Source of the DNA: Microbacterium ulmi | GTDB taxonomy: Bacteria > Actinomycetota > Actinomycetes > Actinomycetales > Microbacteriaceae | Direction: 5' to 3' | Length of the DNA stretch: 64,000 nt | Assembly (NCBI RefSeq): GCF_011759705.1 | Contig: NZ_JAAOZF010000001.1 | Coordinates: 2,528,551-2,592,550 of the forward strand | In this document: positions 1-64,000 of the stretch, in pieces | Layout of the letters: every line of letters starts with the position of its first letter | Position numbering within the stretch: position 1 is the first letter of the stretch | Notes under the pieces: model-generated | Database searches by the model: none | Told to the model about the DNA's origin: nothing | Seen by the model: the letters and a program-made list of their open reading frames with translations, nothing else | Translations under genes and position numbers: made by a program

Positions 1-27
1 CGGCATCCGGATCAGGGTCGCGGCCAT
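1..27 (-). CDS. Start of gene after pflB, partial (possibly pflA)
   Basis: An ATG at 27-25 on the minus strand opens a frame that runs off the window edge after nine codons (MAATLIRMP). It lies 31 bases after the pflB stop, with an AGAAGAAG purine tract upstream that could serve as ribosome binding site. The gene following pflB is usually pflA, the radical-SAM activating enzyme, so that is the positional guess. Nine residues cannot confirm the identity. Confidence 0.4.
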
Positions 28-58
28 GATGTCGCTTCTTCTCGTGTCGGGCCTCGGG

Positions 59-2326
59 TCACGCCGCGTGGAACGTGCGCGACAGGACGTCGAGCTGCTG
101 CTCGCGCGTGAGCCGCACGAAGTTCACGGCGTAGCCGGAGACGCGGATCGTGAGCTGCGGGTAGTTCCCGGGGTGCTCCATGGCGTCCTCGAGCGTCTCG
201 CGGTTGAGCACGTTGACGTTCATGTGGTAGCCGTCGGCGCCGACATAGGCGTCGAGCAGGCCCGAGAGGTTCGCGACGCGCTCCTGCATCGTGTGGCCGA
301 GGCCGGCGGGCACGACCGTGTTGGTGAGCGAGATGCCGTCCTGCGCCTCGTTGTACGGGAGCTTCGCGACCGACAGGGCCGACGCGAGCATGCCGTGCGT
401 GTCGCGGCCGTTCATGGGGTTGGCACCCGGAGCGAACGGCTCTCCCGCCCGGCGGCCGTCGGGCGTGTTGCCCGTCGCCTTGCCGTACACGACGTTGGAC
501 GTGATCGTCAGCACCGACTGCGTGGGAAGCGCGTTCCGGTACATCGGGTGGCGGCGGATCTTGGCCATGAAGCGCTCGACGAGGTCGACCGCGATGTCGT
601 CGGCGCGGTCGTCGTCGTTGCCGTACGTCGGGAACTCGCCCTCCGTCACGTAGTCGACGACGATGCCGCGCTCGTCGCGGACGGGCGTGACGGTCGCGTA
701 CCTGATCGCCGACAGCGAGTCGACGGCGACCGACAGGCCCGCGATGCCGCAGGCCATCGTGCGCAGCACGTCCTTGTCGTGCAGGGCCATCTCCAGGCGC
801 TCGTAGGCGTACTTGTCGTGCGACCAGTGGATGCAGTTGAGGGCCTCGACGTACGTCTCGGCGAGCCAGTCCATCGTCTTGTCGAAGCGCGCCATGACGT
901 CGTCGAACTCGAGCGGGCCGGAGCCTGCGATCGGCGCGGTCGCGGGGGAGACCTGCTTGGCCGAGACCTCGTCCCTGCCGCCGTTGATCGCGTAGAGGAG
1001 CGTCTTGGCCAGGTTCACCCGGGCGCCGAAGAACTGCATCTGCTTGCCGACGCGCATGGGCGAGACGCAGCACGCGATGGCCGCGTCATCCCCCCACGAG
1101 GAGCGGATGAGCTCGTCGGACTCGTACTGCACGGCCGACGTGTCGATCGACACTTTGGCGCAGAAGTCCTTGAAGCCCTTCGGGAGCTGCTCGCTCCAGA
1201 ACACCGTCATGTTCGGCTCGGGCGCGGGACCGAGGTTGTAGAGCGTCTGCAGGAAGCGGAACGAGTTCTTCGTCACGAGCGGGCGGCCGTCCTGGCCCAT
1301 TCCGCCGATCGTCTCGGTGACCCATGTCGGGTCGCCCGAGAAGAGGGCGTCGTACTCGGGGGTGCGCAGGAACCGGACGATGCGCAGCTTGATGACGAAG
1401 TCGTCGATGATCTCCTGCGCCTCGATCTCGGTGAGGGTGCCGGCCGCGAGGTCGCGCTCGACGAAGACGTCGAGGAACGTCGAGGTGCGACCGAGCGACA
1501 TCGCCGCGCCGTTCTGCTCCTTGACGGCGGCGAGGTAGCCGAAGTACAGCCACTGGACGGCCTCGCGGGCCGTCGTCGCGGGGCCGGAGATGTCGAGCCC
1601 GTACGAGGCGGCCATCTGCTTGAGCTCGCCGAGAGCGCGGATCTGCTCCGCGTGCTCCTCGCGCATGCGCAGGACGTCGTCGCTGAAGGACGTCGTGTCG
1701 AGCTCGAGCTTGTCGAGCTTCTTGGCGGAGACGAGTGCATCGACGCCGTAGAGGGCGACGCGGCGGTAGTCGCCGATGATGCGGCCGCGGCCGTAGGCGT
1801 CGGGCAGGCCCGTGATGACGTGGGAGCTGCGCGCGGCGCGCACGGAAGGCGGGTAGACGTCGAAGACGCCCTGGTTGTGGGTCTTGCGGTACTCCGAGAA
1901 GACCGTGCGGAGGGTCTCGTCGACCTCGTAGCCGTACGTGTTGAGGGCGCCCTCGACCATGCGCCAGCCGCCGTTGGGCATGATGGCGCGCTTGAGCGGG
2001 GCGTCGGTCTGGAGCCCGACGATGACCTCGTCGTCCTTCGAGATGTACCCGGGACCGTGCGCCGTGATGCCGGCGGGCGTGTGGGGGTCGACGTCGTAGA
2101 TGCCCTTCTCGCGCTCGACGGGGAACATCGCAGAGAGCGTGTCCCAGATGCGCGTCGTGCGGGCGGTGGGTCCCTGCAGGAAGGCGGCGTCGCCGGTGTA
2201 GGGCGTGTAGTTGCGCTGGATGAAGTCGCGCACGTCGATCGCGTCCTGCCACGGTCCGGGCATGAAGCCGGTCCAGGCGGCGGGGACGGTGTCGTGCGGG
2301 TTCAGGATGGGGCTGGTGATAGGCAT
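59..2326 (-). CDS. pflB: Formate C-acetyltransferase (pyruvate formate-lyase)
   Basis: Glycyl-radical enzyme converting pyruvate and CoA to acetyl-CoA and formate in the cytoplasm without oxygen. The 755 residues match the usual length of about 760. The active-site pair C419-C420 lies in IACCVSPM, and the radical glycine is G731 in RVSGYAVNF near the C-terminus, both as in the E. coli enzyme. The reading frame is open to 2461, but the start at 2326 (MPITSP) is chosen because AGGAGGAAGGA lies just upstream and family similarity begins there. The gene that follows on the same strand may be the activase. Two GntR-like palindromes upstream suggest control by a carbon-source regulator. It implies facultative fermentation in an otherwise aerobic-looking lineage. 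Confidence 0.97.
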
Positions 2327-2424
2327 GAGGGTCGCTTCCTTCCTCCTCGTGGGAGTCGGGCGCGTCGGGTGCCTGTCTGGTTGGCGGTGGCCCCCCGGCG
2401 TGCCGCTCCTCCAGCGTAAGGCAA

Positions 2425-2439
2425 TGTGGTCAGACCACA
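2425..2439. promoter_or_regulatory. GntR/FadR-type operator candidate, pflB-proximal
   Basis: TGTGGTCAGACCACA is a perfect inverted repeat with 7-base arms around one central base. It fits the TnGTnnnACnA pattern of FadR-subfamily GntR regulators such as LldR and PdhR, which respond to lactate or pyruvate. It lies about 100 bases upstream of pflB. On the minus strand TTTGTG, 17 bases, then TACGCT could form the promoter, so the palindrome would sit inside it. The promoter reading is inference. Confidence 0.65.
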
Positions 2440-2489
2440 AACGAGATTGCACGGAAGTCACAGCGGGGGCGGCATCCGGTTCTCCGAAC

Positions 2490-2506
2490 TTGTGGTCCTA
2501 CCACAA
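2490..2506. promoter_or_regulatory. GntR/FadR-type operator candidate, distal
   Basis: TTGTGGTCCTACCACAA is a second palindrome with 7-base arms and a 3-base centre, of the same TGGTnnnACCA type as the site at 2425. The two centres are 66 bases apart, roughly six helical turns, which would allow cooperative binding or looping. It lies between pflB and the end of the MurE-like gene, so pflB is the likely target. Confidence 0.6.
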
Positions 2507-2534
2507 CCCCGGCTCGCGCTCTCCCGCGCTCGCG

Positions 2535-2558
2535 CTCCCTCACTCACCGCGGAGGGAG
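2535..2558 (-). terminator. Weak hairpin after the MurE-like gene
   Basis: CTCCCTC and GAGGGAG form a 7-base stem with a 10-base loop, 30 bases past the stop at 2588. There is no U tract. It could end the MurE-like transcript before the pflB promoter, but the support is weak. Confidence 0.3.
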
Positions 2559-2587
2559 AGGGCGCGACGGGGGGAGAAGGGCGGGGG

Positions 2588-4249
2588 CTACCAGGCGCGG
2601 GTGGGGTCGGAGAGGGGCGTCTCGTCCTCGGGGTAGGGCACGGGCCAGACGGGCTCGGGCACGGGCCAGCCGGCGTCGCGGAGGGCGCGCCGGGCGAGCT
2701 CGCGCGCCGAGTACGGCGTGCGGACGCCGCGGATGTCGCGGTAGTCCTGGTGACCGGGCCCCGCCCACAGGATCGCGTCGCCGTCGCCGACGAGCCCGAC
2801 GGCCTCGATGATCGCGCGCTCGGGCGGCGAGTACTCGTGGATCTCGGCATCCGGACGCGCACGCCGCGCGCCTTCGACGAGCGTCGCGCGGATCGAGTCC
2901 GGGTCTTCGAAGCGCGGATGGTGGTCGGTGATCACGAGGATGTCGCTGCCCTCGACGCCCGTGCGGCCCATGTCGTGGCGCTTGGTCGCGTCGCGGTCGC
3001 CGTCGGCGCCGAACAGCATGACGACCTTTCCGGGCGTCACGCGGCGGACGGCCGCGAGCGTCTTCTCGAAGGCGTCGGGGGAGTGGCCGAAGTCGACGTA
3101 CACGGCCGGGCCCTTCTCTCCCGAGACGCGCTGGGTCCGGCCCGGGAGATACGCGTCGATGCGGCCGCTTCCGCCTCGCGAGGCGTCGAGCGCCGCGACG
3201 AGAGCGTCCCACGTGTACCCGCCCTCGAGGAGCATGACGATCGCGAGCCCCGCGTTGGCGGCCATGTGCCGCCCGATGACGGGAACGATCGTCGTGAGCG
3301 ATCGGCCGTCGCGCGACGAGAGGGTGAACTGCGTGCCGGTCTGGCGCTCCTCGCCGATCTCCACGATCCAGTCGGCGTCGGCATCCGGGTCGGCGGCGAT
3401 GGCGGGCGTGACGATCGTGACGTACGGGATCTCACAGCGCTCGACGACCTCCGCGCCCGGTGCCGAGTCGAGCGAGATGACGGCATGACGCGCGCGGTCC
3501 GGCCGGAACAGCGGCAGCTTCGCCTCGAAGTACTCGCGCATGTCGGCGTAGTCGTCGAGGTGATCGTGCGAGAGGTTCGTGAAGCCCGCGACGTCGAACA
3601 CGAGGCCGTCGACCCGGTGGCGGCTGAGCGCCTGCGCGCTCACCTCGACGGCGACGGCGTCGACGCCGCGCTCGCGCATGAGGGCGAGCAGCGCATGGAA
3701 CTCGGATGCCTCGGGCGTCGTGAGCCGCGACACGATGACCTGCCCCGCGATGTGCCGCTCCGCCGTCGACGAGAGCCCCGTCACGACGCCGAGCTGGCCG
3801 AGGATCCCCTCGAGCAGGTGCGAGACGCTCGTCTTGCCGTTGGTCCCCGTCGTGCCGAACAGGAGAGGGAGGTCGTCGCCGGGACCCGTGCCGTACACCC
3901 AGGCCGACAGATCGCCGAGGATCGCGCGCGGATGGTCGACGACGACGATCGGAAGACCCGCGGATGCCGCGATCTCGGCGCCCGCGGCATCCGTCACGAT
4001 CGCGACGGCGCCCTTGGCGGCCGCCGCCGCGGCGAACTCGGCGCCGTGCCGGTTCACCCCGCGGATCGCGACGAACGCCTCGCCGGGGCGCAGATCCGCC
4101 GTCGCGAGGGTGATTCCCGAGAGCGTCACGCCGGGCGCGTCGCCGCGGACCTCGCCGGCGAATCGGGCGGCGAGATCGTCGAGGGACCGGACGGGCGGAT
4201 GCTCGGGTCGGAGCACGGGCGGCAGGTTCGAAGGCGCGTCTGTCGGCAT
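2588..4249 (-). CDS. MurE-like Mur ligase, stand-alone
   Basis: ATP-dependent Mur ligase of the MurE type, which adds the third amino acid to UDP-MurNAc-dipeptide. At 553 residues it has the family layout: N-terminal UDP-binding domain (about 25-120), central ATPase with the P-loop GTTGTNGKT at 132-140, a downstream AKLPLF carrying the lysine usually carbamylated, and a C-terminal domain. The meso-DAP signature DNPR is replaced by DHHPRFEDP, so the amino acid used is not clear. The canonical VDYAHTPD reads VDFGHSPD. GGAGG precedes the ATG. No other cell-wall gene of the dcw cluster is nearby, so it may be a paralogue or a relocated murE. Family membership is firm, substrate is not. Confidence 0.85.
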   Translation of the reverse strand: MPTDAPSNLPPVLRPEHPPVRSLDDLAARFAGEVRGDAPGVTLSGITLATADLRPGEAFVAIRGVNRHGAEFAAAAAAKGAVAIVTDAAGAEIAASAGLPIVVVDHPRAILGDLSAWVYGTGPGDDLPLLFGTTGTNGKTSVSHLLEGILGQLGVVTGLSSTAERHIAGQVIVSRLTTPEASEFHALLALMRERGVDAVAVEVSAQALSRHRVDGLVFDVAGFTNLSHDHLDDYADMREYFEAKLPLFRPDRARHAVISLDSAPGAEVVERCEIPYVTIVTPAIAADPDADADWIVEIGEERQTGTQFTLSSRDGRSLTTIVPVIGRHMAANAGLAIVMLLEGGYTWDALVAALDASRGGSGRIDAYLPGRTQRVSGEKGPAVYVDFGHSPDAFEKTLAAVRRVTPGKVVMLFGADGDRDATKRHDMGRTGVEGSDILVITDHHPRFEDPDSIRATLVEGARRARPDAEIHEYSPPERAIIEAVGLVGDGDAILWAGPGHQDYRDIRGVRTPYSARELARRALRDAGWPVPEPVWPVPYPEDETPLSDPTRAW

Positions 4250-4286
4250 GGCGCCTCCATCTTCTCATCCGGGGCGCGGGTGGCCC

Positions 4287-4452
4287 GCCGGCGGGCGGTC
4301 GCAAGGGTGGCCGGCGGGCGGTCCCCGGGGGACCGGCGGGCGGTCGCGCGAGGGAGGAGGCTCCCCGGGGACAGCCACGTCGAGGGGCCCGGCCGCGCCG
4401 GCCCCGTCGACGGGACCCGCCGTGCAGGCCATGCCGGCCCCGTCGACGGGAC
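4287..4452. repeat. GC-rich direct repeats in the murE-ycnI spacer
   Basis: The 332-base gap holds two sets of short direct repeats. A 14-mer close to GCCGGCGGGCGGTC recurs at 4287, 4310 and 4332 (periods 23 and 22). The 20-mer GCCGGCCCCGTCGACGGGAC occurs at 4397 and 4433 (period 36). Many of these also pair with each other as inverted repeats. No gene is visible here. The spacer may fold strongly and end transcription, or may simply be slippage-prone DNA. Confidence 0.7.
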
Positions 4453-4581
4453 CGGCCGTGTCGGCGGGGCCGGTCTGGGCGGCCCGCCCGGCCCCTCCGA
4501 TCGGACCATACCGGCGGCCGGACCGCACGGTCACCGGCGTCGGCCGGTCAGCGCGGTGCACCGGCGTCGACGGCCTGCCTG

Positions 4582-5280
4582 TCAGCGTCGCGCGGGTCGG
4601 CGGCGCAGGAGGCCGCCGAGAAGAGCGGCGACCGCTGCGACCAGTCCGGCTCCTGCGAGCCCGCGGGCGACGGGGTCGCCGACGCTCGAGGACGACTCGC
4701 CGGACGAGTCCGCCTCGGCCTCGCCGGCCGCGCCGTGTCCGTGCCCGGCCGGCTCGTCCGCGGCGGCTCTGACGGTCACGAGCGGAGCCGGGTCGTCGAG
4801 CGACCCGGGATCCTCGCCCTCGGCGGCGACCTCTGTCCACGCCGTCTCGCCCGCGGCGCACTCCTGGGTCACGGGGAAGGCCACGACCGTGTTCGCGGCG
4901 TCGGCGGCGAACAGCACGTCCATCGCGACCGACGCCTTCAGTCCCGACTCGATCGGCGAGTCGGCCGTGAAGGTGATGCGCGCGGGGAGCCCGTCGTCGC
5001 CGAGCTCGCGTGCGATGGTCCAGCCGCCCTGGACGATCGGGGTCGCGACGGCCACGGCATCCGGGACGTCGAAGACGAGCGCCGTCGTGGGTGAGTCGTC
5101 GCACCCGTGCTGGAACGTGAAGGTGAGCGTCGACGTCGTGCCGGCGGGGATCGCGTCGGGTCCGACGTGGATATGCGCGGAGGCCGCGAGCGGCGCCACG
5201 AAGGCCAGGACGGCGCCTGCGGCGGCCCCCGCCGAGACGAGCGCGGCGCCGCGCCGCGGGAGGGAGGTGGTTCGAGGCAT
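4582..5280 (-). CDS. ycnI: YcnI-family (DUF1775) secreted, membrane-anchored protein
   Basis: Extracytoplasmic protein of the YcnI family, linked in other bacteria to copper binding and acquisition. It has an N-terminal signal peptide ending near LAASA, so the mature chain would begin HIHVG; an N-terminal histidine is the copper ligand described for the family (H36, with H38 close by). The beta-sandwich DUF1775 domain spans about 36-170. A His/Ser/Glu-rich linker follows, then one membrane helix near 203-222 and an RRRPARR cytoplasmic tail. The adjacent minus-strand membrane protein is probably its partner. The ATG at 5280 has only a weak AAAGAGA Shine-Dalgarno. Confidence 0.9.
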   Translation of the reverse strand: MPRTTSLPRRGAALVSAGAAAGAVLAFVAPLAASAHIHVGPDAIPAGTTSTLTFTFQHGCDDSPTTALVFDVPDAVAVATPIVQGGWTIARELGDDGLPARITFTADSPIESGLKASVAMDVLFAADAANTVVAFPVTQECAAGETAWTEVAAEGEDPGSLDDPAPLVTVRAAADEPAGHGHGAAGEAEADSSGESSSSVGDPVARGLAGAGLVAAVAALLGGLLRRRPARR

Positions 5281-5391
5281 GGTGGTCTCTTTCGTCGTCG
5301 GTGCGCCGCGGGCGAAGGCGGCGCGCTGAGCCCCGGCCGCACGAGCGCGCCGGGGACGGAGCGCGGCGGACGCCTGCTCCGTGCGTGCGGC

Positions 5392-5970
5392 TCAGCGAGC
5401 CGCGGCGACGACGGGCGGTCCCCTCCCAGACGCGCCCGAGAGGACGATGGATGTTGTGCGCGCTATGCGCCCGACCGCCGCGAGCACGACCAGCGGTCGC
5501 CGCACGGAGGGAGCGACGACTCGGCGCCGCAGCAGGCGCAGGATGCCGCGGCCCAGGTCGCGCAGCGCTTTCTCGCCCCGATGCGCGACGGCGATCGTGA
5601 CGAGGGCGGCGGCGACATGGCCCGCGATCATGCCCGCGTCGGGGACCTCCGGCGTGATCGCGATCGTCGGGAGCGCCACGGCGCCGTGCACGTGCCCAGG
5701 CACCGAGACGCCGCCGCCGAGATCGCCCGAGAGCGCGAAGGCGACGTGGAAAAGCCCCTGGCTCGCGAGCACCGTGAGCGCGACCCGCCACAGCGCGAGC
5801 CGGCGCCCCGCCAAGGCCACCGCGGCGGGCGCGGCGAGCACGGCGACCGCCGAGAGGAGGAGCGGATGCGGCGCGCCGCCGCCCGAGAGGGTGTGCGCGG
5901 CCGAGGCGAGAAGGGTCGCGACGGATGCCGCCGAGACGCCGCGGAGGGCACGCAGCTGGCGTGGCGTCAC
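5392..5970 (-). CDS. Integral membrane protein next to ycnI
   Basis: A 192-residue hydrophobic protein with about five predicted membrane helices and scattered histidines (AAHTLSGGGAPHP, LFHVAF, PGHVHGA, MIAGHVAA) that could bind metal. I recognise no named family with confidence. Upstream of ycnI on the same strand with a 111-base gap, it is plausibly co-transcribed and may work with the copper-type YcnI. The frame is open to 6027, but the GTG at 5970 (VTPRQL) is preferred because AAGGGG lies just before it and the extra N-terminus is not protein-like. Confidence 0.7.
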   Translation of the reverse strand: MTPRQLRALRGVSAASVATLLASAAHTLSGGGAPHPLLLSAVAVLAAPAAVALAGRRLALWRVALTVLASQGLFHVAFALSGDLGGGVSVPGHVHGAVALPTIAITPEVPDAGMIAGHVAAALVTIAVAHRGEKALRDLGRGILRLLRRRVVAPSVRRPLVVLAAVGRIARTTSIVLSGASGRGPPVVAAAR

Positions 5971-6056
5971 CGCTGACCCCTTCCGCGTGCAGGCCTGGGC
6001 GACGCCCGCGGTGAAGCCCGAGCGCATTCATAGCCTCGCGAGGGTACCGTTGGCGC

Positions 6057-7364
6057 ATGACCGTCCTCGCCTTCGTCATCGGCATCGCGCTCATGGTCGT
6101 GGGGCTCGCCGTCTCCATCGCGCTGCACGAGCTGGGGCACCTGTGGCCCGCCAAGAAGTTCGGCGTGCGCGTCGGGCAGTACATGATCGGGTTCGGCCCC
6201 ACGCTGTGGTCCACGCGCAAGGGCGAGACGGAGTACGGCTTCAAGGCGATCCCGCTCGGCGGCTACATCTCGATGGCGGGAATGTACCCGCCGTCACCTC
6301 GGGACGGTGCGGCCCTCCCGGCGGGCGAGGGGCGCGCGGGACGCGCCGGCGGCGGGTTCTTCGCCACGATGGTGCAGGATGCGCGTGCCGCGAACGACGA
6401 GACGCTCGAGGGCCGCGACGACGAGCGGGTCTTCTACAGGCTCTCGGTGTGGAAGCGCGTCGTCATCATGCTCGGCGGCCCGATCATGAACTTCCTGTTC
6501 GCGATCGTGCTGTTCTCGATCCTCTTCTCGGCGATCGGCATCCAGACGGCGACCTCGACGGTGTCCGCGCTCAGCGAGTGCGTCCCGGCGACGGCGTCGG
6601 CGGAGTGCGCCCCCGGCGACCCGCAGGCGCCGGCCGCGGCCGCGGGGCTCCAGCCCGGCGATCGGATCGTGTCGGCGGACGGTGCGCCGGTGTCGACGTT
6701 CGCCGACCTCGCGGCGGTCGTCCAGGCCTCTCCCGCGCAGCAGCTGACGCTCGTCGTCGAGCGCGAGGGCACGCAGGAGACGATCTCCGTGACCCCCGCG
6801 ACGGTCGAGGCGGCCGGGGCGGACGGAACGGCGCAGGAGGTCGGCTTCCTCGGCGTCCGCCCCGCCGTCGAGTACGTGCGCCAGCCGATCTGGGCGGGCG
6901 CGCAGGCCGCCGTCGAGAACGCGGGCGCCGTCGCGGGCATCATCTGGCAGCTGCCGGTCAAGGTCTACGACACGGCCGTGTCGCTCGTGACGGGTCAGGA
7001 GCGCGATCCCGACGGGCCGCTGAGCATCGTCGGCGCCGGCATCCTCGCGGGCGAAGTCGCCGCGGTCGATGCGCCGATCCTCAACCGCGTCGCGGGGTTC
7101 CTGGGTCTGCTCGCCTCGCTGAACATCGCACTGTTCGTCTTCAACCTGATCCCGCTGCTCCCGCTCGACGGCGGGCACGTCGTCGTCGCGCTGTGGGACG
7201 GGCTGAAGCGGACGTGGGCCAGGCTGTTCCGGCGTCCGCCGCCGAAGCCCGTCGACGCGTCCAAGCTCGTGCCGGTCACGTTCGTCGTCTTCATCGCGCT
7301 CGCCGTCATGGGCGGCATCCTGATCATCGCCGACCTGGTCAACCCCGTCTCCATCCTGAGCTGA
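6057..7364 (+). CDS. Site-2 intramembrane metalloprotease (M50, Rip/RseP family)
   Basis: Membrane zinc protease that cleaves membrane-bound regulators such as anti-sigma factors. In 435 residues it shows the zinc motif HELGH at 24-28 in the first helix, a cytoplasmic loop, further helices, a PDZ-like segment around 195-260 (AAAAGLQPGDRIVSADG), and the third zinc ligand D371 in NLIPLLPLDGGH. A final helix ends the chain. In actinobacteria this gene usually stands beside dxr and ispG; here ispG is 13 kb downstream and dxr is absent from the window. The inserted region begins with an ECF sigma factor, but ECF42 members are not known to use an anti-sigma factor, so a direct link is not implied. 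Confidence 0.95.
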   Translation: MTVLAFVIGIALMVVGLAVSIALHELGHLWPAKKFGVRVGQYMIGFGPTLWSTRKGETEYGFKAIPLGGYISMAGMYPPSPRDGAALPAGEGRAGRAGGGFFATMVQDARAANDETLEGRDDERVFYRLSVWKRVVIMLGGPIMNFLFAIVLFSILFSAIGIQTATSTVSALSECVPATASAECAPGDPQAPAAAAGLQPGDRIVSADGAPVSTFADLAAVVQASPAQQLTLVVEREGTQETISVTPATVEAAGADGTAQEVGFLGVRPAVEYVRQPIWAGAQAAVENAGAVAGIIWQLPVKVYDTAVSLVTGQERDPDGPLSIVGAGILAGEVAAVDAPILNRVAGFLGLLASLNIALFVFNLIPLLPLDGGHVVVALWDGLKRTWARLFRRPPPKPVDASKLVPVTFVVFIALAVMGGILIIADLVNPVSILS

Positions 7365-7381
7365 GGCGAAATCCGCACGGA

Positions 7382-7408
7382 TGTCGAAAACGGTCTCGCC
7401 CGTTCGCT
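7382..7408 (+). promoter_or_regulatory. Candidate ECF42-type promoter
   Basis: TGTCGA at 7382-7387 matches the -35 hexamer I recall being reported for ECF42 target promoters. A CG-rich candidate -10 follows at about 7401-7408. It lies about 60 bases before the DGPF gene, suggesting autoregulation by the sigma factor. The hairpin AGGGG/CCCCT (7411-7429) follows. The assignment is inference. Confidence 0.4.
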
Positions 7409-7447
7409 GAAGGGGTGAACGGTTCCCCTGACGAAAGGACCACGACC

Positions 7448-7813
7448 GTGAAGTACGTCATCATGTTCACATCGACCCCCGAACTCGACGCCGCGGTGCC
7501 GCCCGAGCGTGCGCAGGAGGTCTACGGCCGCATCTACCAGTGGTTCCAGGACAACGACCAGCAGATCACGGACGGCGGCGCAGAGCTGCAGCCCGTCGAG
7601 ACGGCCACGACCGTCAAGAGCGGCGAGAGCGGACCCCTCGTCGTCGACGGGCCGTTCTCCGAGGCGAAGGAGGTCGTCGGCGGCTTCAGCGTCATCGACG
7701 TGCCGGACATGGATGCCGCGATCGCGCTCGTGAAGACCTGGCCCTCGCTCGAGCTGCCCGGCGTCGCGATCGAGATCCGGCCCATGGTCACCGACTACAG
7801 CCAGTTCGAGTGA
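7448..7813 (+). CDS. YCII-related (DGPF) domain protein
   Basis: Small cytoplasmic protein of the YCII/DGPF family (121 residues). It begins VKYVIMF and carries the characteristic DGPF at 68-71 followed by SEAKEVVGGF. The biochemical role of such proteins is not settled. They are the constant neighbours and regulon members of ECF42 sigma factors, and here the sigma gene starts inside the stop codon of this one, so the two are translationally coupled. The GTG at 7448 has GAAAGGA upstream at a good distance; a longer frame in the same phase is the shadow of rip. Confidence 0.92.
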   Translation: MKYVIMFTSTPELDAAVPPERAQEVYGRIYQWFQDNDQQITDGGAELQPVETATTVKSGESGPLVVDGPFSEAKEVVGGFSVIDVPDMDAAIALVKTWPSLELPGVAIEIRPMVTDYSQFE

Positions 7814-9075
7814 CCGGACGGGATGCCGCGGACCCCGGCGCCCCCGAGGGGCGCGGCGGGTCCGCGGCATCCGACCTCCTGCTCGCCCGGGTCGTCCGCG
7901 AGGAGTCCGGGCGGATCGTCGCGGCGCTCACCTCGTCGCTCGGGAGCCTCGACATCGCGGAGGAGGCCGTCGCCGAAGCCGTCGAGGAGGCGCTGCGGGA
8001 GTGGCGCGCACGCGGCATCCCGCCCAAGCCCGGCGCGTGGCTCACGCAGGCGGCCAAGCACAACGCGCTCGATCGCCTGCGGCGCGAGCAGCGGTACCGG
8101 GCCAAGCTCGCGCTCCTCGCCGAGCCGGAGGCGGCGGAGCCGGGCACGGCGGATGCCGGGGCCGACGAACGGCTTCCGCTGCTGTTCGGATGCTGCCACC
8201 CTGCGCTCTCGCCCGACGCGCAGCTCGCCTTGACGCTGCGCGCCGTGTGCGGCCTCACGACGGCACAGATCGCGCGCGCGACGCTGACGTCGGAGGCGAC
8301 CGTCGCTCAGAGGATCGTGCGGGCCAAGCGCAAGATCGGGTCGGCCGGCATCCCCATCCGCGTGCCCGAGGGCGAGGCCCGGCGCGGGCGGCTCGACCTC
8401 GTGCTGACCGTCGTGTCCCTCATGTACAGCGAGGCGCATCTGGTCGCAGGGCGGGATGCGTCGGCCGACCGGGATCTCGCCGACGACGCCGTCTGGCTCG
8501 CCCGCGTCGTCGCGGCCGGACTTGCGCGGGAGGCGGAGGCGCACGGTCTGCTCGCGCTCCTGCTCTTCCACCGCGCCCGTGAGGGTGCGCGCGCCGTCGA
8601 CGGCGAGCTCGTGCTGCTCGGCGACCAGGATCGGTCGCGGTGGGATGCCGCACTCCTCGCGGATGCGCGCCGCGCCCTCCAGCGGGCGGCGACGCTGCGC
8701 AGGCCGGGGCGATGGCAGCTGCACGCCGCGATCGCCGCGTGCCACGCGGACGCCGCGACCTCGGCGGACACGGACTGGCTGCAGGTGCTGACGCTCTACG
8801 ACATGCTGCTCGCGTACGACCGGTCGCCCGTCGTCCGGCTCAATCGAGCCGTGGCGCTGTCGCGCGTCGACGGACCGGAGCCCGCGCTCGCCGAGCTCGA
8901 CGCGGTCGGCGAGGCGCTGGGCGGGTTCCATCTGTGGCACGCCGTCCGCGCGCACGTCCTCCGCGAGCTCGGACGCGACGACGAGGCGCTCGCGGCCGAC
9001 CTGCGCGCGCTCGAGCTGACGGCGAACGACGCAGAGCGCCGGCTCATCGCGCGACGAGTGAGCCCGGCCGGGTGA
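7810..9075 (+). CDS. ECF RNA polymerase sigma factor, ECF42 type
   Basis: Alternative sigma factor of 421 residues, about twice the size of a minimal ECF factor. Sigma region 2 lies near 25-95 (SLDIAEEAVAEAVEEALREW) and region 4 near 130-185 (AVCGLTTAQIARATLTSEATVAQRIVRAKRKIG). The remaining half is the helical TPR-like extension (about 200-415) typical of ECF42. Members of this group pair with DGPF proteins, as here. It starts at a GTG whose TG belongs to the DGPF stop codon. No anti-sigma gene is adjacent; in ECF42 the C-terminal extension is thought to regulate activity. Confidence 0.93.
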   Translation: MTGRDAADPGAPEGRGGSAASDLLLARVVREESGRIVAALTSSLGSLDIAEEAVAEAVEEALREWRARGIPPKPGAWLTQAAKHNALDRLRREQRYRAKLALLAEPEAAEPGTADAGADERLPLLFGCCHPALSPDAQLALTLRAVCGLTTAQIARATLTSEATVAQRIVRAKRKIGSAGIPIRVPEGEARRGRLDLVLTVVSLMYSEAHLVAGRDASADRDLADDAVWLARVVAAGLAREAEAHGLLALLLFHRAREGARAVDGELVLLGDQDRSRWDAALLADARRALQRAATLRRPGRWQLHAAIAACHADAATSADTDWLQVLTLYDMLLAYDRSPVVRLNRAVALSRVDGPEPALAELDAVGEALGGFHLWHAVRAHVLRELGRDDEALAADLRALELTANDAERRLIARRVSPAG

Positions 9076-9207
9076 GACGGGCGCGCCTGCGCGCCGGACG
9101 CGCTGCGCGGCCACGAGCGCGGTCCGCGCGGGGCGACGCACGATGCCCCCGCCGGCCCAGCCGCGGGGCGCGATCTGCACCAGGGGAAGAGGACCGCGGG
9201 CGCCGCG

Positions 9208-11127
9208 CTACGCGCCCACAGGCGTCATCGCATGCGCGACGAGCCGCTCGATCGTCGTCATGCCGTCTCGCGACAGGATCGACTCGAGGTGTCCCTGCAC
9301 CGACGCGTACCCCGGTCCGCGCAGCGCGTACACGTCGCCCTGCTCGTCGGCCGCGACCTCGGCGTCCCCGACGCGCGTCGTCCCGGCAGGCACGCGCGCC
9401 GTGAACGTGTTGTAGAAGCCGATGGATGCCGGCACCCCGAACACGTCCACGGTCTTCTGCAGCCCCTGGTGCGGCTGGGCGAGCGGAGCGAGCTCGATCC
9501 CGAGCGAGTCGGCGAGGATCTGGTGGCTGAGGCACACCGCGAGCAGCGGACGGCCCGACGCGCGGCGGCGCGCGACGACGTCCCGCATGCGACGCATGCG
9601 GGCGCTCGCGGGGTCGCGCGGGTCGCCCGGTCCCGGGCCCGACACGACGAGCTCCGCGGCGTCGAGCTGCTCGTCCGTGACGGCGTCCCACGGCGCGATC
9701 ACGACCTCCAGGCCCAGGTGGCGCAGCTGGTGCGCCAGCATCGTCGTGAAGCGGTCCTCGGCGTCGACCACGAGCGCGGAGCGCCCCGCGAACGGGCCGC
9801 CGTCGTCGGCGGCATCCTGCGGGTTGAGCCAGAACGAGGCGAGCCGGGCGTTCCGCGACTGCAGCAGCGTCGCGATGACGGGGTCGTCGGCGAGCAGGGC
9901 GGGCTGCGCAGCGGGGGCGTCCTCGTCGTCGACGGGGGTCCGATCCCTCGGGACGGCGCCGATCGCGCCGAGCACCCCGGCGGCCTTGCCGTGCGTCTCG
10001 CTCACCTCGCCGTACGGGTCGGAGTGCCGCACGAGCGTCGCCCCGACCGGCACTCGCAGGCGCCCGCCTTCGAGATACGCCGTGCGGATGAGGATGGGCG
10101 CGTCGAGGTCGTGCGTCGACTCGCCGTCGGGCACGGCATCCGTCCGCGGCGTGAACAGCGCGGCGACGCCCGAGTAGTACCCTCGCGGCGAGCGCTCGTG
10201 GCGCGTGATGACGGTGCAGGCGTTCTGCATGGGGGAGCCGGTGACGGTGGGCGCGAACATCGTCTCGCGCAGGATCTCGCGCGGGTCGAGGCGGCTGCGC
10301 CCGCGCAGAACGTACTCCGTGTGCGTGAGGCGCGACATCTCCTTCAGGTGCGGACCCGTGATGCGCCCGCCGTCGGAGCAGACGGCGCTCATCATCTTGA
10401 GCTCCTCGTCGACGACCATGAACAGCTCCTCGGTCTCCTTCGTCGACTCGAGGAACTCGGTGAGCGCGTCTGCGGTCGACCCGCCCGCCGGGTGGCGGAA
10501 GGTTCCCGAGATCGGGTTCATCGTGACGACGCCGTCGCGCGCGCTCACGTGCGCCTCGGGGCTCGCGCCGACCGCGAGGTGTCCGGGCGTCGACACGAGG
10601 AACGTCCAGTAGGCGCCGCGCTCGTGCTCGAGGAGTGCCCGGAACCACGTCAGGGCGGCGGTCACGGCATCCGTGTCGATGCGCGCGGTGAAGTCGCGGC
10701 GGATGACGAAGTTCGCCCCTTCGCCCCGCCCGATCTCGTCGGCGATGACGCGCCGCACGATGGCGGCGTAGTCCTCGTCGGGGATGTCGAAGCCCGCGTC
10801 CCGCAGCGGCACCGCGTCCGCAGGGAGCTCCGCCACGACGGCGTCGCGGGGGAGCGCGACGTGCGAGCCGACGACGAGGCATCGCAGGGGTGCGCCGTCG
10901 TCGTGGCACGCGAAGCCGCGCTCGCGGACCTGGCGGAAAGGGACGAGCGCGAGCACTTCGCGGGGCGTGCCCGCGGCATCCGTCAGTGGGATCTCGCCCA
11001 GCAGGTCGACGTCGACGACCTCTCCCGTGAGGAGCTCGACGCTCTCGCCGTCGCGTGCGAGGAGGGCGAAGGGAGCGCCGTCGGAGACGAGGGCGGACAG
11101 CAGGGCGGCGGGACCGTCGTCGGTCAT
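9208..11127 (-). CDS. Anthranilate/ADIC synthase family, fused TrpEG/PhzE type
   Basis: Chorismate-using aminotransferring synthase, 639 residues, with both subunits in one chain. The N-terminal chorismate-binding domain (about 100-380) has ISGTFRHPA, KETEELFMVVDEELKMM and VTGSPMQNA. The C-terminal glutamine amidotransferase (about 440-630) has nucleophile Cys in LAVCLSHQ and the His-Glu pair in VQGHLESI, where the usual text is VQFHPES. The chorismate motifs look closer to PhzE than to classical TrpE, yet a tryptophan attenuator stands directly upstream, so tryptophan supply is the likelier job. GGAAGG precedes the ATG at 11127. No phenazine genes are near. Confidence 0.88.
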   Translation of the reverse strand: MTDDGPAALLSALVSDGAPFALLARDGESVELLTGEVVDVDLLGEIPLTDAAGTPREVLALVPFRQVRERGFACHDDGAPLRCLVVGSHVALPRDAVVAELPADAVPLRDAGFDIPDEDYAAIVRRVIADEIGRGEGANFVIRRDFTARIDTDAVTAALTWFRALLEHERGAYWTFLVSTPGHLAVGASPEAHVSARDGVVTMNPISGTFRHPAGGSTADALTEFLESTKETEELFMVVDEELKMMSAVCSDGGRITGPHLKEMSRLTHTEYVLRGRSRLDPREILRETMFAPTVTGSPMQNACTVITRHERSPRGYYSGVAALFTPRTDAVPDGESTHDLDAPILIRTAYLEGGRLRVPVGATLVRHSDPYGEVSETHGKAAGVLGAIGAVPRDRTPVDDEDAPAAQPALLADDPVIATLLQSRNARLASFWLNPQDAADDGGPFAGRSALVVDAEDRFTTMLAHQLRHLGLEVVIAPWDAVTDEQLDAAELVVSGPGPGDPRDPASARMRRMRDVVARRRASGRPLLAVCLSHQILADSLGIELAPLAQPHQGLQKTVDVFGVPASIGFYNTFTARVPAGTTRVGDAEVAADEQGDVYALRGPGYASVQGHLESILSRDGMTTIERLVAHAMTPVGA

Positions 11128-11165
11128 CGGGAGCCTTCCGTGTGGGCGGGCGGTCGCCAGAGACG

Positions 11166-11191
11166 AGAAAAGACCGCCCGGGGGGCGGTCT
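11166..11191 (-). terminator. Attenuator terminator of the trp leader
   Basis: On the minus strand AGACCGCCC, loop CCC, then GGGCGGTCT form a 9-base stem that runs into TTTTCTC, an intrinsic terminator. It lies between the leader peptide and the synthase gene. A competing hairpin, CCGCCT/AGGCGG across the leader stop codon (about 11214-11228), can free or trap the CCGCC arm, as in classical trp attenuation. Confidence 0.85.
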
Positions 11192-11218
11192 GTGGGTCGT
11201 GGGACGCGAGCACACCGC

Positions 11219-11254
11219 CTAGGAGGCGGGCCACCAGGTGAGGTTCGCGTGCAT
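11219..11254 (-). CDS. trp leader peptide MHANLTWWPAS
   Basis: An 11-codon frame, MHANLTWWPAS then TAG, with two adjacent tryptophan codons at positions 7-8. It is followed within 30 bases by the terminator at 11166-11191 and then the TrpEG-type gene. Ribosome stalling at the Trp codons when charged tRNA-Trp is scarce would prevent the terminator from forming. No Shine-Dalgarno is present; a -10-like GATAGT ends 8 bases before the ATG, so the leader is probably translated from a leaderless mRNA, as in several other actinobacterial trp leaders. It starts 13 bases after the stop of the upstream SDR gene. Confidence 0.88.
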   Translation of the reverse strand: MHANLTWWPAS

Positions 11255-11262
11255 GCGCCGAA

Positions 11263-11268
11263 ACTATC
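11263..11268 (-). promoter_or_regulatory. -10 element of the trp leader promoter
   Basis: GATAGT (minus strand) matches TATAAT at four of six positions and overlaps the SDR stop codon. With the usual 6-9 base distance, transcription would begin at or next to the leader ATG. No good -35 is visible. Confidence 0.5.
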
Positions 11269-12073
11269 ACACGAAGCGCGACAGGGCGTTCGCCGTCCAG
11301 TCCATGAGGGCGTCGCCGCGTTCGCGATCGAGGGCCTCGGCGCTCGGGACGACGAGGCGACCGTCGTCGAAGTACTCGCCGCCGTCCGCGTGCGCGTCGA
11401 GCGCGGCCAGCACGTTGCGGGCACCGTGCTCGACAGTGGTCCCGATCGGCCCGAACATGGCGTCCAGAAGCCGCGTGTTGACGACGCCGGGGCTGAGGCT
11501 GACGGGTGTCGCCGTGCGCCCCCCATGGCGCGCGAGCCAGAGCGTGTACATGATGATCGCGAGCTTGGAGCGGGCATAGGCGCGGACGGGCGTGTAGCCG
11601 TGCTCCAGTTCGATGTCGTGGAGGTCGAGGGTCGTCATCGTGTGCGTCGCGGACGCGAGGTTGACGATCCTGGCACCGTCCGTGAGCGACGACCGCAGCC
11701 GCTCCGTGAGCAGGACGGCAGCGAGATAGTCGATCTGCAGCGTGCGCTCATGGCCGTCGCCGGTGACCTGTCGAGCAGGGCTCCCCGGGACGGCCGCGTT
11801 GTTGACGAGGACGGCGATGGGGCCGCCCGCCGCGGTGGCGATCGCGGAGGCCGTTTCGGCGACTGTCTCGAGGCGGGAGAAGTCGCCGGGCACGTAGACG
11901 ATCTCGGCCCGCCCGCCGGACGAGATCCGCTCGATCGCGGCGGCCGCCGCCGAGCGGCCTTCGACGCCGTGCACGACGAGACGAGTCGTCCGCGCGGCCA
12001 GCCGACGTGCCGTCTCGAGGCCGATCCCGCTCGTCGAGCCGGTGAGCACCATCACCCCGTCCGACGGCGACAT
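11267..12073 (-). CDS. SDR family NAD(P)-dependent oxidoreductase
   Basis: Short-chain dehydrogenase/reductase of 268 residues. It carries the nucleotide-binding TGSTSGIG near the N-terminus, NNAA mid-chain, and the catalytic Tyr-Lys pair in YARSK, preceded by a serine-containing stretch (NLASATHTM). The sequence resembles retinol-dehydrogenase-like SDRs, with substrate unknown. The start at 12073 is fixed by AGGAGG seven bases upstream; the open frame continues to 12730 only as a shadow. It precedes the attenuated synthase gene on the same strand, but the trp leader has its own promoter signal. Confidence 0.93.
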   Translation of the reverse strand: MSPSDGVMVLTGSTSGIGLETARRLAARTTRLVVHGVEGRSAAAAAIERISSGGRAEIVYVPGDFSRLETVAETASAIATAAGGPIAVLVNNAAVPGSPARQVTGDGHERTLQIDYLAAVLLTERLRSSLTDGARIVNLASATHTMTTLDLHDIELEHGYTPVRAYARSKLAIIMYTLWLARHGGRTATPVSLSPGVVNTRLLDAMFGPIGTTVEHGARNVLAALDAHADGGEYFDDGRLVVPSAEALDRERGDALMDWTANALSRFV

Positions 12074-12190
12074 GGACCACCTCCTGCACAGCGCACGTCG
12101 TCGTCCCGCCCCACGGCGCCTGCAACTGCACGATACTGGGCGTGTGCGGCGCCCTCCAAGGGGCCCCGAGCATTCGGGAGAGCAGGTGCG

Positions 12191-12829
12191 ATGCGGATCG
12201 GCGTGATCGGAAACGGCCGGGTGGGCCGCACGCTGGCGGAGGGATGGGCCGCCGTCGGACATGACGTCCGGCTCGGATCGCGCGACCCCGGTCGCGGCGT
12301 CGCGGGCAGCGTGCCGGTCGTCGGGTTGGCCGAGGCGGCCGAGAGCGCGGAGGTCGTCGTCAACGCGACTCCCGGTGCGCACAGCGTGAGCCTGCTCGGC
12401 GCCGAGCCGGCGGGGTGGCTCGACGGCACGGTGCTGCTCGACGTGAGCAACGCCGACGATGGAGCCGGCGCGCTCGTGTATCCGGACGGGAGTCTCGCCG
12501 AGCGCCTGCAGGCGGCGTTCCCGGCCGCGCGCGTCGTGAAGAGTCTCAGCACGTTCAGCCGCACCGTGATGGTCGATCCCGGCATCCTGCCGAAGCCGAC
12601 GACGGTGTTCCTCTCGGGCGACGACCCGGAGGCGAAGCGCGTGGTGGCCACTCTCCTGGAGGACCTCGGCTGGGCCCCCGAACAGCTTCTCGACCTCGGC
12701 GGGCTGCTGACGGCCCGCGCCGTCGAGCACATGATCGGGATGTACTACGCGATCAGGGATGCCGTCGGCACGCGCGATTTCAACGTCGCCGTCGTCTGGA
12801 ATCGCCGCTGGGAGAAGGAGGAGTCATGA
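12191..12829 (+). CDS. NADPH-dependent F420 reductase-like protein
   Basis: A 212-residue Rossmann protein of the F420-NADP oxidoreductase / ProC-like family. It opens with MRIGVIGNGRVGRTLAEGW, the dinucleotide-binding GxGxxG, and has LGSRD where NADP is usually selected. Such proteins move hydride between F420 and NADP(H) or reduce small substrates. The F420 use is a family-based guess. Its stop overlaps the nhaA start (ATGA), so both are probably one operon. It is divergent from the SDR gene across 117 bases. Confidence 0.87.
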   Translation: MRIGVIGNGRVGRTLAEGWAAVGHDVRLGSRDPGRGVAGSVPVVGLAEAAESAEVVVNATPGAHSVSLLGAEPAGWLDGTVLLDVSNADDGAGALVYPDGSLAERLQAAFPAARVVKSLSTFSRTVMVDPGILPKPTTVFLSGDDPEAKRVVATLLEDLGWAPEQLLDLGGLLTARAVEHMIGMYYAIRDAVGTRDFNVAVVWNRRWEKEES

Positions 12830-14751
12830 CGGTCCCGATGGGGCCGCCCGCCCGCGGCGGACGCCCCCCGCTCACGATGATCGAGCACTCGCCCGATCCG
12901 AGCCGCCCCGACCCCGCGGCGCACCGGCGTCCGTCGATCGCCGCGCGCATCGGCAGCATCGGCGTCAACCGGGCAGGCGCCCTTCTCCTCCTGCTGGCGA
13001 CCGCTGCCGCCGTCGTCTGGGCCAATATCTCGACGGGGTCGTATCACGACCTCTGGGAGACTCACCTGACCGTGGGCGTCGGAGACCTCCGGCTCGACTT
13101 CACGCTCCATGCGCTCGTCAACGACGCCCTCATGGCGATCTTCTTCTTCACGGTGGGCCTCGAAGTGCGCCGGGAGTTCGCGATCGGCGAGCTCACGAGC
13201 TGGTCGCGGGCCGTCGTGCCGGTCATCGCCGCGATCGCGGGTCTGGTCGTGCCCGCGGTGCTGTTCGTCCTGATTGCCTCCGGCACGGGACACGAGAACG
13301 CGTGGGGAATCGTGATCTCCACCGACACGGCCTTCCTGGTCGGCGCGCTCGCGCTCATCGGACCGAAGGCTTCCGGACGTCTGCGCGTGTTCCTGCTCGC
13401 GCTCGCCGTCGTCGACGACATCGGCGCCCTCAGCATCATCGCGCTCTTCTACACGGCGGACTTCACGCCGCTTCCGCTGCTCATCGCTGCCGCCGGGCTG
13501 GTCGGCATCTACTTCACTCGCTACGTCCGCTACGGGCGGGGCCCGATCTACGCGACGCTCGCCATCGTCGTGTGGCTGTCGTTCCTCGCGTCGGGCGTGC
13601 ATCCGACGCTCGCGGGAGTCGCCGTCGCGCTCCTCGTCCCCGTCTACCGCCCGAACAGGCGCGACGTCGAGCAGGCGCTCGAGCTGGCCCGCACGTTCCG
13701 GCAGTCGCCGAACAGCGAGTACGCCCGACTCGCCGCCAACAGCCTGCGCGAGTCGATCTCGATCAACGAGCGCTTGCAGTCGGCGTACGCACCCTACGTC
13801 GCGTACGTCATCCTGCCGCTGTTCGCCCTCGCGAACGCCGGTGTCGAGCTCAGCGGCGAGATCCTCTCCGCGGCACTGCGCTCGCCGCTCACATGGGCGA
13901 TCGTCGTCGGCCTGGTCGTCGGGAAGTTCGTCGGCGTGTGGGGATCGGCGTTCGTCATGAAGACGTTCCGATGGGGTGAGTTCGGCCCGGGACTCACGCT
14001 CGACCGGATCGCGGGCGGGGCGGCGCTGTGCGGCATCGGCTTCACGATCTCGCTGTTCATCGTCGATCTGTCGATCGACGATGAGACGGCGCAGAACCAG
14101 GCCCGCGTGGGCGTGCTCGCGGCATCCGTCATCGCGTTCGTCCTCGCGACGGCGGTGTTCCGGCTGTCGGACGCGCGCCGCCCGGAAGACGACGGAGGAC
14201 GCACTCTCGTGCGTCCGGTCGACCCTTCGCGGGATCACATCTCAGGGCCGGTCGACGCGCCGCTCACGATCGTCGAGTACGGCGACTTCCAGTGCGAGTT
14301 CTGCCTCAAGGCCTCCGGGTCCATCGAGGAGGTCCGAAAAGAGCTCGGCGACGGGCTGCGCTACGTGTGGAGGCATGCGCCGCTGGAGCGCTTCCATCCG
14401 AATGCGCTCGCGGCGGCAGAAGCAGCCGAGGCGGCGGCGCTGCAGGGCAAGCTCTTCGAGTTCGGACGGAGCCTGTTCGCCGACCAGGAGCATCAGCTTC
14501 CGTCGGACATCATCCGCCGGGCCCGCGAGCTCGGCCTCGACGTCGACCGCTTCGAGGAGGACCTCGTCTCGCCCGAGGTGTCGGCGCGCGTGCGCGACGA
14601 CATGCTCGACGCCGAGGCGATGGACATCACGGCTGTGCCGACGTTCTACATCAACGGGCAGCGGCACATCGGTCCGTACGACGCGCAGTCCCTCATCCGC
14701 GCCCTGTACGCGACGGCGGGGGAGGATGCGGCGCAGTCGCCCCGCGAATGA
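12826..14751 (+). CDS. nhaA: Na+/H+ antiporter NhaA fused to a DsbA-like thioredoxin domain
   Basis: Inner-membrane sodium/proton antiporter with an added thiol domain, 641 residues. The NhaA part (about 40-450) has the transport aspartates D197-D198 in VVDDIGAL and STDTAFLVGAL. The C-terminal DsbA-like domain (about 465-630) has the redox pair C490-E-F-C493 in GDFQCEFC and the cis-proline loop VPTFYING. This fusion is known in actinobacteria; the role of the thioredoxin part is unclear, perhaps redox control. It starts within the stop of the F420-reductase-like gene and its stop overlaps an upstream ATG of the next frame, so three genes are likely co-expressed. Confidence 0.95.
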   Translation: MTVPMGPPARGGRPPLTMIEHSPDPSRPDPAAHRRPSIAARIGSIGVNRAGALLLLLATAAAVVWANISTGSYHDLWETHLTVGVGDLRLDFTLHALVNDALMAIFFFTVGLEVRREFAIGELTSWSRAVVPVIAAIAGLVVPAVLFVLIASGTGHENAWGIVISTDTAFLVGALALIGPKASGRLRVFLLALAVVDDIGALSIIALFYTADFTPLPLLIAAAGLVGIYFTRYVRYGRGPIYATLAIVVWLSFLASGVHPTLAGVAVALLVPVYRPNRRDVEQALELARTFRQSPNSEYARLAANSLRESISINERLQSAYAPYVAYVILPLFALANAGVELSGEILSAALRSPLTWAIVVGLVVGKFVGVWGSAFVMKTFRWGEFGPGLTLDRIAGGAALCGIGFTISLFIVDLSIDDETAQNQARVGVLAASVIAFVLATAVFRLSDARRPEDDGGRTLVRPVDPSRDHISGPVDAPLTIVEYGDFQCEFCLKASGSIEEVRKELGDGLRYVWRHAPLERFHPNALAAAEAAEAAALQGKLFEFGRSLFADQEHQLPSDIIRRARELGLDVDRFEEDLVSPEVSARVRDDMLDAEAMDITAVPTFYINGQRHIGPYDAQSLIRALYATAGEDAAQSPRE

Positions 14752-14786
14752 CGGCGGACGCCGAGACGGTCGAGGAGGTGAGCGAG

Positions 14787-15194
14787 ATGAGCAACAAGGA
14801 GATCGTGGAGCGCGCTTTCCGCGACTGGGCGGAGGGCAAGGGATACGTGTCGAGCATCTTCGCCGATGACCTGACGTGGGAGATCGTGGGCCGCTCGGCG
14901 GCGTCACGTCACTACCGCAGTGCGCACGAGTTCAGCGCGGAGGTGCTCGAGCCCTTCGGACGGCGGTTCCGTCACGACGCGCCCTTCCGGCCCGTCGCGG
15001 TCCGCGGCGTCTACGCCGATGGCGACACCGTCGTCGTCCTGTGGGACGGCGCGGGCACGACGATCGCCGACACGACGTACGAGAACACCTACGCCTGGTT
15101 CCTGCGGCTGCGGGACGGGCTCGTCGTCGACGGCGTCGCGTTCTACGACAGCATCGCCTTCAATGAGCTGTGGGAGTCCGTCGCGCCGTCCTGA
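14787..15194 (+). CDS. SnoaL/NTF2-like protein
   Basis: A 135-residue alpha+beta-cone protein of the NTF2/SnoaL superfamily (NKEIVERAFRDWAEGKGYVSSIFADDLTWEIVG). Members include ketosteroid-isomerase-like enzymes and small ligand-binding proteins; no specific activity can be read. AGGAGG lies eight bases before the ATG at 14787, so that start is preferred over the in-frame ATG at 14748 that overlaps the nhaA stop. It is last in the nhaA operon, followed by a strong hairpin and the convergent hxlR gene. Confidence 0.85.
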   Translation: MSNKEIVERAFRDWAEGKGYVSSIFADDLTWEIVGRSAASRHYRSAHEFSAEVLEPFGRRFRHDAPFRPVAVRGVYADGDTVVVLWDGAGTTIADTTYENTYAWFLRLRDGLVVDGVAFYDSIAFNELWESVAPS

Positions 15195-15211
15195 TGCCGG
15201 TGCGATGCGGC

Positions 15212-15235
15212 GATCGGCGCCGACCGGCGCCGATC
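15212..15235. terminator. Bidirectional hairpin between SnoaL-like gene and hxlR
   Basis: GATCGGCGCCG, two bases, CGGCGCCGATC gives perfect 11-base arms. It lies 18 bases past the plus-strand stop and overlaps the minus-strand hxlR stop. There is no U tract, but its place between convergent genes fits a shared terminator. Confidence 0.6.
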
Positions 15236-15602
15236 AGCGCCGGTCCTCGTGCACACCCCAGCGCACGAGCGGCTGCATCGCGGCCATGAGCCCGACCCCG
15301 CGGTCGGACAGCGTGTATCGAGCGTGCGCGGGACGCGTCGGCACGATCGTGCGGACGACGAGGCCCTGCGCCTCGAGCTCCTTGAGGCGCTGCGACAGGA
15401 GGCGGTCGGAAAGTCCGTCGACGAGGTGGAGGATCTCGCCGAACCGCTCGGCACCGCGTGAGATCGCGAGCATGATGGCGCCGCTCCACCGGCGGCCGAT
15501 GAGGTCGATGGCGTGCTGGAAGCCGCGGCAGGCCGCCTCGTCGAGAATCGACGGCTCATGCCGGGCGGTCTCCGGGGCTTGAGTGGTGTCCACGATGCTC
15601 AT
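15234..15602 (-). CDS. HxlR-family winged-helix regulator
   Basis: DNA-binding repressor of the HxlR family, 122 residues: CRGFQHAIDLIGRRWSGAIMLAI, then RFGEILHLVDGLSDRLLSQRLKELEAQGLVVR, the winged helix. An N-terminal Cys at position 25 matches the redox- or electrophile-sensing cysteine found in members such as YodB and HypR. Its start codon lies inside a 19-base palindrome, its likely operator, and the LLM flavin oxidoreductase gene is divergent. It therefore probably represses itself and that gene and responds to an electrophile or quinone. Confidence 0.93.
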   Translation of the reverse strand: MSIVDTTQAPETARHEPSILDEAACRGFQHAIDLIGRRWSGAIMLAISRGAERFGEILHLVDGLSDRLLSQRLKELEAQGLVVRTIVPTRPAHARYTLSDRGVGLMAAMQPLVRWGVHEDRR

Positions 15603-15620
15603 ACTTACCAATAGTAAGTA
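15602..15620. promoter_or_regulatory. HxlR operator candidate
   Basis: TACTTAC, CAATA, GTAAGTA is a perfect inverted repeat with 7-base arms. It covers the hxlR start and lies 48 bases upstream of the divergent LLM gene. Its form resembles published HxlR-family sites. It is also one of the few AT-rich spots in the window, where the promoters must lie. Confidence 0.75.
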
Positions 15621-15668
15621 CCTAATGACACGTTTGCAACTTCCGAAAGACGGAGGAACACTCGAAGC

Positions 15669-16571
15669 ATGGACTATGGAAGAGAACTCGAGTTCGGGGT
15701 GAGCATCGACCCGACGGCGGCCGATCTCGCCGCCTCTCGCCGCCTCGCGCTGGTCGCAGACCGTGCCGGTCTCGACTACCTGGCGGTGCAGGATCACCCC
15801 TACCAGCCGTCGCACCTCGAGGTCTGGACGCTGCTGACGCATCTCGCCTCGATCACCGAGCGGATCGGCGTGACCCCCGACGTGCTCGACCTGCAGCTGC
15901 GGCTGCCGTCGCTCGTCGCGAAGAGCGCGGCCTCGTTCGCCGAGATCGCACCCGGCCGCGTCGCCCTCGGCGTCGGCGGCGGCGCGACGCCCCACGGCGT
16001 CGAGGCGCTCGGCGGCACGCCGCACGCGGGCGCCGACATGGTGCGCTACACGGAGGAGGCCCTCGCGGTGCTCCGTCGCGCCCTCGCGGGCGGCGCCGTG
16101 CGCCTCGACACTCCGCGGCATCGCATCGCCGGATACCAGGCCGGGCCGGTACCGCGGCCACCCGTGCCCGTGTGGCTCGGAAGCCAGAAGCCGCGCATGC
16201 TCGCCGTGACGGGCCGCGCCGCCGACGGCTGGATCAGCCCCCTCAACATCTACGTCGCACCGCACGAGGTGCCCGAGCGGCAGGAGGCGATCGACCGGGC
16301 GGCGCGCGAGGCGGGGCGCGATCCGCGCGACATCCGTCGCATCTACAACGTCATCGGGGCGATCGGGCCCTATGCAGGCGCGAACGGACTGCTCGGCGAC
16401 GTCGGCGTCTGGATCGACACGCTCAGCGACTGGGCCGTCGACCTCGGCTTCGACACGTTCGTGTTCTGGCCCATGACGGATGCCGAGCGGCAGGTCGAGG
16501 TGTTCGCGAGCGAGGTCGTGCCCGGCATCCGCGAGCGCGTCGCGCAGCGACGGAAGGAGGCGGGACGATGA
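15669..16571 (+). CDS. LLM-class flavin-dependent oxidoreductase
   Basis: Luciferase-like monooxygenase fold, 300 residues, using FMN or F420. Visible elements are ELEFGVSIDP, RVALGVGGGATPHGVEALGG in the barrel core, and PVPVWLGSQKPRMLAVTGRAADGW, a typical LLM signature. The substrate cannot be inferred. The stop overlaps the start of a FAD-linked oxidase (ATGA), so the two are one operon, divergent from the HxlR regulator. GGAGGAA lies 11 bases before the ATG. Confidence 0.92.
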   Translation: MDYGRELEFGVSIDPTAADLAASRRLALVADRAGLDYLAVQDHPYQPSHLEVWTLLTHLASITERIGVTPDVLDLQLRLPSLVAKSAASFAEIAPGRVALGVGGGATPHGVEALGGTPHAGADMVRYTEEALAVLRRALAGGAVRLDTPRHRIAGYQAGPVPRPPVPVWLGSQKPRMLAVTGRAADGWISPLNIYVAPHEVPERQEAIDRAAREAGRDPRDIRRIYNVIGAIGPYAGANGLLGDVGVWIDTLSDWAVDLGFDTFVFWPMTDAERQVEVFASEVVPGIRERVAQRRKEAGR

Positions 16572-17905
16572 CTCTCACCGAGCTTCCCCCGCTTCCTGCC
16601 GCGCTCGCCGGGCGCGCCGTGCGGCCAGGAGACACCGCCTATGCGCTGCTGCGCTCCACCTACACGCACATCGCGTCGCCCGCCGTCGTGCTGAGACCGC
16701 GCGACGACGACGAGGTCGCCGCCGCAGTGCGGTGGGCGGCCGGTGCCGGGGCCGTGGTGTCCGTGCGAAGCGGGGGCCACGGGCTCTCCGGCGCCGCATC
16801 GAACGACGGCGGGATCGTCATCGACCTCGGCGAGCTCGACGCGATCCGCGTCCTCGACCGGCATCGCCGCCTCGTCCGCGTGCAGGCGGGCGCGCGGTGG
16901 GGCCGGGTCGCCGAGCGCCTCGCGGCCGAGGGACTCGCCATCAGCTCAGGAGATCACGGCAACGTGGGCGTGGGAGGGCTCGCGACGGCCGGCGGCGTCG
17001 GCTGGCTCACACGCGGCTTCGGCCTCACGATCGACCGCGTGCGCGCCGCGACGGTCGTGCGCGCCGACGGCACGATCGTGCACACGGATGCCGAGCACGA
17101 GCCCGAACTGCTGTGGGCCGTGCGCGGAGCCGGCGACGCGGTCGGCATCGTGACCTCGTTCGACATCGAGGCCATCGAGCTCGGCGACATCGGCATCGCG
17201 CAGATCGCCGTCGAGGTCGACCGTGACGGCGACGGCCTGCGCGCGTGGTCGGAGCACCTCGCCACGGCGCCGCGCGAGCTGACGACCAACGGGCTCCTGC
17301 TCGCCGACCGCGGCCGGTTCGTGCTGCAGCTGACGGCCACCGTCGCGAGCGACGATGCCGGGGTGGTGCGCCGGCTCGTCGATCCGCTGACCGGACTCGG
17401 CCTGCGCCCGCTCGGCGCGCAGGCGCGCATCGCTCCCTACACGGCGCTCGTCAACGCCGAGCAGCTGCACCCGAACGTGGGTCAGCAGCGTTCGCATACG
17501 ACGAACGCGCTCCTGCCTCGCCTCGACGCGCGCAGCGCGAGGGCGGTCATGGATGTCGCGGCCCACGACGCCTCGCCCCTCGTTCAGCTGCGATCGCTCG
17601 GGGGCGCGACGCGCGATCCGGCACCGGACGCGACGGCGTGGGCGCACCGTGACGCGGAGGTCCTCGTCGTCGCGAGCACGTTCCCTCCCGACGACGGGAG
17701 CGCACTCTCGGCGGCGTTCGAGCCGCTCCGGCGGGTGTCGTCCGCCGCATACCGCAACTTCGAGTCGAGTCCGGATGCCGAGACGGCCGCCCGTGCCTTC
17801 CCGCCCGCGGTCGCGGCGCGGATCGCGCGGCTGCGTGAGCGTGTCGATCCCGACGGCGTCTTCCGGCGCGGGCGGCCGGGAGAGGATGCCGATCTGGCCG
17901 CGTGA
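16568..17905 (+). CDS. FAD-binding oxidoreductase, berberine-bridge/PCMH type
   Basis: FAD-linked oxidase of 445 residues. The PCMH FAD-binding domain covers about 35-215: SVRSGGHGLSG holds the histidine that usually carries FAD covalently, followed by GLTIDRVRAATVVRADG. The second flavin-linking cysteine of bicovalent enzymes is missing (SSGDHGNVGVGG), so FAD would be held by His alone. The C-terminal substrate domain is present and a BBE-like end is weak (YRNFESSPDAE). It overlaps the LLM gene start-stop. Together with HxlR they look like an inducible oxidation module of unknown substrate. Confidence 0.9.
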   Translation: MTLTELPPLPAALAGRAVRPGDTAYALLRSTYTHIASPAVVLRPRDDDEVAAAVRWAAGAGAVVSVRSGGHGLSGAASNDGGIVIDLGELDAIRVLDRHRRLVRVQAGARWGRVAERLAAEGLAISSGDHGNVGVGGLATAGGVGWLTRGFGLTIDRVRAATVVRADGTIVHTDAEHEPELLWAVRGAGDAVGIVTSFDIEAIELGDIGIAQIAVEVDRDGDGLRAWSEHLATAPRELTTNGLLLADRGRFVLQLTATVASDDAGVVRRLVDPLTGLGLRPLGAQARIAPYTALVNAEQLHPNVGQQRSHTTNALLPRLDARSARAVMDVAAHDASPLVQLRSLGGATRDPAPDATAWAHRDAEVLVVASTFPPDDGSALSAAFEPLRRVSSAAYRNFESSPDAETAARAFPPAVAARIARLRERVDPDGVFRRGRPGEDADLAA

Positions 17906-17934
17906 GCGTCGCGGCCTGCATCGCGAGGGCTGCG

Positions 17935-18921
17935 TCAGGGGGCTTCGCGGATGCGCTGCATGAGGTTCGGCGGGTAGCGCTCGCCGCGCGCGACGCCGAC
18001 GGGGAACATGCGCGAGAGACGCCGCGTGATCGCGGCATCCTGCGGGAAGCGCGCCGCCTCGACGTTCGCGTCGAAGTTGGCGGGGCTCCTCGTGCCGGGG
18101 ATCGGGATCGTGTTGTGCGACGCGAGCACCCAGCCGAGGGCGAGCTCGGTCGGCGTCGTGCCGAGCTCCTCCGCCAGCGCGAACAGGGGAGCGGCGGCGG
18201 CGAGGTTCGCGCGCAGGGCGCGGCCGTCGAATCGCGGGTAGCGCTCGCGTCGGACGTCGTCGGGCGCGACGTCGTCCGGTCGCCGGATCCTCCCCGTGAG
18301 CAGTCCCCGGCCGAACGGGCTGTAGGCGACGAGGGAGATCCCGAGCTCGCGCAGCGTCGGCAGCACGGTCTCTTCGATCTCGCGCGCGAGGAGCGAGTAC
18401 TCCTCCTGCACGGCGGCGATCGGAAAGGCCTCGTGTGCGCGGCGGATCGTGGAGGGAGTGACCTCCGAGAGTCCGATCGCGCGGACGAGGCCCTCTTCGA
18501 CGAGCTCGCCCATGGCCCAGACGGTGTCTTCGATGGGGGTCGTGGGGTCGATCTGGTGCAGGTAGTACAGGTCGACGTAGTCGGTGCCGAGCCGCCGGAG
18601 GCTCTCGACGAGCGCCGGCCGCACGCGATCGGGGTGCCCGAGGCCCGGTCCCGTCATCCCGAACTTCGTCGCGACGACGACGTCGTCTCGACGCCCCTGG
18701 ATCGCCTCGCCCACGAGCACCTCGACGCGGCCCTCGGCGTAGACGCTCGACGTGTCGATGAAGTCGACGCCCGAGTCGATCACATGCCGGAGGAGGTCGA
18801 CCGCGGCGCGATCGTCGACGGCCCCGTAGATCCCGCCGAGCGGCATCGAGCCGTAGCCGACCGAGCTCACGCGGAGGTCGCTGCGGCCGAGGGGCACGCG
18901 GTCGGGCGAGGATTCGAGCAT
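17935..18921 (-). CDS. Aldo/keto reductase
   Basis: NADPH-dependent (alpha/beta)8-barrel reductase of 328 residues. The tetrad is visible: Asp in DFIDTSSVY, Tyr in the same motif, Lys in VVATKFG and His in YYLHQID. The end of the barrel has IPIPGTRSPANFDANV, the NADP-binding signature. It resembles the broad aldehyde- and ketone-reducing AKR groups, and no specific substrate is evident. GGAG lies six bases before the ATG at 18921. It is convergent with the FAD oxidase, 29 bases apart, leaving little room for separate terminators. Confidence 0.94.
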   Translation of the reverse strand: MLESSPDRVPLGRSDLRVSSVGYGSMPLGGIYGAVDDRAAVDLLRHVIDSGVDFIDTSSVYAEGRVEVLVGEAIQGRRDDVVVATKFGMTGPGLGHPDRVRPALVESLRRLGTDYVDLYYLHQIDPTTPIEDTVWAMGELVEEGLVRAIGLSEVTPSTIRRAHEAFPIAAVQEEYSLLAREIEETVLPTLRELGISLVAYSPFGRGLLTGRIRRPDDVAPDDVRRERYPRFDGRALRANLAAAAPLFALAEELGTTPTELALGWVLASHNTIPIPGTRSPANFDANVEAARFPQDAAITRRLSRMFPVGVARGERYPPNLMQRIREAP

Positions 18922-19009
18922 CGTCGGCTCCGGTGGGGTCGGAGGGCATCCCCCCGGCGGGGCGATGCGCAGCGCGGTGGACAGAGCATAGCAATCCGGG
19001 TCGGACGGC

Positions 19010-20245
19010 TCACCGTGCGAGTGCGCGCTCGAGCGTCGCGGCCTCGTGACGATGACCGACCGTCTCGTAGGCGACGACGATCACGACCGGCGAGCACGCG
19101 AGGACGACGAGCGACACTCCGAGAGTCGCGCCGAGCAGCACGGCGACGACGCCGAGGGCGAGCACCGCGACGGCGGCGGCGAGCGTCCAGACGTGAAAGA
19201 CGTCGATCTCCTTGACGAGCAGCGAAAAGAGCGTGAAGGCCATGAGCTCGAAGGCGAACAGCGGCACGGCGACGCAGAGCACCGCGAACAGCGCGCCGAC
19301 GTGCGCTTCGTCGCGGATGACGTTCGCCGCGACATGCAGGCCCGCCCCGACCCCTGCGATCGATCCGAAGAGGAAGACGTGGCCGTACCCCCAGGGAAAG
19401 GCGCGCAGCGGATAGCGCTCGAGCAGCTCTCCGACCGGCAGCACGAAGTACATCCACCACATGGCGAACGCGAGGAGCGTGCCTCCGGAGGCCACGAGCA
19501 CGGCCTCAGCGCTCCAGCCCTCCTCATGCACGACCGCCGAGATCGAGAGAGTGGTGCCGAGGATGACCTCGCCGAGCGTGATGATCACGAGCAGTCCGTA
19601 GCGCTCGGCGATGTGGTGCGGGTTCCACGGCGTGCGGCCGTACCGCAGCTCGGCCGAGACCGGGCCCGCGAGCTCGAACAGGCTCAGGAGGGCCGTGAGC
19701 AGGAACGTCATCGGCAGCGACAGGTCGAGGAAGATGAGCACGACCCATCCGGCCTGTGCGATGCCGATGTTCGCCGCGTACGCGAGGCACGTGCGGCGGC
19801 GGACGGGGTCGTTCGCCGCCGCCCGGAGCCACAGGGCGATCGCCGCGATCCGCATGACGACGTAGCCCGCCACCATGATCGAGTTGTCGACGTGCCGCCC
19901 CTCCTGGATCGAGTGGAAGAAGGGCGGGATGCCGAGGGTGAGGATCAGCACGCCGACCATCTCGACGAGGGTCGCGATGCGGAAGAAGACGTCGTCGTTG
20001 TCGTACGCGCTCGCAAGCCACGAGTAGTTGATCCACGCCCATGACACGGCGAAGATCGAGAACCAGAACGCGAGCAGCGCAGGGCCGATCTCGCCCAGCT
20101 CGAGGAAGTGCGCCGTCTCGGATCCTGCCGAGCTGAACGCCACGACGAACGTGAGGTCGAAGAGCAGCTCGAGCGGCGTCGCGGCGCGATGGGACTCCTC
20201 GGGGTCGCGGCCCGACATCCGTCCCATGTGATGGCTGAGGCTCAT
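19010..20245 (-). CDS. Low temperature requirement protein A (LtrA) family membrane protein
   Basis: Polytopic membrane protein of 411 residues with about eleven or twelve helices. The family hallmark [16 protein letters not shown] opens the chain and [17 protein letters not shown] stands mid-chain. LtrA was named from a Listeria cold-growth phenotype; its molecular function is unknown. On the minus strand TAGGTT lies seven bases upstream of the ATG at 20245, pointing to a leaderless mRNA, and no Shine-Dalgarno is seen. It is divergent from ispG with 78 bases between starts. Confidence 0.92.
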
Positions 20246-20252
20246 GGCGCAA

Positions 20253-20316
20253 AACCTAGCGGGCGGCATTCGCGGCGTCGACCGTCAGCCTTCGCGAAGC
20301 TCGACCGTCGTAGGCT
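20253..20316. promoter_or_regulatory. Divergent leaderless promoters of the LtrA gene and ispG
   Basis: For LtrA, the -10 candidate TAGGTT (minus, 20258-20253) is 7 bases from its ATG. For ispG, TAGGCT (plus, 20311-20316) is 7 bases from its GTG. Neither gene has a Shine-Dalgarno, so both probably begin transcription at the start codon. Confidence 0.6.
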
Positions 20317-20323
20317 GGACGGC

Positions 20324-21475
20324 GTGCCAGCAGTGAATCTCGGGATGCCGCGCGTGCCCGATGTCCTCGCCCCCCGTCGCAAGACCCGACAGATCAGGGT
20401 CGGCAAGGTCCTCGTCGGCGGAGACGCGCCCGTGAGCGTCCAGTCCATGACGACGACGCCCACCACGAACATCAACGCGACGCTGCAGCAGATCGCCGAG
20501 CTCACGGCATCCGGCTGCGAGATCGTCCGAGTCGCCGTGCCGTCGCAGGACGACGCGGACGTGCTGCACATCATCGCGAAGAAGAGCCAGATCCCCGTCA
20601 TCGCCGACATCCACTTCCAGCCGAAGTACGTGTTCCAGGCGATCGACGCCGGCTGCGCCGCCGTGCGGGTCAACCCCGGGAACATCCGCCAGTTCGACGA
20701 CAAGGTCGGTGAGATCGCGGCGGCAGCGAAGGCCGCGGGCGTCTCGCTGCGCATCGGGGTGAACGCGGGGTCGCTCGACAGGCGCCTGCTCGAGAAATAC
20801 GGCAAGGCGACGCCGGAAGCGCTCGCCGAGAGCGCCCGCTGGGAGGCGTCGCTGTTCGAGGAGCACGACTTCCACGACTTCAAGATCTCGGTCAAGCACA
20901 ATGACCCCGTTGTCATGGTCAAGGCGTACCGCCTGCTCGCCGCGATGGGCGACTGGCCGCTGCATCTCGGCGTCACCGAGGCGGGGCCGTCGTTCCAGGG
21001 CACGATCAAGAGCGCGACGGCCTTCGGGATCCTCCTCTCTGAGGGCATCGGCGACACGATCCGCGTCTCGCTCTCCGCCCCGCCGGCCGAGGAGGTCAAG
21101 GTCGGCCACCAGATCCTGCAGTCGCTGAACCTGCGGGAGCGCAAGCTCGAGATCGTCTCGTGCCCGTCGTGCGGGCGCGCGCAGGTGGACGTCTACACCC
21201 TCGCCAACGACGTGACCGAAGGGCTCAAGGACATGACCGTGCCGCTGCGCGTCGCCGTCATGGGCTGTGTCGTCAACGGCCCCGGCGAGGCGCGGGAGGC
21301 CGACCTCGGCGTCGCGAGCGGCAACGGCAAGGGCCAGATCTTCGTGAAGGGCCAGGTCATCAAGACGGTGCCCGAGTCCGAGATCGTCGCGACCCTCATC
21401 GAGGAGGCGCGCCGCATCGCCGACGAGCTGGGCCCGGATGCCCCGGTAGGGACGGCACAGGTCGTCACGGCGTGA
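20324..21475 (+). CDS. ispG: 4-hydroxy-3-methylbut-2-enyl diphosphate synthase
   Basis: Iron-sulfur enzyme of the MEP isoprenoid pathway, turning MEcPP into HMBPP. It has 383 residues. The N-terminal TIM barrel has [11 protein letters not shown] and ADIHFQPKY. The C-terminal [4Fe-4S] domain has ligands C280 and C283 in CPSCGR and C315 in [10 protein letters not shown]. The GTG at 20324 ([20 protein letters not shown]) matches the usual start in relatives, and a TAGGCT 7 bases upstream suggests a leaderless mRNA. The usual neighbour rip lies 13 kb upstream. The stop overlaps the next gene by one base. Confidence 0.97.
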
Positions 21476-21864
21476 TGCGCGGAACCCTGCATCATCTCGA
21501 GCTGTGGGTGAGCGATCTCGGACTCGCACGCCGCGAGTGGGGCTGGCTGCTCGGGCGGCTCGGCTGCCGGCAGGCGGGCGAGTGGCCGGAGGGCACGAGC
21601 TGGAGTCTGGGATCCGCCTACCTGACGATCACGCTGTCTCCGAATCTGCACGGTGAGGAGCATGATCGGCGGATGCCGGGTGTCAACCACATCGCCGTGC
21701 ACGCCGGATCTCCCGCGGAGCTGGACGAGCTCATGACGGATGCCGCCGAGCACGGCTGGAGTCCGCTCTACCACGAGCGCTACCCGCACGCCGGCGGACC
21801 GGATCACTACGCCGGCTGGCTCGAGAGCCGCGCGGGATTCAAGGTGGAGCTCGTCGCGGACTGA
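21475..21864 (+). CDS. VOC-family (glyoxalase-like) protein
   Basis: A 129-residue protein of the vicinal oxygen chelate fold, with two beta-alpha-beta-beta-beta units: LHHLELWVSDLGLARREWGWLL at the start and VNHIAVHAGSPAELDEL in the second half. Metal-ligand candidates are His 6 or 7, the second-half His and a late Glu (FKVELVAD). Activity is unknown; relatives include glyoxalases and resistance proteins. It begins in the ispG stop codon (TGATG), so it is translated from the same mRNA. Confidence 0.88.
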   Translation: MRGTLHHLELWVSDLGLARREWGWLLGRLGCRQAGEWPEGTSWSLGSAYLTITLSPNLHGEEHDRRMPGVNHIAVHAGSPAELDELMTDAAEHGWSPLYHERYPHAGGPDHYAGWLESRAGFKVELVAD

Positions 21865-21912
21865 CGCCGGGCTGTCGCGATCCGCTCTGCTATCCGCGTC
21901 GCGCCCGCGCCG

Positions 21913-23361
21913 TCAGGCCCCGTCGACGAGCGTGAAGTCGAGGCCGCCCGTCGCGACGTCCGCGCCGTCGAGGCGTAGCCGCACGAGGGAGCCCGCGGCC
22001 GACTCGAGGCCGGGGACCTTGATCTGCGCGGGAGGGCGGATCAGCTGGACCCGCGCGCCGTCGCCGCGTCGACCGAGGACGGCGCCCGTGAAGATCTCGC
22101 CCTCGCGCCCCTGCATGACGGCGGCCTCGACGCGGTCGATGGACCCGCTCTCGAGCTGACTCGTGCGCTGGCTGCTGCGGGCCATGAGCCTGGGAAGCTC
22201 AGGGAGGCTCTCTCGCACCCAGTCGGGGACCCACCGATCGTTCGCGATGGCCTCGCACAGGATGAGCGACCAGCGGTCGACGAGGCGGCGCAGCGGCGCC
22301 GTCGCGTGCGCATAGGGCGCGCCGATCGCCGCCTGCACGGGGTCGTCAGGAACGTCTCCGTCGAACGCGAGATACCCCGCGCCGCGGAACAGGCCGGCCG
22401 CGGCATCCCGCACCGCCTGCGCCGCGGGATCCTCTCGATCGAGGCTCCGCAGGTAGTCGCCGTACGCGACGCCGAATCGCCACGGGATGCCGAGCGCGAT
22501 CGTCTCGACGCGGAACGCGGCCTGGTCGTCGGCGCTCGCGGGCGGCATCGTGCGGAGGATCCCGATGCCGCCGCGCAGCATGATCTCGGCGGCCGCCATC
22601 CCCGTCAGCAGGGAGACGTGCGCGTTCCACTCCTCGACGGGCAGCGGGGCGCCGCGCACGAGCCGGTATCCGCCCTGCTGGGCGACGACCTCGGTGTCGG
22701 GGATGTTCAGGCTCGCGCCTCCCCGCTCCCGCTCGCGCTCCGCGCGCTGCGGACCGAACCACGCGAGCGCCGCGAGCGCATCGGGCGCCGAGCCGTCGTC
22801 GATCGCGGCCTGCGCGCCCCGGTAGGTCCACTGCGCACGGGAGCGCACGACGGCGCGACGCACGGTCGTCTCGACGGGCTGCGCGTCCTCGTCGAGGACG
22901 AACCGCCACACGTACGCTCGCCTGTCCCGGTCGGGAAGCAGCGACGCCGCGTCCTCGCTGAGCACGGGGGGATGCAGCGGGATGCGCCCGTCGGGCGCGT
23001 ACATCGTCTGCCCGCGCCTGCGCGCCTCCGCGTCGACCGCGCCGCCCGGGCGCGCGTAGGCGGGCACGTCGGCGATCGCATAGTGCAGGATGGCGCCGCC
23101 GGGCGTGCGCTCGAAGTGCATCGCCTGGTCGAGGTCGGTGGAGCCCTCGGGATCGATCGTGAGGAAGGGGATGCCGCGCAGGTCGTCGACGTGGGCGGCA
23201 TCCGGATCCGTCGCGACATCGTGAGCAGCGGCCTCCGCCTCGGCGAGCACGTCGGGCGGAAAGGACGTCGGGAGCGCGAGCTGGGTGCGCAGTGCGGCGA
23301 GCGACTCGGCGAGCGCCCCGCCGGGGGCGGACGACACGAGGCGAGACCTGCGGGCGGGCAC
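21913..23361 (-). CDS. RNB-domain ribonuclease (RNase II/R family, short form)
   Basis: 3'-5' exoribonuclease family protein, 482 residues. The RNB domain (about 55-370) has the metal-binding aspartates in [19 protein letters not shown] and the later [15 protein letters not shown]. The cold-shock domains and the full S1 domain of RNase R are missing; only a small beta domain ends the chain. This compact type is common in actinobacteria. The start is the GTG at 23361 with TATGCT six bases upstream, consistent with a leaderless mRNA. It is divergent from proS and convergent with the VOC gene. Confidence 0.93.
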
Positions 23362-23367
23362 GACGTC

Positions 23368-23410
23368 AGCATAGGGCGGACCGGGGGCGTGCGGGCATCC
23401 GCCCTAGACT
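23368..23410. promoter_or_regulatory. Divergent leaderless promoters of RNB gene and proS
   Basis: TATGCT (minus, 23373-23368) lies 6 bases from the RNB GTG. TAGACT (plus, 23405-23410) lies 8 bases from the proS GTG. The two -10 hexamers are only 31 bases apart, so RNA polymerases bound at both would collide, which may link the two genes. Confidence 0.6.
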
Positions 23411-23418
23411 TGACCCTC

Positions 23419-25218
23419 GTGGTCACCCGTCTCTCGCACTTCTTCCTCCGCACGCTCCGCGAAGACCCCGCCGACGCCGAGGTCACGAGCCACCGGCTGC
23501 TCGTGCGCGCCGGCTACATCCGCCGACAGGCGCCCGGCATCTTCGCGTGGCTCCCGCTGGGGCTGAAGGTCAAGGGAAGGATCGAGCAGATCATCCGCGG
23601 CGAGATGGCCGACGCGGGCGCCTACGAAGTGCACTTCCCCGCGCTCCTGCCCCGCGAGCCGTACGAGGTCACGAACCGCTGGACGGAGTACGGCGACGGC
23701 ATCTTCCGCCTCAAGGACCGCAAGGACGCCGACTACCTTCTCGCGCCGACGCACGAGGAGGTCTTCACGCTGCTCGTGAAGGACCTGTACTCGTCGTACA
23801 AGGACCTGCCGCTGACGATCTACCAGATCCAGGACAAGTACCGCGACGAGGCCCGCCCTCGCGCAGGCCTGCTGCGCGGGCGCGAGTTCACGATGAAGGA
23901 CGCGTACTCGTTCGACTACACGGATGCCGGACTCGACGCGTCGTACATGGCTCAGCGCGACGCGTACGAGCGGATCTTCCAGCGCCTCGGCCTCGAGTAC
24001 GTCATCGTCCAGGCCGACGCGGGGGCGATGGGCGGATCGCGGTCGGAGGAGTTCCTGCATCCGACTCCCGTCGGCGAAGACACCTTCGTGCGCTCGGCCG
24101 GCGGGTACGCCGCCAACGTCGAGGCGTTCACGACGGTCGTGCCGGACGCCATCCCGCTCGAGGGGCTGCCGGAGCCTGAGATCTTCGACTCGCCGGGCAC
24201 GCCGACGATCGACACGCTCGTCGCCCACAGCAACGCCGTGCTCGACCCTCCGCGCTCCGGCGTCGCAGGACCCGCCACCGACGGCGCGACCGAGTGGACC
24301 GCCGCCCACACGCTCAAGAACGTCGTGCTCGCCCTGACGCACCTCGACGGCACGCGCGAGCTCGTCGTCGTCGGCGTCCCCGGAGACCGCGACGTCGACG
24401 ACAAGCGCGCCGAGGTCGCCTTCGCACCCGCGACCGTCGAGCCCGCGACCGACGACGACTTCCAGAGGAACCCGGGGCTCGTCAAGGGCTACATCGGGCC
24501 GTGGTCGCAGACGGGCGCGATCCTCGGCGAGGAGTCGGCGACCGGCATCCGGTATCTCCTCGACCCGCGCGTCGTCGACGGCACGGCATGGATCACGGGC
24601 GCCAACATCGACGAGAAGCACGTCCACTCGCTCGTCGCGGGCCGCGACTTCACGGCCGACGGATTCGTCGAGGTCGCCAGCGTCCGCGCGGGCGACGCGG
24701 CTCCCGACGGCTCGGGTCCCGTGACGCTCGCCCGCGGCATGGAGATCGGGCACGTCTTCCAGCTCGGCCGCAAGTACGCAGAGGCGCTGGGACTCAAGGT
24801 CCTCGACGAGAACGGGAAGCTCGTCACGGTGACGATGGGCTCGTACGGCATCGGCGTGACGCGCATCCTCGCGATCATCGCGGAGCTGAACAACGACGAG
24901 AGGGGCCTCATCTGGCCGTCGTCGGTCGCGCCGTTCGACGTCCACGTCGTCGCGACGGGGAAGGATGGCGTCGCCTTCGACCTCGCCGCCTCCGTCTCGG
25001 CCGACCTCGAGGCCGCCGGTCTCGACGTGCTGTACGACGACCGCGCGAAGGTCTCGCCCGGAGTGAAGTTCGCGGATGCCGAGCTCGTCGGCGTCCCGCA
25101 GATCCTCATCGTCGGCCGCGGCGCCCCCGACGGCCAGGTCGAGCTGTGGGACCGCCGCACGGGCGACCGCGAGGTCGTTCCGGCGGCTGACGCGATCGCG
25201 CGGCTCACGGCGCGCTGA
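23419..25218 (+). CDS. proS: Prolyl-tRNA synthetase
   Basis: Class II aminoacyl-tRNA synthetase charging tRNA-Pro, 599 residues, bacterial type. The catalytic core has [19 protein letters not shown] (motif 2 region) and [13 protein letters not shown] (motif 3). Between them lies the insertion domain of about 170 residues that edits misacylated alanine (around 225-400). The C-terminal anticodon-binding domain has [24 protein letters not shown]. The GTG at 23419 ([16 protein letters not shown]) fits relatives, and TAGACT upstream indicates a leaderless start. Confidence 0.97.
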
Positions 25219-25333
25219 CCGCACCCGGATCGGACCCGCGCCGGGGGCGGATCCGAGACGGCGCAGCGGCAGCGAGCACCCCGCGCTCACGAAGAGTTGG
25301 CCGCACGGCATCCGGGCATGGAAGTCTGGTGTC

Positions 25334-26392
25334 ATGCCAGACAGCTCCATGGTCCCGAGGGAAGTCACGCAGGATCTGCGCACGCTGATCGCGGATGCCG
25401 GGATCAGCGCGCAGGCGGACCTGGTCGCGCGGATCCTCGCGACGGGCGTCGGGCTGGGCCTCGACGACGCAGACCGGCTCGACCTCAAGATCACGTCGGC
25501 GGCGCTCACCGAGATGCGCGCGGCCTTCCGCCTCTTCGCGCCGTACCGGAACGTCCCCAAGGTCACGATCTTCGGCTCGGCGCGCACGAAGCCCGACGAC
25601 GCGCTCTATCGTGCGGCGTCCGACGTCGCGCGGGCTCTCGCCGAGCGCGGGTGGATGGTCGTGACGGGAGCAGGCCCCGGGATCATGCAGGCAGCGGCGG
25701 AGGGGGCGGGCTCGCAGCAGTCGATCGGCGTCTCGATCAGGCTTCCGTTCGAGGAGAAGCCGAACGCGGTCGTCGCGGAAGCCGACAACGTCGTCGCGAT
25801 GAAGTACTTCTTCACGCGCAAGCTGATGCTCGTCAAGGAGTCGCACGGGTTCGTGTGCGTCCCCGGCGGCTTCGGCACGCTCGACGAGATGTTCGAGCTG
25901 CTGACGCTGCAGCAGACCGGGAAGGCCGACCCGACCCCCATCGTGCTGCTCGACCGCGCGGGCGGCACGTTCTGGGCGGGCCTGCGGCGATTCGCCGACG
26001 AGGAGCTCATCCCCTCGGGCGTCATCTCGGCCGACGACTTCGATCGCGTGCTCATCACCGACTCCGTCACGGCGGCGGCGGATGAGATCACGGAGTTCTG
26101 GCGCAACTACGACTCGCTGCGGTGGGTCGGGAAGCGCCTCGTCCTGAGGCTGCGCGCGGAGCCGACGGATGCCGAGGTGGATGAGCTCAACGAGCGGTTC
26201 GGCGGGCTGGTGCTCGACGGGCGCATCGAGAAGTCGGGGCCGCTCAGGCCCGAGCGCGACGACGTCGACAAGCTCGCCCTGCCGCGCTTGGTCATGACGT
26301 ACGACCAGTTCCAGGTGGGCGCGCTGTTCCATCTCATCCGCGCCGTCAACCGGCTCGGGACTGCGCCCGCAGGACCGGTCGGCGCTCGCTGA
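25334..26392 (+). CDS. LOG-family (TIGR00730-like) protein
   Basis: Rossmann-like protein of 352 residues in the LOG/lysine-decarboxylase-like family, whose members act as nucleotide-5'-monophosphate phosphoribohydrolases in cytokinin-type reactions. It shows VTIFGSARTKPDD, GAGPGIMQAAAEGA and the signature PGGFGTLDEMFE. It is longer than the classical LOG of about 190 residues, with an N-terminal extension of about 75 and a C-terminal one of about 90 residues, as in the actinobacterial long form. The substrate in these bacteria is unclear. The ATG at 25334 is the best start; a weak AAGTCT stands six bases before it. Confidence 0.87.
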   Translation: MPDSSMVPREVTQDLRTLIADAGISAQADLVARILATGVGLGLDDADRLDLKITSAALTEMRAAFRLFAPYRNVPKVTIFGSARTKPDDALYRAASDVARALAERGWMVVTGAGPGIMQAAAEGAGSQQSIGVSIRLPFEEKPNAVVAEADNVVAMKYFFTRKLMLVKESHGFVCVPGGFGTLDEMFELLTLQQTGKADPTPIVLLDRAGGTFWAGLRRFADEELIPSGVISADDFDRVLITDSVTAAADEITEFWRNYDSLRWVGKRLVLRLRAEPTDAEVDELNERFGGLVLDGRIEKSGPLRPERDDVDKLALPRLVMTYDQFQVGALFHLIRAVNRLGTAPAGPVGAR

Positions 26393-26474
26393 CGCGCTCA
26401 GCGCGGGCCGGCCGCCGCCTCCGGGCCGCAGCGCGCCGACGCTGCTCCTGCGGGCGCCGACCTATCATGGCCCG

Positions 26475-28301
26475 GTGGGCGGGCCAGGCGATACTCGGCT
26501 GCGGCAGGTCAGCATCCTGCCGCGGCTCGCCTCTCGTGTGCCCCCGTGGTGGCTCCTGGCCGGCGGCGCGGTCATCCTGCTGCTGGGGCTCCTCCTCGTC
26601 ACACGGCCGCTGACGTCGCTCGCCCTGCTCGCCGGCTACGTCGGCGCGAGCGCGATCGCCTCCGGCGTGCTCGACCTGACCCGGCCGCACGCCCACCGCT
26701 GGTGGGGGAGCCTGTCGGCCGTGCTGTGGATCCTCGGCGGTCTCGCGGTGCTCCTGTGGCTCGGACGAGGGCTCGACTCCGTCGCGAACGTCATCGCGCT
26801 GCTGCTCGTCGTCGGCGGTCTCGTCTCTTTCGCGGACGCGTTGCGCGGGCGGATCAGCGAAAGGGTCCTCGCGGTCGTGTGGGGGGCGGCCCAGCTCGCC
26901 TTCGGCGTCTTCGCGCTGTCGTGGCCCGACGTCACGACCCTCGTGACGGCGCTCGTGTTCGGCGTCCGCACCGTCGCGTTCGGCGTCGCGCTCGTCGTCC
27001 GGGCCCTGCGCGACCTCGGCTCGGCCGACCGGGCCACGCCCCCGCCCCCCGCAGCCGCGCGCCGCGCCGTGCTGTGGGCCGACGCGGGACGCTGGGCGCT
27101 CTCGGTCGTGCTCGTGGGCGCCGTCGCGGCGGGGTGGTCGCTCAACGACTGGTTCGAGGAGGGCGCCCCCGTCGTCGACGGCTTCTACAGCGCGCCGGAT
27201 CCGCTGCCGCGCGCCCCCGGCGTCCTCCTGCGCGAGGACGGCTTCGCGGGGCGCGAGCCCGCGGGCGGCGACGTGCGCCGCATCCTGTACACGACGAGGG
27301 ATGCCGCGGGGCGCATCGTCCCCGCGAGCGGCTTCGTCATCTTCCCCGAGGGGCAGGAGACCCGGACGCTGCGGCCGGCCGTCGTGTGGGCCCACGGCAC
27401 GACCGGTGTCGCGCGCGGCTGCGCGCCGAGCCTCACGGACTCCGCGGCGACGAAGTGGGCGATACCGGGTGTCGACGACGCGCTCGCTCGCGGCTGGGTG
27501 GTCGTCGCGCCGGACTTCCCCGGCCAGGGCGCGGACGGCGTCTTCCCGTACCTCATCGGCCGCGGGGAGGCGCATGCCGCACTGGACGCCGTCCGCGCGG
27601 CGCGCGCGGTGCAGGGCGTCGATCTCGACGGGAAGGTCGCCGTATGGGGGCATTCGCAGGGCGGTCATGCCGCGATGTGGACCTCGACGATCGCCGACGA
27701 CTACGCCCCCGAGCTGCGCATCGTCGGCACGGCGGCGCTCGCCCCCGCGGCCGACCCCCTCGCCCTCGCCCGCGTGCTCACGGCGGGAGGCGGCTCGCCC
27801 GAGCTGAGCGTCCTGATCTCGTGGGTGCTCGTGCCCTACTCCGAGACGTACCCCGACGTCGAGCTGCCCGACTATGTCACGGCCGGGGGCCGGCAGATCG
27901 TGAGGGAGATGACGATGCGCTGTCCGACCGAGCCCGGCATCCTGGTGTCGGTCCTGGCGGCGCTGGGCGTCTCGGAGGACAGACCGCTGTACCGGGGCGA
28001 TCTGACAGGCGGGGCGCTCGGGCGCAGACTCGCGCAGAACGCGGCGGACGGGCCGCTGGGCAGCCCGGTGTTCCTCGCGTGGGGCCGCGACGACGAGGTC
28101 ATCCCGCCGGGTCTTCAGCGACGCCTCTTCTCGCAGCTGTGCGACGCGGGCGAGCAGGTGCGGCGACTCGAGTACCGCGGCATCCACCATCAGGACCTGC
28201 TGCAGCCCCGCGCGCCGATGGCGCCCATGCTCGTCGCGTGGACCCAGGCGCGGTTCGACGGCGCGCGGCCCGTCGACGACTGCCGCGCCGAGGCGGGGTA
28301 G
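26475..28301 (+). CDS. DUF308 (HdeD-like) membrane domain fused to secretory-lipase-type hydrolase
   Basis: A 608-residue two-part protein. The first 190 residues hold about six membrane helices of the HdeD/DUF308 type (WWLLAGGAVILLLGLLLVTR onward). A seventh helix near 215 leads to an alpha/beta hydrolase of the secretory lipase family, probably outside the membrane. The catalytic triad is visible: Ser in WGHSQGGHAA, Asp in WGRDDEVIPP, His in GIHHQDLL. VVWAHGTTGVARGCAPS forms the oxyanion region. TATCAT lies six bases before the GTG, a leaderless pattern. The fusion would tether an esterase to the membrane; its substrate is unknown. Confidence 0.88.
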   Translation: MGGPGDTRLRQVSILPRLASRVPPWWLLAGGAVILLLGLLLVTRPLTSLALLAGYVGASAIASGVLDLTRPHAHRWWGSLSAVLWILGGLAVLLWLGRGLDSVANVIALLLVVGGLVSFADALRGRISERVLAVVWGAAQLAFGVFALSWPDVTTLVTALVFGVRTVAFGVALVVRALRDLGSADRATPPPPAAARRAVLWADAGRWALSVVLVGAVAAGWSLNDWFEEGAPVVDGFYSAPDPLPRAPGVLLREDGFAGREPAGGDVRRILYTTRDAAGRIVPASGFVIFPEGQETRTLRPAVVWAHGTTGVARGCAPSLTDSAATKWAIPGVDDALARGWVVVAPDFPGQGADGVFPYLIGRGEAHAALDAVRAARAVQGVDLDGKVAVWGHSQGGHAAMWTSTIADDYAPELRIVGTAALAPAADPLALARVLTAGGGSPELSVLISWVLVPYSETYPDVELPDYVTAGGRQIVREMTMRCPTEPGILVSVLAALGVSEDRPLYRGDLTGGALGRRLAQNAADGPLGSPVFLAWGRDDEVIPPGLQRRLFSQLCDAGEQVRRLEYRGIHHQDLLQPRAPMAPMLVAWTQARFDGARPVDDCRAEAG

Positions 28302-28372
28302 CCGCCGCGCGGGCCGGTGCGCCCAGGGCGTTCCCAGCACCCTCGCGTGCGGCATCCGGTACCGTGGAAGGG

Positions 28373-28408
28373 ATGCCGGGACGCGACGATCCGGCGAGAG
28401 CTGAATAG
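28373..28408 (+). CDS. Possible leader peptide upstream of nusA (MPGRDDPARAE)
   Basis: An 11-codon frame, MPGRDDPARAE then TAG, ends 11 bases before nusA. A TACCGT hexamer lies seven bases before its ATG, the same arrangement as the leaderless genes of this window. A CGGCATCC/GGATGCCG hairpin spans its start. It may be a regulatory short ORF or only mark the nusA transcription start. Confidence 0.35.
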   Translation: MPGRDDPARAE

Positions 28409-28419
28409 GGAGGTCCACT

Positions 28420-29409
28420 GTGGATATCGATCTGGGACTGCTGCGGACGGTCGAGCGGGAGAAGGACATCCCCTTCGGCGAACTCATCCGCATCATCGAG
28501 CAGGCGATCCTGACCGCCTATGCCAAGCACACCTCGCCCACCGGCACCCTTCCGGAGGGCGCCAGGGCGGAGCTGGACCGCAAGACCGGGCACGTGGCCG
28601 TGTTCATCCCCCTTCTCGACGAGGAGGGCGCCGTCATCGGCGAAGAGGAGAGCACGCCCGAGGACTTCGGCCGCATCGCCGCCTTCGCGGCGAAGCAGGT
28701 CATCAGCCAGCGCCTGCGCGACATCGCAGACGACGCCGTGCTGGGCGAGTTCCGCGGCAAGGAGGGCGACATCGTCGCCGGCGTCGTGCAGCAGGGGCCG
28801 AATCCGCGCATGGTGCACGTCGACCTCGGCTCGGTCGAGGCGATCCTGCCTCCCGAGGAGCAGGTCGCGGGCGAGGAGTATCCGCACGGCTCGCGCCTGC
28901 GCGTGTACGTGACGTCCGTCGCGAAGGGCACGAAGGGCCCCCAGATCTCGGTGTCGCGCACGCACCCCGGGCTCGTCCGCAAGCTCTTCGCGCTCGAAGT
29001 GCCCGAGATCGCGTCGGGCCTCGTCGAGATCGTGTCGCTCGCCCGGGAGGCCGGCCACCGCACGAAGATCGCGGTCAAGGCCAACGACCCGACGATCAAC
29101 GCGAAGGGCGCCTGCATCGGCGAACTCGGCCGCCGCGTCCGCGCCGTCACCGAGGAGCTCAGCGGGGAGAAGATCGACATCGTCGACTACGACCCCGAGC
29201 TTGCGAAGTTCGTCGCCAACGCGCTCTCTCCCGCCAAGGTCACGTCGAGCTTCGTGCTCGACGCCAACGTCAAGGCCGTGCGCGCACTCGTGCCCGACTA
29301 CCAGCTCTCGCTCGCGATCGGCAAGGAGGGCCAGAACGCCCGTCTGGCCGCCAAGCTCACGGGCGCGAAGATCGACATCCAGCCCGACTCGATCCTCGAG
29401 GACAAGTAG
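28420..29409 (+). CDS. nusA: Transcription termination/antitermination factor NusA
   Basis: RNA-polymerase-binding factor of 329 residues, the short actinobacterial form without C-terminal acidic repeats. The N-terminal domain (about 1-105) is followed by S1 (about 110-180, GDIVAGVVQQGPNPRMVHVDLG) and two KH domains (about 190-325) with GACIGELGRRVRAV and LAIGKEGQNARLAAKLTG. GGGAGG precedes the GTG at 28420. The usual upstream partner rimP is not in the window; only a short spacer separates nusA from the lipase fusion. YlxR and infB follow as in most bacteria. Confidence 0.96.
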   Translation: MDIDLGLLRTVEREKDIPFGELIRIIEQAILTAYAKHTSPTGTLPEGARAELDRKTGHVAVFIPLLDEEGAVIGEEESTPEDFGRIAAFAAKQVISQRLRDIADDAVLGEFRGKEGDIVAGVVQQGPNPRMVHVDLGSVEAILPPEEQVAGEEYPHGSRLRVYVTSVAKGTKGPQISVSRTHPGLVRKLFALEVPEIASGLVEIVSLAREAGHRTKIAVKANDPTINAKGACIGELGRRVRAVTEELSGEKIDIVDYDPELAKFVANALSPAKVTSSFVLDANVKAVRALVPDYQLSLAIGKEGQNARLAAKLTGAKIDIQPDSILEDK

Positions 29410-29524
29410 CGTTCACACCTCGCTCCCTCCGCGAGACGGCAGCCTCTGGGCGAGACAGCGCGTCTCGGCGACCGGCTGCCGACTCGGGCCGAGGGCGGGG
29501 ATCGCGTCGACCGGGAGGTGTACC

Positions 29525-29776
29525 ATGGAACCCGTACGAACGTGCGTCGGATGTCGCGCGCGTGCTCCCAGATCCGCCCTCCTGAGGGTGGTCGCCGTGG
29601 ATTCGGCCCTCGTCCCCGACGAGCGCGCGAAGCTTCCGGGGAGGGGCGCGTGGGTGCACGAGACGCCCAAGTGCGTGGATGCCGCGATCCGGCGCCGCGC
29701 CTTCGTGCGCGCATTGCGTGTGTCAGGCCCGCTTGACACGCAGACCATCGAACAGCATCTGCAGCGAAAAGGCTGA
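29525..29776 (+). CDS. ylxR: YlxR family RNA-binding-like protein
   Basis: A small basic protein of 83 residues, typical for YlxR (DUF448): MEPVRTCVGCRARAPRSALLRVV with the conserved CVGC, then LPGRGAWVHETPKCVDAAIRRRAF. YlxR proteins are thought to act as nucleoid-associated regulators or RNA binders and are nearly always between nusA and infB, as here. GGGAGG is eight bases before the ATG. The 115-base gap after nusA holds a CGGCAGCC/GGCTGCCG hairpin. Confidence 0.93.
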   Translation: MEPVRTCVGCRARAPRSALLRVVAVDSALVPDERAKLPGRGAWVHETPKCVDAAIRRRAFVRALRVSGPLDTQTIEQHLQRKG

Positions 29777-29836
29777 ACGGCTATGGGAACAAAGTGAACG
29801 GCTCGAAATGAGACCCGTCCGCGACTAGTGGTCTGC

Positions 29837-29861
29837 CCTGTCTGGGTGGACCTCAGACAGG
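29837..29861 (+). promoter_or_regulatory. Hairpin overlapping the infB ribosome binding site
   Basis: CCTGTCTG, nine bases, CAGACAGG forms a perfect 8-base stem. Its 3' arm includes the first bases of the AGGAGA ribosome binding site (29859-29864) for infB. Folding would hide part of the site, so it may tune IF2 synthesis. Confidence 0.55.
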
Positions 29862-29867
29862 AGAATT

Positions 29868-32639
29868 GTGGCAAACGCCAAACCACGCGTGCACGAGATC
29901 GCCTCGGAGCTCGGCGTCGACAGCAAGGTGGCCCTTGCGAAGCTGAAGGAGCTCGGCGAGTTCGTCAAGAGCCCTTCGTCGACGATCGAGCCGCCCGTCG
30001 CCCGAAAGCTCCGTGCAGCCCTCGAGGCCGACGGCTCGGCTCACGCGCCCGCGCCCAAGGCGCCGGCTTCGTCGGCGACCCCCGCACGCCCGGGCGCTCG
30101 TCCCGGCCCCGCACGTCCCGCCGCGCCCGCACCGGCGCCCGCCGCCCCGGCGGCATCGCGTCCGGCACCGGCCGCCGCGCCGGCACCCGCCGCACCAGCC
30201 GCGCCCGCCGCGAAGCCCGAGACCCCCGCGCCCGCGGCTCCGGCGTCTGCCCCCGCAGCAGCAGGGGCAAAGCCCGGGCCCGCCGGCCCGACGCCCGCAC
30301 CGCCGCGTCCGGGCGGCACTCCGCGCCCCGGCAACAACCCCTTCGCCTCCGCGCAGGGCATGGGCCAGCGCCCGCCGCGCCCCGGCAACAACCCCTTCGC
30401 CTCCGCGCAGGGCATGGGGCAGCGCCCCACGCCCGGCAACATCCCGCGTCCTCAGGCGCCGCGTCCCGGCGCCCCCCGTCCCGGCGCTCCGCGCCCCGGC
30501 GGCGCAGGTCGCCCGGGTGGCGCAGGTCGCCCCGGCGCGCCGTTCCAGCAGCGTCCGGGCGGTCCCGGCCGCCCTGGCGGCGCAGGCGGCGGCTTCCAGC
30601 GTCCCGGCGCTCCCGGCGCCGCAGGCACGGGCGGCGGCTTCGCCGGTCGCCCGGGCGGAGGCGGCGGCCGCGGCCGCGGCCCCGGCGGCGGCACGGCCGG
30701 CGCGTTCGGCAAGGGCGGCGGCAAGTCGAAGCAGCGCAAGTCGCGTCGCGCGAAGCGGCAGGAATTCGAGATGCGGGACGCCCCGGTCGTCGGCGGCGTC
30801 AACGTCTCGCGCGGCAACGGCGAGATCATCCGCATGCGCCGCGGCTCGTCGATCGCCGACTTCGCCGACAAGATCGAGGCGCTCACGGGCTACACCGTGC
30901 AGCCTGGCACCCTCGTCACGATCCTGTTCAACCTCGGAGAGATGGCGACGGCGACCGAGTCTCTCGACGAGGCGACGTTCGAGGTGCTCGGCGCCGAGCT
31001 CGGCTACAAGATCCAGATGGTCTCGCCCGAGGACGAGGACAAGGAGCTCCTGGAGGGCTTCGGCCTCAACCTCGAGGCCGAGCTGGAGGCCGAGAGCGAA
31101 GAGGATCTCGAGATCCGTCCGCCGGTCGTGACCGTCATGGGCCACGTCGACCACGGCAAGACGCGACTGCTCGACGCCATCCGCCAGACCAACGTGGTCG
31201 CGGGCGAGGCCGGCGGCATCACGCAGCACATCGGTGCGTACCAGGTCTGGACCGAGCACGACGGCATCGAGCGCGCCATCACCTTCATCGACACCCCGGG
31301 TCACGAGGCGTTCACCGCCATGCGCGCCCGTGGTGCGCAGGTCACCGACATCGCGATCCTCGTGGTCGCGGCCGACGACGGCATCATGCCGCAGACGGTC
31401 GAGGCGCTCAACCACGCACAGGCGGCGAACGTGCCGATCGTGGTCGCGGTCAACAAGATCGACAAGCCCGAGGCCAACCCCGGCAAGGTGCGCCAGCAGC
31501 TCACCGAGTACGGTCTGGTCGCGGAGGAGTACGGCGGCGAGGTCATGTTCGTGGATGTCTCGGCCCGACAGGGCATCGGCATCCAGGAGCTCCTCGATGC
31601 CGTCCTGCTGACGGCCGACGCAGGACTCGACCTCACGGCGAACCCCAACAAGGCCGCGCGCGGCGTCGCCATCGAGGCCAAGCTCGACAAGGGCCGCGGT
31701 TCGGTCGCGACGGTCCTCATCCAGTCCGGAACGCTCCGCGTCGGCGACGCGATCGTGGCGGGCACGGCCTACGGCCGCGTCCGTGCGATGGTCGACGAGA
31801 ACGGCGACGCGGTCGAAGAGGCCGCTCCGTCGCGTCCCGTGCAGGTGCAGGGACTCAACTCCGTGCCGCGCGCCGGCGACACGTTCATCGTGACCGACGA
31901 GGACCGCATGGCCCGTCAGATCGCCGAGAAGCGCGAAGCGGCCGAGCGCAACGCCCAGCTGGCGAAGGCGCGCAAGCGCATCTCGCTCGAGGACTTCACG
32001 CGTGCTCTCGAAGAGGGCAAGGTCGAGTCGCTCAACCTCATCATCAAGGGCGACGTGTCGGGTGCCGTCGAGGCGCTCGAGGAGTCGCTCCTGAAGATCG
32101 AGGTCGACGACTCGGTGCAGCTGCGGATCATCCACCGCGGCGTCGGCGCCATCACGGAGTCCGACGTCAATCTGGCCACGATCGACAACGCGATCATCAT
32201 CGGCTTCAACGTCCGCCCCGACACGAAGGCGCGCGAGCGCGCCGCCCGCGAGGGCGTGGACACCCGGTTCTACTCGGTCATCTACAACGCGATCGACGAT
32301 GTCGAGCAGTCCCTCAAGGGCATGCTCAAGCCGGAGTACGAAGAGGTCCAGTCGGGTGTCGCCGAGATCCGCGAGGTGTTCCGCTCCTCGAAGTTCGGCA
32401 ACATCGCGGGTGTCATCGTCCGTTCGGGCACGATCACGCGCAACGCGAAGGCGCGCGTCATCCGCGACGGCGTCGTCATCGCCGATGGCCTAGCCATCGA
32501 GTCGCTGCGTCGCTTCAAGGACGACGTCACCGAGGTCCGCACGGACTTCGAGGCCGGTATCGGACTGGGCAAGTACAACGACATCCAGATCGGCGACGAG
32601 ATCGAGACGACCGAGCTGGTGGAGAAGCCGCGCGGCTGA
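29868..32639 (+). CDS. infB: Translation initiation factor IF-2
   Basis: GTPase that brings fMet-tRNA to the 30S subunit, 923 residues. The IF2-N domain opens the chain ([26 protein letters not shown]). A long Ala/Pro/Gly-rich linker spans about 55-300 and includes two exact 18-residue repeats. The G domain has G1 GHVDHGKT at 425-432, then DTPGHEAF and NKID. Domains II-IV, binding fMet-tRNA, follow to the C-terminus. The GTG at 29868 has AGGAGA three bases upstream, partly held in a hairpin. It lies in the nusA-ylxR-infB-rbfA order. Confidence 0.97.
30321..30428 (+). repeat. Two tandem 54-base units in infB
   Basis: Two near-identical 54-base units (30321-30374 and 30375-30428) encode the same 18 residues, [18 protein letters not shown], in the IF-2 linker. 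The number of copies is likely to vary between strains by slippage or recombination. Confidence 0.85.
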
Positions 32640-32666
32640 TCCTCCGGTGCCTGCGGCTCCGGTGAT

Positions 32667-32719
32667 GGATGCCTCACCGACGTCGGGACCTCGAGGCCCC
32701 GGCTGTCGGCGAGGCATCC
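32667..32719. other. Long hairpin between infB and rbfA
   Basis: GGATGCCTC (32667-32675) and GAGGCATCC (32711-32719) are perfect 9-base arms, and after one mismatch CCGAC/GTCGG extends the stem. The 141-base gap between infB and rbfA holds no gene. The hairpin may slow or end transcription, or protect the upstream mRNA. Confidence 0.55.
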
Positions 32720-32780
32720 GTCGCCTCGGCCTCCGGCTCCAGCATCCACGCCGGCGACGGCGGTCAGTAGGGAGAAGAAC

Positions 32781-33248
32781 ATGTCCAGCGAACGTCAGGC
32801 CCGGCTGGCAGACCGGATCAGGGTGCTCCTCGCTGAGCGCCTCGAGAAGGGGCTGCGCGACCCGCGCCTCGGATTCGTCACGATCACGGATGTGAAGGTG
32901 ACGGGCGATCTGCAGCACGCGAGCGTGTTCTACACCGTGCTCGGGTCGGCGGACGACCGCGCGGCCTCGGCCGAGGCGCTCAAGTCCGCGACGGGGATGC
33001 TGCGCTCGGAGGTGGGCAAGCACCTCAACGTGCGGCTGACTCCGTCGCTCGAGTTCATCCCCGACGCGATTCCCGAGAACGCGGACCACATCGCGCACCT
33101 CCTGCGTGAGGCGCGTGAGCGCGATGCCGCCGTGGCGGGTCTCGCGGCCGGTGCCGTGTACGCCGGCGACGCCGATCCGTACGTCAAGCCGCGCGAGCTG
33201 GACGAGGACGACGCCGAGCTCGACGACGCGGAGTTCGACGACGCCTGA
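32781..33248 (+). CDS. rbfA: 30S ribosome-binding factor RbfA
   Basis: Ribosome maturation factor acting on 16S rRNA of the small subunit, 155 residues. The KH-like core spans about 5-115 (ARLADRIRVLLAERLEKGLRDPRLGFVTITDVKVTGDLQHASVF region). The C-terminal 35 residues are an acidic tail, ELDEDDAELDDAEFDDA. AGGGAGAAG precedes the ATG. truB, often next, is here displaced by mutY, the DUF559 gene and a uridine kinase-like gene. Confidence 0.95.
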   Translation: MSSERQARLADRIRVLLAERLEKGLRDPRLGFVTITDVKVTGDLQHASVFYTVLGSADDRAASAEALKSATGMLRSEVGKHLNVRLTPSLEFIPDAIPENADHIAHLLREARERDAAVAGLAAGAVYAGDADPYVKPRELDEDDAELDDAEFDDA

Positions 33249-33385
33249 TCGGCCTTCTGCATGGGGGAGACGCACTGAGCCCGTCCGGCACGGCGCAGCG
33301 CGCGCCGCGTCCTGAAGCATCGCCGTGCGCGTGAACGTCGTGGTGATGTCACGCCCGCGGCCGTCGAGGAAGGGCGCGGCAGCCC

Positions 33386-34252
33386 TCACCGCGGCAGGCG
33401 CAGCATCCCGCCCCACGCCTCGGCCAGCCCGTCGGCGATGAGGGAGTCGATCGCGCGGTCGCGCTGGCGCGGGTCGGGCCAGTCCGCGATGAGGTCGTCG
33501 AGCGGGACGGCGTGGAGCGCGGCATCCCGCAGCACCTTCAGCACGGCGCCGCGGGCCTGACGGTCGCTGCCTTCGTACCGCGCCCGCCTGCGGCGCTCGT
33601 CGCCCGTGTCGGGGTAGCCGGCCGCCCGCCAGGCGCAGCGGTCGGCGATGGGACACGAGTCGCACGCGGGCGCGCGAGCCGTGCAGACGACGGCGCCGAG
33701 CTCCATCGCGGCGGCGTTCACGATCGCCGCGGCCTCCGCGTCGGCGGGGAGGATCGCCTCCATCGCGGCCAGATCGCGCTTCGACGGCGGTCCGGGCTGC
33801 GAGCGGCCGTCGACGGAGCGCGCGAGCACACGGCGCGTGTTGGTGTCGACGACGGGATGCCGGTCCCCGTACGCGAAGACGGCGACGGCGCGCGCCGTGT
33901 AGTCGCCGATCCCGGTGAGGGCCAGGAGCGCATCCACGTCGCGGGGGACGATGCCTGCGTGCCGATCCCGGATCTCCACGGCGGCGCGATGCAGCCACAG
34001 CGCCCGGCGGGGATAGCCGAGATTCGCCCACTGCCGCACGGCATCGGCCGGGGCATCCGTCGCGAGCGCGGCAGGCGTCGGCCACCGCTCGAGCCATGCC
34101 TCGAGGTGCGGGACGACGCGGGCCACGGGCGTCTGCTGCAGCATGAGCTCGCTGACGAGCACGCCCCACGCGCCGAACCCCTCGCGCCGCCACGGCAGGT
34201 CGCGCGCACTCTCGCGGTACCACGCGATGAGCGGCGTCGCGAGGTCGGGCAT
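33386..34252 (-). CDS. mutY: A/G-specific adenine glycosylase MutY
   Basis: Base-excision repair glycosylase removing adenine opposite 8-oxoguanine, 288 residues. The catalytic Glu is E35 in SELMLQQTPVARV. The helix-hairpin-helix GIGDYTARAVAVFAYG is followed by the catalytic Asp in PVVDTNTRRV. The [4Fe-4S] ligands are in CTARAPACDSCPIADRC, spacing C-x6-C-x2-C-x5-C. The C-terminal NUDIX-like domain of long MutY is lacking, as in other actinobacterial short forms. The start at 34252 has TAGGCT seven bases upstream (leaderless pattern). It is convergent with rbfA. Confidence 0.95.
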   Translation of the reverse strand: MPDLATPLIAWYRESARDLPWRREGFGAWGVLVSELMLQQTPVARVVPHLEAWLERWPTPAALATDAPADAVRQWANLGYPRRALWLHRAAVEIRDRHAGIVPRDVDALLALTGIGDYTARAVAVFAYGDRHPVVDTNTRRVLARSVDGRSQPGPPSKRDLAAMEAILPADAEAAAIVNAAAMELGAVVCTARAPACDSCPIADRCAWRAAGYPDTGDERRRRARYEGSDRQARGAVLKVLRDAALHAVPLDDLIADWPDPRQRDRAIDSLIADGLAEAWGGMLRLPR

Positions 34253-34259
34253 GCGGATC

Positions 34260-34265
34260 AGCCTA
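34260..34265 (-). promoter_or_regulatory. -10 element of mutY
   Basis: TAGGCT on the minus strand, 7 bases from the ATG at 34252, with no Shine-Dalgarno between. It is part of the palindrome CCTAGG, so a weak plus-strand start cannot be excluded. Confidence 0.55.
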
Positions 34266-34279
34266 GGCGTCGCCCCGGA

Positions 34280-34344
34280 CTCGGAGATCCGCCCAGCGGC
34301 GGAGCGCCAGCCCCGGAAGCCTCCGCGTCTGGGCATATCTCCGA
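34280..34344. repeat. 62-bp palindromic element, copy 1
   Basis: CGGAGATCCGCC (34282-34293) pairs with GGCATATCTCCG (34332-34343), two mismatches in 12, and further bases extend the stem. It has the same 62-base length between outer CGGAGAT and ATCTCCG ends as copy 2 at 35387-35448, with well-conserved ends and a variable centre. The two copies bracket the DUF559 gene. It resembles REP-like elements. Confidence 0.7.
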
Positions 34345-34418
34345 ATCTCGGTCTACCCGCATCTCGGTCCATCCCCGCGTCTCGGTCTGCCCGCATCTCG
34401 GTCCATCCCCTGGTCTCG
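34345..34418. repeat. Short tandem repeat, RTCTCGGTCYRYCC type
   Basis: Directly after palindrome copy 1, about four and a half units of 16-18 bases follow one another, each close to ATCTCGGTCCATCCCCGC. No frame gives a plausible peptide. It looks like slippage expansion of the palindrome's flank. Confidence 0.7.
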
Positions 34419-34531
34419 GGTGCCCAGGCGGGCCGCTGCGCGCTCCTCCCGACCATGCCCGGTCATCGGGCTCTCCACCGTGCGGCCGGCGGCGGGGCCG
34501 GATGCTCGGGACCGGCGTCATCGTGTCCTAT

Positions 34532-35374
34532 ATGTCGAAGACGAACGATCACGAGAGGCTCATGGCCGCCGTACGAGACGGCGGGGGAGTCATGCGCACG
34601 CGCACGCTCGCAGCTTCGGGCTTCTCGAAGCACGAGCGGGCCGCCGCGGTGGCCGACGCGCGACTCGTGCGCGTCGGGAGAAGCTGGCTCGCCGTGCCCG
34701 GTGCCGACGGTCACGTCGTCGCGGCGGCTCGGGCCGGGGTCGTCGTGACGTGTGTCACGCAGGCGCGTCGGCTCGGGCTGTGGGTCCTCGACGACAGGAT
34801 CGCGCACGTCGGCGCGTCCCCGCACGGTCACCCGCGCACCGGCACCGCGCGGGTCCACTGGGGCGCTCCGCTGCTGCCGCGGCATCCCGACGCGCTCGTG
34901 GATCCCGTAGAGAACGTGCTCGGCTTCATCGCGGCGTGCCGGCCGCACGACGAGGCCCTCGCGGTGTGGGAGTCGGCCCTGAACAAGGGCCTCGTGACCC
35001 GGGAGGCGATGCGACGACTCGACCTCGCCCCGGCCGCGCGCGCAGTGAGCGATGAGGCGACGCCGTGGTCGGACTCGGGGCTCGAGAGCCGCGTCGTGCC
35101 GCGCCTGCGGTGGATGAGGCTGCCCATCGTGCCCCAGGCCTGGATCTGCGGCCGCAGAGTCGACTTCCTCATCGGCGATCGGCTCGTGCTGCAGGTCGAC
35201 GGCGGCACGCACGTCGGCACGCAGCGGGAACAGGACATCGCGCACGACGCTGAGCTGATGCTCATGGGATACCACGTCGTGCGGGTCGGATACGGGCAGG
35301 TCATCCACCGCTGGCACGAGGTGCAGGACACGATCATGCGCGCGGTCGCGCAGGGCCTCCACCGAGCGGCGTGA
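34532..35374 (+). CDS. DUF559 nuclease-like protein with AbiEi-type N-terminus
   Basis: A 280-residue protein of two parts. Residues about 5-65 form a winged helix of the AbiEi antitoxin type (LMAAVRDGGGVMRTRTLAASGFSKHERAAAV). Residues about 185-275 match the DUF559/Vsr-like endonuclease fold: RRVDFLIGDRLVLQVDGGTHVG, then REQDIAHDAELMLMGYHVVRVGY. The aspartates in VDF and QVDG and the following His are the likely metal site; the common E-x-D reads Q-V-D here. Function is unknown; such proteins are widespread in actinobacteria and are often called restriction- or TA-linked. Its edges are marked by two copies of a 62-bp palindrome. Confidence 0.8.
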   Translation: MSKTNDHERLMAAVRDGGGVMRTRTLAASGFSKHERAAAVADARLVRVGRSWLAVPGADGHVVAAARAGVVVTCVTQARRLGLWVLDDRIAHVGASPHGHPRTGTARVHWGAPLLPRHPDALVDPVENVLGFIAACRPHDEALAVWESALNKGLVTREAMRRLDLAPAARAVSDEATPWSDSGLESRVVPRLRWMRLPIVPQAWICGRRVDFLIGDRLVLQVDGGTHVGTQREQDIAHDAELMLMGYHVVRVGYGQVIHRWHEVQDTIMRAVAQGLHRAA

Positions 35375-35384
35375 CGTTCCCGGG

Positions 35385-35450
35385 CTCGGAGATCTGCCGG
35401 ACGGCGGATCCGGTCCGCGGCATCCGTCCGCAGCCGGGCAGATCTCCGAT
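35385..35450. repeat. 62-bp palindromic element, copy 2
   Basis: CGGAGATCTGCC (35387-35398) and GGCAGATCTCCG (35437-35448) are perfect 12-base arms with a 38-base centre. The element starts 12 bases after the DUF559 stop and ends 33 bases before the udk promoter hexamer. It matches copy 1 in length and ends. It could also end the DUF559 transcript. Confidence 0.75.
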
Positions 35451-35481
35451 TCTCGATCGGATCGGCCGCTCGCGCGAACCG

Positions 35482-35487
35482 TAGGCT
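35482..35487 (+). promoter_or_regulatory. -10 element of the uridine kinase-truB operon
   Basis: TAGGCT, six bases before the ATG at 35494, without a Shine-Dalgarno. It would start a leaderless mRNA that runs through truB and the next small membrane gene, whose starts overlap the preceding stops. Confidence 0.6.
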
Positions 35488-35493
35488 GGAACC

Positions 35494-36180
35494 ATGCGCC
35501 TGCCCACGACTCCCGTCACGACGCTCCTGCGCGAGCTGCGAGCCGAGATCCGGCAGCACTATCGGGGCGGCCGCATCATCGTCGCGGTCGACGGCAGGGA
35601 CGGCGCCGGCAAGTCGACGTTCGCCGAGACGCTCGCGCAGGTGCTCGCCGAGGACGGGTCGGCGGTCTTCCACGCCGGCATCGACGGCTTCCACCGTCCG
35701 CGCGCCGAGCGGTACGCGCGCGGTCGCACCAGCCCTGAGGGGTTCTACCGCGACTCGTACGACTATGCGACGTTCCGGCGCGTCCTGATCGACCCCTTCC
35801 GCGAGGGATACCAGACCGCCGCCACGACGGGCTTCCAGCTCGCCGCGTTCGACGTCGAGCGCGACACCCCCGTCGAGTCCCGCTGGGTGACGGCGCCCGA
35901 GGATGCCGTCCTCGTCGTCGAGGGGATCTTCCTGCACCGCCCGGAGCTTCGCGGGCTGTGGAACTGGTCGCTGTGGCTCGACGTCCCGATCGACGTCGCC
36001 TTCCTCCGGATGGCGGCCCGCGACGGGGGCGATCCGGACTTCCTGGCCGAGTCCAACGCCCGGTACCGCGTCGGCTTCGACCTCTACGAGCGCGAGGCGA
36101 AGCCGCGGGTCGCGGCATCCGCCATCGTCGACAACACCGACCCCGCGCACCCTGCCCGCGTCTTCCAGGATTTCTGCTGA
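35494..36180 (+). CDS. Uridine kinase-like P-loop protein
   Basis: Nucleoside kinase of the uridine kinase/phosphoribulokinase family, 228 residues. The Walker A motif is DGRDGAGKSTFAETL near 33-47. HAGIDGFHRPRAERYARGRTSPEGFYRDSYDY is the acceptor-binding region typical of the group, and VLVVEGIFLHRPELRGLWN follows Walker B. It likely phosphorylates uridine or a similar nucleoside, though assignment within the family is not certain. Its stop overlaps the truB start, and a leaderless promoter stands before it. Confidence 0.85.
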   Translation: MRLPTTPVTTLLRELRAEIRQHYRGGRIIVAVDGRDGAGKSTFAETLAQVLAEDGSAVFHAGIDGFHRPRAERYARGRTSPEGFYRDSYDYATFRRVLIDPFREGYQTAATTGFQLAAFDVERDTPVESRWVTAPEDAVLVVEGIFLHRPELRGLWNWSLWLDVPIDVAFLRMAARDGGDPDFLAESNARYRVGFDLYEREAKPRVAASAIVDNTDPAHPARVFQDFC

Positions 36181-37073
36181 TGGCAGGCGTCGCACCCGCG
36201 GTGCTCCTCGTGGACAAGCCCGGCGGAATGACGAGCCACGACGTCGTCGCCCGCGCGCGCCGCGCGTTCGGAACGCGGAAGATCGGCCACGCCGGCACGC
36301 TCGACCCCATGGCGACGGGTCTGCTGGTGCTCGGCGTCGAGGGCGCGACGCGTCTGCTGACCTTCATCGTGGGCCTCGACAAGACGTACGAGGCCACGAT
36401 CCGCCTCGGCGTCGCGACGGACTCGGACGACGCCGACGGGCAGGTGACGCGGCAGACGGATGCCTCGTCCCTCGCCTCCGACGCGATCGAGACCGCGCTG
36501 CAGCCCCTGCGGGGCCGGATCTCGCAGGTTCCGAGCAGCGTGTCGGCGATCAAGGTCGGCGGCAGGAGGGCGTACGACCTGGCGAGGGCGGGCGAGGAGG
36601 TCGAGCTCGCGGCCCGCGAGGTCGAGGTCACGCGCCTCGACGTCGTCGCCCAGCGCCGAGACGGGCCGACGATCGACCTCGACGTCGTCGTGGACTGCTC
36701 GAGCGGCACCTACATCCGGGCCCTCGCGCGCGACCTCGGCGCGGCCCTCGGCGTCGGCGGGCACCTCACGGCGCTGCGCCGCACACGCATCGGGCCGTTC
36801 GTCGTCGAGGACGCGGGGACCGTCGACGCGCTCGACGCGGCACGAGGCCTCGACCCCGCCGCAGCGGCCTCGGCCGTCCTCGGCCGGTTCGAGGTCACGG
36901 CCGACGAGGCGCGCGACCTCCGCCACGGCAAGCGCCTCGCCGGGGCGGCCGTGCGCCTCCCGTCGCATCCGGCGGCGGCGATCGGCCCCGACGGCGTGCT
37001 CGTGGGGATCGTCGAGAAGCGCGGCGCCGACGTCAAGAGCGCCATGAACATGCCCGCGGAGGCATCCCGATGA
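36180..37073 (+). CDS. truB: tRNA pseudouridine(55) synthase TruB
   Basis: Makes pseudouridine 55 in the T-loop of tRNAs. It has 297 residues. The catalytic Asp is D42 in KIGHAGTLDPMATGLLVLG, and KTYEATIRLG, YIRALARDLG and VPSSVSAIKVGG are other family motifs. A PUA-like C-terminal region ends the chain. The ATG shares its A with the stop of the kinase gene (TGATG), and its own stop overlaps the next start (ATGA), so translation is coupled. Moderately separated from rbfA by three inserted genes. Confidence 0.96.
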   Translation: MAGVAPAVLLVDKPGGMTSHDVVARARRAFGTRKIGHAGTLDPMATGLLVLGVEGATRLLTFIVGLDKTYEATIRLGVATDSDDADGQVTRQTDASSLASDAIETALQPLRGRISQVPSSVSAIKVGGRRAYDLARAGEEVELAAREVEVTRLDVVAQRRDGPTIDLDVVVDCSSGTYIRALARDLGAALGVGGHLTALRRTRIGPFVVEDAGTVDALDAARGLDPAAAASAVLGRFEVTADEARDLRHGKRLAGAAVRLPSHPAAAIGPDGVLVGIVEKRGADVKSAMNMPAEASR

Positions 37074-37438
37074 TCCTGTGGTTCACGATCGCCCAGGTCG
37101 TGATCGCCGTCGCCGCCGGGCTGCTGGCCCTCGTGCTCGGCCTCGCGGGTCGTCGGCCCAGCGACCTGACGGTCGGATCGCTCGCGCTCGTCGAGGTGCT
37201 GCTCGTCGTCCAGATCGTCGTCGCGATCGTCGCCCCGCTGGCGGGCAACCCTCCGACGGGGTCGATCCTCGAGTTCTGGGTGTATCTCGTCTCGGCGGCG
37301 CTGCTGCCCCCGGCGGCCGTCGTGTGGGCGCTGCTCGAGCGCAGCCGATGGAGCACCGTCGTCATGGGCGTGGGCGCGCTCGCCGTCGCCGTCATGGTCT
37401 GGCGCATGCAGGTGATCTGGACGATCCAGGTCGCCTGA
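37070..37438 (+). CDS. Small membrane protein after truB
   Basis: A 122-residue hydrophobic protein with four predicted membrane helices: residues 3-25, 38-60, 70-90 and 97-115. I recognise no named family. It begins within the truB stop codon and is thus in the same operon. Similar unnamed proteins follow truB in related actinobacteria, but no role can be read from the sequence. Confidence 0.75.
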   Translation: MILWFTIAQVVIAVAAGLLALVLGLAGRRPSDLTVGSLALVEVLLVVQIVVAIVAPLAGNPPTGSILEFWVYLVSAALLPPAAVVWALLERSRWSTVVMGVGALAVAVMVWRMQVIWTIQVA

Positions 37439-37482
37439 CGACCGCCGGGGGGCGGCATCCGGCGCCGTAGGATTGTTGCGAG

Positions 37483-37938
37483 ATGTCCTCTACACAATCC
37501 CGTCCCCGCCGGATGACCGGCATCGGCCGCGTCCTCGTCATCGTCTACGCCATCCTCGCGCTCGGCGCGACGGGGCGGTCGTTCGTGCAGATCGTCGAGC
37601 GATTCGACCACGCGCCGCTCGCCTTCACACTCTCCGCCGTGTCGGCGGTCGTCTACATCATCGCGACGCTCGCGCTCGTCTTCGCCGGCTCACGCGCGTG
37701 GTACCGGATCGCCTGGATCACGATCAGCTTCGAGCTCGTCGGCGTGCTCACGATCGGCACGCTGAGCCTCATCCGGCCCGAGCTGTTCCCCGAGGCGACC
37801 GTGTGGTCGTTCTTCGGCATCGGCTACGTCTTCATCCCGCTCGTGCTGCCCTTCCTCGGCCTCTGGTGGCTCGTCACGCACCCGCCGACCTCCACGACCT
37901 CGTCGGAGGACGCCGCCGCACGCACGGTGGCGCAATGA
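37483..37938 (+). CDS. Membrane protein before ribF
   Basis: A 151-residue protein with four membrane helices starting near residue 13 (GIGRVLVIVYAILALGATGRS) and the internal FEAT-like text RPELFPEATVWSFFGIGYVFIPLVLP. It resembles a conserved actinobacterial family of unknown function. A TAGGAT hexamer stands nine bases before the ATG. The stop overlaps the ribF start (ATGA), so the two are coupled. Confidence 0.78.
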   Translation: MSSTQSRPRRMTGIGRVLVIVYAILALGATGRSFVQIVERFDHAPLAFTLSAVSAVVYIIATLALVFAGSRAWYRIAWITISFELVGVLTIGTLSLIRPELFPEATVWSFFGIGYVFIPLVLPFLGLWWLVTHPPTSTTSSEDAAARTVAQ

Positions 37939-38891
37939 TCGTCTTCCGCGACCCCGCGGACGTGCCCGCCGACTTCGGTCCGTCGGTCGTCGCGATCGGC
38001 AAGTTCGACGGCGTCCACGCGGGCCATCGCGTCCTGCTCGAGCGCGCGCGGGTGGATGCCGCGGCCGGCGCGAAGGTCGTCGCCGTCACGTTCGACCGCA
38101 ACCCGCTCGCGCTGCTGCGCCCGGAGCTGTGCCCTGCGAGCCTCATCGGAGCGACGCAGAAGATCCAGCTGCTGGCCGAGACGGGCATCGACGCGACACT
38201 CCTGCTGCGCTTCGACGAGGCGCTCGCGAGCCTCACGCCGCGCGAGTTCGTCGAGCGCATCCTGGTCGCGGCGCTCGGCGCCCGGACGGTCCTCGTCGGC
38301 GGCGACTTCCGCTTCGGCCGCGGCGGCTCGGGCAACCCGGACGTGCTGCGCGAACTGGGCGACGAGCTCGGCTTCCGCGTCGACGTCGTCGACGACGTGC
38401 GCTCGATCGACGCCGACCGGCGCGTGTCGTCGACGTGGATCCGCGAGCTCCTCGGCGAGGGCGACGTCGCCACGGCGGGCAAGCTCCTCGGGCGCGCGCA
38501 CTCGGTGTGGGGCGAGGTCGTGCACGGCCTCCGACGTGGCCGCGAGCTGGGCTTCCCGACAGCCAACCTCTCGACGGAGCTCGAGGGCTTCATCCCCGCC
38601 GACGGCGTGTACGCGGGCTGGCTCATCGACGAGGGATCGTCCGACGGGCTGCGGCCCGGCATCCGGTACCCCGCGGCCATCAGCGTCGGCACGAACCCGA
38701 CCTTCGACGACGTGGAGCAGCGCCAGGTCGAGGCATACGTGCTCGACGAGACGGATCTCGACCTGTACGGGCACCGCGTCGAGGTGCAGTTCGTCGCGCG
38801 CGTGCGCGGGATGGTCGCGTTCGAGGGCGTCGACGCGCTCGTCGGCCAGATGGAGCGCGACGTCGCGCAGGTGCGTAGTCTCTTGCCATGA
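37935..38891 (+). CDS. ribF: Bifunctional riboflavin kinase/FAD synthetase
   Basis: Makes FMN and FAD from riboflavin, 318 residues. The N-terminal FMN adenylyltransferase domain has AIGKFDGVHAGHRVLL and FDEALASLTPREFVERIL, with GGDFRFGRGGSGN near 120. The C-terminal riboflavin kinase domain begins with GRAHSVWGEVVHGLRRGRELGFPTANL and ends YGHRVEVQFVARVRGM. It overlaps the upstream membrane gene and carries an internal promoter hexamer near its end for the next gene. Confidence 0.96.
   Translation: MIVFRDPADVPADFGPSVVAIGKFDGVHAGHRVLLERARVDAAAGAKVVAVTFDRNPLALLRPELCPASLIGATQKIQLLAETGIDATLLLRFDEALASLTPREFVERILVAALGARTVLVGGDFRFGRGGSGNPDVLRELGDELGFRVDVVDDVRSIDADRRVSSTWIRELLGEGDVATAGKLLGRAHSVWGEVVHGLRRGRELGFPTANLSTELEGFIPADGVYAGWLIDEGSSDGLRPGIRYPAAISVGTNPTFDDVEQRQVEAYVLDETDLDLYGHRVEVQFVARVRGMVAFEGVDALVGQMERDVAQVRSLLP
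38876..38881 (+). promoter_or_regulatory. -10 element inside the ribF 3' end
   Basis: TAGTCT, six bases before the ATG at 38888, lies within the last codons of ribF. It fits the leaderless pattern and would allow the following membrane gene to be expressed apart from ribF. Confidence 0.5.
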
Positions 38892-39628
38892 TGACCGGCC
38901 TGCCCTTGCATCGCCGCGTCACGGCGCTGCGGCGGGCGCTCGTCGCCGTCATCGTCGTCTCGTTCGGACTCGCGGCCGTGCTCGGCATCGTCGTCCTGCT
39001 CGGCGCGGAGCTCGGCGTGCTGGCGGGAAGGGTGCTCGGCACGACGTCGGTCGTGGGCTCGTTCAGCATCGCCGTGCTGTGCTGTGCGGCGCTCCTGGGC
39101 AGGCGCGGACAGTCCGTTGGTCTCGCGGGCGTCGTCGTCTCGGTGCTGACGGCGGCCCTCGTCGTGTGGGTCATCTGGGATGAGGCCCTCCGCTCGGCCG
39201 CGTGGGATCCCGTCTTCCGCGTCATGTGGACCGGCGTCGCGGCGAGCGCGGCGTTCGCGCTCGCGTCGCTGCTGCTGCTTCTCGGGGACCGGCGGCGCGG
39301 CACCGTGCGCATCGGCCTGGCCACGACGCTCGCGCTCATCGCGATCCTCCTGGGGCTCACGATCTGGGCGATCTGGGCTCGCTCCATCGAGTGGCAGATC
39401 TTCCAGCGGGTCTACGGCATCGTGGCGATCCTCACCGCGCTGGGCGCCGTCGTCGTGCCCGTGCTGTCGCTCCTGCTGCCCGACGGGCGCCCCGGCGGCG
39501 GACTGAGCCGGGAGCTCGCCGCGCGACTTGCGGCGGAGGCCTCCCGTCGCGGCATGACGGTGGAGGAGCTCGTCGCGCCCGTCCTGGCCGACGCCACCGT
39601 CGCCGCGCCGCCCGAGCCCGTTCCGTAG
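38888..39628 (+). CDS. Membrane protein after ribF
   Basis: A 246-residue protein with about six membrane helices between residues 18 and 197, then a soluble tail of about 45 residues (SRELAARLAAEASRRGMTVEELVAPVLAD) that looks like a short ribbon-helix or dimerisation segment. No named family is recognised. Two ATG codons stand at 38888 and 38891; the first overlaps the ribF stop. Confidence 0.72.
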   Translation: MMTGLPLHRRVTALRRALVAVIVVSFGLAAVLGIVVLLGAELGVLAGRVLGTTSVVGSFSIAVLCCAALLGRRGQSVGLAGVVVSVLTAALVVWVIWDEALRSAAWDPVFRVMWTGVAASAAFALASLLLLLGDRRRGTVRIGLATTLALIAILLGLTIWAIWARSIEWQIFQRVYGIVAILTALGAVVVPVLSLLLPDGRPGGGLSRELAARLAAEASRRGMTVEELVAPVLADATVAAPPEPVP

Positions 39629-39648
39629 ATCGCGCGCGCGGCCCGTCC

Positions 39649-39654
39649 TACGAT
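39649..39654 (+). promoter_or_regulatory. -10 element of the deoC-aldehyde dehydrogenase operon
   Basis: TACGAT, six bases before the deoC ATG at 39661. The GGAG just before the ATG is too close to act as a normal Shine-Dalgarno, so a leaderless start is likelier. Confidence 0.5.
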
Positions 39655-39660
39655 CGGAGC

Positions 39661-40668
39661 ATGACCTCCACGCAACTCACGAGGCTGCAGGACAGAGCCG
39701 TCCAGCTCCTCGGAGGCGAGCCGGACGACACGACGCTGCGCCGGTACCTCCACGGGCTCTCCGGCGTCGACGCGACGGGGCTCGAGCAGCGCGCCGCCGA
39801 TCTGGGCACGCGCTCGATCAAGACGACGTCGAAGGCGTGGGCGCTCGAGCGGATCGTCGGGCTCATCGACCTCACGACCCTCGAGGGCGCAGACACGCCG
39901 GGAAAGGTGCGCTCGCTCGTCGCGAAGGCGCTGAACCCGGATGCCGCGGACCCCACGTGTCCGCGCGTCGCGGCGGTCTGCGTCTACGGCGACATGGTGC
40001 CGCACGCGATCGAGGCGCTCGGCGCAGCGCACGGCGACCCCGACGAAGGCGGCGTGAGCGTCGCCGCCGTCGCGACGGCGTTCCCCAGCGGACGTGCGTC
40101 GCTCGACGTCAAGCTCGCCGACACGTCGCAGGCGGTCGCCGACGGAGCGGACGAGATCGACATGGTGATCGACCGCGGCGCCTTCCTCGCCGGTCGATAC
40201 GGCCTGGTCTTCGATCAGATCGCCCGGGTCAAGCGGGCGTGCGTCCGGTCCGACGGCACGTCCGCGGCGCTGAAGGTCATCCTCGAGACGGGCGAGCTCG
40301 CGACGTACGACAACATCAAGCGCGCGTCCTGGCTCGCGATCCTCGCCGGCGCCGACTTCATCAAGACGTCGACGGGCAAGGTGCAGCCTGCGGCGACGCT
40401 GCCGACGACCCTGCTCATGCTCGAAGTCGTGCGCGACTGGCACCGCGCGACCGGCGAGAGGATCGGCGTGAAGCCCGCGGGCGGCATCCGCACGTCGAAG
40501 GACGCGATCAGGTACCTCGTGACGGTCGCCGAGATCGCGGGGGAGGAGTGGCTGCAGCCGCACCTTTTCCGCTTCGGCGCGTCGAGCCTGCTCAACGACG
40601 TGCTGCGACAGCGCACGCGACTTCAGACGGGCCACTACACGGGCGCCGACTACGTGACGATCGACTGA
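39661..40668 (+). CDS. deoC: Deoxyribose-phosphate aldolase (long form)
   Basis: Aldolase splitting 2-deoxyribose-5-phosphate into glyceraldehyde-3-phosphate and acetaldehyde. At 335 residues it is the long form. The Schiff-base lysine is in DFIKTSTGKVQPAATL and the second lysine in IGVKPAGGIRTSKDA. It is followed by an aldehyde dehydrogenase and a short relative, which could dispose of the acetaldehyde. A second, short deoC lies 2.4 kb away on the other strand. Confidence 0.95.
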   Translation: MTSTQLTRLQDRAVQLLGGEPDDTTLRRYLHGLSGVDATGLEQRAADLGTRSIKTTSKAWALERIVGLIDLTTLEGADTPGKVRSLVAKALNPDAADPTCPRVAAVCVYGDMVPHAIEALGAAHGDPDEGGVSVAAVATAFPSGRASLDVKLADTSQAVADGADEIDMVIDRGAFLAGRYGLVFDQIARVKRACVRSDGTSAALKVILETGELATYDNIKRASWLAILAGADFIKTSTGKVQPAATLPTTLLMLEVVRDWHRATGERIGVKPAGGIRTSKDAIRYLVTVAEIAGEEWLQPHLFRFGASSLLNDVLRQRTRLQTGHYTGADYVTID

Positions 40669-40687
40669 TCCGGACCGGGAGCAATCC

Positions 40688-42130
40688 ATGACTTTCCTCG
40701 AGTACGCGCCCGCCCCCGAGTCGCGGTCGGTCCTGACGCTGAGAGACGAGTACGGCCTGTTCATCGACGGCGACTTCCGCCCGGGCACGGGCGAGGCCTT
40801 CGCGACGATCTCGCCCGCCGACGAGTCGCACATCGCGACCGTCGCGTCGGCCTCGCCGGCGGATGTCGACGCCGCCGTGGCGGCGGCGCGGCGCGCGTAC
40901 GAGAAGACGTGGTCGAAGCTGAGCGGTCGAGACCGCGGCAAGTATCTGTTCCGCATCGCACGGCTCGTCCAGGAGCGCTCTCGCGAGCTCGCGGTCGCCG
41001 AGAGCCTCGACAACGGCAAGCCCATCAAGGAGAGCCGCGACGTCGACGTGCCTCTGGTGGCCGCGTGGTTCTTCTACTACGCGGGCTGGGCCGACAAGCT
41101 CGACCACGCGGGCCTCGGGCCGAACCCACGCGCGCTCGGCGTCGCCGGCCAGGTCATCCCGTGGAACTTCCCGCTGCTCATGCTCGCGTGGAAGATCGCA
41201 CCGGCGCTCGCGGCGGGCAACACGGTCGTGCTCAAGCCCGCCGAGACGACCCCGCTCACGGCCCTCCTGTTCGCCGAGATCCTGCAGCAGGCGGGCCTCC
41301 CGGCCGGCGTCGTCAACATCGTGACGGGTGCAGGGGCGACGGGCGCGGCCCTCGTGCGGCATCCGGATGTCGACAAGGTGGCGTTCACGGGCTCGACGGC
41401 GGTCGGCCGCGAGATCGCGAAGGCCGTCGCGGGCACCGGCAAGAAGGTGACGCTCGAGCTCGGCGGCAAGGCGGCCAACATCATCTTCGACGACGCCCCC
41501 ATCGACCAGGCGGTCGACGGCATCGTGACGGGCATCTTCTTCAACCAGGGACAGGTGTGCTGCGCCGGCAGCCGGCTCGTCGTGCAGGAGTCGGTGCACG
41601 ACGAGGTCGTCGAGCGGCTGAAGGCGCGTCTGTCGACGCTGCGGCTGGGCGATCCGCTCGACAAGAACACCGACATCGGGGCGATCAACTCGCTCGAGCA
41701 GCTGAAGCGCGTGCGCGAGCTCAGCCGCATCGGCGAGGAGGAGGGCGCGGAGCGCTGGACGGCGGACTGCGTCATCCCCGACAAGGGCTTCTGGTTCGCC
41801 CCGACGATCTTCACGAACGTGCAGTCGAGCCACCGTATCGCGCGCGACGAGATCTTCGGGCCCGTCCTGTCGGTGCTGACGTTCCGCACCCCAGAGGAGG
41901 CGATCGCGAAGGCGAACAACACGCCGTACGGGCTCTCCGCGGGCATCTGGACCGAGAAGGGCAGCCGCATCCTCGCCGTTGCCGACCGGCTGCGCGCCGG
42001 GGTCGTCTGGGCGAACACGTTCAACCGATTCGACCCGTCGAGCCCGTTCGGCGGCTACAAGGAGTCGGGCTACGGACGCGAGGGCGGCCGCCACGGCCTG
42101 CTCGCCTACCTCGAAGGAGGCGCGAAGTGA
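40688..42130 (+). CDS. NAD(P)-dependent aldehyde dehydrogenase
   Basis: Full aldehyde dehydrogenase of 480 residues. The coenzyme domain has IPWNFPLLML, KPAETTPLTAL and FTGSTAVGREIA. The general-base Glu is in VTLELGGKAANII and the nucleophile is the second or first Cys of NQGQVCCAGSRL. FGPVLSVLTF and NTPYGLSAGIWT end the catalytic domain. GGGAGC precedes the ATG. Located 19 bases after deoC, it likely oxidises acetaldehyde released from deoxyribose. The next gene overlaps its stop. Confidence 0.95.
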   Translation: MTFLEYAPAPESRSVLTLRDEYGLFIDGDFRPGTGEAFATISPADESHIATVASASPADVDAAVAAARRAYEKTWSKLSGRDRGKYLFRIARLVQERSRELAVAESLDNGKPIKESRDVDVPLVAAWFFYYAGWADKLDHAGLGPNPRALGVAGQVIPWNFPLLMLAWKIAPALAAGNTVVLKPAETTPLTALLFAEILQQAGLPAGVVNIVTGAGATGAALVRHPDVDKVAFTGSTAVGREIAKAVAGTGKKVTLELGGKAANIIFDDAPIDQAVDGIVTGIFFNQGQVCCAGSRLVVQESVHDEVVERLKARLSTLRLGDPLDKNTDIGAINSLEQLKRVRELSRIGEEEGAERWTADCVIPDKGFWFAPTIFTNVQSSHRIARDEIFGPVLSVLTFRTPEEAIAKANNTPYGLSAGIWTEKGSRILAVADRLRAGVVWANTFNRFDPSSPFGGYKESGYGREGGRHGLLAYLEGGAK

Positions 42131-42990
42131 GCGGACGACTTGCGGTGCCGAAGACGTACAAGCTCTACATCGGAGGAAGGTTCCCGCGGTCCGAGTCCGG
42201 GCGCACATACGAGATCGTCTCGGCGGACGGCGAGTTCCTCGCGAACGCGGCGCTCGCGTCGCGCAAGGACGCGAGGGATGCCGTGGCCGCCGCGGAGTCC
42301 GCCCTCGAGGGATGGTCGGGTGCCACCGCGTACAACCGCGGCCAGGTGCTGTACCGCGTCGCGGAGATCCTCGAGGGGCGCCGCGCGCAGTTCGCGGACG
42401 AGATCTCGCGCCAGACCGGGGCCTCGGCATCCGTCGCGGGCGCGGAGGTCGACGAGGCGATCGACCGCTGGGTCTGGTACGCGGGGTGGTGCGACAAGTT
42501 CGGGCAGGTCGCGGGCAACGGCAACCCCGTCGCGGGGCCGTACTTCAACATCTCGGTGCCCGAGCCGACGGGGGTCGTCGGCATCGTCGCGCCCCAGGAC
42601 TCGGCGCTCGTGGGCCTCGTCTCGTCGATCGCGCCCGCGCTCGTGACCGGCAACGGCGTCGTCGTCGTCGCGTCTCAGGCGTATCCCCTGTGCGCCGTCA
42701 GCCTCGCCGAGGTGCTCGCCACCTCCGACGTGCCGCCCGGCGTCGTCAACGTTCTCACGGGATCACCGGCGGAGATCGCGCCGTGGCTCGCGTCGCACCC
42801 CGACGTGCATGCGCTCGACCTCGTCGGCGCGGGTGGGATCGACTGGGTCTCGCTCCAGATCGCGGCGGCCGAGACGCTCACCCGCGTCCTCCCGCCCGAG
42901 CAGGGTCCGGATGCCGCGGCTCCGAGCATCCGCCGCATCGCGGCCTTCACCGAGGTGAAGACCGTCTGGCATCCCAAGAGCCTGCTCTGA
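42127..42990 (+). CDS. Short aldehyde-dehydrogenase-like protein without active site
   Basis: A 287-residue protein that matches the N-terminal coenzyme domain of aldehyde dehydrogenases (YKLYIGGRFPRSESGRTYEIVSADG, then GVVGIVAPQDSALVGLVSSIAPALVTGN, VPPGVVNVLTGSPAEIAPWLASHPDV). It ends near where the catalytic domain would begin: ELGGK reads LVGAGG and no nucleophile Cys motif is present. The reading frame is clean, with a proper start (GTG overlapping the previous stop), so it is not a broken gene. It probably works with the full-length enzyme as a partner subunit. Its tail IRRIAAFTEVKTVWHP resembles the C-terminal strand of the family. Confidence 0.82.
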   Translation: MSGRLAVPKTYKLYIGGRFPRSESGRTYEIVSADGEFLANAALASRKDARDAVAAAESALEGWSGATAYNRGQVLYRVAEILEGRRAQFADEISRQTGASASVAGAEVDEAIDRWVWYAGWCDKFGQVAGNGNPVAGPYFNISVPEPTGVVGIVAPQDSALVGLVSSIAPALVTGNGVVVVASQAYPLCAVSLAEVLATSDVPPGVVNVLTGSPAEIAPWLASHPDVHALDLVGAGGIDWVSLQIAAAETLTRVLPPEQGPDAAAPSIRRIAAFTEVKTVWHPKSLL

Positions 42991-43102
42991 GGCGCGCCGC
43001 GAGAACCGTCTCTACGCCCGCGGAGCGAGCGTGCACATCTGATCAGGAAGACACCGCGTCGGAGGCTCTCGTCGGCTGATCGTCCGGCACGCAGGCGGGG
43101 GC

Positions 43103-43816
43103 TCAGTACGACGTGTCGTCGACGGCGCCGGTCGCGCTCCGCCCCTCGGCGATCGCGCGCGCCTCGCCGAGGATCGTCGCGGTCGCGCTCGTTCCGAGCC
43201 GCGTGCAGCCGGCGTCGAGCATCGCGACGGCGCGCTCGAGGCTGCGCACGCCGCCCGACGACTTGACCTGCACGTCGGGTCCGACGCTCGCGCGCATGAG
43301 GCGCACGTCTTCGAGCGTCGCGCCGCCGCCGCCGAACCCCGTCGACGTCTTGACGAAGTCGGCGCCCGCGGCCTCGGTCGCGCGGCAGGCTCGGACGATC
43401 TCGTCGGCGTCGAGGTACGACGTCTCGAAGATGACCTTCACGACGTGTCCGTCGGCGGCCGCGACGACCGCCCGGATGTCGGCTTCGACGGCGTCGTCGA
43501 ACCCCGACCGGAGCCACCCGATGTTGAGCACCATGTCGAGCTCGACGGCGCCGTCGGCCAGGGCCTGGCGGACCTCGGCGACCTTCGCGGCCGTCGAGGT
43601 CGTGCCGTGCGGGAACCCGATGACGGTCCCGACGGCGACCCCCGTCCCGGCGAGGCGCTCGGCGACGTAGGGGATGTCGGAGGGGCGCACGCACACGCTG
43701 AAGACCTTCCACTGCACGGCGACGTCGAGCTCGGCATCCACCTCGCTCCTCGTCAGCTTGGGCTTGAGGATCGCGTGGTCGATCGTCGCGGCGATCTCGG
43801 CTTCGGAGTAGGTCAT
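43103..43816 (-). CDS. deoC: Deoxyribose-phosphate aldolase (short form)
   Basis: Class I deoxyribose-phosphate aldolase of 237 residues, normal size. The Schiff-base lysine is in GADFVKTSTGFGGGGAT, and the second in VQVKSSGGVRSLE. The metabolic-unit entry CVRPSDIPYVAERL and IGFPHGTTSTAAKV are typical. It is convergent to the aldehyde dehydrogenase genes. On the minus strand TAGGCT is six bases from the ATG, a leaderless start. Having both a long and a short DeoC within 4.2 kb is unusual. Confidence 0.95.
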   Translation of the reverse strand: MTYSEAEIAATIDHAILKPKLTRSEVDAELDVAVQWKVFSVCVRPSDIPYVAERLAGTGVAVGTVIGFPHGTTSTAAKVAEVRQALADGAVELDMVLNIGWLRSGFDDAVEADIRAVVAAADGHVVKVIFETSYLDADEIVRACRATEAAGADFVKTSTGFGGGGATLEDVRLMRASVGPDVQVKSSGGVRSLERAVAMLDAGCTRLGTSATATILGEARAIAEGRSATGAVDDTSY

Positions 43817-43822
43817 GTGCCC

Positions 43823-43828
43823 AGCCTA
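43823..43828 (-). promoter_or_regulatory. -10 element of the short deoC
   Basis: TAGGCT (minus strand), six bases from the ATG at 43816, in line with the leaderless promoters of the window. Confidence 0.55.
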
Positions 43829-43864
43829 GAACCGCACGGACGGAGCGTCGGGGCTGCGGCGGGC

Positions 43865-44581
43865 TTACGCGAGCTCGAGCGAGTTCCACTCGCCCGGGGT
43901 GCGCAGCTCGCCGTAGTGGACGGCGGCATCGCCGCGCGAGACCTCGGCCGCGCACAGGAGCAGCGACAGCGTGGGATAGCCGAGCGGGCGGTTGTCGCGG
44001 ATGATCGCCTGCTCGTCGTCGGCGGGAAGCTCCGACGAGCGCGCGAGGACGTCGAGCCACGGCGTCCACCAGGTCCCGCCGTCGGGGAGCGGAGTGTCGC
44101 GGAACACGGGCAGCCAGCGCGCGATGCGCGCGGTCGCCGGGTCGTCGACGTCCTCGTGCGCGATCATGTGCGTGCCGGGCTCGAGCTGCGTCGTGCGCAG
44201 GGACGAGCCGTCCCACGTCACGACCCGCGCCGAGGATCCCTCGACCTCGACGAGGTTGAACCCGTGCGTCGGGGGGTGGCCCTGCGGGGACGACCCTCCG
44301 ACGGAGGCGAGCACGATGCCGCCGCGCGAGACGAGCTCGGACTCGGGGCGCGTCGAGACGTCGGCGCGATTGAGAAGCACCGAGAGGCGGCCGTCGGAGG
44401 GGGCCGCCGCGAGCCATGCGCCGCCCGCGCGGCCGTCGCGCACGCCGATGACGCCCGGGTGGCGCTCGGGCCACGACGGTCCGAGCGGCTGCCACGTGCG
44501 CGCAGGGTCCTCATCGCGGACGGCGAGGACGCGGACCGCCTCGTCGGAGTCGACGGGGACGCGGATGATGACGGTGCACAT
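43865..44581 (-). CDS. NRDE-family (TANGO2-like) protein
   Basis: A 238-residue protein of the NRDE/TANGO2 family, which has an N-terminal-nucleophile-like start: M-C2-TVIIRVPV, with Cys2 exposed after Met removal. The family hallmark near residue 22 reads VRDEDP rather than NRDE. SRGGIVLASVG and THGFNLVEVEG follow. Eukaryotic TANGO2 relates to haem or lipid handling; the bacterial role is not known. It shares a 44-base divergent spacer with coaBC, with GGAAAG as its Shine-Dalgarno. Confidence 0.83.
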   Translation of the reverse strand: MCTVIIRVPVDSDEAVRVLAVRDEDPARTWQPLGPSWPERHPGVIGVRDGRAGGAWLAAAPSDGRLSVLLNRADVSTRPESELVSRGGIVLASVGGSSPQGHPPTHGFNLVEVEGSSARVVTWDGSSLRTTQLEPGTHMIAHEDVDDPATARIARWLPVFRDTPLPDGGTWWTPWLDVLARSSELPADDEQAIIRDNRPLGYPTLSLLLCAAEVSRGDAAVHYGELRTPGEWNSLELA

Positions 44582-44625
44582 GCTGGTCGGGCTTTCCGGG
44601 GGTCGGGCGTGGGAGTATCGGAGTC

Positions 44626-45843
44626 GTGTTCGTCGTGGTGGGTGTCTCGGGCGGTATCGCCGCCTACAAGTCGGTGCAGCTGGTCCGGCTGTTCGTCGTG
44701 GAGGGGCACGATGTCCACGTCGTCCCCACCGAGGACGCGCTGCGGTTCGTGGGCATCCCCACGTGGGAGGCCATCAGCCGCAACCCCGTGACGACCTCCG
44801 TGCACGACGACGTCGCGAAGGTGCGTCACGTCGCGCTCGGGCAGGCGGCCGACCTCGTCGTCGTGGCGCCGGCGACGGCGAACACTCTGGCGAAGATGGC
44901 CGCGGGACTCGCGGGCGATCTGCTGGGAACAACCCTACTTGCCACGACGGCACCGGTCGTCGTGGCCCCTGCGATGCACACCGAGATGTGGCGGCATCCG
45001 GCGACGGCGCACAACGTGGCTCTGCTGCGCGCACGCGGCGTGCACGTCGTCGGCCCCGACGACGGAGCGCTCACCGGCGGCGACAGCGGACCGGGGCGGA
45101 TGTCCGAACCCGAGACGATCCACGCGGCGGCGCTCGCGATCGCCGGGCGGCGCCGGGACCTCGCGGGCCTCGACGTCGTCGTGAGCGCGGGGGGCACGCG
45201 CGAGCCGATCGATCCCGTGCGGTTCATCGGCAACCGCTCGAGCGGCAAGCAGGGCGTCGCGGTGGCGCTGGCGGCCGCCGATCGGGGAGCAGACGTCGTG
45301 CTCGTCGCGGCGCACGTCGACGACGGCGTGCTGGCCGAGGCCTGCGCGCACCCCCGCATCGCGGTGCGGCGCGCGGGGACGGCCGCGGAGCTCGCGGAGG
45401 CGGTGACGGATGCCGCCGCCGCCGCGGACGTCGTCGTGATGGCGGCGGCGGTGGCCGACTACCGCGTGTCGCACGTCGCGGAGCGCAAGCTCGCGAAGGA
45501 GTCGGCGGGCGGGCCCGGGATCACGCTCGAGCTCGTCGAGAACGCCGACATCCTCGCGGGCCTGGTGGCATCCCGCCGCGCGGGCCAGACGGTCGTCGGC
45601 TTCGCGGCCGAGACGCCGGGGGAGGACGAGACGCTGCTCGACCGCGGGCGACGCAAGGCCGCGCGCAAGGGTGTGGACCTGCTCGCCGTCAACGAGGTGG
45701 GGTGGACGTCGGGCTTCGAGGCCGACGAGAACGCCCTCGTCGTCCTGGCTCGGTCGGGCGAGGTCGTCGCCGAGCCTCGCGGCAGCAAGCGCGAGGTCGC
45801 CGACGCCCTGTGGGATGCCGTCCTCGGCATCCGTGTGCGCTGA
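44626..45843 (+). CDS. coaBC: Bifunctional phosphopantothenoylcysteine decarboxylase/synthetase
   Basis: Two steps of coenzyme A synthesis in one chain of 405 residues. The CoaC half (1-180) is a flavoprotein: VGVSGGIAAYKSVQLVR, catalytic His in VRHVALGQAAD, substrate-binding PAMHTEMWRHPA. The CoaB half (from about 185) has VVSAGGTREPIDPVRFIGNRSSGKQG and AVADYRVSHVAERKLAKE. The GTG at 44626 (FVVVGVSGG) lies in a 44-base spacer shared with the divergent NRDE gene. No clear Shine-Dalgarno is visible. Confidence 0.96.
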   Translation: MFVVVGVSGGIAAYKSVQLVRLFVVEGHDVHVVPTEDALRFVGIPTWEAISRNPVTTSVHDDVAKVRHVALGQAADLVVVAPATANTLAKMAAGLAGDLLGTTLLATTAPVVVAPAMHTEMWRHPATAHNVALLRARGVHVVGPDDGALTGGDSGPGRMSEPETIHAAALAIAGRRRDLAGLDVVVSAGGTREPIDPVRFIGNRSSGKQGVAVALAAADRGADVVLVAAHVDDGVLAEACAHPRIAVRRAGTAAELAEAVTDAAAAADVVVMAAAVADYRVSHVAERKLAKESAGGPGITLELVENADILAGLVASRRAGQTVVGFAAETPGEDETLLDRGRRKAARKGVDLLAVNEVGWTSGFEADENALVVLARSGEVVAEPRGSKREVADALWDAVLGIRVR

Positions 45844-45878
45844 CGTCCTCGGTGCCGCGCTCATCCGGGTGGACAGGT

Positions 45879-45909
45879 GGTAACGAAAAGGTAACGGCGC
45901 ATGTAGAGT
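45879..45909 (+). promoter_or_regulatory. gdpD promoter with 11-bp direct repeat (OmpR-family operator candidate)
   Basis: GGTAACG occurs at 45879 and 45890, an 11-base period, so both copies face the same side of the helix. The -10 hexamer TAGAGT is at 45904-45909, and the repeats cover the -35 zone. OmpR-family regulators (PhoP, GlnR, MtrA) bind such repeats. PhoP is attractive because the next gene degrades glycerophosphodiesters, a classic phosphate-starvation function. Confidence 0.5.
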
Positions 45910-45956
45910 GGTCGCCACGTCGACGATGACGTGAGGTACCACGGAGGACATGCCCG

Positions 45957-46856
45957 ATGCCCGACGAAGCTCCGTCCGCTCGCGGGAGCGACCGGATCCA
46001 GGCGCTGCTGGTCGTGTGCGTGCTCGCCGTAGCGAGCGTCGTGATCGCACTGCTGGGCACGACGCCCGCGCGGGTGAGCGCGACCGAGCTCATGGGCGAC
46101 GCGCGGACGCCGGGGGAGCGCGCCTTCATCGCGAGCCACCGAGGCGGAGGCGCGACGGCGCCAGAGAACACGCTTCCCGCGATCTCGGCGGCCCTCGCGG
46201 GCGGCTTCGACTACGTCGAGGTCGATATCGCGCTCACGGCCGACCGGCATCCCGTGCTCATGCACGATGCGACGGTCGATCGGACGACCGACGGGCACGG
46301 CGCCGTGCGCGGCCTCACGCTCGACCAGGTGCGCGCACTCGACGCGGGCGCGTGGTTCGCGCCGGCGTACGCGGGCACCCGCGTTCCGACGCTGACGGAG
46401 TTCCTCGACGTGCTCGCGGCCTCGGAGGGACGCGCGCTCGTCGAGCTCAAGGGACGCTGGGATGCCGAGGCCGTCGCACACGCCATCGCGGAGGTCGAGG
46501 CGCGAGACCTCGACAGGCGCATCCTCGTCTCGAGCTTCGACGCGCGCACGCTCGCGCTCGTCCGCGAGACCACCGAGCAGGTTCCGCGCCTCGTCATCCT
46601 GCACACTCTGCCCGACGACGTCGTCGCGGCGGTCCGCGAGGCGGGCGCGCGCGGGATCGTCGTCGACCGGCGCGCCGTCCTCGATCGCCCCGAGGTCGTC
46701 GACGAGCTGCACGACGCGGGGATGCGGGTCGTCGTGTACACCCTCAACACCGACAGGCAGTGGGGGCAGGTGACCACGCTCGGCGTCGACGGCATCGTGA
46801 CGGATGATCCCGGCACGCTGTCGCGGTGGCAGGAGAGCGCGGCAGGCAACGGGTAA
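45957..46856 (+). CDS. Glycerophosphodiester phosphodiesterase, membrane-anchored
   Basis: Hydrolyses glycerophosphodiesters to glycerol-3-phosphate and an alcohol, probably outside the cell. One N-terminal helix (about 15-35) is an anchor or uncleaved signal. The GDPD TIM barrel has catalytic ASHRGGGATAPENTLPA (His and Arg), VEVDIALTADRHPVLMHDATVDRTT (metal-binding Glu, Asp and catalytic His), and VELKGRWD. It has 299 residues. GGAGG is nine bases before the ATG at 45957; an out-of-frame ATG at 45950 is ignored. The promoter carries an 11-base direct repeat. A lipoprotein gene follows. Confidence 0.93.
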   Translation: MPDEAPSARGSDRIQALLVVCVLAVASVVIALLGTTPARVSATELMGDARTPGERAFIASHRGGGATAPENTLPAISAALAGGFDYVEVDIALTADRHPVLMHDATVDRTTDGHGAVRGLTLDQVRALDAGAWFAPAYAGTRVPTLTEFLDVLAASEGRALVELKGRWDAEAVAHAIAEVEARDLDRRILVSSFDARTLALVRETTEQVPRLVILHTLPDDVVAAVREAGARGIVVDRRAVLDRPEVVDELHDAGMRVVVYTLNTDRQWGQVTTLGVDGIVTDDPGTLSRWQESAAGNG

Positions 46857-46890
46857 GGTCGGGAGAGCACCACGACCCACGGAGGCTCCC

Positions 46891-47550
46891 GTGTCAGACG
46901 TCACGCACCGCGCGCGCGCCCGGCGTGTCCTCGGAGCGCTGATGGCCGTCGGACTCGCGACGCTCGCGCTCAGCGCGTGCCGCCCCGAGCCTGCGGCCTC
47001 GCCCACCTCGACGCCCTCGTCCGTGTCGACGCCGACGCCGACGCTGACCCCGACCGATCCGGGGCCCACTCCCGAGCCCACCGTCCTCGGGCCCGACGAC
47101 ATCGCCCTTCCGACCTCGTGCGAGTCGATCTACTCCCCGGCGATGCGCGACACCCTCGAGGCTCAGCTCCCGCCGCTCAACGACCCCGGCGTGACGATGA
47201 ACTCGTCGCAGATCGTCGAGGCCCTCGAGCTGCTCACGTCCGGCATCCCGACGATCCGCTGCTCGTGGGGGACCCCCAGCGAGTCGGGCCTCGCGACCAA
47301 CGTCTCGCTCATCGAGCAGGACAGGGCGCAAGAGCTCATCGTGTCGCTCCAGTCCGTCGGCTTCATCTGCGACTCCGTCGACGACGGAACGATGTGCGAC
47401 CTGCAGCGCAACACGATCGACCTCGACGACAACGAGGTCGCGCTCGGCGAGTCCCACTACTTCCGGGGCAACGGGTGGGTCTCGACGGCGTGGATCCAGT
47501 CATTCCCCGAGGGGTACACCGACGACATCGTGGCGACGCTCTGGCAGTGA
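46891..47550 (+). CDS. Predicted lipoprotein
   Basis: A 219-residue secreted protein. The N-terminal signal ends in the lipobox ALSAC at about residue 30, so the mature chain is probably lipid-anchored. A Thr/Pro/Ser-rich linker (about 35-65) follows, then a folded domain with four cysteines (ALPTSCESIYS, IRCSWG, FICDSVDD, MCDLQ) that may form two disulfides. I recognise no named family. GGAGG sits five bases before the GTG at 46891. Confidence 0.82.
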   Translation: MSDVTHRARARRVLGALMAVGLATLALSACRPEPAASPTSTPSSVSTPTPTLTPTDPGPTPEPTVLGPDDIALPTSCESIYSPAMRDTLEAQLPPLNDPGVTMNSSQIVEALELLTSGIPTIRCSWGTPSESGLATNVSLIEQDRAQELIVSLQSVGFICDSVDDGTMCDLQRNTIDLDDNEVALGESHYFRGNGWVSTAWIQSFPEGYTDDIVATLWQ

Positions 47551-47600
47551 CGTCGCAGGTGCCGCTCGCGTGTTCCCGGCCTTCGGCCAGCGGATGCCGC

Positions 47601-47794
47601 TAGACTGACACCGCAACTCCGCCCCCGATGTCGCAGCTCGCAGAAGCGAGTGCCCGCGACCGGAGGAGGCAGGAGTCCTGCTCCGCGTCAGCGACGGCAC
47701 CCCGTCACACGACACACGCCGCCCGCGGAAGCCCGTCCTCGCCGGTTCCGACCGGTCATCGCCGGACCATCCGGCACCTACGCTCAGGAGGAGC
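47601..47794 (+). promoter_or_regulatory. Promoter and long structured leader of the SNF2 helicase gene
   Basis: TAGACT at 47601-47606 fits a -10 element. If transcription begins about 47613, the 5' leader is about 180 bases, the longest in the window. It can form GTCGC/GCGAC enclosing CTCGC-agaa-GCGAG, then GCAGGA/TCCTGC. An overlapping open frame (from 47628) has no codon-usage support. No known riboswitch is recognised. Confidence 0.45.
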
Positions 47795-49954
47795 ATGCCG
47801 CCCACGGCATCCACCGCTCACCGCACCGCACAGCGGCGCCGTCGCCCGTCGTCCGCCCGCCGCGACGACGAAGCGCCCATCATCCCTATCCTCGCCCGCA
47901 AGGTGCGCGAGGTCGAGGCGAAGGCGCAGCGCGGCAAGCTCGGTCCGACCAATCGCGTCAAGTTCCAGGTGATCGCGTTCCTCGTGCGCGAAGAGCGCGC
48001 ACGGGTGAAGGCCGACACGACGATCGCGGATGCCGCGCGGGCCGAGCTGCTCAAGCGCCTCGACGGCGTGGCCACGATCCTCGCCAAGACGGCGGCGCGC
48101 GACACGTCCCTCATCCAGCTGCTCGAGGTCGACCAGGCCGCCTCGCCCGTCGCCAGGCGCATGCGGCGCGACTGGCTCCTCGAGTCCGGTGCAGAGCTCG
48201 CGCCCGACGAGCTCATCATCACGGACGTCGCTCCCGTCCAGACGCCCGTCGTGCCCGCCGCGCTCGCCGAGCGCCAGGTGGTCCCGCCGCAGGTCGAGGC
48301 GCGCCGCGAGTCGAACCCGTTCCTCGCGCCGGATCTGAGCCTGCGCGCCCCGATCCAGACGCCGCGCCGGCGCCTGGACGGGTGGGAGCTCATGGGCCCG
48401 CTCTACAAGGCGTTCGAGACGGGCGCAGGCGGAGGCGCGGCCACGATGGAGCTGCCGCCGGTGCCCGAGTTCGACCGGCTCTCGCCCAAGGGCCTGGAGA
48501 TCATGCCGCACCAGTCTCGGTTCCTCGAGTCCGTGCGCGCCGGCCATCGCACGTTCCTGCTCGCCGACGAGCCGGGCCTGGGCAAGACCGCGGAGTCGGT
48601 GCTCGCGGCATCCGTCGCCGGCGCCTATCCGCTCCTCGCGGTCGTCCCCAACGTCGTCAAGATGAACTGGGCGCGTGAGGTCGAGCGCTGGACGCCGCAG
48701 CGCCGCGCGACCGTCATCACGGGCGACGGCGAAGACATCGACGCCTTCGCGGACGTCTTCATCGTCAACTACGAGATCCTCGACCGCCACCTGGCGTGGC
48801 TCGGGGCGCTCGGGCTCAAGGGCATGGTCGTCGACGAGGCGCACTTCATCAAGAACCTGTCGTCGCAGCGCTCGCAGAACGTCCTGGCGCTCGCCGCCCG
48901 CATCAGGGAGCAGGTGCGCGACCCGCTGCTGCTCGCGCTCACGGGCACGCCGCTCATCAACGACGTCGAGGACTTCGATGCGATCTGGCGCTTCCTGGGC
49001 TGGACGAACGGCGAGAAGCCCGGTCCGCTCCTCATGGAGCGCCTCGACGAGTCGGGCCTGACCCCCGCCGACAAGGCCTTCTACCCCGAGGCGCGCGACG
49101 CCGTCATCTCGATGGGCATCGTGCGGCGCAAGAAGAAGGATGTCGCCGCCGACCTTCCCGACAAGCTCATCGCGGATCTCCCCGTCGAGCTCGACGACGA
49201 GTTCGGCCGCTCGATCCGGCAGGCCGAGCGCGAGCTCGGCGAGCGCCTCGCGGCGCGCTACCGGCGCATCGTCGAGGCGAGGGGCGATCGCGGACTCGCG
49301 CCTGGCGAAGTGGATGCCGACATCGTCCGGCTCGTCGCGCAGAACGAGCTCGAAGAGTCCAAGGCGGCCGGGACGGGTGCCGAGAACGTCTTCACGATGG
49401 TGCGCAAGATCGGCCAGGCGAAGGCCCTGCTCGCGGCGGACTACGCCGTGCAGCTGCAGCGCTCTGTCGACAAGGTCGTCTTCTTCGCGAAGCACATCGA
49501 CGTCATGGATCAGGCCGAGGCGCACTTCGCGGCTGCGGGCCTTCGGACCGTCTCGATCCGGGGCGACCAGACCTCTCCGGCGCGTCAGCTCGCGATCGAC
49601 TCGTTCAACAACGATCCCGGGGTCGGGATCGCCGTGTGCTCGCTCACGGCGGCGGGCGTCGGTCTGAACATGCAGGCCGCGTCGAACGTCGTGCTCGCGG
49701 AGCTCTCGTGGACCGCCGCCGAGCAGACGCAGGCGATCGACCGCGTGCACCGCATCGGCCAGGACGAGCCCGTGACGGCGTGGCGCATCATCGCGGCGCA
49801 CACGATCGACACGAAGATCGCGGAGCTCATCGACTCGAAGCAGGGCCTCGCGGCCAGGGCGCTCGACGGCGAAGCGGTCGACCCGCAGTCGAGCGATTCC
49901 GTGCAGCTGTCGGCGCTCATGCACGTGCTCCGGCAGGCGCTCGGCGCCGACTAG
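47795..49954 (+). CDS. SNF2-family DEAD/DEAH-box helicase (SMARCAL1-like)
   Basis: ATP-dependent DNA translocase or helicase of 719 residues. The N-terminal 230 residues are an unidentified helical domain with a basic start. The SNF2 ATPase has Walker A DEPGLGKT at 258-265, DEAH at 347-350 and LTGTPLIND (motif III). The C-terminal helicase lobe has FFAKHIDVMDQAEAHF, LTAAGVGLNMQAASNVV and QAIDRVHRIGQDEPV. The layout is closest to single-subunit SMARCAL1-like enzymes, suggesting fork repair or annealing, but phage-defence roles are also known for SNF2 proteins. AGGAGG stands just before the ATG. No methylase or nuclease is adjacent, so a restriction-type role is not indicated. Confidence 0.9.
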   Translation: MPPTASTAHRTAQRRRRPSSARRDDEAPIIPILARKVREVEAKAQRGKLGPTNRVKFQVIAFLVREERARVKADTTIADAARAELLKRLDGVATILAKTAARDTSLIQLLEVDQAASPVARRMRRDWLLESGAELAPDELIITDVAPVQTPVVPAALAERQVVPPQVEARRESNPFLAPDLSLRAPIQTPRRRLDGWELMGPLYKAFETGAGGGAATMELPPVPEFDRLSPKGLEIMPHQSRFLESVRAGHRTFLLADEPGLGKTAESVLAASVAGAYPLLAVVPNVVKMNWAREVERWTPQRRATVITGDGEDIDAFADVFIVNYEILDRHLAWLGALGLKGMVVDEAHFIKNLSSQRSQNVLALAARIREQVRDPLLLALTGTPLINDVEDFDAIWRFLGWTNGEKPGPLLMERLDESGLTPADKAFYPEARDAVISMGIVRRKKKDVAADLPDKLIADLPVELDDEFGRSIRQAERELGERLAARYRRIVEARGDRGLAPGEVDADIVRLVAQNELEESKAAGTGAENVFTMVRKIGQAKALLAADYAVQLQRSVDKVVFFAKHIDVMDQAEAHFAAAGLRTVSIRGDQTSPARQLAIDSFNNDPGVGIAVCSLTAAGVGLNMQAASNVVLAELSWTAAEQTQAIDRVHRIGQDEPVTAWRIIAAHTIDTKIAELIDSKQGLAARALDGEAVDPQSSDSVQLSALMHVLRQALGAD

Positions 49955-50054
49955 GACGCGCCGCCCATCGCGTGTGGCAGGTGGGCGGCATCCGGCGATA
50001 GTGTCTGAGAAGGCACCGTCGCCGGACCCCTGAACCGACAGCAAGGACCACACA

Positions 50055-51083
50055 ATGAAGATCGGCATCCTGACGAGCGGCGGCGACTGCCCCGGGCTCA
50101 ACGCGGTCATCCGCGGAGTCGTCCTCAAGGGGACGACGAACTACAACCTGGAGTTCGTCGGCATCCGCGACGGCTGGCGAGGTGTCGTCGACGCCGACTT
50201 CTTCCCCTTGACCAGGCACGAGGTGAAGGGCTTGTCGAAGGTCGGCGGCACCATCCTCGGCACGAGCCGCACGAACCCCTACGAGGGCCCCCGCGGCGGC
50301 GCCGAGAACATCGCCAAGACGCTCTACGGGCACCGCATCGACGGGATCATCGCGATCGGCGGAGAGGGCACCCTCGCGGCGGCCAATCGCCTCCAGAACG
50401 ACGGCATCAACGTCCTCGGGGTGCCGAAGACGATCGACAACGACCTGCGCGCGACCGACTACTCGTTCGGTTTCGACACGGCCGTCAACATCGCCACGGA
50501 GGCGATGGACCGCCTGCGCACGACGGGCGACTCGCACCAGCGGTGCATGGTCGCCGAGGTCATGGGCCGGCACGTCGGCTGGATCGCTCTGCACGCCGGC
50601 ATCGCGGCAGGCGCGCACGTCATCTGCATCCCCGAAGTGCCCCTGTCGATCGAGGAGATCGCGTCGCAGGTGACGAAGGCCTTCGACCGGGGCCGGGCGC
50701 CCCTCGTCGTCGTGTCCGAGGGGTTCACCGTCACGGGGATGGACGAGGCGTACAGCGACAAGGGCCTCGACGCCTTCAACCGTCCGCGCCTGGGCGGTAT
50801 CGGCGAGGTCCTCGCCCCCGAGATCGAGCGCATCACGGGGATCGAGACACGCGCCACGGTGCTCGGCCACATCCAGCGCGGCGGTTCGCCTTCCGCGTTC
50901 GACCGCGTCCTGGCGACCCGGCTCGGCCTGCACGCGGCCGATGCGGTCGTCGACGGGGCGTGGGGTCAGATGGTGTCGCTGAAGGGCACCGACATCGTGC
51001 GCGTCCCCTTCGCCGAGGCGCTCGGCGAGCTCAACACGGTCCCGCAGTACCGCTACGACGAGGCCGCAGCGCTGTTCGGGTAG
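50055..51083 (+). CDS. pfkA: 6-phosphofructokinase
   Basis: Phosphorylates fructose-6-phosphate in glycolysis, 342 residues. GILTSGGDCPGLNAVIRG opens the chain. GGEGT at 102-106 keeps the glycine of ATP-using enzymes, rather than the Asp of pyrophosphate enzymes. The catalytic PKTIDND at 124-130 has Lys125, seen in pyrophosphate enzymes and actinobacterial ATP enzymes alike. VLGHIQRGGSPSAFDR is the fructose-6-phosphate site. ATP is therefore the likely donor, with some uncertainty. AAGGA stands nine bases before the ATG. Confidence 0.95.
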   Translation: MKIGILTSGGDCPGLNAVIRGVVLKGTTNYNLEFVGIRDGWRGVVDADFFPLTRHEVKGLSKVGGTILGTSRTNPYEGPRGGAENIAKTLYGHRIDGIIAIGGEGTLAAANRLQNDGINVLGVPKTIDNDLRATDYSFGFDTAVNIATEAMDRLRTTGDSHQRCMVAEVMGRHVGWIALHAGIAAGAHVICIPEVPLSIEEIASQVTKAFDRGRAPLVVVSEGFTVTGMDEAYSDKGLDAFNRPRLGGIGEVLAPEIERITGIETRATVLGHIQRGGSPSAFDRVLATRLGLHAADAVVDGAWGQMVSLKGTDIVRVPFAEALGELNTVPQYRYDEAAALFG

Positions 51084-51207
51084 CGCATCGTCCGCCGCGG
51101 CGGCGTGGGAGCACTCAGGGGTGGCGCGTGTCGCATGTCGTCCCCCAGGCGCCCCATCGCTCGTAGCCGCGCATCAGCACGCGGTCGAGAGCCGCGCCTC
51201 GCGAGGA

Positions 51208-53349
51208 TCAGGCGTCGGCGACGCCGAGGACGTCGAGGAGCCACGCGAGCTCGAACGCCCGCTCGCGCCACGCGTTGTACCGCCCGCTCACGCCGCCGTG
51301 GCCCGCGACCATCTCGCACTTGAGCAGCGCGTCGGCGCCCACCTCGCGCAGCCGAGCGACCCACTTGGCGGGTTCGACGTAGAGCACGCGCGTGTCGTTG
51401 AGCGAGGTCACGGCGAGGATCCGCGGGTAGGCGACATCCTCCCGCACGTTCTCGTAGGGCGAGTACGACTTCATGTACGCGTACACGTCGGCGTCGTGCA
51501 GGGGGTCGCCCCACTCGTCCCATTCGATGACGGTGAGGGGGAGCGAGGGGTCGAGGATCGTCGTGAGAGCGTCGACGAACGGCACGTCCGCGAGGATGCC
51601 GGCGAACAGCTCGGGCGCGAGGTTCGCGACGGCTCCCATGAGGAGCCCGCCTGCCGAGCCGCCTTCTGCGACCATGCGGTCGGCGCTCGTGTATCCGCGG
51701 TCGACGAGGTGCAGCGCGCTGTCGACGAAATCGGTGAAGGTGTTGCGCTTGCTGAGCAGCTTGCCGTCCTCGTACCACTGACGGCCGAGCTCGCCGCCGC
51801 CGCGGACGTGGGCGACGGCGAACACGACGCCGCGGTCGAGCTCCGACAGCCGAGGCACCGAGAAGCCGGGCTCGATCGAGTGCTCGTACGAGCCGTACCC
51901 GTACAGGTGCAGCGGCCGGGGCGCGGCTCCCGCGTCGCCGAACGAGCGCTTCCACACGAGCGAGATGGGCAGCTGCGTGCCGTCATGCGCCGTCGCCCAC
52001 ACGCGGGCCTGCGCATAGTCGTCGGGATCGTAGCCGCCGAGCACCGGCTGGCGCTTGCGCAGCAGGAGCTCCCCTGACGCGACGTCGTAGTCGTAGACCG
52101 TGCTCGGGGTCACGAACGAGCCGTAGCCCAGCCGCAGCAGCGGGGGCGCCCATTCGGGGTTGCCCGCGGTGCCCACCGAGTAGAGGGGCTCGTCGAAGCC
52201 GATCTCGCGCACGTCGTGCGTCGCGTAGTCCAGCATCCCGAGCCGTGCGAGGCCGCCGCGCCGATAGGCGACGACGCCCCAGTCGCGAAACGTCGACACG
52301 CCGAGGAGCCGCTCGCCTGCGCGGTGGGGGATCACGACGGTGCGGTCGCCCGCAGGGTCGGATGCCGCCACCCGCACGAGCTCGAAGTCGAGGGCGCCGT
52401 CGTTGTGCAGGAGGTACAGGACGTCCTCGCCGTCGACGACGGCGTGCTCCGACTCGTACTCGACGCCTTCGCGCCGCGGCCACACGACGCGAGGCTCCCT
52501 GCGCAGGTCGTCGGCGTCGATGAGCCACTCCTCGGACGTGATCGACGACCCGAGGCCGATCACGAGGTACCGGTCGCTGCGCGTGAAGCCCGCGCCCACC
52601 CAGTACCGTTCGTCGGGCTCGTGGAACAGCGTGACGTCGTCGGCGACGGGCGTGCCCAGCTCGTGCAGCCACACGGTGTCGGGACGCCACGCCTCGTCGA
52701 CCGTCGGGTAGACGATGAACCGGCCGTCGGGCGAGAACGTCGCCCCGGCCCCTGTGCCGGGGATCTCGTCCGCGAGCTGCTCGCCCGACACGAGGTCGCG
52801 CACGCGCACGGTGTACCGTTCGTCGCCGGCGACGTCGACGCCGTAGAGCATCCTCGTGCCGTCGTTGGACACCTCGAAGCTGCCGAGCGAGAAGAACTCG
52901 TGGCCTTCGGCTTCGACGTTGCCGTCGAGCAGCACCTGCTCGCCGGGCACCTCGACGTCGGGGGAGAGCACGGGCGGAGTCCAGTCGTCGGCAGACGCGA
53001 GGGGCGCCCGGCACTGGATGCCGTACTGCTTGCCCTCGACGGTGCGCCCGTAGTACCACCACTGGCCGCGTCGCGTGGGCACCGAGAGGTCGGTCTCGAG
53101 CGTGCGGCCCTTGATCTCGCCGAAGATCTCGTCGCGCAGCCCCGCGAGGTGGGCCGTCCGCGCCTCCGTGTAGGCGTTCTCGGCCTCGAGATGCGCGATG
53201 ACCGCGGCATCCTCCTTCGCGCGGAACCACTCGTAGGGATCCGTGACGTCGTCGCCGTGATGGGCCCTCACGACGGGGCGACGGTCGGCGACGGGAGGGA
53301 GGATTTCCGGAGGGACGGATGCCGCGGCGGCGGCGGAGCGATCGGTCAC
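51208..53349 (-). CDS. ptrB: Oligopeptidase B-like S9 prolyl oligopeptidase
   Basis: Serine peptidase cutting short peptides after basic residues, 713 residues. The N-terminal beta-propeller (about 80-420) precedes the alpha/beta hydrolase domain. The triad is Ser in AEGGSAGGLLMGAV, Asp in TSLNDTRVLYVEP and His in VAGHGGVSGRY. VRGGGELGRQWYEDGKLLSKRNTFTDF is the family signature. The start is the GTG at 53349; TAGCGT lies six bases upstream, again leaderless. It has no signal peptide, as expected for a cytoplasmic enzyme. Confidence 0.93.
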   Translation of the reverse strand: MTDRSAAAAASVPPEILPPVADRRPVVRAHHGDDVTDPYEWFRAKEDAAVIAHLEAENAYTEARTAHLAGLRDEIFGEIKGRTLETDLSVPTRRGQWWYYGRTVEGKQYGIQCRAPLASADDWTPPVLSPDVEVPGEQVLLDGNVEAEGHEFFSLGSFEVSNDGTRMLYGVDVAGDERYTVRVRDLVSGEQLADEIPGTGAGATFSPDGRFIVYPTVDEAWRPDTVWLHELGTPVADDVTLFHEPDERYWVGAGFTRSDRYLVIGLGSSITSEEWLIDADDLRREPRVVWPRREGVEYESEHAVVDGEDVLYLLHNDGALDFELVRVAASDPAGDRTVVIPHRAGERLLGVSTFRDWGVVAYRRGGLARLGMLDYATHDVREIGFDEPLYSVGTAGNPEWAPPLLRLGYGSFVTPSTVYDYDVASGELLLRKRQPVLGGYDPDDYAQARVWATAHDGTQLPISLVWKRSFGDAGAAPRPLHLYGYGSYEHSIEPGFSVPRLSELDRGVVFAVAHVRGGGELGRQWYEDGKLLSKRNTFTDFVDSALHLVDRGYTSADRMVAEGGSAGGLLMGAVANLAPELFAGILADVPFVDALTTILDPSLPLTVIEWDEWGDPLHDADVYAYMKSYSPYENVREDVAYPRILAVTSLNDTRVLYVEPAKWVARLREVGADALLKCEMVAGHGGVSGRYNAWRERAFELAWLLDVLGVADA

Positions 53350-53355
53350 GGCTCC

Positions 53356-53361
53356 ACGCTA
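53356..53361 (-). promoter_or_regulatory. -10 element of ptrB
   Basis: TAGCGT (minus strand), six bases from the GTG at 53349. The remaining 185 bases to the divergent pit start hold a GAGGATT/AATCCTC hairpin and, at about 53479, GGTGAAC, whose complement GTTCACC is the core of actinobacterial PHO boxes. Confidence 0.5.
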
Positions 53362-53546
53362 GTCGCCCTCCGCGCAGGGGCCTCCGCTGCGGCCTCGATT
53401 GCGCGACAGGTGGATTACGGGATCCCCATCTGGTATGCGAGGATTTGTCGTGGCCGGGTTGCCGGAGCATGAATCCTCGGTGAACTGTTCGTTCGCAACG
53501 CCGATCTCTCGGCACCTCTCCCTCACCCCATCACGGAAAGCGAACG

Positions 53547-55205
53547 GTGGAAACCGCAGCCCTGATCGTCGTGCTGGTCATCGCACTGGCGCTGTTCTTC
53601 GACTTCACGAACGGGTTCCATGACACCGCCAACGCGATGGCGACGCCCATCGCGACGGGTGCCCTCAAGCCCAAGGTCGCGGTCCTGCTGGCGGCCGGGC
53701 TGAACCTCATCGGCGCGTTCCTGTCGACCGAGGTGTCGAAGACGATCTCGCACGGGATCATCCAGGAAGACCGGATCCAGCCCGTGGCGTTCCTGCCGAT
53801 CATCTTCGCCGGGCTCATCGGCGCGATCACGTGGAACATGCTGACGTGGCTGCTCGGACTGCCGTCGAGCTCGTCGCACGCACTGTTCGGCGGGCTCATC
53901 GGGGCCACGATCGTGGGCGCGAGCGCCGCGGCGATCGACTTCGGCGTCGTCCTCAGCCGGGTCGTGCTGCCTGCCCTCATCGCCCCGTTCACGGCGGGAG
54001 TCATCGCCTTCGTCGTCACGAAGGTCGCCTACGCCGTGACGCGCAGATACGACGGCAGGCCGGACGGCCGCGACGGCTTCCGCTTCGGCCAGATCTTCAC
54101 GTCGTCGCTCGTCGCGCTCGCCCACGGCACGAACGATGCGCAGAAGACGATGGGTGTCATCACGCTCGCGCTCATCATGGCGGGCTGGCAGAGCTCGGCG
54201 CAGGCGGACCCGCAGCTGTGGGTCGTGCTCGCCTGCGCCATCACGATCGCGCTGGGCACCTACACGGGCGGCTGGCGCATCATCCGCACGCTCGGCAAGG
54301 GTCTCACCGACGTCAAGCCCGCACAGGGGTTCTCCGCCGAGACCTCGACGGCATCGACGATCCTCGCCTCGAGCTTCTTCGGGTTCGCCCTGTCGACGAC
54401 GCAGGTCGCCTCGGGATCGGTCATCGGCTCGGGTCTGGGCCGCCGTGGGTCGACGGTGCGCTGGCGCACGGTCGGCCGCATCGCGGTCGGATGGGTGCTG
54501 ACTCTTCCCGCTGCGGGCGGGGTGGGGGCGCTCGCGGCCCTGCTGGTGGTGTGGCTCGGCACGTGGGGGATCCTGATCGACGCCGTCCTGGCTGTCGGCA
54601 TCGTCGCGGCGATCTTCGTGCGCTCCCGCCGCAACGCGGTCTCGGCCCACAACGCGATGAGCGAGGTCGCAGACTCGGGCCTGGCCGTCAACGTCACGGA
54701 GAACCCCCCGCCGACCCGCCGCCAGAGCCGGCTCGCGCGTGAGCAGGAGCGCCGCCGCGCGGAGGCCGCGGCGCGCAGGGCCGCCGACGCGCATTCCAAG
54801 GCGCAGGCCAGGGCACGTGCCGACCAGAAGCGCGCCGACGAGGCCAAGCGCGCGGCCGAGCACGCCCGCCGCGCGGCCGACACCGGCGCTCCAGGCGATG
54901 CGAAGCGGACGGCGGCGGCGAAGGCCAAGGCCGACGCGAAGGTCCGCTCGGCCGACGCGCGCGCGGCCGAGGCGCAGCGCGACGCCGACGAGAAGGCGGT
55001 CGTCGCGGCGCGGGCCAAGCGCGCCGTCGAGGCCACCACTTCGGCCCTCTCGCTCGTCGACGTGGGCGCGCAGACGCGCAGGGCGACGGCCTCCGGCAGA
55101 CCCGCCGATCCGAAGGCGACGGCCAAGCGCGCGGGGCAGACGCCCGACTCCGCCACGAAGGCGGATGCCGCGCGTGCGGCATCCGAGAAGGGGACGTCGA
55201 AGTGA
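53547..55205 (+). CDS. pit: PiT-family inorganic phosphate transporter with long charged tail
   Basis: Phosphate/cation symporter of the PiT family, 552 residues. The transmembrane part (1-360) has the two inverted family signatures, FDFTNGFHDTANAMATPIATGAL near residue 20 and ALAHGTNDAQKTMGVI near 195. The final 180 residues are a hydrophilic Ala/Arg/Lys/Glu-rich region (REQERRRAEAAARRAADAHSKAQ onward) that would form a long coiled coil in the cytoplasm and is far longer than usual for PiT. A small membrane gene overlaps the stop. The start is GTG at 53547 with GGAAAG upstream. Confidence 0.93.
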   Translation: METAALIVVLVIALALFFDFTNGFHDTANAMATPIATGALKPKVAVLLAAGLNLIGAFLSTEVSKTISHGIIQEDRIQPVAFLPIIFAGLIGAITWNMLTWLLGLPSSSSHALFGGLIGATIVGASAAAIDFGVVLSRVVLPALIAPFTAGVIAFVVTKVAYAVTRRYDGRPDGRDGFRFGQIFTSSLVALAHGTNDAQKTMGVITLALIMAGWQSSAQADPQLWVVLACAITIALGTYTGGWRIIRTLGKGLTDVKPAQGFSAETSTASTILASSFFGFALSTTQVASGSVIGSGLGRRGSTVRWRTVGRIAVGWVLTLPAAGGVGALAALLVVWLGTWGILIDAVLAVGIVAAIFVRSRRNAVSAHNAMSEVADSGLAVNVTENPPPTRRQSRLAREQERRRAEAAARRAADAHSKAQARARADQKRADEAKRAAEHARRAADTGAPGDAKRTAAAKAKADAKVRSADARAAEAQRDADEKAVVAARAKRAVEATTSALSLVDVGAQTRRATASGRPADPKATAKRAGQTPDSATKADAARAASEKGTSK

Positions 55206-55534
55206 ACGTCGTCATCGAGTGGGATGCCTTCGTCCAGGTCTTCGTCGCCGCGATCATCGGCGCGTCGCTCGTGGTCGCCTTCTATGCGCTGGGCCTCAGG
55301 CTTCTCGTGCGCGCGGGCCGTTCGCCCGTCGTCACGCCGGCGGCGTTCACCGACGCGATCACGGTCATCTCCGACAAGGAGGCGCGGCGTGCGGCCAAGG
55401 CCTCGGCGAAGGCCGCGAAGAAGAGTCCGCTGACGGCCGGCCAGAAGCGCCTCTCGCTCACCGGCGCCTACGCCGCGTTCGGCGTGTGCACGCTCGCCGT
55501 GCTCGGCGGGCTGTACCTCATCGTCATCCACTGA
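55202..55534 (+). CDS. Small membrane protein coupled to pit
   Basis: A 110-residue protein with two helices (about 12-34 and 86-108) separated by a basic loop (SDKEARRAAKASAKAAKKSPL). It begins at a GTG inside the pit stop codon, so it is co-translated and probably assists the transporter. It is conserved beside actinobacterial pit genes, but I know no assigned function. Confidence 0.8.
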   Translation: MNVVIEWDAFVQVFVAAIIGASLVVAFYALGLRLLVRAGRSPVVTPAAFTDAITVISDKEARRAAKASAKAAKKSPLTAGQKRLSLTGAYAAFGVCTLAVLGGLYLIVIH

Positions 55535-55551
55535 CGCCGCCGGAACCCCCT

Positions 55552-55605
55552 CGCGCCCGAGACCGCGGGCAGGCCGGCCGCGCCCGAGACCGCGGGCAGG
55601 CCGGC
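55552..55605. repeat. Exact 27-base tandem repeat between the pit operon and the phosphodiesterase gene
   Basis: Two exact copies of a 27-base unit (55552-55578, 55579-55605), beginning CGCGCCCGAGACCGCGG. Each has CCGAGACCGCGG-type internal pairing. It lies 18 bases past a stop codon and may have been copied by slippage of a terminator. Confidence 0.85.
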
Positions 55606-55628
55606 GAGGAGGACGGATGCCGCGGCTC

Positions 55629-55634
55629 TAGGCT
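55629..55634 (+). promoter_or_regulatory. -10 element of the phosphodiesterase gene
   Basis: TAGGCT, six bases before the ATG at 55641, no Shine-Dalgarno; a leaderless start in the pattern common here. Confidence 0.6.
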
Positions 55635-55640
55635 GAGCGC

Positions 55641-56555
55641 ATGGATGCCGCATCCTCGTCACCTGTGCAGTTCGGCCGGCACGCCCCCGCCCGGCGGACC
55701 ATCGTCCACCTGAGCGATACGCACCTGCTCGCGGGCAATCCACCGCTCGGCGGCCGGTACGACACGGCGGCGAATCTCGCGCGGACCCTCGAAGCCGTCG
55801 AGGGTCTCGGCATCCGCCCCCATGCCATCGTCTTCACGGGCGACCTCACCGATCTCGGCGAGCCGGACGCCTATCGGGCGCTGAAGGATGCCGTGGACCC
55901 CGTCGCGGCTCGGCTCGGCGCACCCGTCGTCTGGTGCGCGGGAAACCATGACGAGCGCCCGGCGCTGCGCCGCGACCTGCTGGGCCTCGCGCCGACGGAG
56001 GAGCCCGTGACGGGCGTCTGGGACCTCGGCGGACTGCGGCTGATCGCGCTGGACTCGAGCGTGCCCGGCTGGCACCACGGAGACCTCGACGAAGGGCAGC
56101 TCGCCTGGCTGCGCGACCTGCTCTCGGCGCCCGCGCCGCTCGGGACGCTCCTGGCTCTGCATCATCCGCCGCTGCCGAGCCACATCCCGCTGTTCGACAT
56201 CCTCGAGCTGCGCGACCAGGGGCGGCTGGCCGATGCCATCGCAGGCACCGACGTGCGAGGCGTCCTGGCGGGTCATCTGCACTACTCGACCAGCGGCACG
56301 TTCGCCGGCGTCCCCGTCAACGTCGCGGCGGCCACGTGCTACACGATGAACCTCGCGCGGCCGGCCGCCGCGGTCAACGGCATGGACGCGGGTCAGTCCT
56401 TCCACCTCGTGCACGTGTACGACGACACGATCACGCACTCGGTCGTCCCCGTCGTCGAGGTCGACACGGGCGGCTTCTTCACGCAGGAGTGGGTCGACCG
56501 GATGGCGAGGCTGACCCCCGAGGAGCGGCTGCTGTCGTTCTCGCGCAAGCGCTGA
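55641..56555 (+). CDS. Calcineurin-like phosphoesterase, cAMP phosphodiesterase type
   Basis: Metallophosphoesterase of 304 residues resembling CpdA and Rv0805, which hydrolyse 3',5'-cAMP. The dinuclear metal ligands are visible: D26-x-H28 in LSDTHL, D68 in FTGDLTD, N102-H103 in GNHDE, His in LALHHPP, and GHLHYS. It lacks a signal peptide, so it acts in the cytoplasm. Rv0805-type enzymes also accept other phosphodiesters, so cAMP is only the likely substrate. Confidence 0.87.
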   Translation: MDAASSSPVQFGRHAPARRTIVHLSDTHLLAGNPPLGGRYDTAANLARTLEAVEGLGIRPHAIVFTGDLTDLGEPDAYRALKDAVDPVAARLGAPVVWCAGNHDERPALRRDLLGLAPTEEPVTGVWDLGGLRLIALDSSVPGWHHGDLDEGQLAWLRDLLSAPAPLGTLLALHHPPLPSHIPLFDILELRDQGRLADAIAGTDVRGVLAGHLHYSTSGTFAGVPVNVAAATCYTMNLARPAAAVNGMDAGQSFHLVHVYDDTITHSVVPVVEVDTGGFFTQEWVDRMARLTPEERLLSFSRKR

Positions 56556-56595
56556 CACCTCGGTCGCGCCATGGCGGCGAGGGCCGACGAGCGCG

Positions 56596-56640
56596 ATGTA
56601 CGCCGTGTACATGGGCCGTGCGGGGCGGCGTGACTAGGCT
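56596..56640 (+). promoter_or_regulatory. aspA promoter with palindromic operator candidate
   Basis: ATGTAC, GCCGT, GTACAT (56596-56612) is a perfect inverted repeat with 6-base arms. The -10 hexamer TAGGCT is at 56635-56640, so the palindrome ends where the -35 would begin. The leader to the aspA ATG at 56691 is then about 45 bases. The regulator is unknown. Confidence 0.55.
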
Positions 56641-56690
56641 CGAGACATCCCTTTCACACCGCCGTGAACGACCCACGAGGACTGCACACC

Positions 56691-58157
56691 ATGGCTGAGG
56701 ACGCGACGACGCGCACCCGGATCGAGACCGACTCCCTGGGATCCATGGAGATCCCCGCCGACGCGTACTGGGGGATCCACACCGCGAGAGCGCTGGAGAA
56801 CTTCCCGGTCTCGCGCCGCCCGATCTCCGTCTACGCAGACCTCGTGCGTGCCCTCGCGATGGTCAAGCAGGCCTCCGCGCGCGCGAACAGGGAGATCGGC
56901 GTCCTGAGCGCGCACAAGGCGGATCTCATCGACCGCGCCGCGCAGCTGGTCATCGACGGGCGCTTCCACGACCAGTTCGTCGTGGGCGTCATCCAGGGCG
57001 GGGCCGGGACCTCGACCAACATGAACGCGAACGAGGTCATCACCAACATCGCGCTCGAGCTCGCCGGCCGGGACAAGGGCGACTACGCGTTCCTGTCGCC
57101 GATCGACGACACGAACCGCAGCCAGTCGACGAACGACGTCTACCCGACGGCGGTCAAGATCGGGCTCGGACTCGACCTGCGCACGCTCCTCGAAGAGCTC
57201 GACCTGCTCCGGCACTCGTTCCTCACGAAGGCGGTGGAGTTCCACGACGTCCTCAAGATCGGGCGGACGCAGCTGCAGGATGCCGTCCCCATGACGCTCG
57301 GGCAGGAGTTCCACGGCTTCGCCACGACGCTCGGCTACGACCATCAGCGCCTGAGCGAGAACGCCGCGCTGCTGTACGAGATCAACATGGGGGCCACGGC
57401 GATCGGCACGGGCATCACGACGCACGCCGCCTACGCGTCGGCCGTGCTGCGGCACCTGCGTGAGATCTCGGGGCTGGACCTGGCGACCGCGGAGGACCTG
57501 GTCGAGTCCACGAGCGACACGGGATCGTTCATGTCGTTCTCCTCGTCGCTCAAGCGCAACGCGATCAAGCTCTCGAAGATCTGCAACGACCTGCGCCTGC
57601 TGTCGTCCGGTCCGCAGGCGGGGCTCGGCGAGATCAACCTGCCAGCGCGCCAGGCGGGCTCGAGCATCATGCCCGGAAAGGTCAACCCCGTCATCCCCGA
57701 GGTCGTCAACCAGGTCGCGTTCGCCGTCGCCGGCGCCGACCTCACCGTGACGATGGCCGTCGAGGGCGGCCAGCTGCAGCTCAACGCGTTCGAGCCCGTG
57801 ATCGCACACTCGATCTTCCAGTCGATCACCTGGATGCGCCGTGCGATGCGGACGCTGCGCGTCAACTGCGTCGACGGCATCACGGCGAACCGCGAGCGGC
57901 TCGGCGCGATGGTCGGATCGAGCGTCGGCGTCATCACGGCGCTCACGCCCTTCATCGGCTACGCGGCGGCCGCGGCCCTCGCCAAGACCGCGCTGCTGAC
58001 GGGCCACAGCGTCGCGGACCTCGTGGTCGACGCGGGGCTCATGTCGCGCGACGAGGTCGCGAAGCAGCTCTCGCCGGCTCGCCTGTCAGGGCTCGAGGCG
58101 GTGACCGCCGCGATCCCCGTCGTCCGACCGGCGGAGAACGTCGTCCCGGGCAAGTGA
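56691..58157 (+). CDS. aspA: Aspartate ammonia-lyase
   Basis: Converts aspartate to fumarate and ammonia, 488 residues. Signatures are DDTNRSQSTNDVYPTAVKIG, KIGRTQLQDAVPMTLGQEF and the superfamily motif GSSIMPGKVNPVIPE. The GTAG-type substrate loop TSTNMNANEVITN is that of aspartase and fumarase alike; the sequence favours aspartase (MEIPADAYWGIHTARALENF). The ATG at 56691 is chosen; a GTG at 56664 would add nine residues. The operator candidate upstream suggests nitrogen or aspartate control. Confidence 0.93.
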   Translation: MAEDATTRTRIETDSLGSMEIPADAYWGIHTARALENFPVSRRPISVYADLVRALAMVKQASARANREIGVLSAHKADLIDRAAQLVIDGRFHDQFVVGVIQGGAGTSTNMNANEVITNIALELAGRDKGDYAFLSPIDDTNRSQSTNDVYPTAVKIGLGLDLRTLLEELDLLRHSFLTKAVEFHDVLKIGRTQLQDAVPMTLGQEFHGFATTLGYDHQRLSENAALLYEINMGATAIGTGITTHAAYASAVLRHLREISGLDLATAEDLVESTSDTGSFMSFSSSLKRNAIKLSKICNDLRLLSSGPQAGLGEINLPARQAGSSIMPGKVNPVIPEVVNQVAFAVAGADLTVTMAVEGGQLQLNAFEPVIAHSIFQSITWMRRAMRTLRVNCVDGITANRERLGAMVGSSVGVITALTPFIGYAAAAALAKTALLTGHSVADLVVDAGLMSRDEVAKQLSPARLSGLEAVTAAIPVVRPAENVVPGK

Positions 58158-58239
58158 GGCGTCTGCCGATCGCACGGCGTTTGCCTCGCATGTCCGGGTG
58201 CGGGTAGCGTTCGAGCACAGGCCGACGAGAGGACTTCCC

Positions 58240-58788
58240 GTGACCGATCCGCAGAACCCCGACGCGCAGCAGCCGCCCGCGTACACGCCGCCCCCCGCCG
58301 AGGTGCCGCCCGCGTACGACCCGGCTGCGCAGCCCCCCGCCTACGGCGGTCAGCCCCCCGCGTACGGGGCGCAGCCTCCCGCCTACGGCGCCCAGGCCCC
58401 CGGCTACGGCTACGGTGCCCAGCAGCCGTATGCCGCCGCACCGCCCGCGCCGTACGGCGCGCCCGTGCAGCCCACCGTGCCCGGCCGGACGATGGGCATC
58501 GTCGCGTTCATCCTGTCGTTCTTCGCGCAGCTCATCGCGCTGATCCTCGGCATCATCGCCCTCGTGCAGAGCCGCAAGGCGGGCGCCAAGAACGGCTTCG
58601 CGCTCGCGGCGATCATCATCAGCTCCGTGCTCATGGTGGTCGGCATCATCATCGGCATCGTGCTCCTGAGCTACTTCGGCAACCTCGCCAACGAGGTCGT
58701 CGTGAACTGCGGTCCCGGCGGATCGGGGTTCGTGGAGATCTGGGGTCAGCTGGTGCCGTGCGATCAGATCGAGAGCCCGCGCCGGTAG
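58240..58788 (+). CDS. DUF4190 membrane protein with PAYG repeats
   Basis: A 182-residue protein. The first 80 residues are a Pro/Ala/Tyr/Gly/Gln-rich region with repeated QPPAYG units, probably disordered and cytoplasmic. Two membrane helices follow in a DUF4190-type hairpin (VAFILSFFAQLIALILGIIALVQ and AAIIISSVLMVVGIIIGIVLL) with the RKAGAKNGFALA loop between. A short C-terminal domain has two Cys. Such proteins are common in actinobacteria and of unknown role, perhaps envelope assembly. The GTG at 58240 has AGAGGA upstream. Confidence 0.85.
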   Translation: MTDPQNPDAQQPPAYTPPPAEVPPAYDPAAQPPAYGGQPPAYGAQPPAYGAQAPGYGYGAQQPYAAAPPAPYGAPVQPTVPGRTMGIVAFILSFFAQLIALILGIIALVQSRKAGAKNGFALAAIIISSVLMVVGIIIGIVLLSYFGNLANEVVVNCGPGGSGFVEIWGQLVPCDQIESPRR

Positions 58789-58794
58789 CCCTCC

Positions 58795-58829
58795 ACGGCG
58801 GCGGCCGCGCTCCTGCGCGCCGCCGCCGT
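58795..58829. terminator. Strong hairpin after the DUF4190 gene
   Basis: ACGGCGGCGGC and GCCGCCGCCGT are perfect 11-base arms with a 13-base loop, seven bases past the stop codon. A second GC-rich stem, around CCGTGCACGG at about 58927-58936, lies nearer the convergent FAH gene. The repeated TGCTCAGCCGAC text between (58862-58945) gives further pairing. Confidence 0.65.
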
Positions 58830-58947
58830 TCACATGCGCGCGGGCACATGCTCGGCCGACGCGCTGCTCAGCCGACCCCGGTGCACGGTCGACTCGTGCT
58901 CAGCCGACCCGTGCTCACCCGACCCCGTGCACGGTCGGCTCCGCGGC

Positions 58948-59814
58948 TCAGCCGATGATGCGACAGTGCGTCGTGAGCGCGCCGATCCCGTCGATCCCGA
59001 CGGTCACGGTCGAACGGTCGCGCAGGAAGATCTGCGGGTCGCGCGAATAGCCCGCGCCTCCGGGGCTCCCCGTCGAGATGAGGGTGCCCGGGAGCAGCGT
59101 CGCCGACCGCGACACCTGCGAGATGAGGGTCGCGACCGACCGCACCATCTGCGCCGTCGACGCGTCCTGCAGCAGGTGCCCGTCCAGGATCGTCCAGATG
59201 TGCAGCTGCTGAGGGTCGGGGATCTCGTCCGCCGTCACGACGAAGGGACCCGTCGGGGTGAAGCCGTCGAACGACTTGCACCGCGACCACTGGGCCTCCG
59301 AGTACTGGATGTCGCGCGCCGTGATGTCGTTGACGACCGTATAGCCCCACACGTGCCTCAGCGCGTCCTCCACGGCGACGTCCTTCGCGGGCGTTCCGAT
59401 GATGACGCCCAGCTCGGCCTCGTAGTCGATCGCCTCGCTCAGCGAGCGCCGCCACGTCGTCGTCCCCTCGTGGCCGGTCAGGGAGTTCGGCCACAGCCCG
59501 AACACGGTCGGCGTGGAGTCGGTCTTGAGGCCGAGCTCGCTCGAGTGCGCCGCGTAGTTGAGCCCGATCGCGAGAATGGCGGGCGGTGTCAGGACGACGG
59601 ACGCGAACCGCACCTCCGGGAGCGGATGCCGCGGCCCCCCGCCCCGCGGTGCCGCCCGCACGCGGGCGAGCAGATCGTCGCCCCCTGCGATGAGCTCCTC
59701 CAGGAACCGCGGCGCTCCCGGGAAGAGCGACTCGACGAGGATGGCCTCCTCGTTCTCGACCACTGCCAGCCTGGGCTCGTCCGCCCCGGGCGGGATCACG
59801 TGGGCGAAGCGCAT
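58948..59814 (-). CDS. Fumarylacetoacetate hydrolase family protein
   Basis: FAH-superfamily hydrolase or isomerase of 288 residues. The metal ligands are in AIDYEAELGVIIG (E-x-E) and an upstream Glu or Asp; VWGYTVVNDITARDIQ is the family motif and GLNYAAHSSELG marks the active site. Members cleave C-C bonds of acylpyruvates or decarboxylate oxaloacetate; the present substrate is unclear. TAGCCT six bases from the ATG suggests a leaderless mRNA. Confidence 0.92.
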   Translation of the reverse strand: MRFAHVIPPGADEPRLAVVENEEAILVESLFPGAPRFLEELIAGGDDLLARVRAAPRGGGPRHPLPEVRFASVVLTPPAILAIGLNYAAHSSELGLKTDSTPTVFGLWPNSLTGHEGTTTWRRSLSEAIDYEAELGVIIGTPAKDVAVEDALRHVWGYTVVNDITARDIQYSEAQWSRCKSFDGFTPTGPFVVTADEIPDPQQLHIWTILDGHLLQDASTAQMVRSVATLISQVSRSATLLPGTLISTGSPGGAGYSRDPQIFLRDRSTVTVGIDGIGALTTHCRIIG

Positions 59815-59820
59815 CTGTCC

Positions 59821-59874
59821 AGGCTAGTCGTCCGTCTCGCGTCGGGGCGCGGCGATGTGCGCGGCCCCTAGGCT
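59821..59874. promoter_or_regulatory. Divergent leaderless promoters of FAH gene and prsW
   Basis: TAGCCT (minus, 59826-59821) is six bases from the FAH ATG. TAGGCT (plus, 59869-59874) is six bases from the PrsW ATG. The 66-base spacer has no Shine-Dalgarno on either side. Confidence 0.6.
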
Positions 59875-59880
59875 GTCGTC

Positions 59881-61083
59881 ATGTCGACCGGACCCTGGCC
59901 GCCCGCAGACCCGCAGCCGGGGTTCTCGTCGCCTCTCGCGCAGTCGCCGCTGACACCGCCGGAACCGGTCGCGCCCGCGCCCGTCTCTCCTGCTGCTCTG
60001 CCGGCGCTCTCGCGGAAGGGACGATCCGCGCCGATCTGGATCTTCGGCGTGCTCGTGTTCGCGCTGATCGCCCTCGTCGGCTACTTCCTGAACGCACTCG
60101 GGCCGTCGGCATCCGTCGTCGGCGCTCTTCTCGCGCTCGTCCCTCTCGCCGGGGTCCTGCTCGCCGTGCGGATCGTCGACAGGTGGGAGCCCGAGCCGCG
60201 CGGCCTGCTCGTCCTCGCCGCGGCGTGGGGCGCGATCGCCGCGATCGGGATCGCGCTCGGCGTCGACCTGCTCGTGACGATCGCGACGGGCGGCGACGCG
60301 TCGACCCGCGAGGTGTTCTCGTCGGTCGTGCAGGCGCCCCTCGTCGAGGAGTTCGCGAAGGGGCTCGGGGTCTTCCTGATCTTCGCGTCGGCGCGGCGCG
60401 CGTTCGACGGGCCGGTCGACGGCATCGTCTACGGCGCGCTCGTGGGGGCGGGGTTCGCCTTCACCGAGAACATCCAGTACTTCGCGATCAGCCTCATCGA
60501 GGGCGGCGTCGCCGACGTCTCGCAGACGTTCTTCCTGCGCGGCATCCTCTCGCCCTTCGCGCACGTCATGTTCACCTCGATCACGGGCTTCGCCGTCGGG
60601 CTGGCGGCGCGCCGCGGCGCGACGACGCGGCAGGCGGTGGGGCCGTGGGTCGTCGGGATGCTCGGCGCCGCGGCGCTGCACGCGTTCTGGAACGGCTCCG
60701 CCGTCTTCACGGACTTCTTCCGGCTCTACGTGACGGCGCAGGTGCCGCTGTTCCTGCTCTTCGTCTTCGGGATCGTCGCGCTGCGGCGCGAGGAGTCGCG
60801 CCTCACGCGGGCTCGGCTGGCCGAGTACGCCGACGCGGGGTGGTTCACGCCGCAGGAGGTCGACATGCTCGCGACGGGCGCGGGGCGCAGGGCCGCCCTC
60901 GCGTGGGCACGGACGCTCCGGGGCGACAGGACGGCCGTGATGAAGAGGTTCATCGCGGACGCGACGGCCCTCGCGATGGCGAGGCAGCGGGCGCTCACGG
61001 GCAGGGATGCCGCAACCGCGCAGGACGAGCGGACCCTGCTCGAGCGCACGAGCGCCGCGCGCGCGGCGCTGTTCGCGCCATAG
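59881..61083 (+). CDS. PrsW-family intramembrane metalloprotease
   Basis: Membrane protease related to PrsW, which cuts the anti-sigma factor RsiW in Bacillus. It has 400 residues: a Pro-rich cytoplasmic start, about eight helices (52-300) and a cytoplasmic tail. The conserved motifs are APLVEEFAKGLG (E-E), FAFTENIQYF (E-N) and histidines in FAHVMFTS and LHAFWNG. The target in actinobacteria is unknown, and no anti-sigma gene is adjacent. The ATG has TAGGCT six bases before it. Confidence 0.92.
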   Translation: MSTGPWPPADPQPGFSSPLAQSPLTPPEPVAPAPVSPAALPALSRKGRSAPIWIFGVLVFALIALVGYFLNALGPSASVVGALLALVPLAGVLLAVRIVDRWEPEPRGLLVLAAAWGAIAAIGIALGVDLLVTIATGGDASTREVFSSVVQAPLVEEFAKGLGVFLIFASARRAFDGPVDGIVYGALVGAGFAFTENIQYFAISLIEGGVADVSQTFFLRGILSPFAHVMFTSITGFAVGLAARRGATTRQAVGPWVVGMLGAAALHAFWNGSAVFTDFFRLYVTAQVPLFLLFVFGIVALRREESRLTRARLAEYADAGWFTPQEVDMLATGAGRRAALAWARTLRGDRTAVMKRFIADATALAMARQRALTGRDAATAQDERTLLERTSAARAALFAP

Positions 61084-61104
61084 GCACGGGTGCCCACATC
61101 AGAA

Positions 61105-61153
61105 CTCAGCGCTCGGTGCCGCGGCGATGCCTGCGTGTCAACCGAGCGCTGAG
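61105..61153. terminator. Long hairpin between prsW and thrE-like genes
   Basis: CTCAGCGCTCGGT (61105-61117) and ACCGAGCGCTGAG (61141-61153) are perfect 13-base arms with a 23-base loop; TCAG/CTGA outside extends them. It lies 22 bases past the prsW stop and 39 before the end of the convergent gene, so it may end both. Confidence 0.65.
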
Positions 61154-61192
61154 CTGATCTGCCTCCAGCGTGCCAAAGCCGCGCAGAGCCCG

Positions 61193-62518
61193 TCAAGACC
61201 TCTTCTTCGACGGCGGATGCCGCCACGCGCGCGTGACGGCGGTCATGTCGCGGCTGAAGCCTGCGCCCACCATCATGCCGATCGCGATCGCGACGAGCGA
61301 TACGAAGGTCTGCACGACCGTGTCGAGCGCCCCCGCAGCCCCGGCGGCGACCTCCGTGATCCCGATGAACCCGAGCGCTCCGGGGACGAGCAGCCAGTAC
61401 GCGCACGTCAGCATGACGGCGCTCGGAGGAGCCGTGCGGATGCGTCGCACGAGATGGACCGCGGGGACGACGGCGGCCGCTCCGACGAAGCCCGACAGCT
61501 CCGCGCCCAGCAGGGCGTTGCCGGCGAGCTGAGCCGCGTAGGCGACGACGAGGGCGGACAGGATCCAGGGGATCGCCCCGCGCGGTGCGACCGAGAACAG
61601 CGCGAACCCGGCGCTCGTGAGGACGATGCCGACCCACGGCGCCCACCAGCCGAGGGTGTCCGGCGTGGCGGCCGGGACATGGATGCCCACGACCGTGATC
61701 GCCCCGAAGACCCCGAAGGCGAGCAGGCCCAGCTGCGCGACGCCGTAGACCATGCGGCTGGCGCCGGCGATGACCTGGCTGCTCGTGAGCTCGACGGCTG
61801 CGACCGTCAGGGTGAGCCCCGGAAGGAAGCTCACGAGCGCAGGGGCGACGAGCCGCAGAGGATCGTCGTCGACGAACGGCACGACCAGCCACGCCGTGAG
61901 CGAGGTCACGGCGAACGCCGTGAAGACGGGCAGCAGCAGCGACAGCGTCGCGACCCTCGCCCCGAACACGACGATCGCGCCGACGATCGCGCCCAGCACG
62001 ACGTAGACGGGCAGCGCCGTCGCCGTGGGGTTGAGCACCATCCCGAACCCGAGCGTCAGGATCGTGTGCCCGAGGATCGTGACCGCCACGGGGAACCGCG
62101 GGGGAGCGGCGCGGATGCGTGCGGCCTCCGCCACGACGTCGCGCGGCGGCATCCGCGTGTCGACGGCTCTCCCGATGAGGCGCTCGATGCCGCCCGCCTG
62201 GTCCAGTCGCAGGCTCGTCCCCTCGGCGGGGAAGATCGCGGTGTGGGCGGGCGTCGTCGAGGGGTCCTCGACGAGGACGAGCGTCGGGAGGACGAACGTG
62301 CGCAGATCGGGCCTGTCGTAGGCGCGCGAGAGCTGGTGCAGCGTGTCCTCGACGTCGTTCGTCGCCTGCGTCGATGCGAGCATCGACGTGCCCACCGCGC
62401 CCAGCATCTCCGGAACCCCGGCCGTGTCGGGATCGGGTCGGGGCGCAGGCTCCGACCGGCGGCGCAGGGCGCCGACGGCGGCGCGCACACGATCGAGGAG
62501 ACCCGTCATGCGCCCCAT
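61193..62518 (-). CDS. Threonine/serine exporter (ThrE) family protein
   Basis: Amino-acid exporter of the ThrE family, 441 residues, in the inner membrane. The soluble N-terminal part (about 30-150, LGAVGTSMLASTQATNDVEDTLHQL) is the ThrE/YjjP domain, thought to have a hydrolase-like fold. About ten helices follow to residue 430 (YVVLGAIVGAIVVFGARVATL, FLPGLTLTVAAVELTSSQVIAGASRM). The latter is the substrate-path motif of the family. The start may be the ATG at 62518 or that at 62509 (MTGLLDRV). Confidence 0.91.
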   Translation of the reverse strand: MGRMTGLLDRVRAAVGALRRRSEPAPRPDPDTAGVPEMLGAVGTSMLASTQATNDVEDTLHQLSRAYDRPDLRTFVLPTLVLVEDPSTTPAHTAIFPAEGTSLRLDQAGGIERLIGRAVDTRMPPRDVVAEAARIRAAPPRFPVAVTILGHTILTLGFGMVLNPTATALPVYVVLGAIVGAIVVFGARVATLSLLLPVFTAFAVTSLTAWLVVPFVDDDPLRLVAPALVSFLPGLTLTVAAVELTSSQVIAGASRMVYGVAQLGLLAFGVFGAITVVGIHVPAATPDTLGWWAPWVGIVLTSAGFALFSVAPRGAIPWILSALVVAYAAQLAGNALLGAELSGFVGAAAVVPAVHLVRRIRTAPPSAVMLTCAYWLLVPGALGFIGITEVAAGAAGALDTVVQTFVSLVAIAIGMMVGAGFSRDMTAVTRAWRHPPSKKRS

Positions 62519-62592
62519 CCCACCATCTGCGGACGACTCGCGACAGTGCCGCTCGCGTTGACCCGATCGACCGCCTCGGGTTGGATGGAGTC

Positions 62593-62961
62593 ATGACTGA
62601 CGACCGCACCAAGCCCGACATCGACGCTCCCGAGGGTCCTGCACCCTCCGAGCTCGTCATCCGCGACCTCATCGTGGGCGACGGCGCCGAGGCGAAGCCC
62701 GGAGACACCGTGACCGTTCACTACGCGGGTGTCGAGTACGAATCCGGCGAGGAGTTCGACTCCTCGTGGAACCGGGGCGAGAGCATCCAGTTCCCCCTGC
62801 GCGGCCTCATCCAGGGATGGCAGGACGGCATCCCGGGCATGAAGGTCGGGGGTCGTCGCGAGCTCGTGATCCCTCCGCACCTCGCCTACGGACCCGCGGG
62901 AGGACACTTCCTCGGGGGCAAGACGCTCATCTTCGTGATCGACCTCATCGCGGTCGGCTGA
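62593..62961 (+). CDS. FKBP-type peptidyl-prolyl isomerase
   Basis: Prolyl isomerase of 122 residues, cytoplasmic (no signal). The FKBP core has VTVHYAGVEYESGEEFDSSW, GLIQGWQDGIPGMKVGGRRELVIPPHLAYG and LIFVIDLIAVG at the end. All expected active-site aromatics (Tyr, Phe, Trp, Tyr, Phe) are present. The last 35 bases of the gene are copied twice in the spacer downstream. TTGGAT is six bases from the ATG. Confidence 0.95.
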   Translation: MTDDRTKPDIDAPEGPAPSELVIRDLIVGDGAEAKPGDTVTVHYAGVEYESGEEFDSSWNRGESIQFPLRGLIQGWQDGIPGMKVGGRRELVIPPHLAYGPAGGHFLGGKTLIFVIDLIAVG

Positions 62962-63114
62962 CCGCGATGCCTTGGCTCGGGGTCGTCTGTACCGTCGGGC
63001 TCGGGTGTCCTCTGGTTCCGCGCGGTCGTCACGACCGCGCGGCTTCGTGATCGACCTCATCGCGGTCGGCTGACCGCGGCTTCGTGATCGACCTCATCGC
63101 GGTCGGCTGACCGC
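62931..63114 (+). repeat. FKBP 3' end copied twice downstream
   Basis: The exact 35 bases that end the FKBP gene (from CTTCGTGATC to CTGACCGC) occur at 62931-62965 and again at 63043-63077 and 63080-63114; the last two are 37-base tandem units. They encode the tail FVIDLIAVG and its stop, without a start. Extra copies arose by local duplication and seem not to be translated. Confidence 0.92.
63021..63039. terminator. Hairpin in the FKBP downstream spacer
   Basis: CGCGGTCGT, C, ACGACCGCG gives perfect 9-base arms around a single base, 60 bases past the FKBP stop. No U tract follows. It lies just before the second copy of the repeated tail. Confidence 0.45.
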
Positions 63115-63127
63115 TCCCCGCACGACG

Positions 63128-63166
63128 ACGGATGCCGCGGCCCTCGGGTCGCGGCATCCGTCTTCT
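63128..63166 (+). terminator. Intrinsic terminator-like hairpin before yceI
   Basis: ACGGATGCCGCG and CGCGGCATCCGT are perfect 12-base arms with a 10-base loop, followed by the pyrimidine-rich CTTCTCTC. It probably ends FKBP transcription. The 325-base spacer to yceI holds this, the tail copies and presumably the yceI promoter, which I could not locate with confidence. Confidence 0.7.
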
Positions 63167-63286
63167 CTCGACCGATCTCACAGGACGTGAAGAAATCCAG
63201 GGGAACCGGGAATACATGCGTGTGAATGCAACTTGTCCCGTGTCAGACTCGCCGCGCTGTGCGGCGCCATCCCACCAAGGAGAGAC

Positions 63287-63847
63287 ATGACCGACACGAC
63301 GATCGACGTTCCCGGCTACCGTGCGGGCACCTGGGTGCTCGACCCCTCGCACAGCGAGGTCGGCTTCAGCGTGCGCCACATGATGATCTCGAAGGTGCGC
63401 GGCGCCTTCGGCATCAAGAGCGCCACCCTCATCGCGCCCGAGAACCCGCTCGAGGCGAAGGTCGAGGCGTTCGTCGACGCGTCCTCCCTCTCGACGAAGG
63501 ACGACGGCCGCGACGCCCACCTGCGCTCCGCCGACTTCTTCGACGTCGAGAACCACCCCTCGATCGAGTTCGTCTCGACCGGCGTGCGCATCGAGGACGG
63601 CGACTTCCTCGTCGACGGCGACCTGACGATCCGCGGCATCACGAAGCCCGTCACGTTCGAGTTCGACTTCGGCGGCTTCGGAGCCGACCCGTGGGGCAGC
63701 TACAAGGCCGGCGCGACCGCCAAGACGGTCATCAACCGCGAGGACTTCGGTCTCACGTGGAACGCCGCCCTCGAGACGGGCGGCGTGCTCGTCGGCAAGG
63801 ACGTCACGATCACGCTCGACCTGCAGGGCGCGCTCCAGCAGGACTGA
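63287..63847 (+). CDS. YceI-family lipid-binding protein
   Basis: Lipocalin-like protein of 186 residues in the YceI family, which binds isoprenoid lipids. The sequence GTWVLDPSHSEVGFSVRHMMISKVRGAF is the family start; DPWGSYKAGATAKTVINREDFGLTWN is the characteristic later region. There is no signal peptide, so it is cytoplasmic, as in many actinobacteria. AAGGAGAG stands four bases before the ATG at 63287. The frame is open for 18 codons upstream but without a start signal. Confidence 0.94.
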   Translation: MTDTTIDVPGYRAGTWVLDPSHSEVGFSVRHMMISKVRGAFGIKSATLIAPENPLEAKVEAFVDASSLSTKDDGRDAHLRSADFFDVENHPSIEFVSTGVRIEDGDFLVDGDLTIRGITKPVTFEFDFGGFGADPWGSYKAGATAKTVINREDFGLTWNAALETGGVLVGKDVTITLDLQGALQQD

Positions 63848-63856
63848 CGCGACGAG

Positions 63857-63908
63857 AGGGGCGGATGCCGCAGCCCGCGCGAGAGCGCAGGGCTCGGCAT
63901 CCGCCCCT
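63857..63908. terminator. Strong bidirectional terminator after yceI
   Basis: AGGGGCGGATGCCG (63857-63870) and CGGCATCCGCCCCT (63895-63908) are perfect 14-base arms, followed by TCGTCGTC. It stands between the yceI stop and the end of the convergent gene at 63917, serving both. Confidence 0.8.
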
Positions 63909-63916
63909 TCGTCGTC

Positions 63917-64000
63917 CTAGGGCTCGGGATGCAGCGCGTCGTACGCGCGGAAGCGCGGACTCAGCCGCACGAGGAACGCGACGAGGCCGACGATGACGAA
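63917..64000 (-). CDS. C-terminal end of a membrane protein, partial
   Basis: The last 27 codons of a minus-strand gene that enters from the window edge: FVIVGLVAFLVRLSPRFRAY and then DALHPEP. The stop codon TAG is at 63919-63917. The segment looks like the end of a last membrane helix followed by a short cytoplasmic tail. The protein family cannot be told from this piece. A strong terminator follows its stop. Confidence 0.7.
   Translation of the reverse strand, partial: FVIVGLVAFLVRLSPRFRAYDALHPEP

Follow-up and report, generated by a model that had tools for sequence, protein, structure and literature searches.

The window, i.e., the whole 64-kb stretch of DNA analysed here, carries on its minus strand a gene for a fused TrpE-TrpG synthase of the PhzE type (9208..11127, 639 aa), which is preceded by a short leader region with the parts of a tryptophan attenuator. 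Read on the minus strand, to which the positions of its parts refer, the region runs TGTGA-TAGTTT-CGGCGC, ATG CAC GCG AAC CTC ACC TGG TGG CCC GCC TCC TAG GCGGT, and continues 3' of GCGGT with a spacer, the sequence AGACCGCCC-CCC-GGGCGGTCT TTTCTCGTCT, the motif GGAAGG and the synthase ATG at 11127. The extended -10 element TGTGA-TAGTTT occupies 11261..11271, with the hexamer TAGTTT at 11266-11261. The hexamer directly follows the stop of an upstream short-chain-dehydrogenase ORF (Pfam PF00106) and is separated by 6 nt from the ATG of the leader peptide ORF, which is predicted to be leaderless and encodes MHANLTWWPAS in 11 codons (11219..11254; ATG at 11254, stop codon TAG at 11221-11219). The tandem Trp codons 7 and 8 (TGGTGG, 11231..11236) are the putative sensor. 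Region 1, CCGCCT (11224..11229), lies inside the stretch that a ribosome stalled at these codons would cover, and is complementary to AGGCGG (11220-11215), the main part of region 2 (AGGCGGT, 11214..11220), which overlaps the stop codon and can pair with either region 1 or region 3. An outer helix is apparent in the genus alignment, its 5' arm ACGCGA falling in codons 2-4 (11245..11250) and its 3' arm TCGCGT after region 2 (11204..11209). Region 3 is the terminator 5' arm AGACCGCCC (11183..11191), for which antiterminator pairing with region 2 is possible; region 4, defined by sequence and covariation, comprises the 3' arm GGGCGGTCT (11179-11171) and the U-rich tail (11161..11179 together). 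The terminator hairpin thus spans 11191-11171, with a stem of 9 bp and the tail TTTCTCGTCT, 5 of whose first 9 nt are T, and is the sole terminator-like match in 10900-11600 (shuffles gave a mean of 0.0, sd 0.2). The Shine-Dalgarno-like GGAAGG 5' of the structural gene is located at 11134..11139. An extra copy of the terminator 5' arm (GACCGCCC) is present at 11155-11148, directly 5' of this Shine-Dalgarno sequence, and 16 of 60 genus loci have ACCGCC 3' of the terminator, where shuffling predicts 2.8; we did not adopt this copy as a fifth segment of the attenuator, its helix exceeding shuffles in just 6 of the 60 loci.

An earlier sequence-only reading had described the tandem-Trp peptide MHANLTWWPAS, the CCGCCT/AGGCGG hairpin and a 9-base terminator with a U-rich tail, all of which are confirmed by direct reading of the sequence. 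Its further statement that these parts form a complete attenuator is supported by comparison, as a leader with in-frame TGGTGG is present in all 57 assessable Microbacterium genomes (the contig of genome G022 begins 115 nt upstream) and in four further genomes of the genus from a class-wide search. Since leaders were recognised by in-frame TGGTGG, the invariance of the Trp codons in the alignment is true by construction, and it is their presence in every assessable genome that constitutes the result. Some genus leaders start with GTG or have GGCGGU without its last U. The synthase gene itself was found in 58 of 59 genus genomes, in a few of them cut by contig ends, and was absent from one draft (G043). 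Among the best 80 named loci, where the closest relatives of the synthase are those of Microbacterium sp. Root166 (83%) and M. yannicii (81%), the leader precedes 69, and 2 of the other 11 are cut by contig ends.

Across the 64 kb of the window, neither strand has a second mini-ORF of up to 30 codons with tandem Trp codons, and a search of 25 other loci (659,048 bases over both strands) gave none that has TAnnnT 6-8 nt upstream. A single match to TGGTGG-N3-12-TAGGCGG exists in the 3.51-Mb genome; this short pattern is by itself not rare, its reversed control having two matches. The fold of 11155-11268 has a z-score of -2.33, with 3 of 200 shuffles equally stable. At gathering thresholds Rfam gave no match anywhere in the window; at a relaxed threshold the best match is Trp_leader (RF00513), which covers 11164-11242 over the full length of the model; its 26.4 bits (E 0.0023) fall short of the gathering score, 41. 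The possibility that the leader is a chance mini-ORF was rejected.

The predicted promoter of the leader has a fixed spacing. From the end of TAnnnT to the start codon, the distance is 6 nt in 89, 7 nt in 85 and 8 nt in 3 of 178 unique leaders from all families, and only 2 occurrences fall at the remaining offsets from 0 to 29. The choice of start codons had favoured this spacing, and the count was therefore redone on the nearest ATG without regard to the promoter; in the 168 leaders so treated, TAnnnT occurs 154 times at 6-8 nt and 14 times elsewhere. When 61 unique genus promoters are aligned on TAnnnT, so that TA and the last T equal 1.0 by construction, the TGTG 5' of the hexamer proves to be conserved (T 0.90, G 0.85, T 0.95, G 0.95), and no conservation is seen at -35. 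A -10-like hexamer 8 nt from the ATG, proposed earlier, has to be replaced by the conserved TAGTTT 6 nt from it. The fixed spacing of the -10 element implies that RNA polymerase would start at the leader ATG or within a base or two of it, and a transcript that begins at the ATG would be translated from its bare 5' end. The window leader has its -10 element placed for such a start and has no Shine-Dalgarno sequence. It is conceivable that transcripts begin upstream and that the leader uses ordinary initiation: the same-strand dehydrogenase ORF ends 12 nt 5' of the leader ATG, which makes readthrough possible, and a scan of 10900-11600 gave no sigma-70 consensus promoter. We consider this very unlikely, because 177 of the 178 leaders keep TAnnnT at 6-8 nt from the start codon, SD-like 4-mers precede the start in only 7 of the 178, and the homologue in Streptomyces lividans is described as leaderless in the accessible part of a report on it (PMC8079986). 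An upstream promoter with an SD-led leader was accordingly rejected, and the prediction that the leader is leaderless, made earlier, is strongly supported.

In the mechanism that we propose, scarcity of tryptophan would make the ribosome stall at codons 7-8, where it would cover region 1; region 2 (GGCGGU) would then pair with the newly made region 3 (ACCGCC), the terminator would be pre-empted and the gene would be read. When tryptophan is plentiful, the ribosome would proceed to the stop codon and cover region 2, regions 3 and 4 would form the terminator, and transcription would end. If the leader is not translated, the 1:2 hairpin, lengthened by the outer helix, should favour termination. 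The 1:2, 2:3 and 3:4 helices are mutually exclusive, their overlapping arms being both legible in the sequence and conserved. The antiterminator GGCGGU:ACCGCC is paired in 98.1% of the cells of the alignment of 60 unique genus leaders (slid controls, 30-78%), a value that speaks of conservation and not of covariation because the arms are nearly invariant in the genus. The terminator, paired in 98.8% of the cells of the genus leaders, does covary, with 3 pairs showing double changes and 0 of 500 shuffles as high. The outer helix is paired in 78.8% of the cells. Its double-change cells number 25, as opposed to a shuffle value of 14.2 (2 of 500 shuffles as high); the numbers of its double-changed pairs (3) and of its pair types are not above shuffles (310 and 136 of 500), all these shuffles ignoring the relatedness of the leaders. 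Taken one at a time, only 33 of the 60 genus leaders place region 2 at or above 95% of composition shuffles, and 14 of the 60 do so for the outer helix, the whole region being GC-rich.

Folding computations agree with the proposed switch in part. With an assumed footprint of a stalled ribosome, and before the terminator 3' arm is made, the antiterminator forms (-15.7 kcal/mol); with an assumed footprint at the stop codon, the terminator alone remains. The free RNA up to the terminator 5' arm has the antiterminator, and not the 1:2 hairpin, as its minimum-energy fold. The minimum-energy fold of the complete RNA contains the terminator under either ribosome mask, that of the stalled ribosome included, and antitermination must therefore be kinetic, i.e., depend on the order of synthesis. 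Classical attenuators depend on this order, too. Of the 60 genus leaders, 50 have region 2 at the stop codon with at least 6 bp, as do all 16 leaders of one family (f26, Jiangella-like by its leader) but only 3 of 12 from the other members of the window's own family; the terminator arm finds its longest complement inside the leader ORF in 15 of 16 Streptomyces-like leaders.

By its sequence, the hairpin 5' of the structural gene is a predicted intrinsic terminator. U-tails are weak in some relatives, only 122 of 171 hairpins being followed by at least 4 T in 9 nt (the hairpin finder failed on loci L068 and L193), which could be taken to mean that the hairpin is no intrinsic terminator and that the leader controls downstream translation or works via Rho. 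This appears extremely unlikely for the window, whose 9-bp hairpin has a tail with 5 T among its first 9 nt, and where the stem ends 43 nt from the synthase start codon with GGAAGG outside the hairpin.

The synthase combines a chorismate-binding domain (PF00425) with a glutamine amidotransferase domain (PF00117) in the fused architecture of PhzE-type enzymes. The solved PhzE structure 3r74 in PDB matches residues 20-634 with 501 bits, the next match reaching 74 bits, while the synthase scores far below every TrpE cut-off listed by NCBIfam and does not qualify as a canonical TrpE. The earlier statement that it looks more like PhzE than TrpE holds in this sense of family, and does not extend to its closer relationships, since it groups with attenuated trp-type enzymes and apart from isochorismatase-linked ones (see below). 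The claim that the fused enzyme supplies tryptophan is supported by comparison, by the lack of another TrpE in the genome and by a hisI-trpC slot without trpE. As proteins with PF00425, the genome encodes besides the synthase PabB (over the TIGR00553 cut-off), an isochorismate synthase (over that of TIGR00543) and a second, partial copy of the latter. None reaches the TrpE cut-off of TIGR00564, the best being PabB with 286.7 bits; most TrpE-bearing genomes of the family score 460-540 bits with this model, and 5 of 14 control genomes exceed its cut-off. None of the 59 genus genomes reaches the cut-off of NF010086, the highest score being 268.6 bits for the PabB of the window's genome; the 14 controls all stay below it as well, so that the absence of TrpE is judged from relative scores, TIGR00564 and the empty slot. 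The two isochorismate synthase copies (L007:5017-6324 and 9000-10348; C1 ~640,000-645,000 of the window's genome) lie about 4 kb apart and have a common end sequence, the second being split between frames; the pair may reflect a duplication or an assembly effect.

The slot itself is defined by gene order. All 6 relatives examined have hisF, hisI, trpE and trpC in this order; in 5 of them trpE and trpC are separated by a gene resembling the Trp-associated membrane gene. In the window's genome the order is hisF, hisI, the Trp-associated membrane gene (PF09534), a small DUF6704 gene, trpC and a PLP-dependent gene in the position of trpB, with trpD elsewhere. Here hisI and the membrane gene touch, which means that trpE is missing from the hisI-trpC slot.

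Within the family, to which we take Leifsonia xyli to belong together with Microbacterium, a PhzE-type enzyme (at least 462 bits) is present in 14 of 120 genomes, the window's genome and one congener included, and TrpE in 108 (partial draft matches being counted as present). Seven genomes have both, 7 the PhzE-type enzyme only, 101 TrpE only and 5 neither (p = 3.4e-5 by Fisher's test, which ignores relatedness), and on the gene tree of the 14 PhzE-type rows the presence of TrpE needs at least 4 changes. Besides the window's, there are 13 such loci in the family, 12 of which have the leader, 7 in TrpE-bearing genomes and 5 in genomes without TrpE; the enzyme and the attenuator therefore co-occur regardless of TrpE. 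A divergent PhzE-like enzyme without a leader was seen in a 1.4-Mb genome (locus L072 of G085), where TrpE was also not found. Neither TrpE nor a PhzE-type enzyme was found in G073, G078, G131, G158 and the draft G119; it is possible that these are Trp auxotrophs, that they contain a further replacement or, for G119, that sequence is missing.

A wider view was obtained from the class search, in which the enzyme was detected at E <= 1e-80 in 109 of 296 genomes and the upstream DNA was compared for 77 hand-chosen loci. Eight Streptomyces-like genomes have two copies of the enzyme. In the six examined (L144-L149, L156-L159, L163 and L164), one copy has a tandem-Trp leader and the other does not, and the copies without the leader have isochorismatase nearby in five cases and a class-II DAHP synthase in the sixth. 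These loci make up a natural paired set for comparing putative anthranilate and ADIC synthases. Over 200 loci, isochorismatase matches in the flank were recorded for none of the 164 with a leader, 35 of which belong to the genus, as compared with 19 of the 36 without one, two of these 36 being cut at the leader, the flanks extending from 0.6 to 3 kb upstream and from none to 3 kb downstream, and being for many loci 600 nt upstream only. A tree of 130 rows gathers the 19 rows that are either linked to isochorismatase or references, among them B. lata PhzE, into one group (SH-aLRT 95) from which leader-bearing rows are absent; it places the window enzyme outside this group, with Trp-attenuated, Streptomyces-like enzymes. 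All trees come from quick searches and are supported by likelihood tests only, and long branches were flagged in the larger one. When the tree is rooted by TrpE, PabB and MenF, the attenuated rows and 11 of 12 ADIC rows form separate adjacent groups and one ADIC row, L189, is unresolved at the base; the outgroup branches are longer than 2.7, which makes the root unsure.

These comparisons bear on the possibility that the window enzyme is a true PhzE, i.e., an ADIC synthase for a secondary metabolite, and that the attenuator only tunes the use of chorismate. Its near full-length likeness to the solved PhzE and its scores far under all listed TrpE cut-offs would be expected in that case. We find it highly unlikely nevertheless: none of the leader-bearing loci has an isochorismatase match in the flank covered, the ADIC group contains no leader-bearing row, the gene is present in nearly every genus genome searched, and the genome has no other TrpE. 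A true PhzE in a phenazine cluster was rejected, as the window synthase has no isochorismatase (PhzD) neighbour in the flank covered and falls outside the ADIC group on the tree. The attenuator, the lack of TrpE and the phylogeny instead suggest that the fused enzyme is an anthranilate synthase. We are confident that the locus is a classical ribosome-mediated attenuator, which would sense charged tRNA-Trp and control, from its own promoter, a fused anthranilate synthase that is very probably the only one of the organism and appears to have replaced canonical TrpE.

The two labelled sets can also be compared residue by residue. Leu274 and Pro344 of the window enzyme separate 159 leader-bearing proteins (one of them, L172, being a doubtful leader call without a -10 element) from 20 ADIC-labelled proteins with no exception; the latter have Ile at 274 in 20 of 20 and Ala (11), Ser (8) or Val (1) at 344. 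PhzE 3r74, which has the fused architecture and near full-length similarity in common with the window enzyme, has Ile and Ala at these two positions, and in its tree group, devoid of leader-bearing rows, all members but the reference have an isochorismatase neighbour. Among 16 proteins with neither a leader nor an isochorismatase match, a set that includes the merely contig-cut L203, 15 have Leu274 and 14 have Pro344, and the exceptions, L187 and L159, adjoin the ADIC group on the tree. Position 553 is a weak candidate, Asn occurring also in 5 of these 16 rows. As the ADIC rows are a single group, the separating positions may be mere clade markers and are to be regarded as candidates only. PhzE-like enzymes with Leu274 and Pro344 and with no tandem-Trp leader in the upstream stretch searched were observed in Serinicoccus and Ornithinimicrobium (L257, L258, L259, L264) and in family f33 (L167, L169-L171, L192, L195); these may be under other control, or their leaders may have been missed. 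A broader proposal, which we put forward tentatively and think rather unlikely to hold in full, is that a cassette of attenuator and PhzE-type enzyme took over from TrpE the role of sole anthranilate synthase in all of Microbacterium and, in separate events, in a few other lineages of the family, that the attenuator labels anthranilate as against ADIC synthases, and that a few positions, Leu274 and Pro344 first, decide pyruvate elimination.

The switch is of a known kind, exemplified by trpL1-trpE of S. lividans and trpL-trpE(G) of Sinorhizobium meliloti. The accessible part of the S. lividans report describes a leaderless Trp leader (MFAHSTRNWWWTAHPAAH), hairpins, a U-rich stretch and a monocistronic trpE (PMC8079986). 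The window attenuator is likewise a leaderless Trp leader with hairpins and a U-rich stretch; it has 11 codons with two Trp codons, whereas trpL1, according to the same part of that report, has 18 codons with three. In Streptomyces-like genomes, MFAHSTQNWWWTAHPAAH and similar leaders stand before homologues of the window enzyme, and this match of leaders suggests that SLIV_27120 is of the fused type. A trp attenuator of S. venezuelae was reportedly described by Lin et al. in 1998. Sinorhizobium meliloti is an alphaproteobacterium, unlike Microbacterium, and its enzyme is presumably of the TrpE-clade3 type, a model with which the window protein scores 127 bits (cut-off 739). Its trpL-trpE(G) has, in the accessible sections of the publication, a 14-aa Trp leader whose ATG is the 5' end of the RNA, and is controlled by attenuation (PMC7298713), with which the window locus shares a leader predicted to be leaderless, its place before a fused synthase and the proposed attenuation.

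For Corynebacterium and Streptomyces, the available text of Seliverstov et al. (2005, PMC1262725) describes Trp attenuators with double or triple UGG codons, a GC-rich terminator and an antiterminator that shares an arm with it. The window attenuator has tandem UGG, a GC-rich terminator and an arm-sharing antiterminator in common with these, and differs in the pairing triple, which in that text is gGCC-rGCy-GGCC and in Microbacterium GGCGGU-ACCGCC-GGCGGU. Leifsonia xyli is among the genomes covered there, attenuators of the Trp operon being named in that text for Corynebacterium and Streptomyces only, and its main text does not mention Microbacterium (PMC1262725). The literature that we searched contained no paper joining tryptophan, leader peptide, attenuation and Microbacterium. 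A 2015 paper, cited in PMC4833913, is said to treat Trp attenuators in Actinobacteria and may list some of these leaders.

In this contribution, a function is assigned to a gene that lies below the NCBIfam TrpE cut-offs, and the first step of tryptophan synthesis is filled in a genus that otherwise seems to be without it. According to the accessible part of a 2018 paper, sequences give no hint as to why anthranilate synthase proceeds and PhzE stops at ADIC (PMC5958127). Sorting by attenuator or isochorismatase divides the homologues into two labelled sets and yields a few candidate residues for this anthranilate-versus-ADIC question. Less familiar than the switch itself are its use as a label that parts anthranilate from ADIC synthases and the displacement of TrpE, whose role seems to have passed, across the whole genus, to a distant relative under attenuator control.
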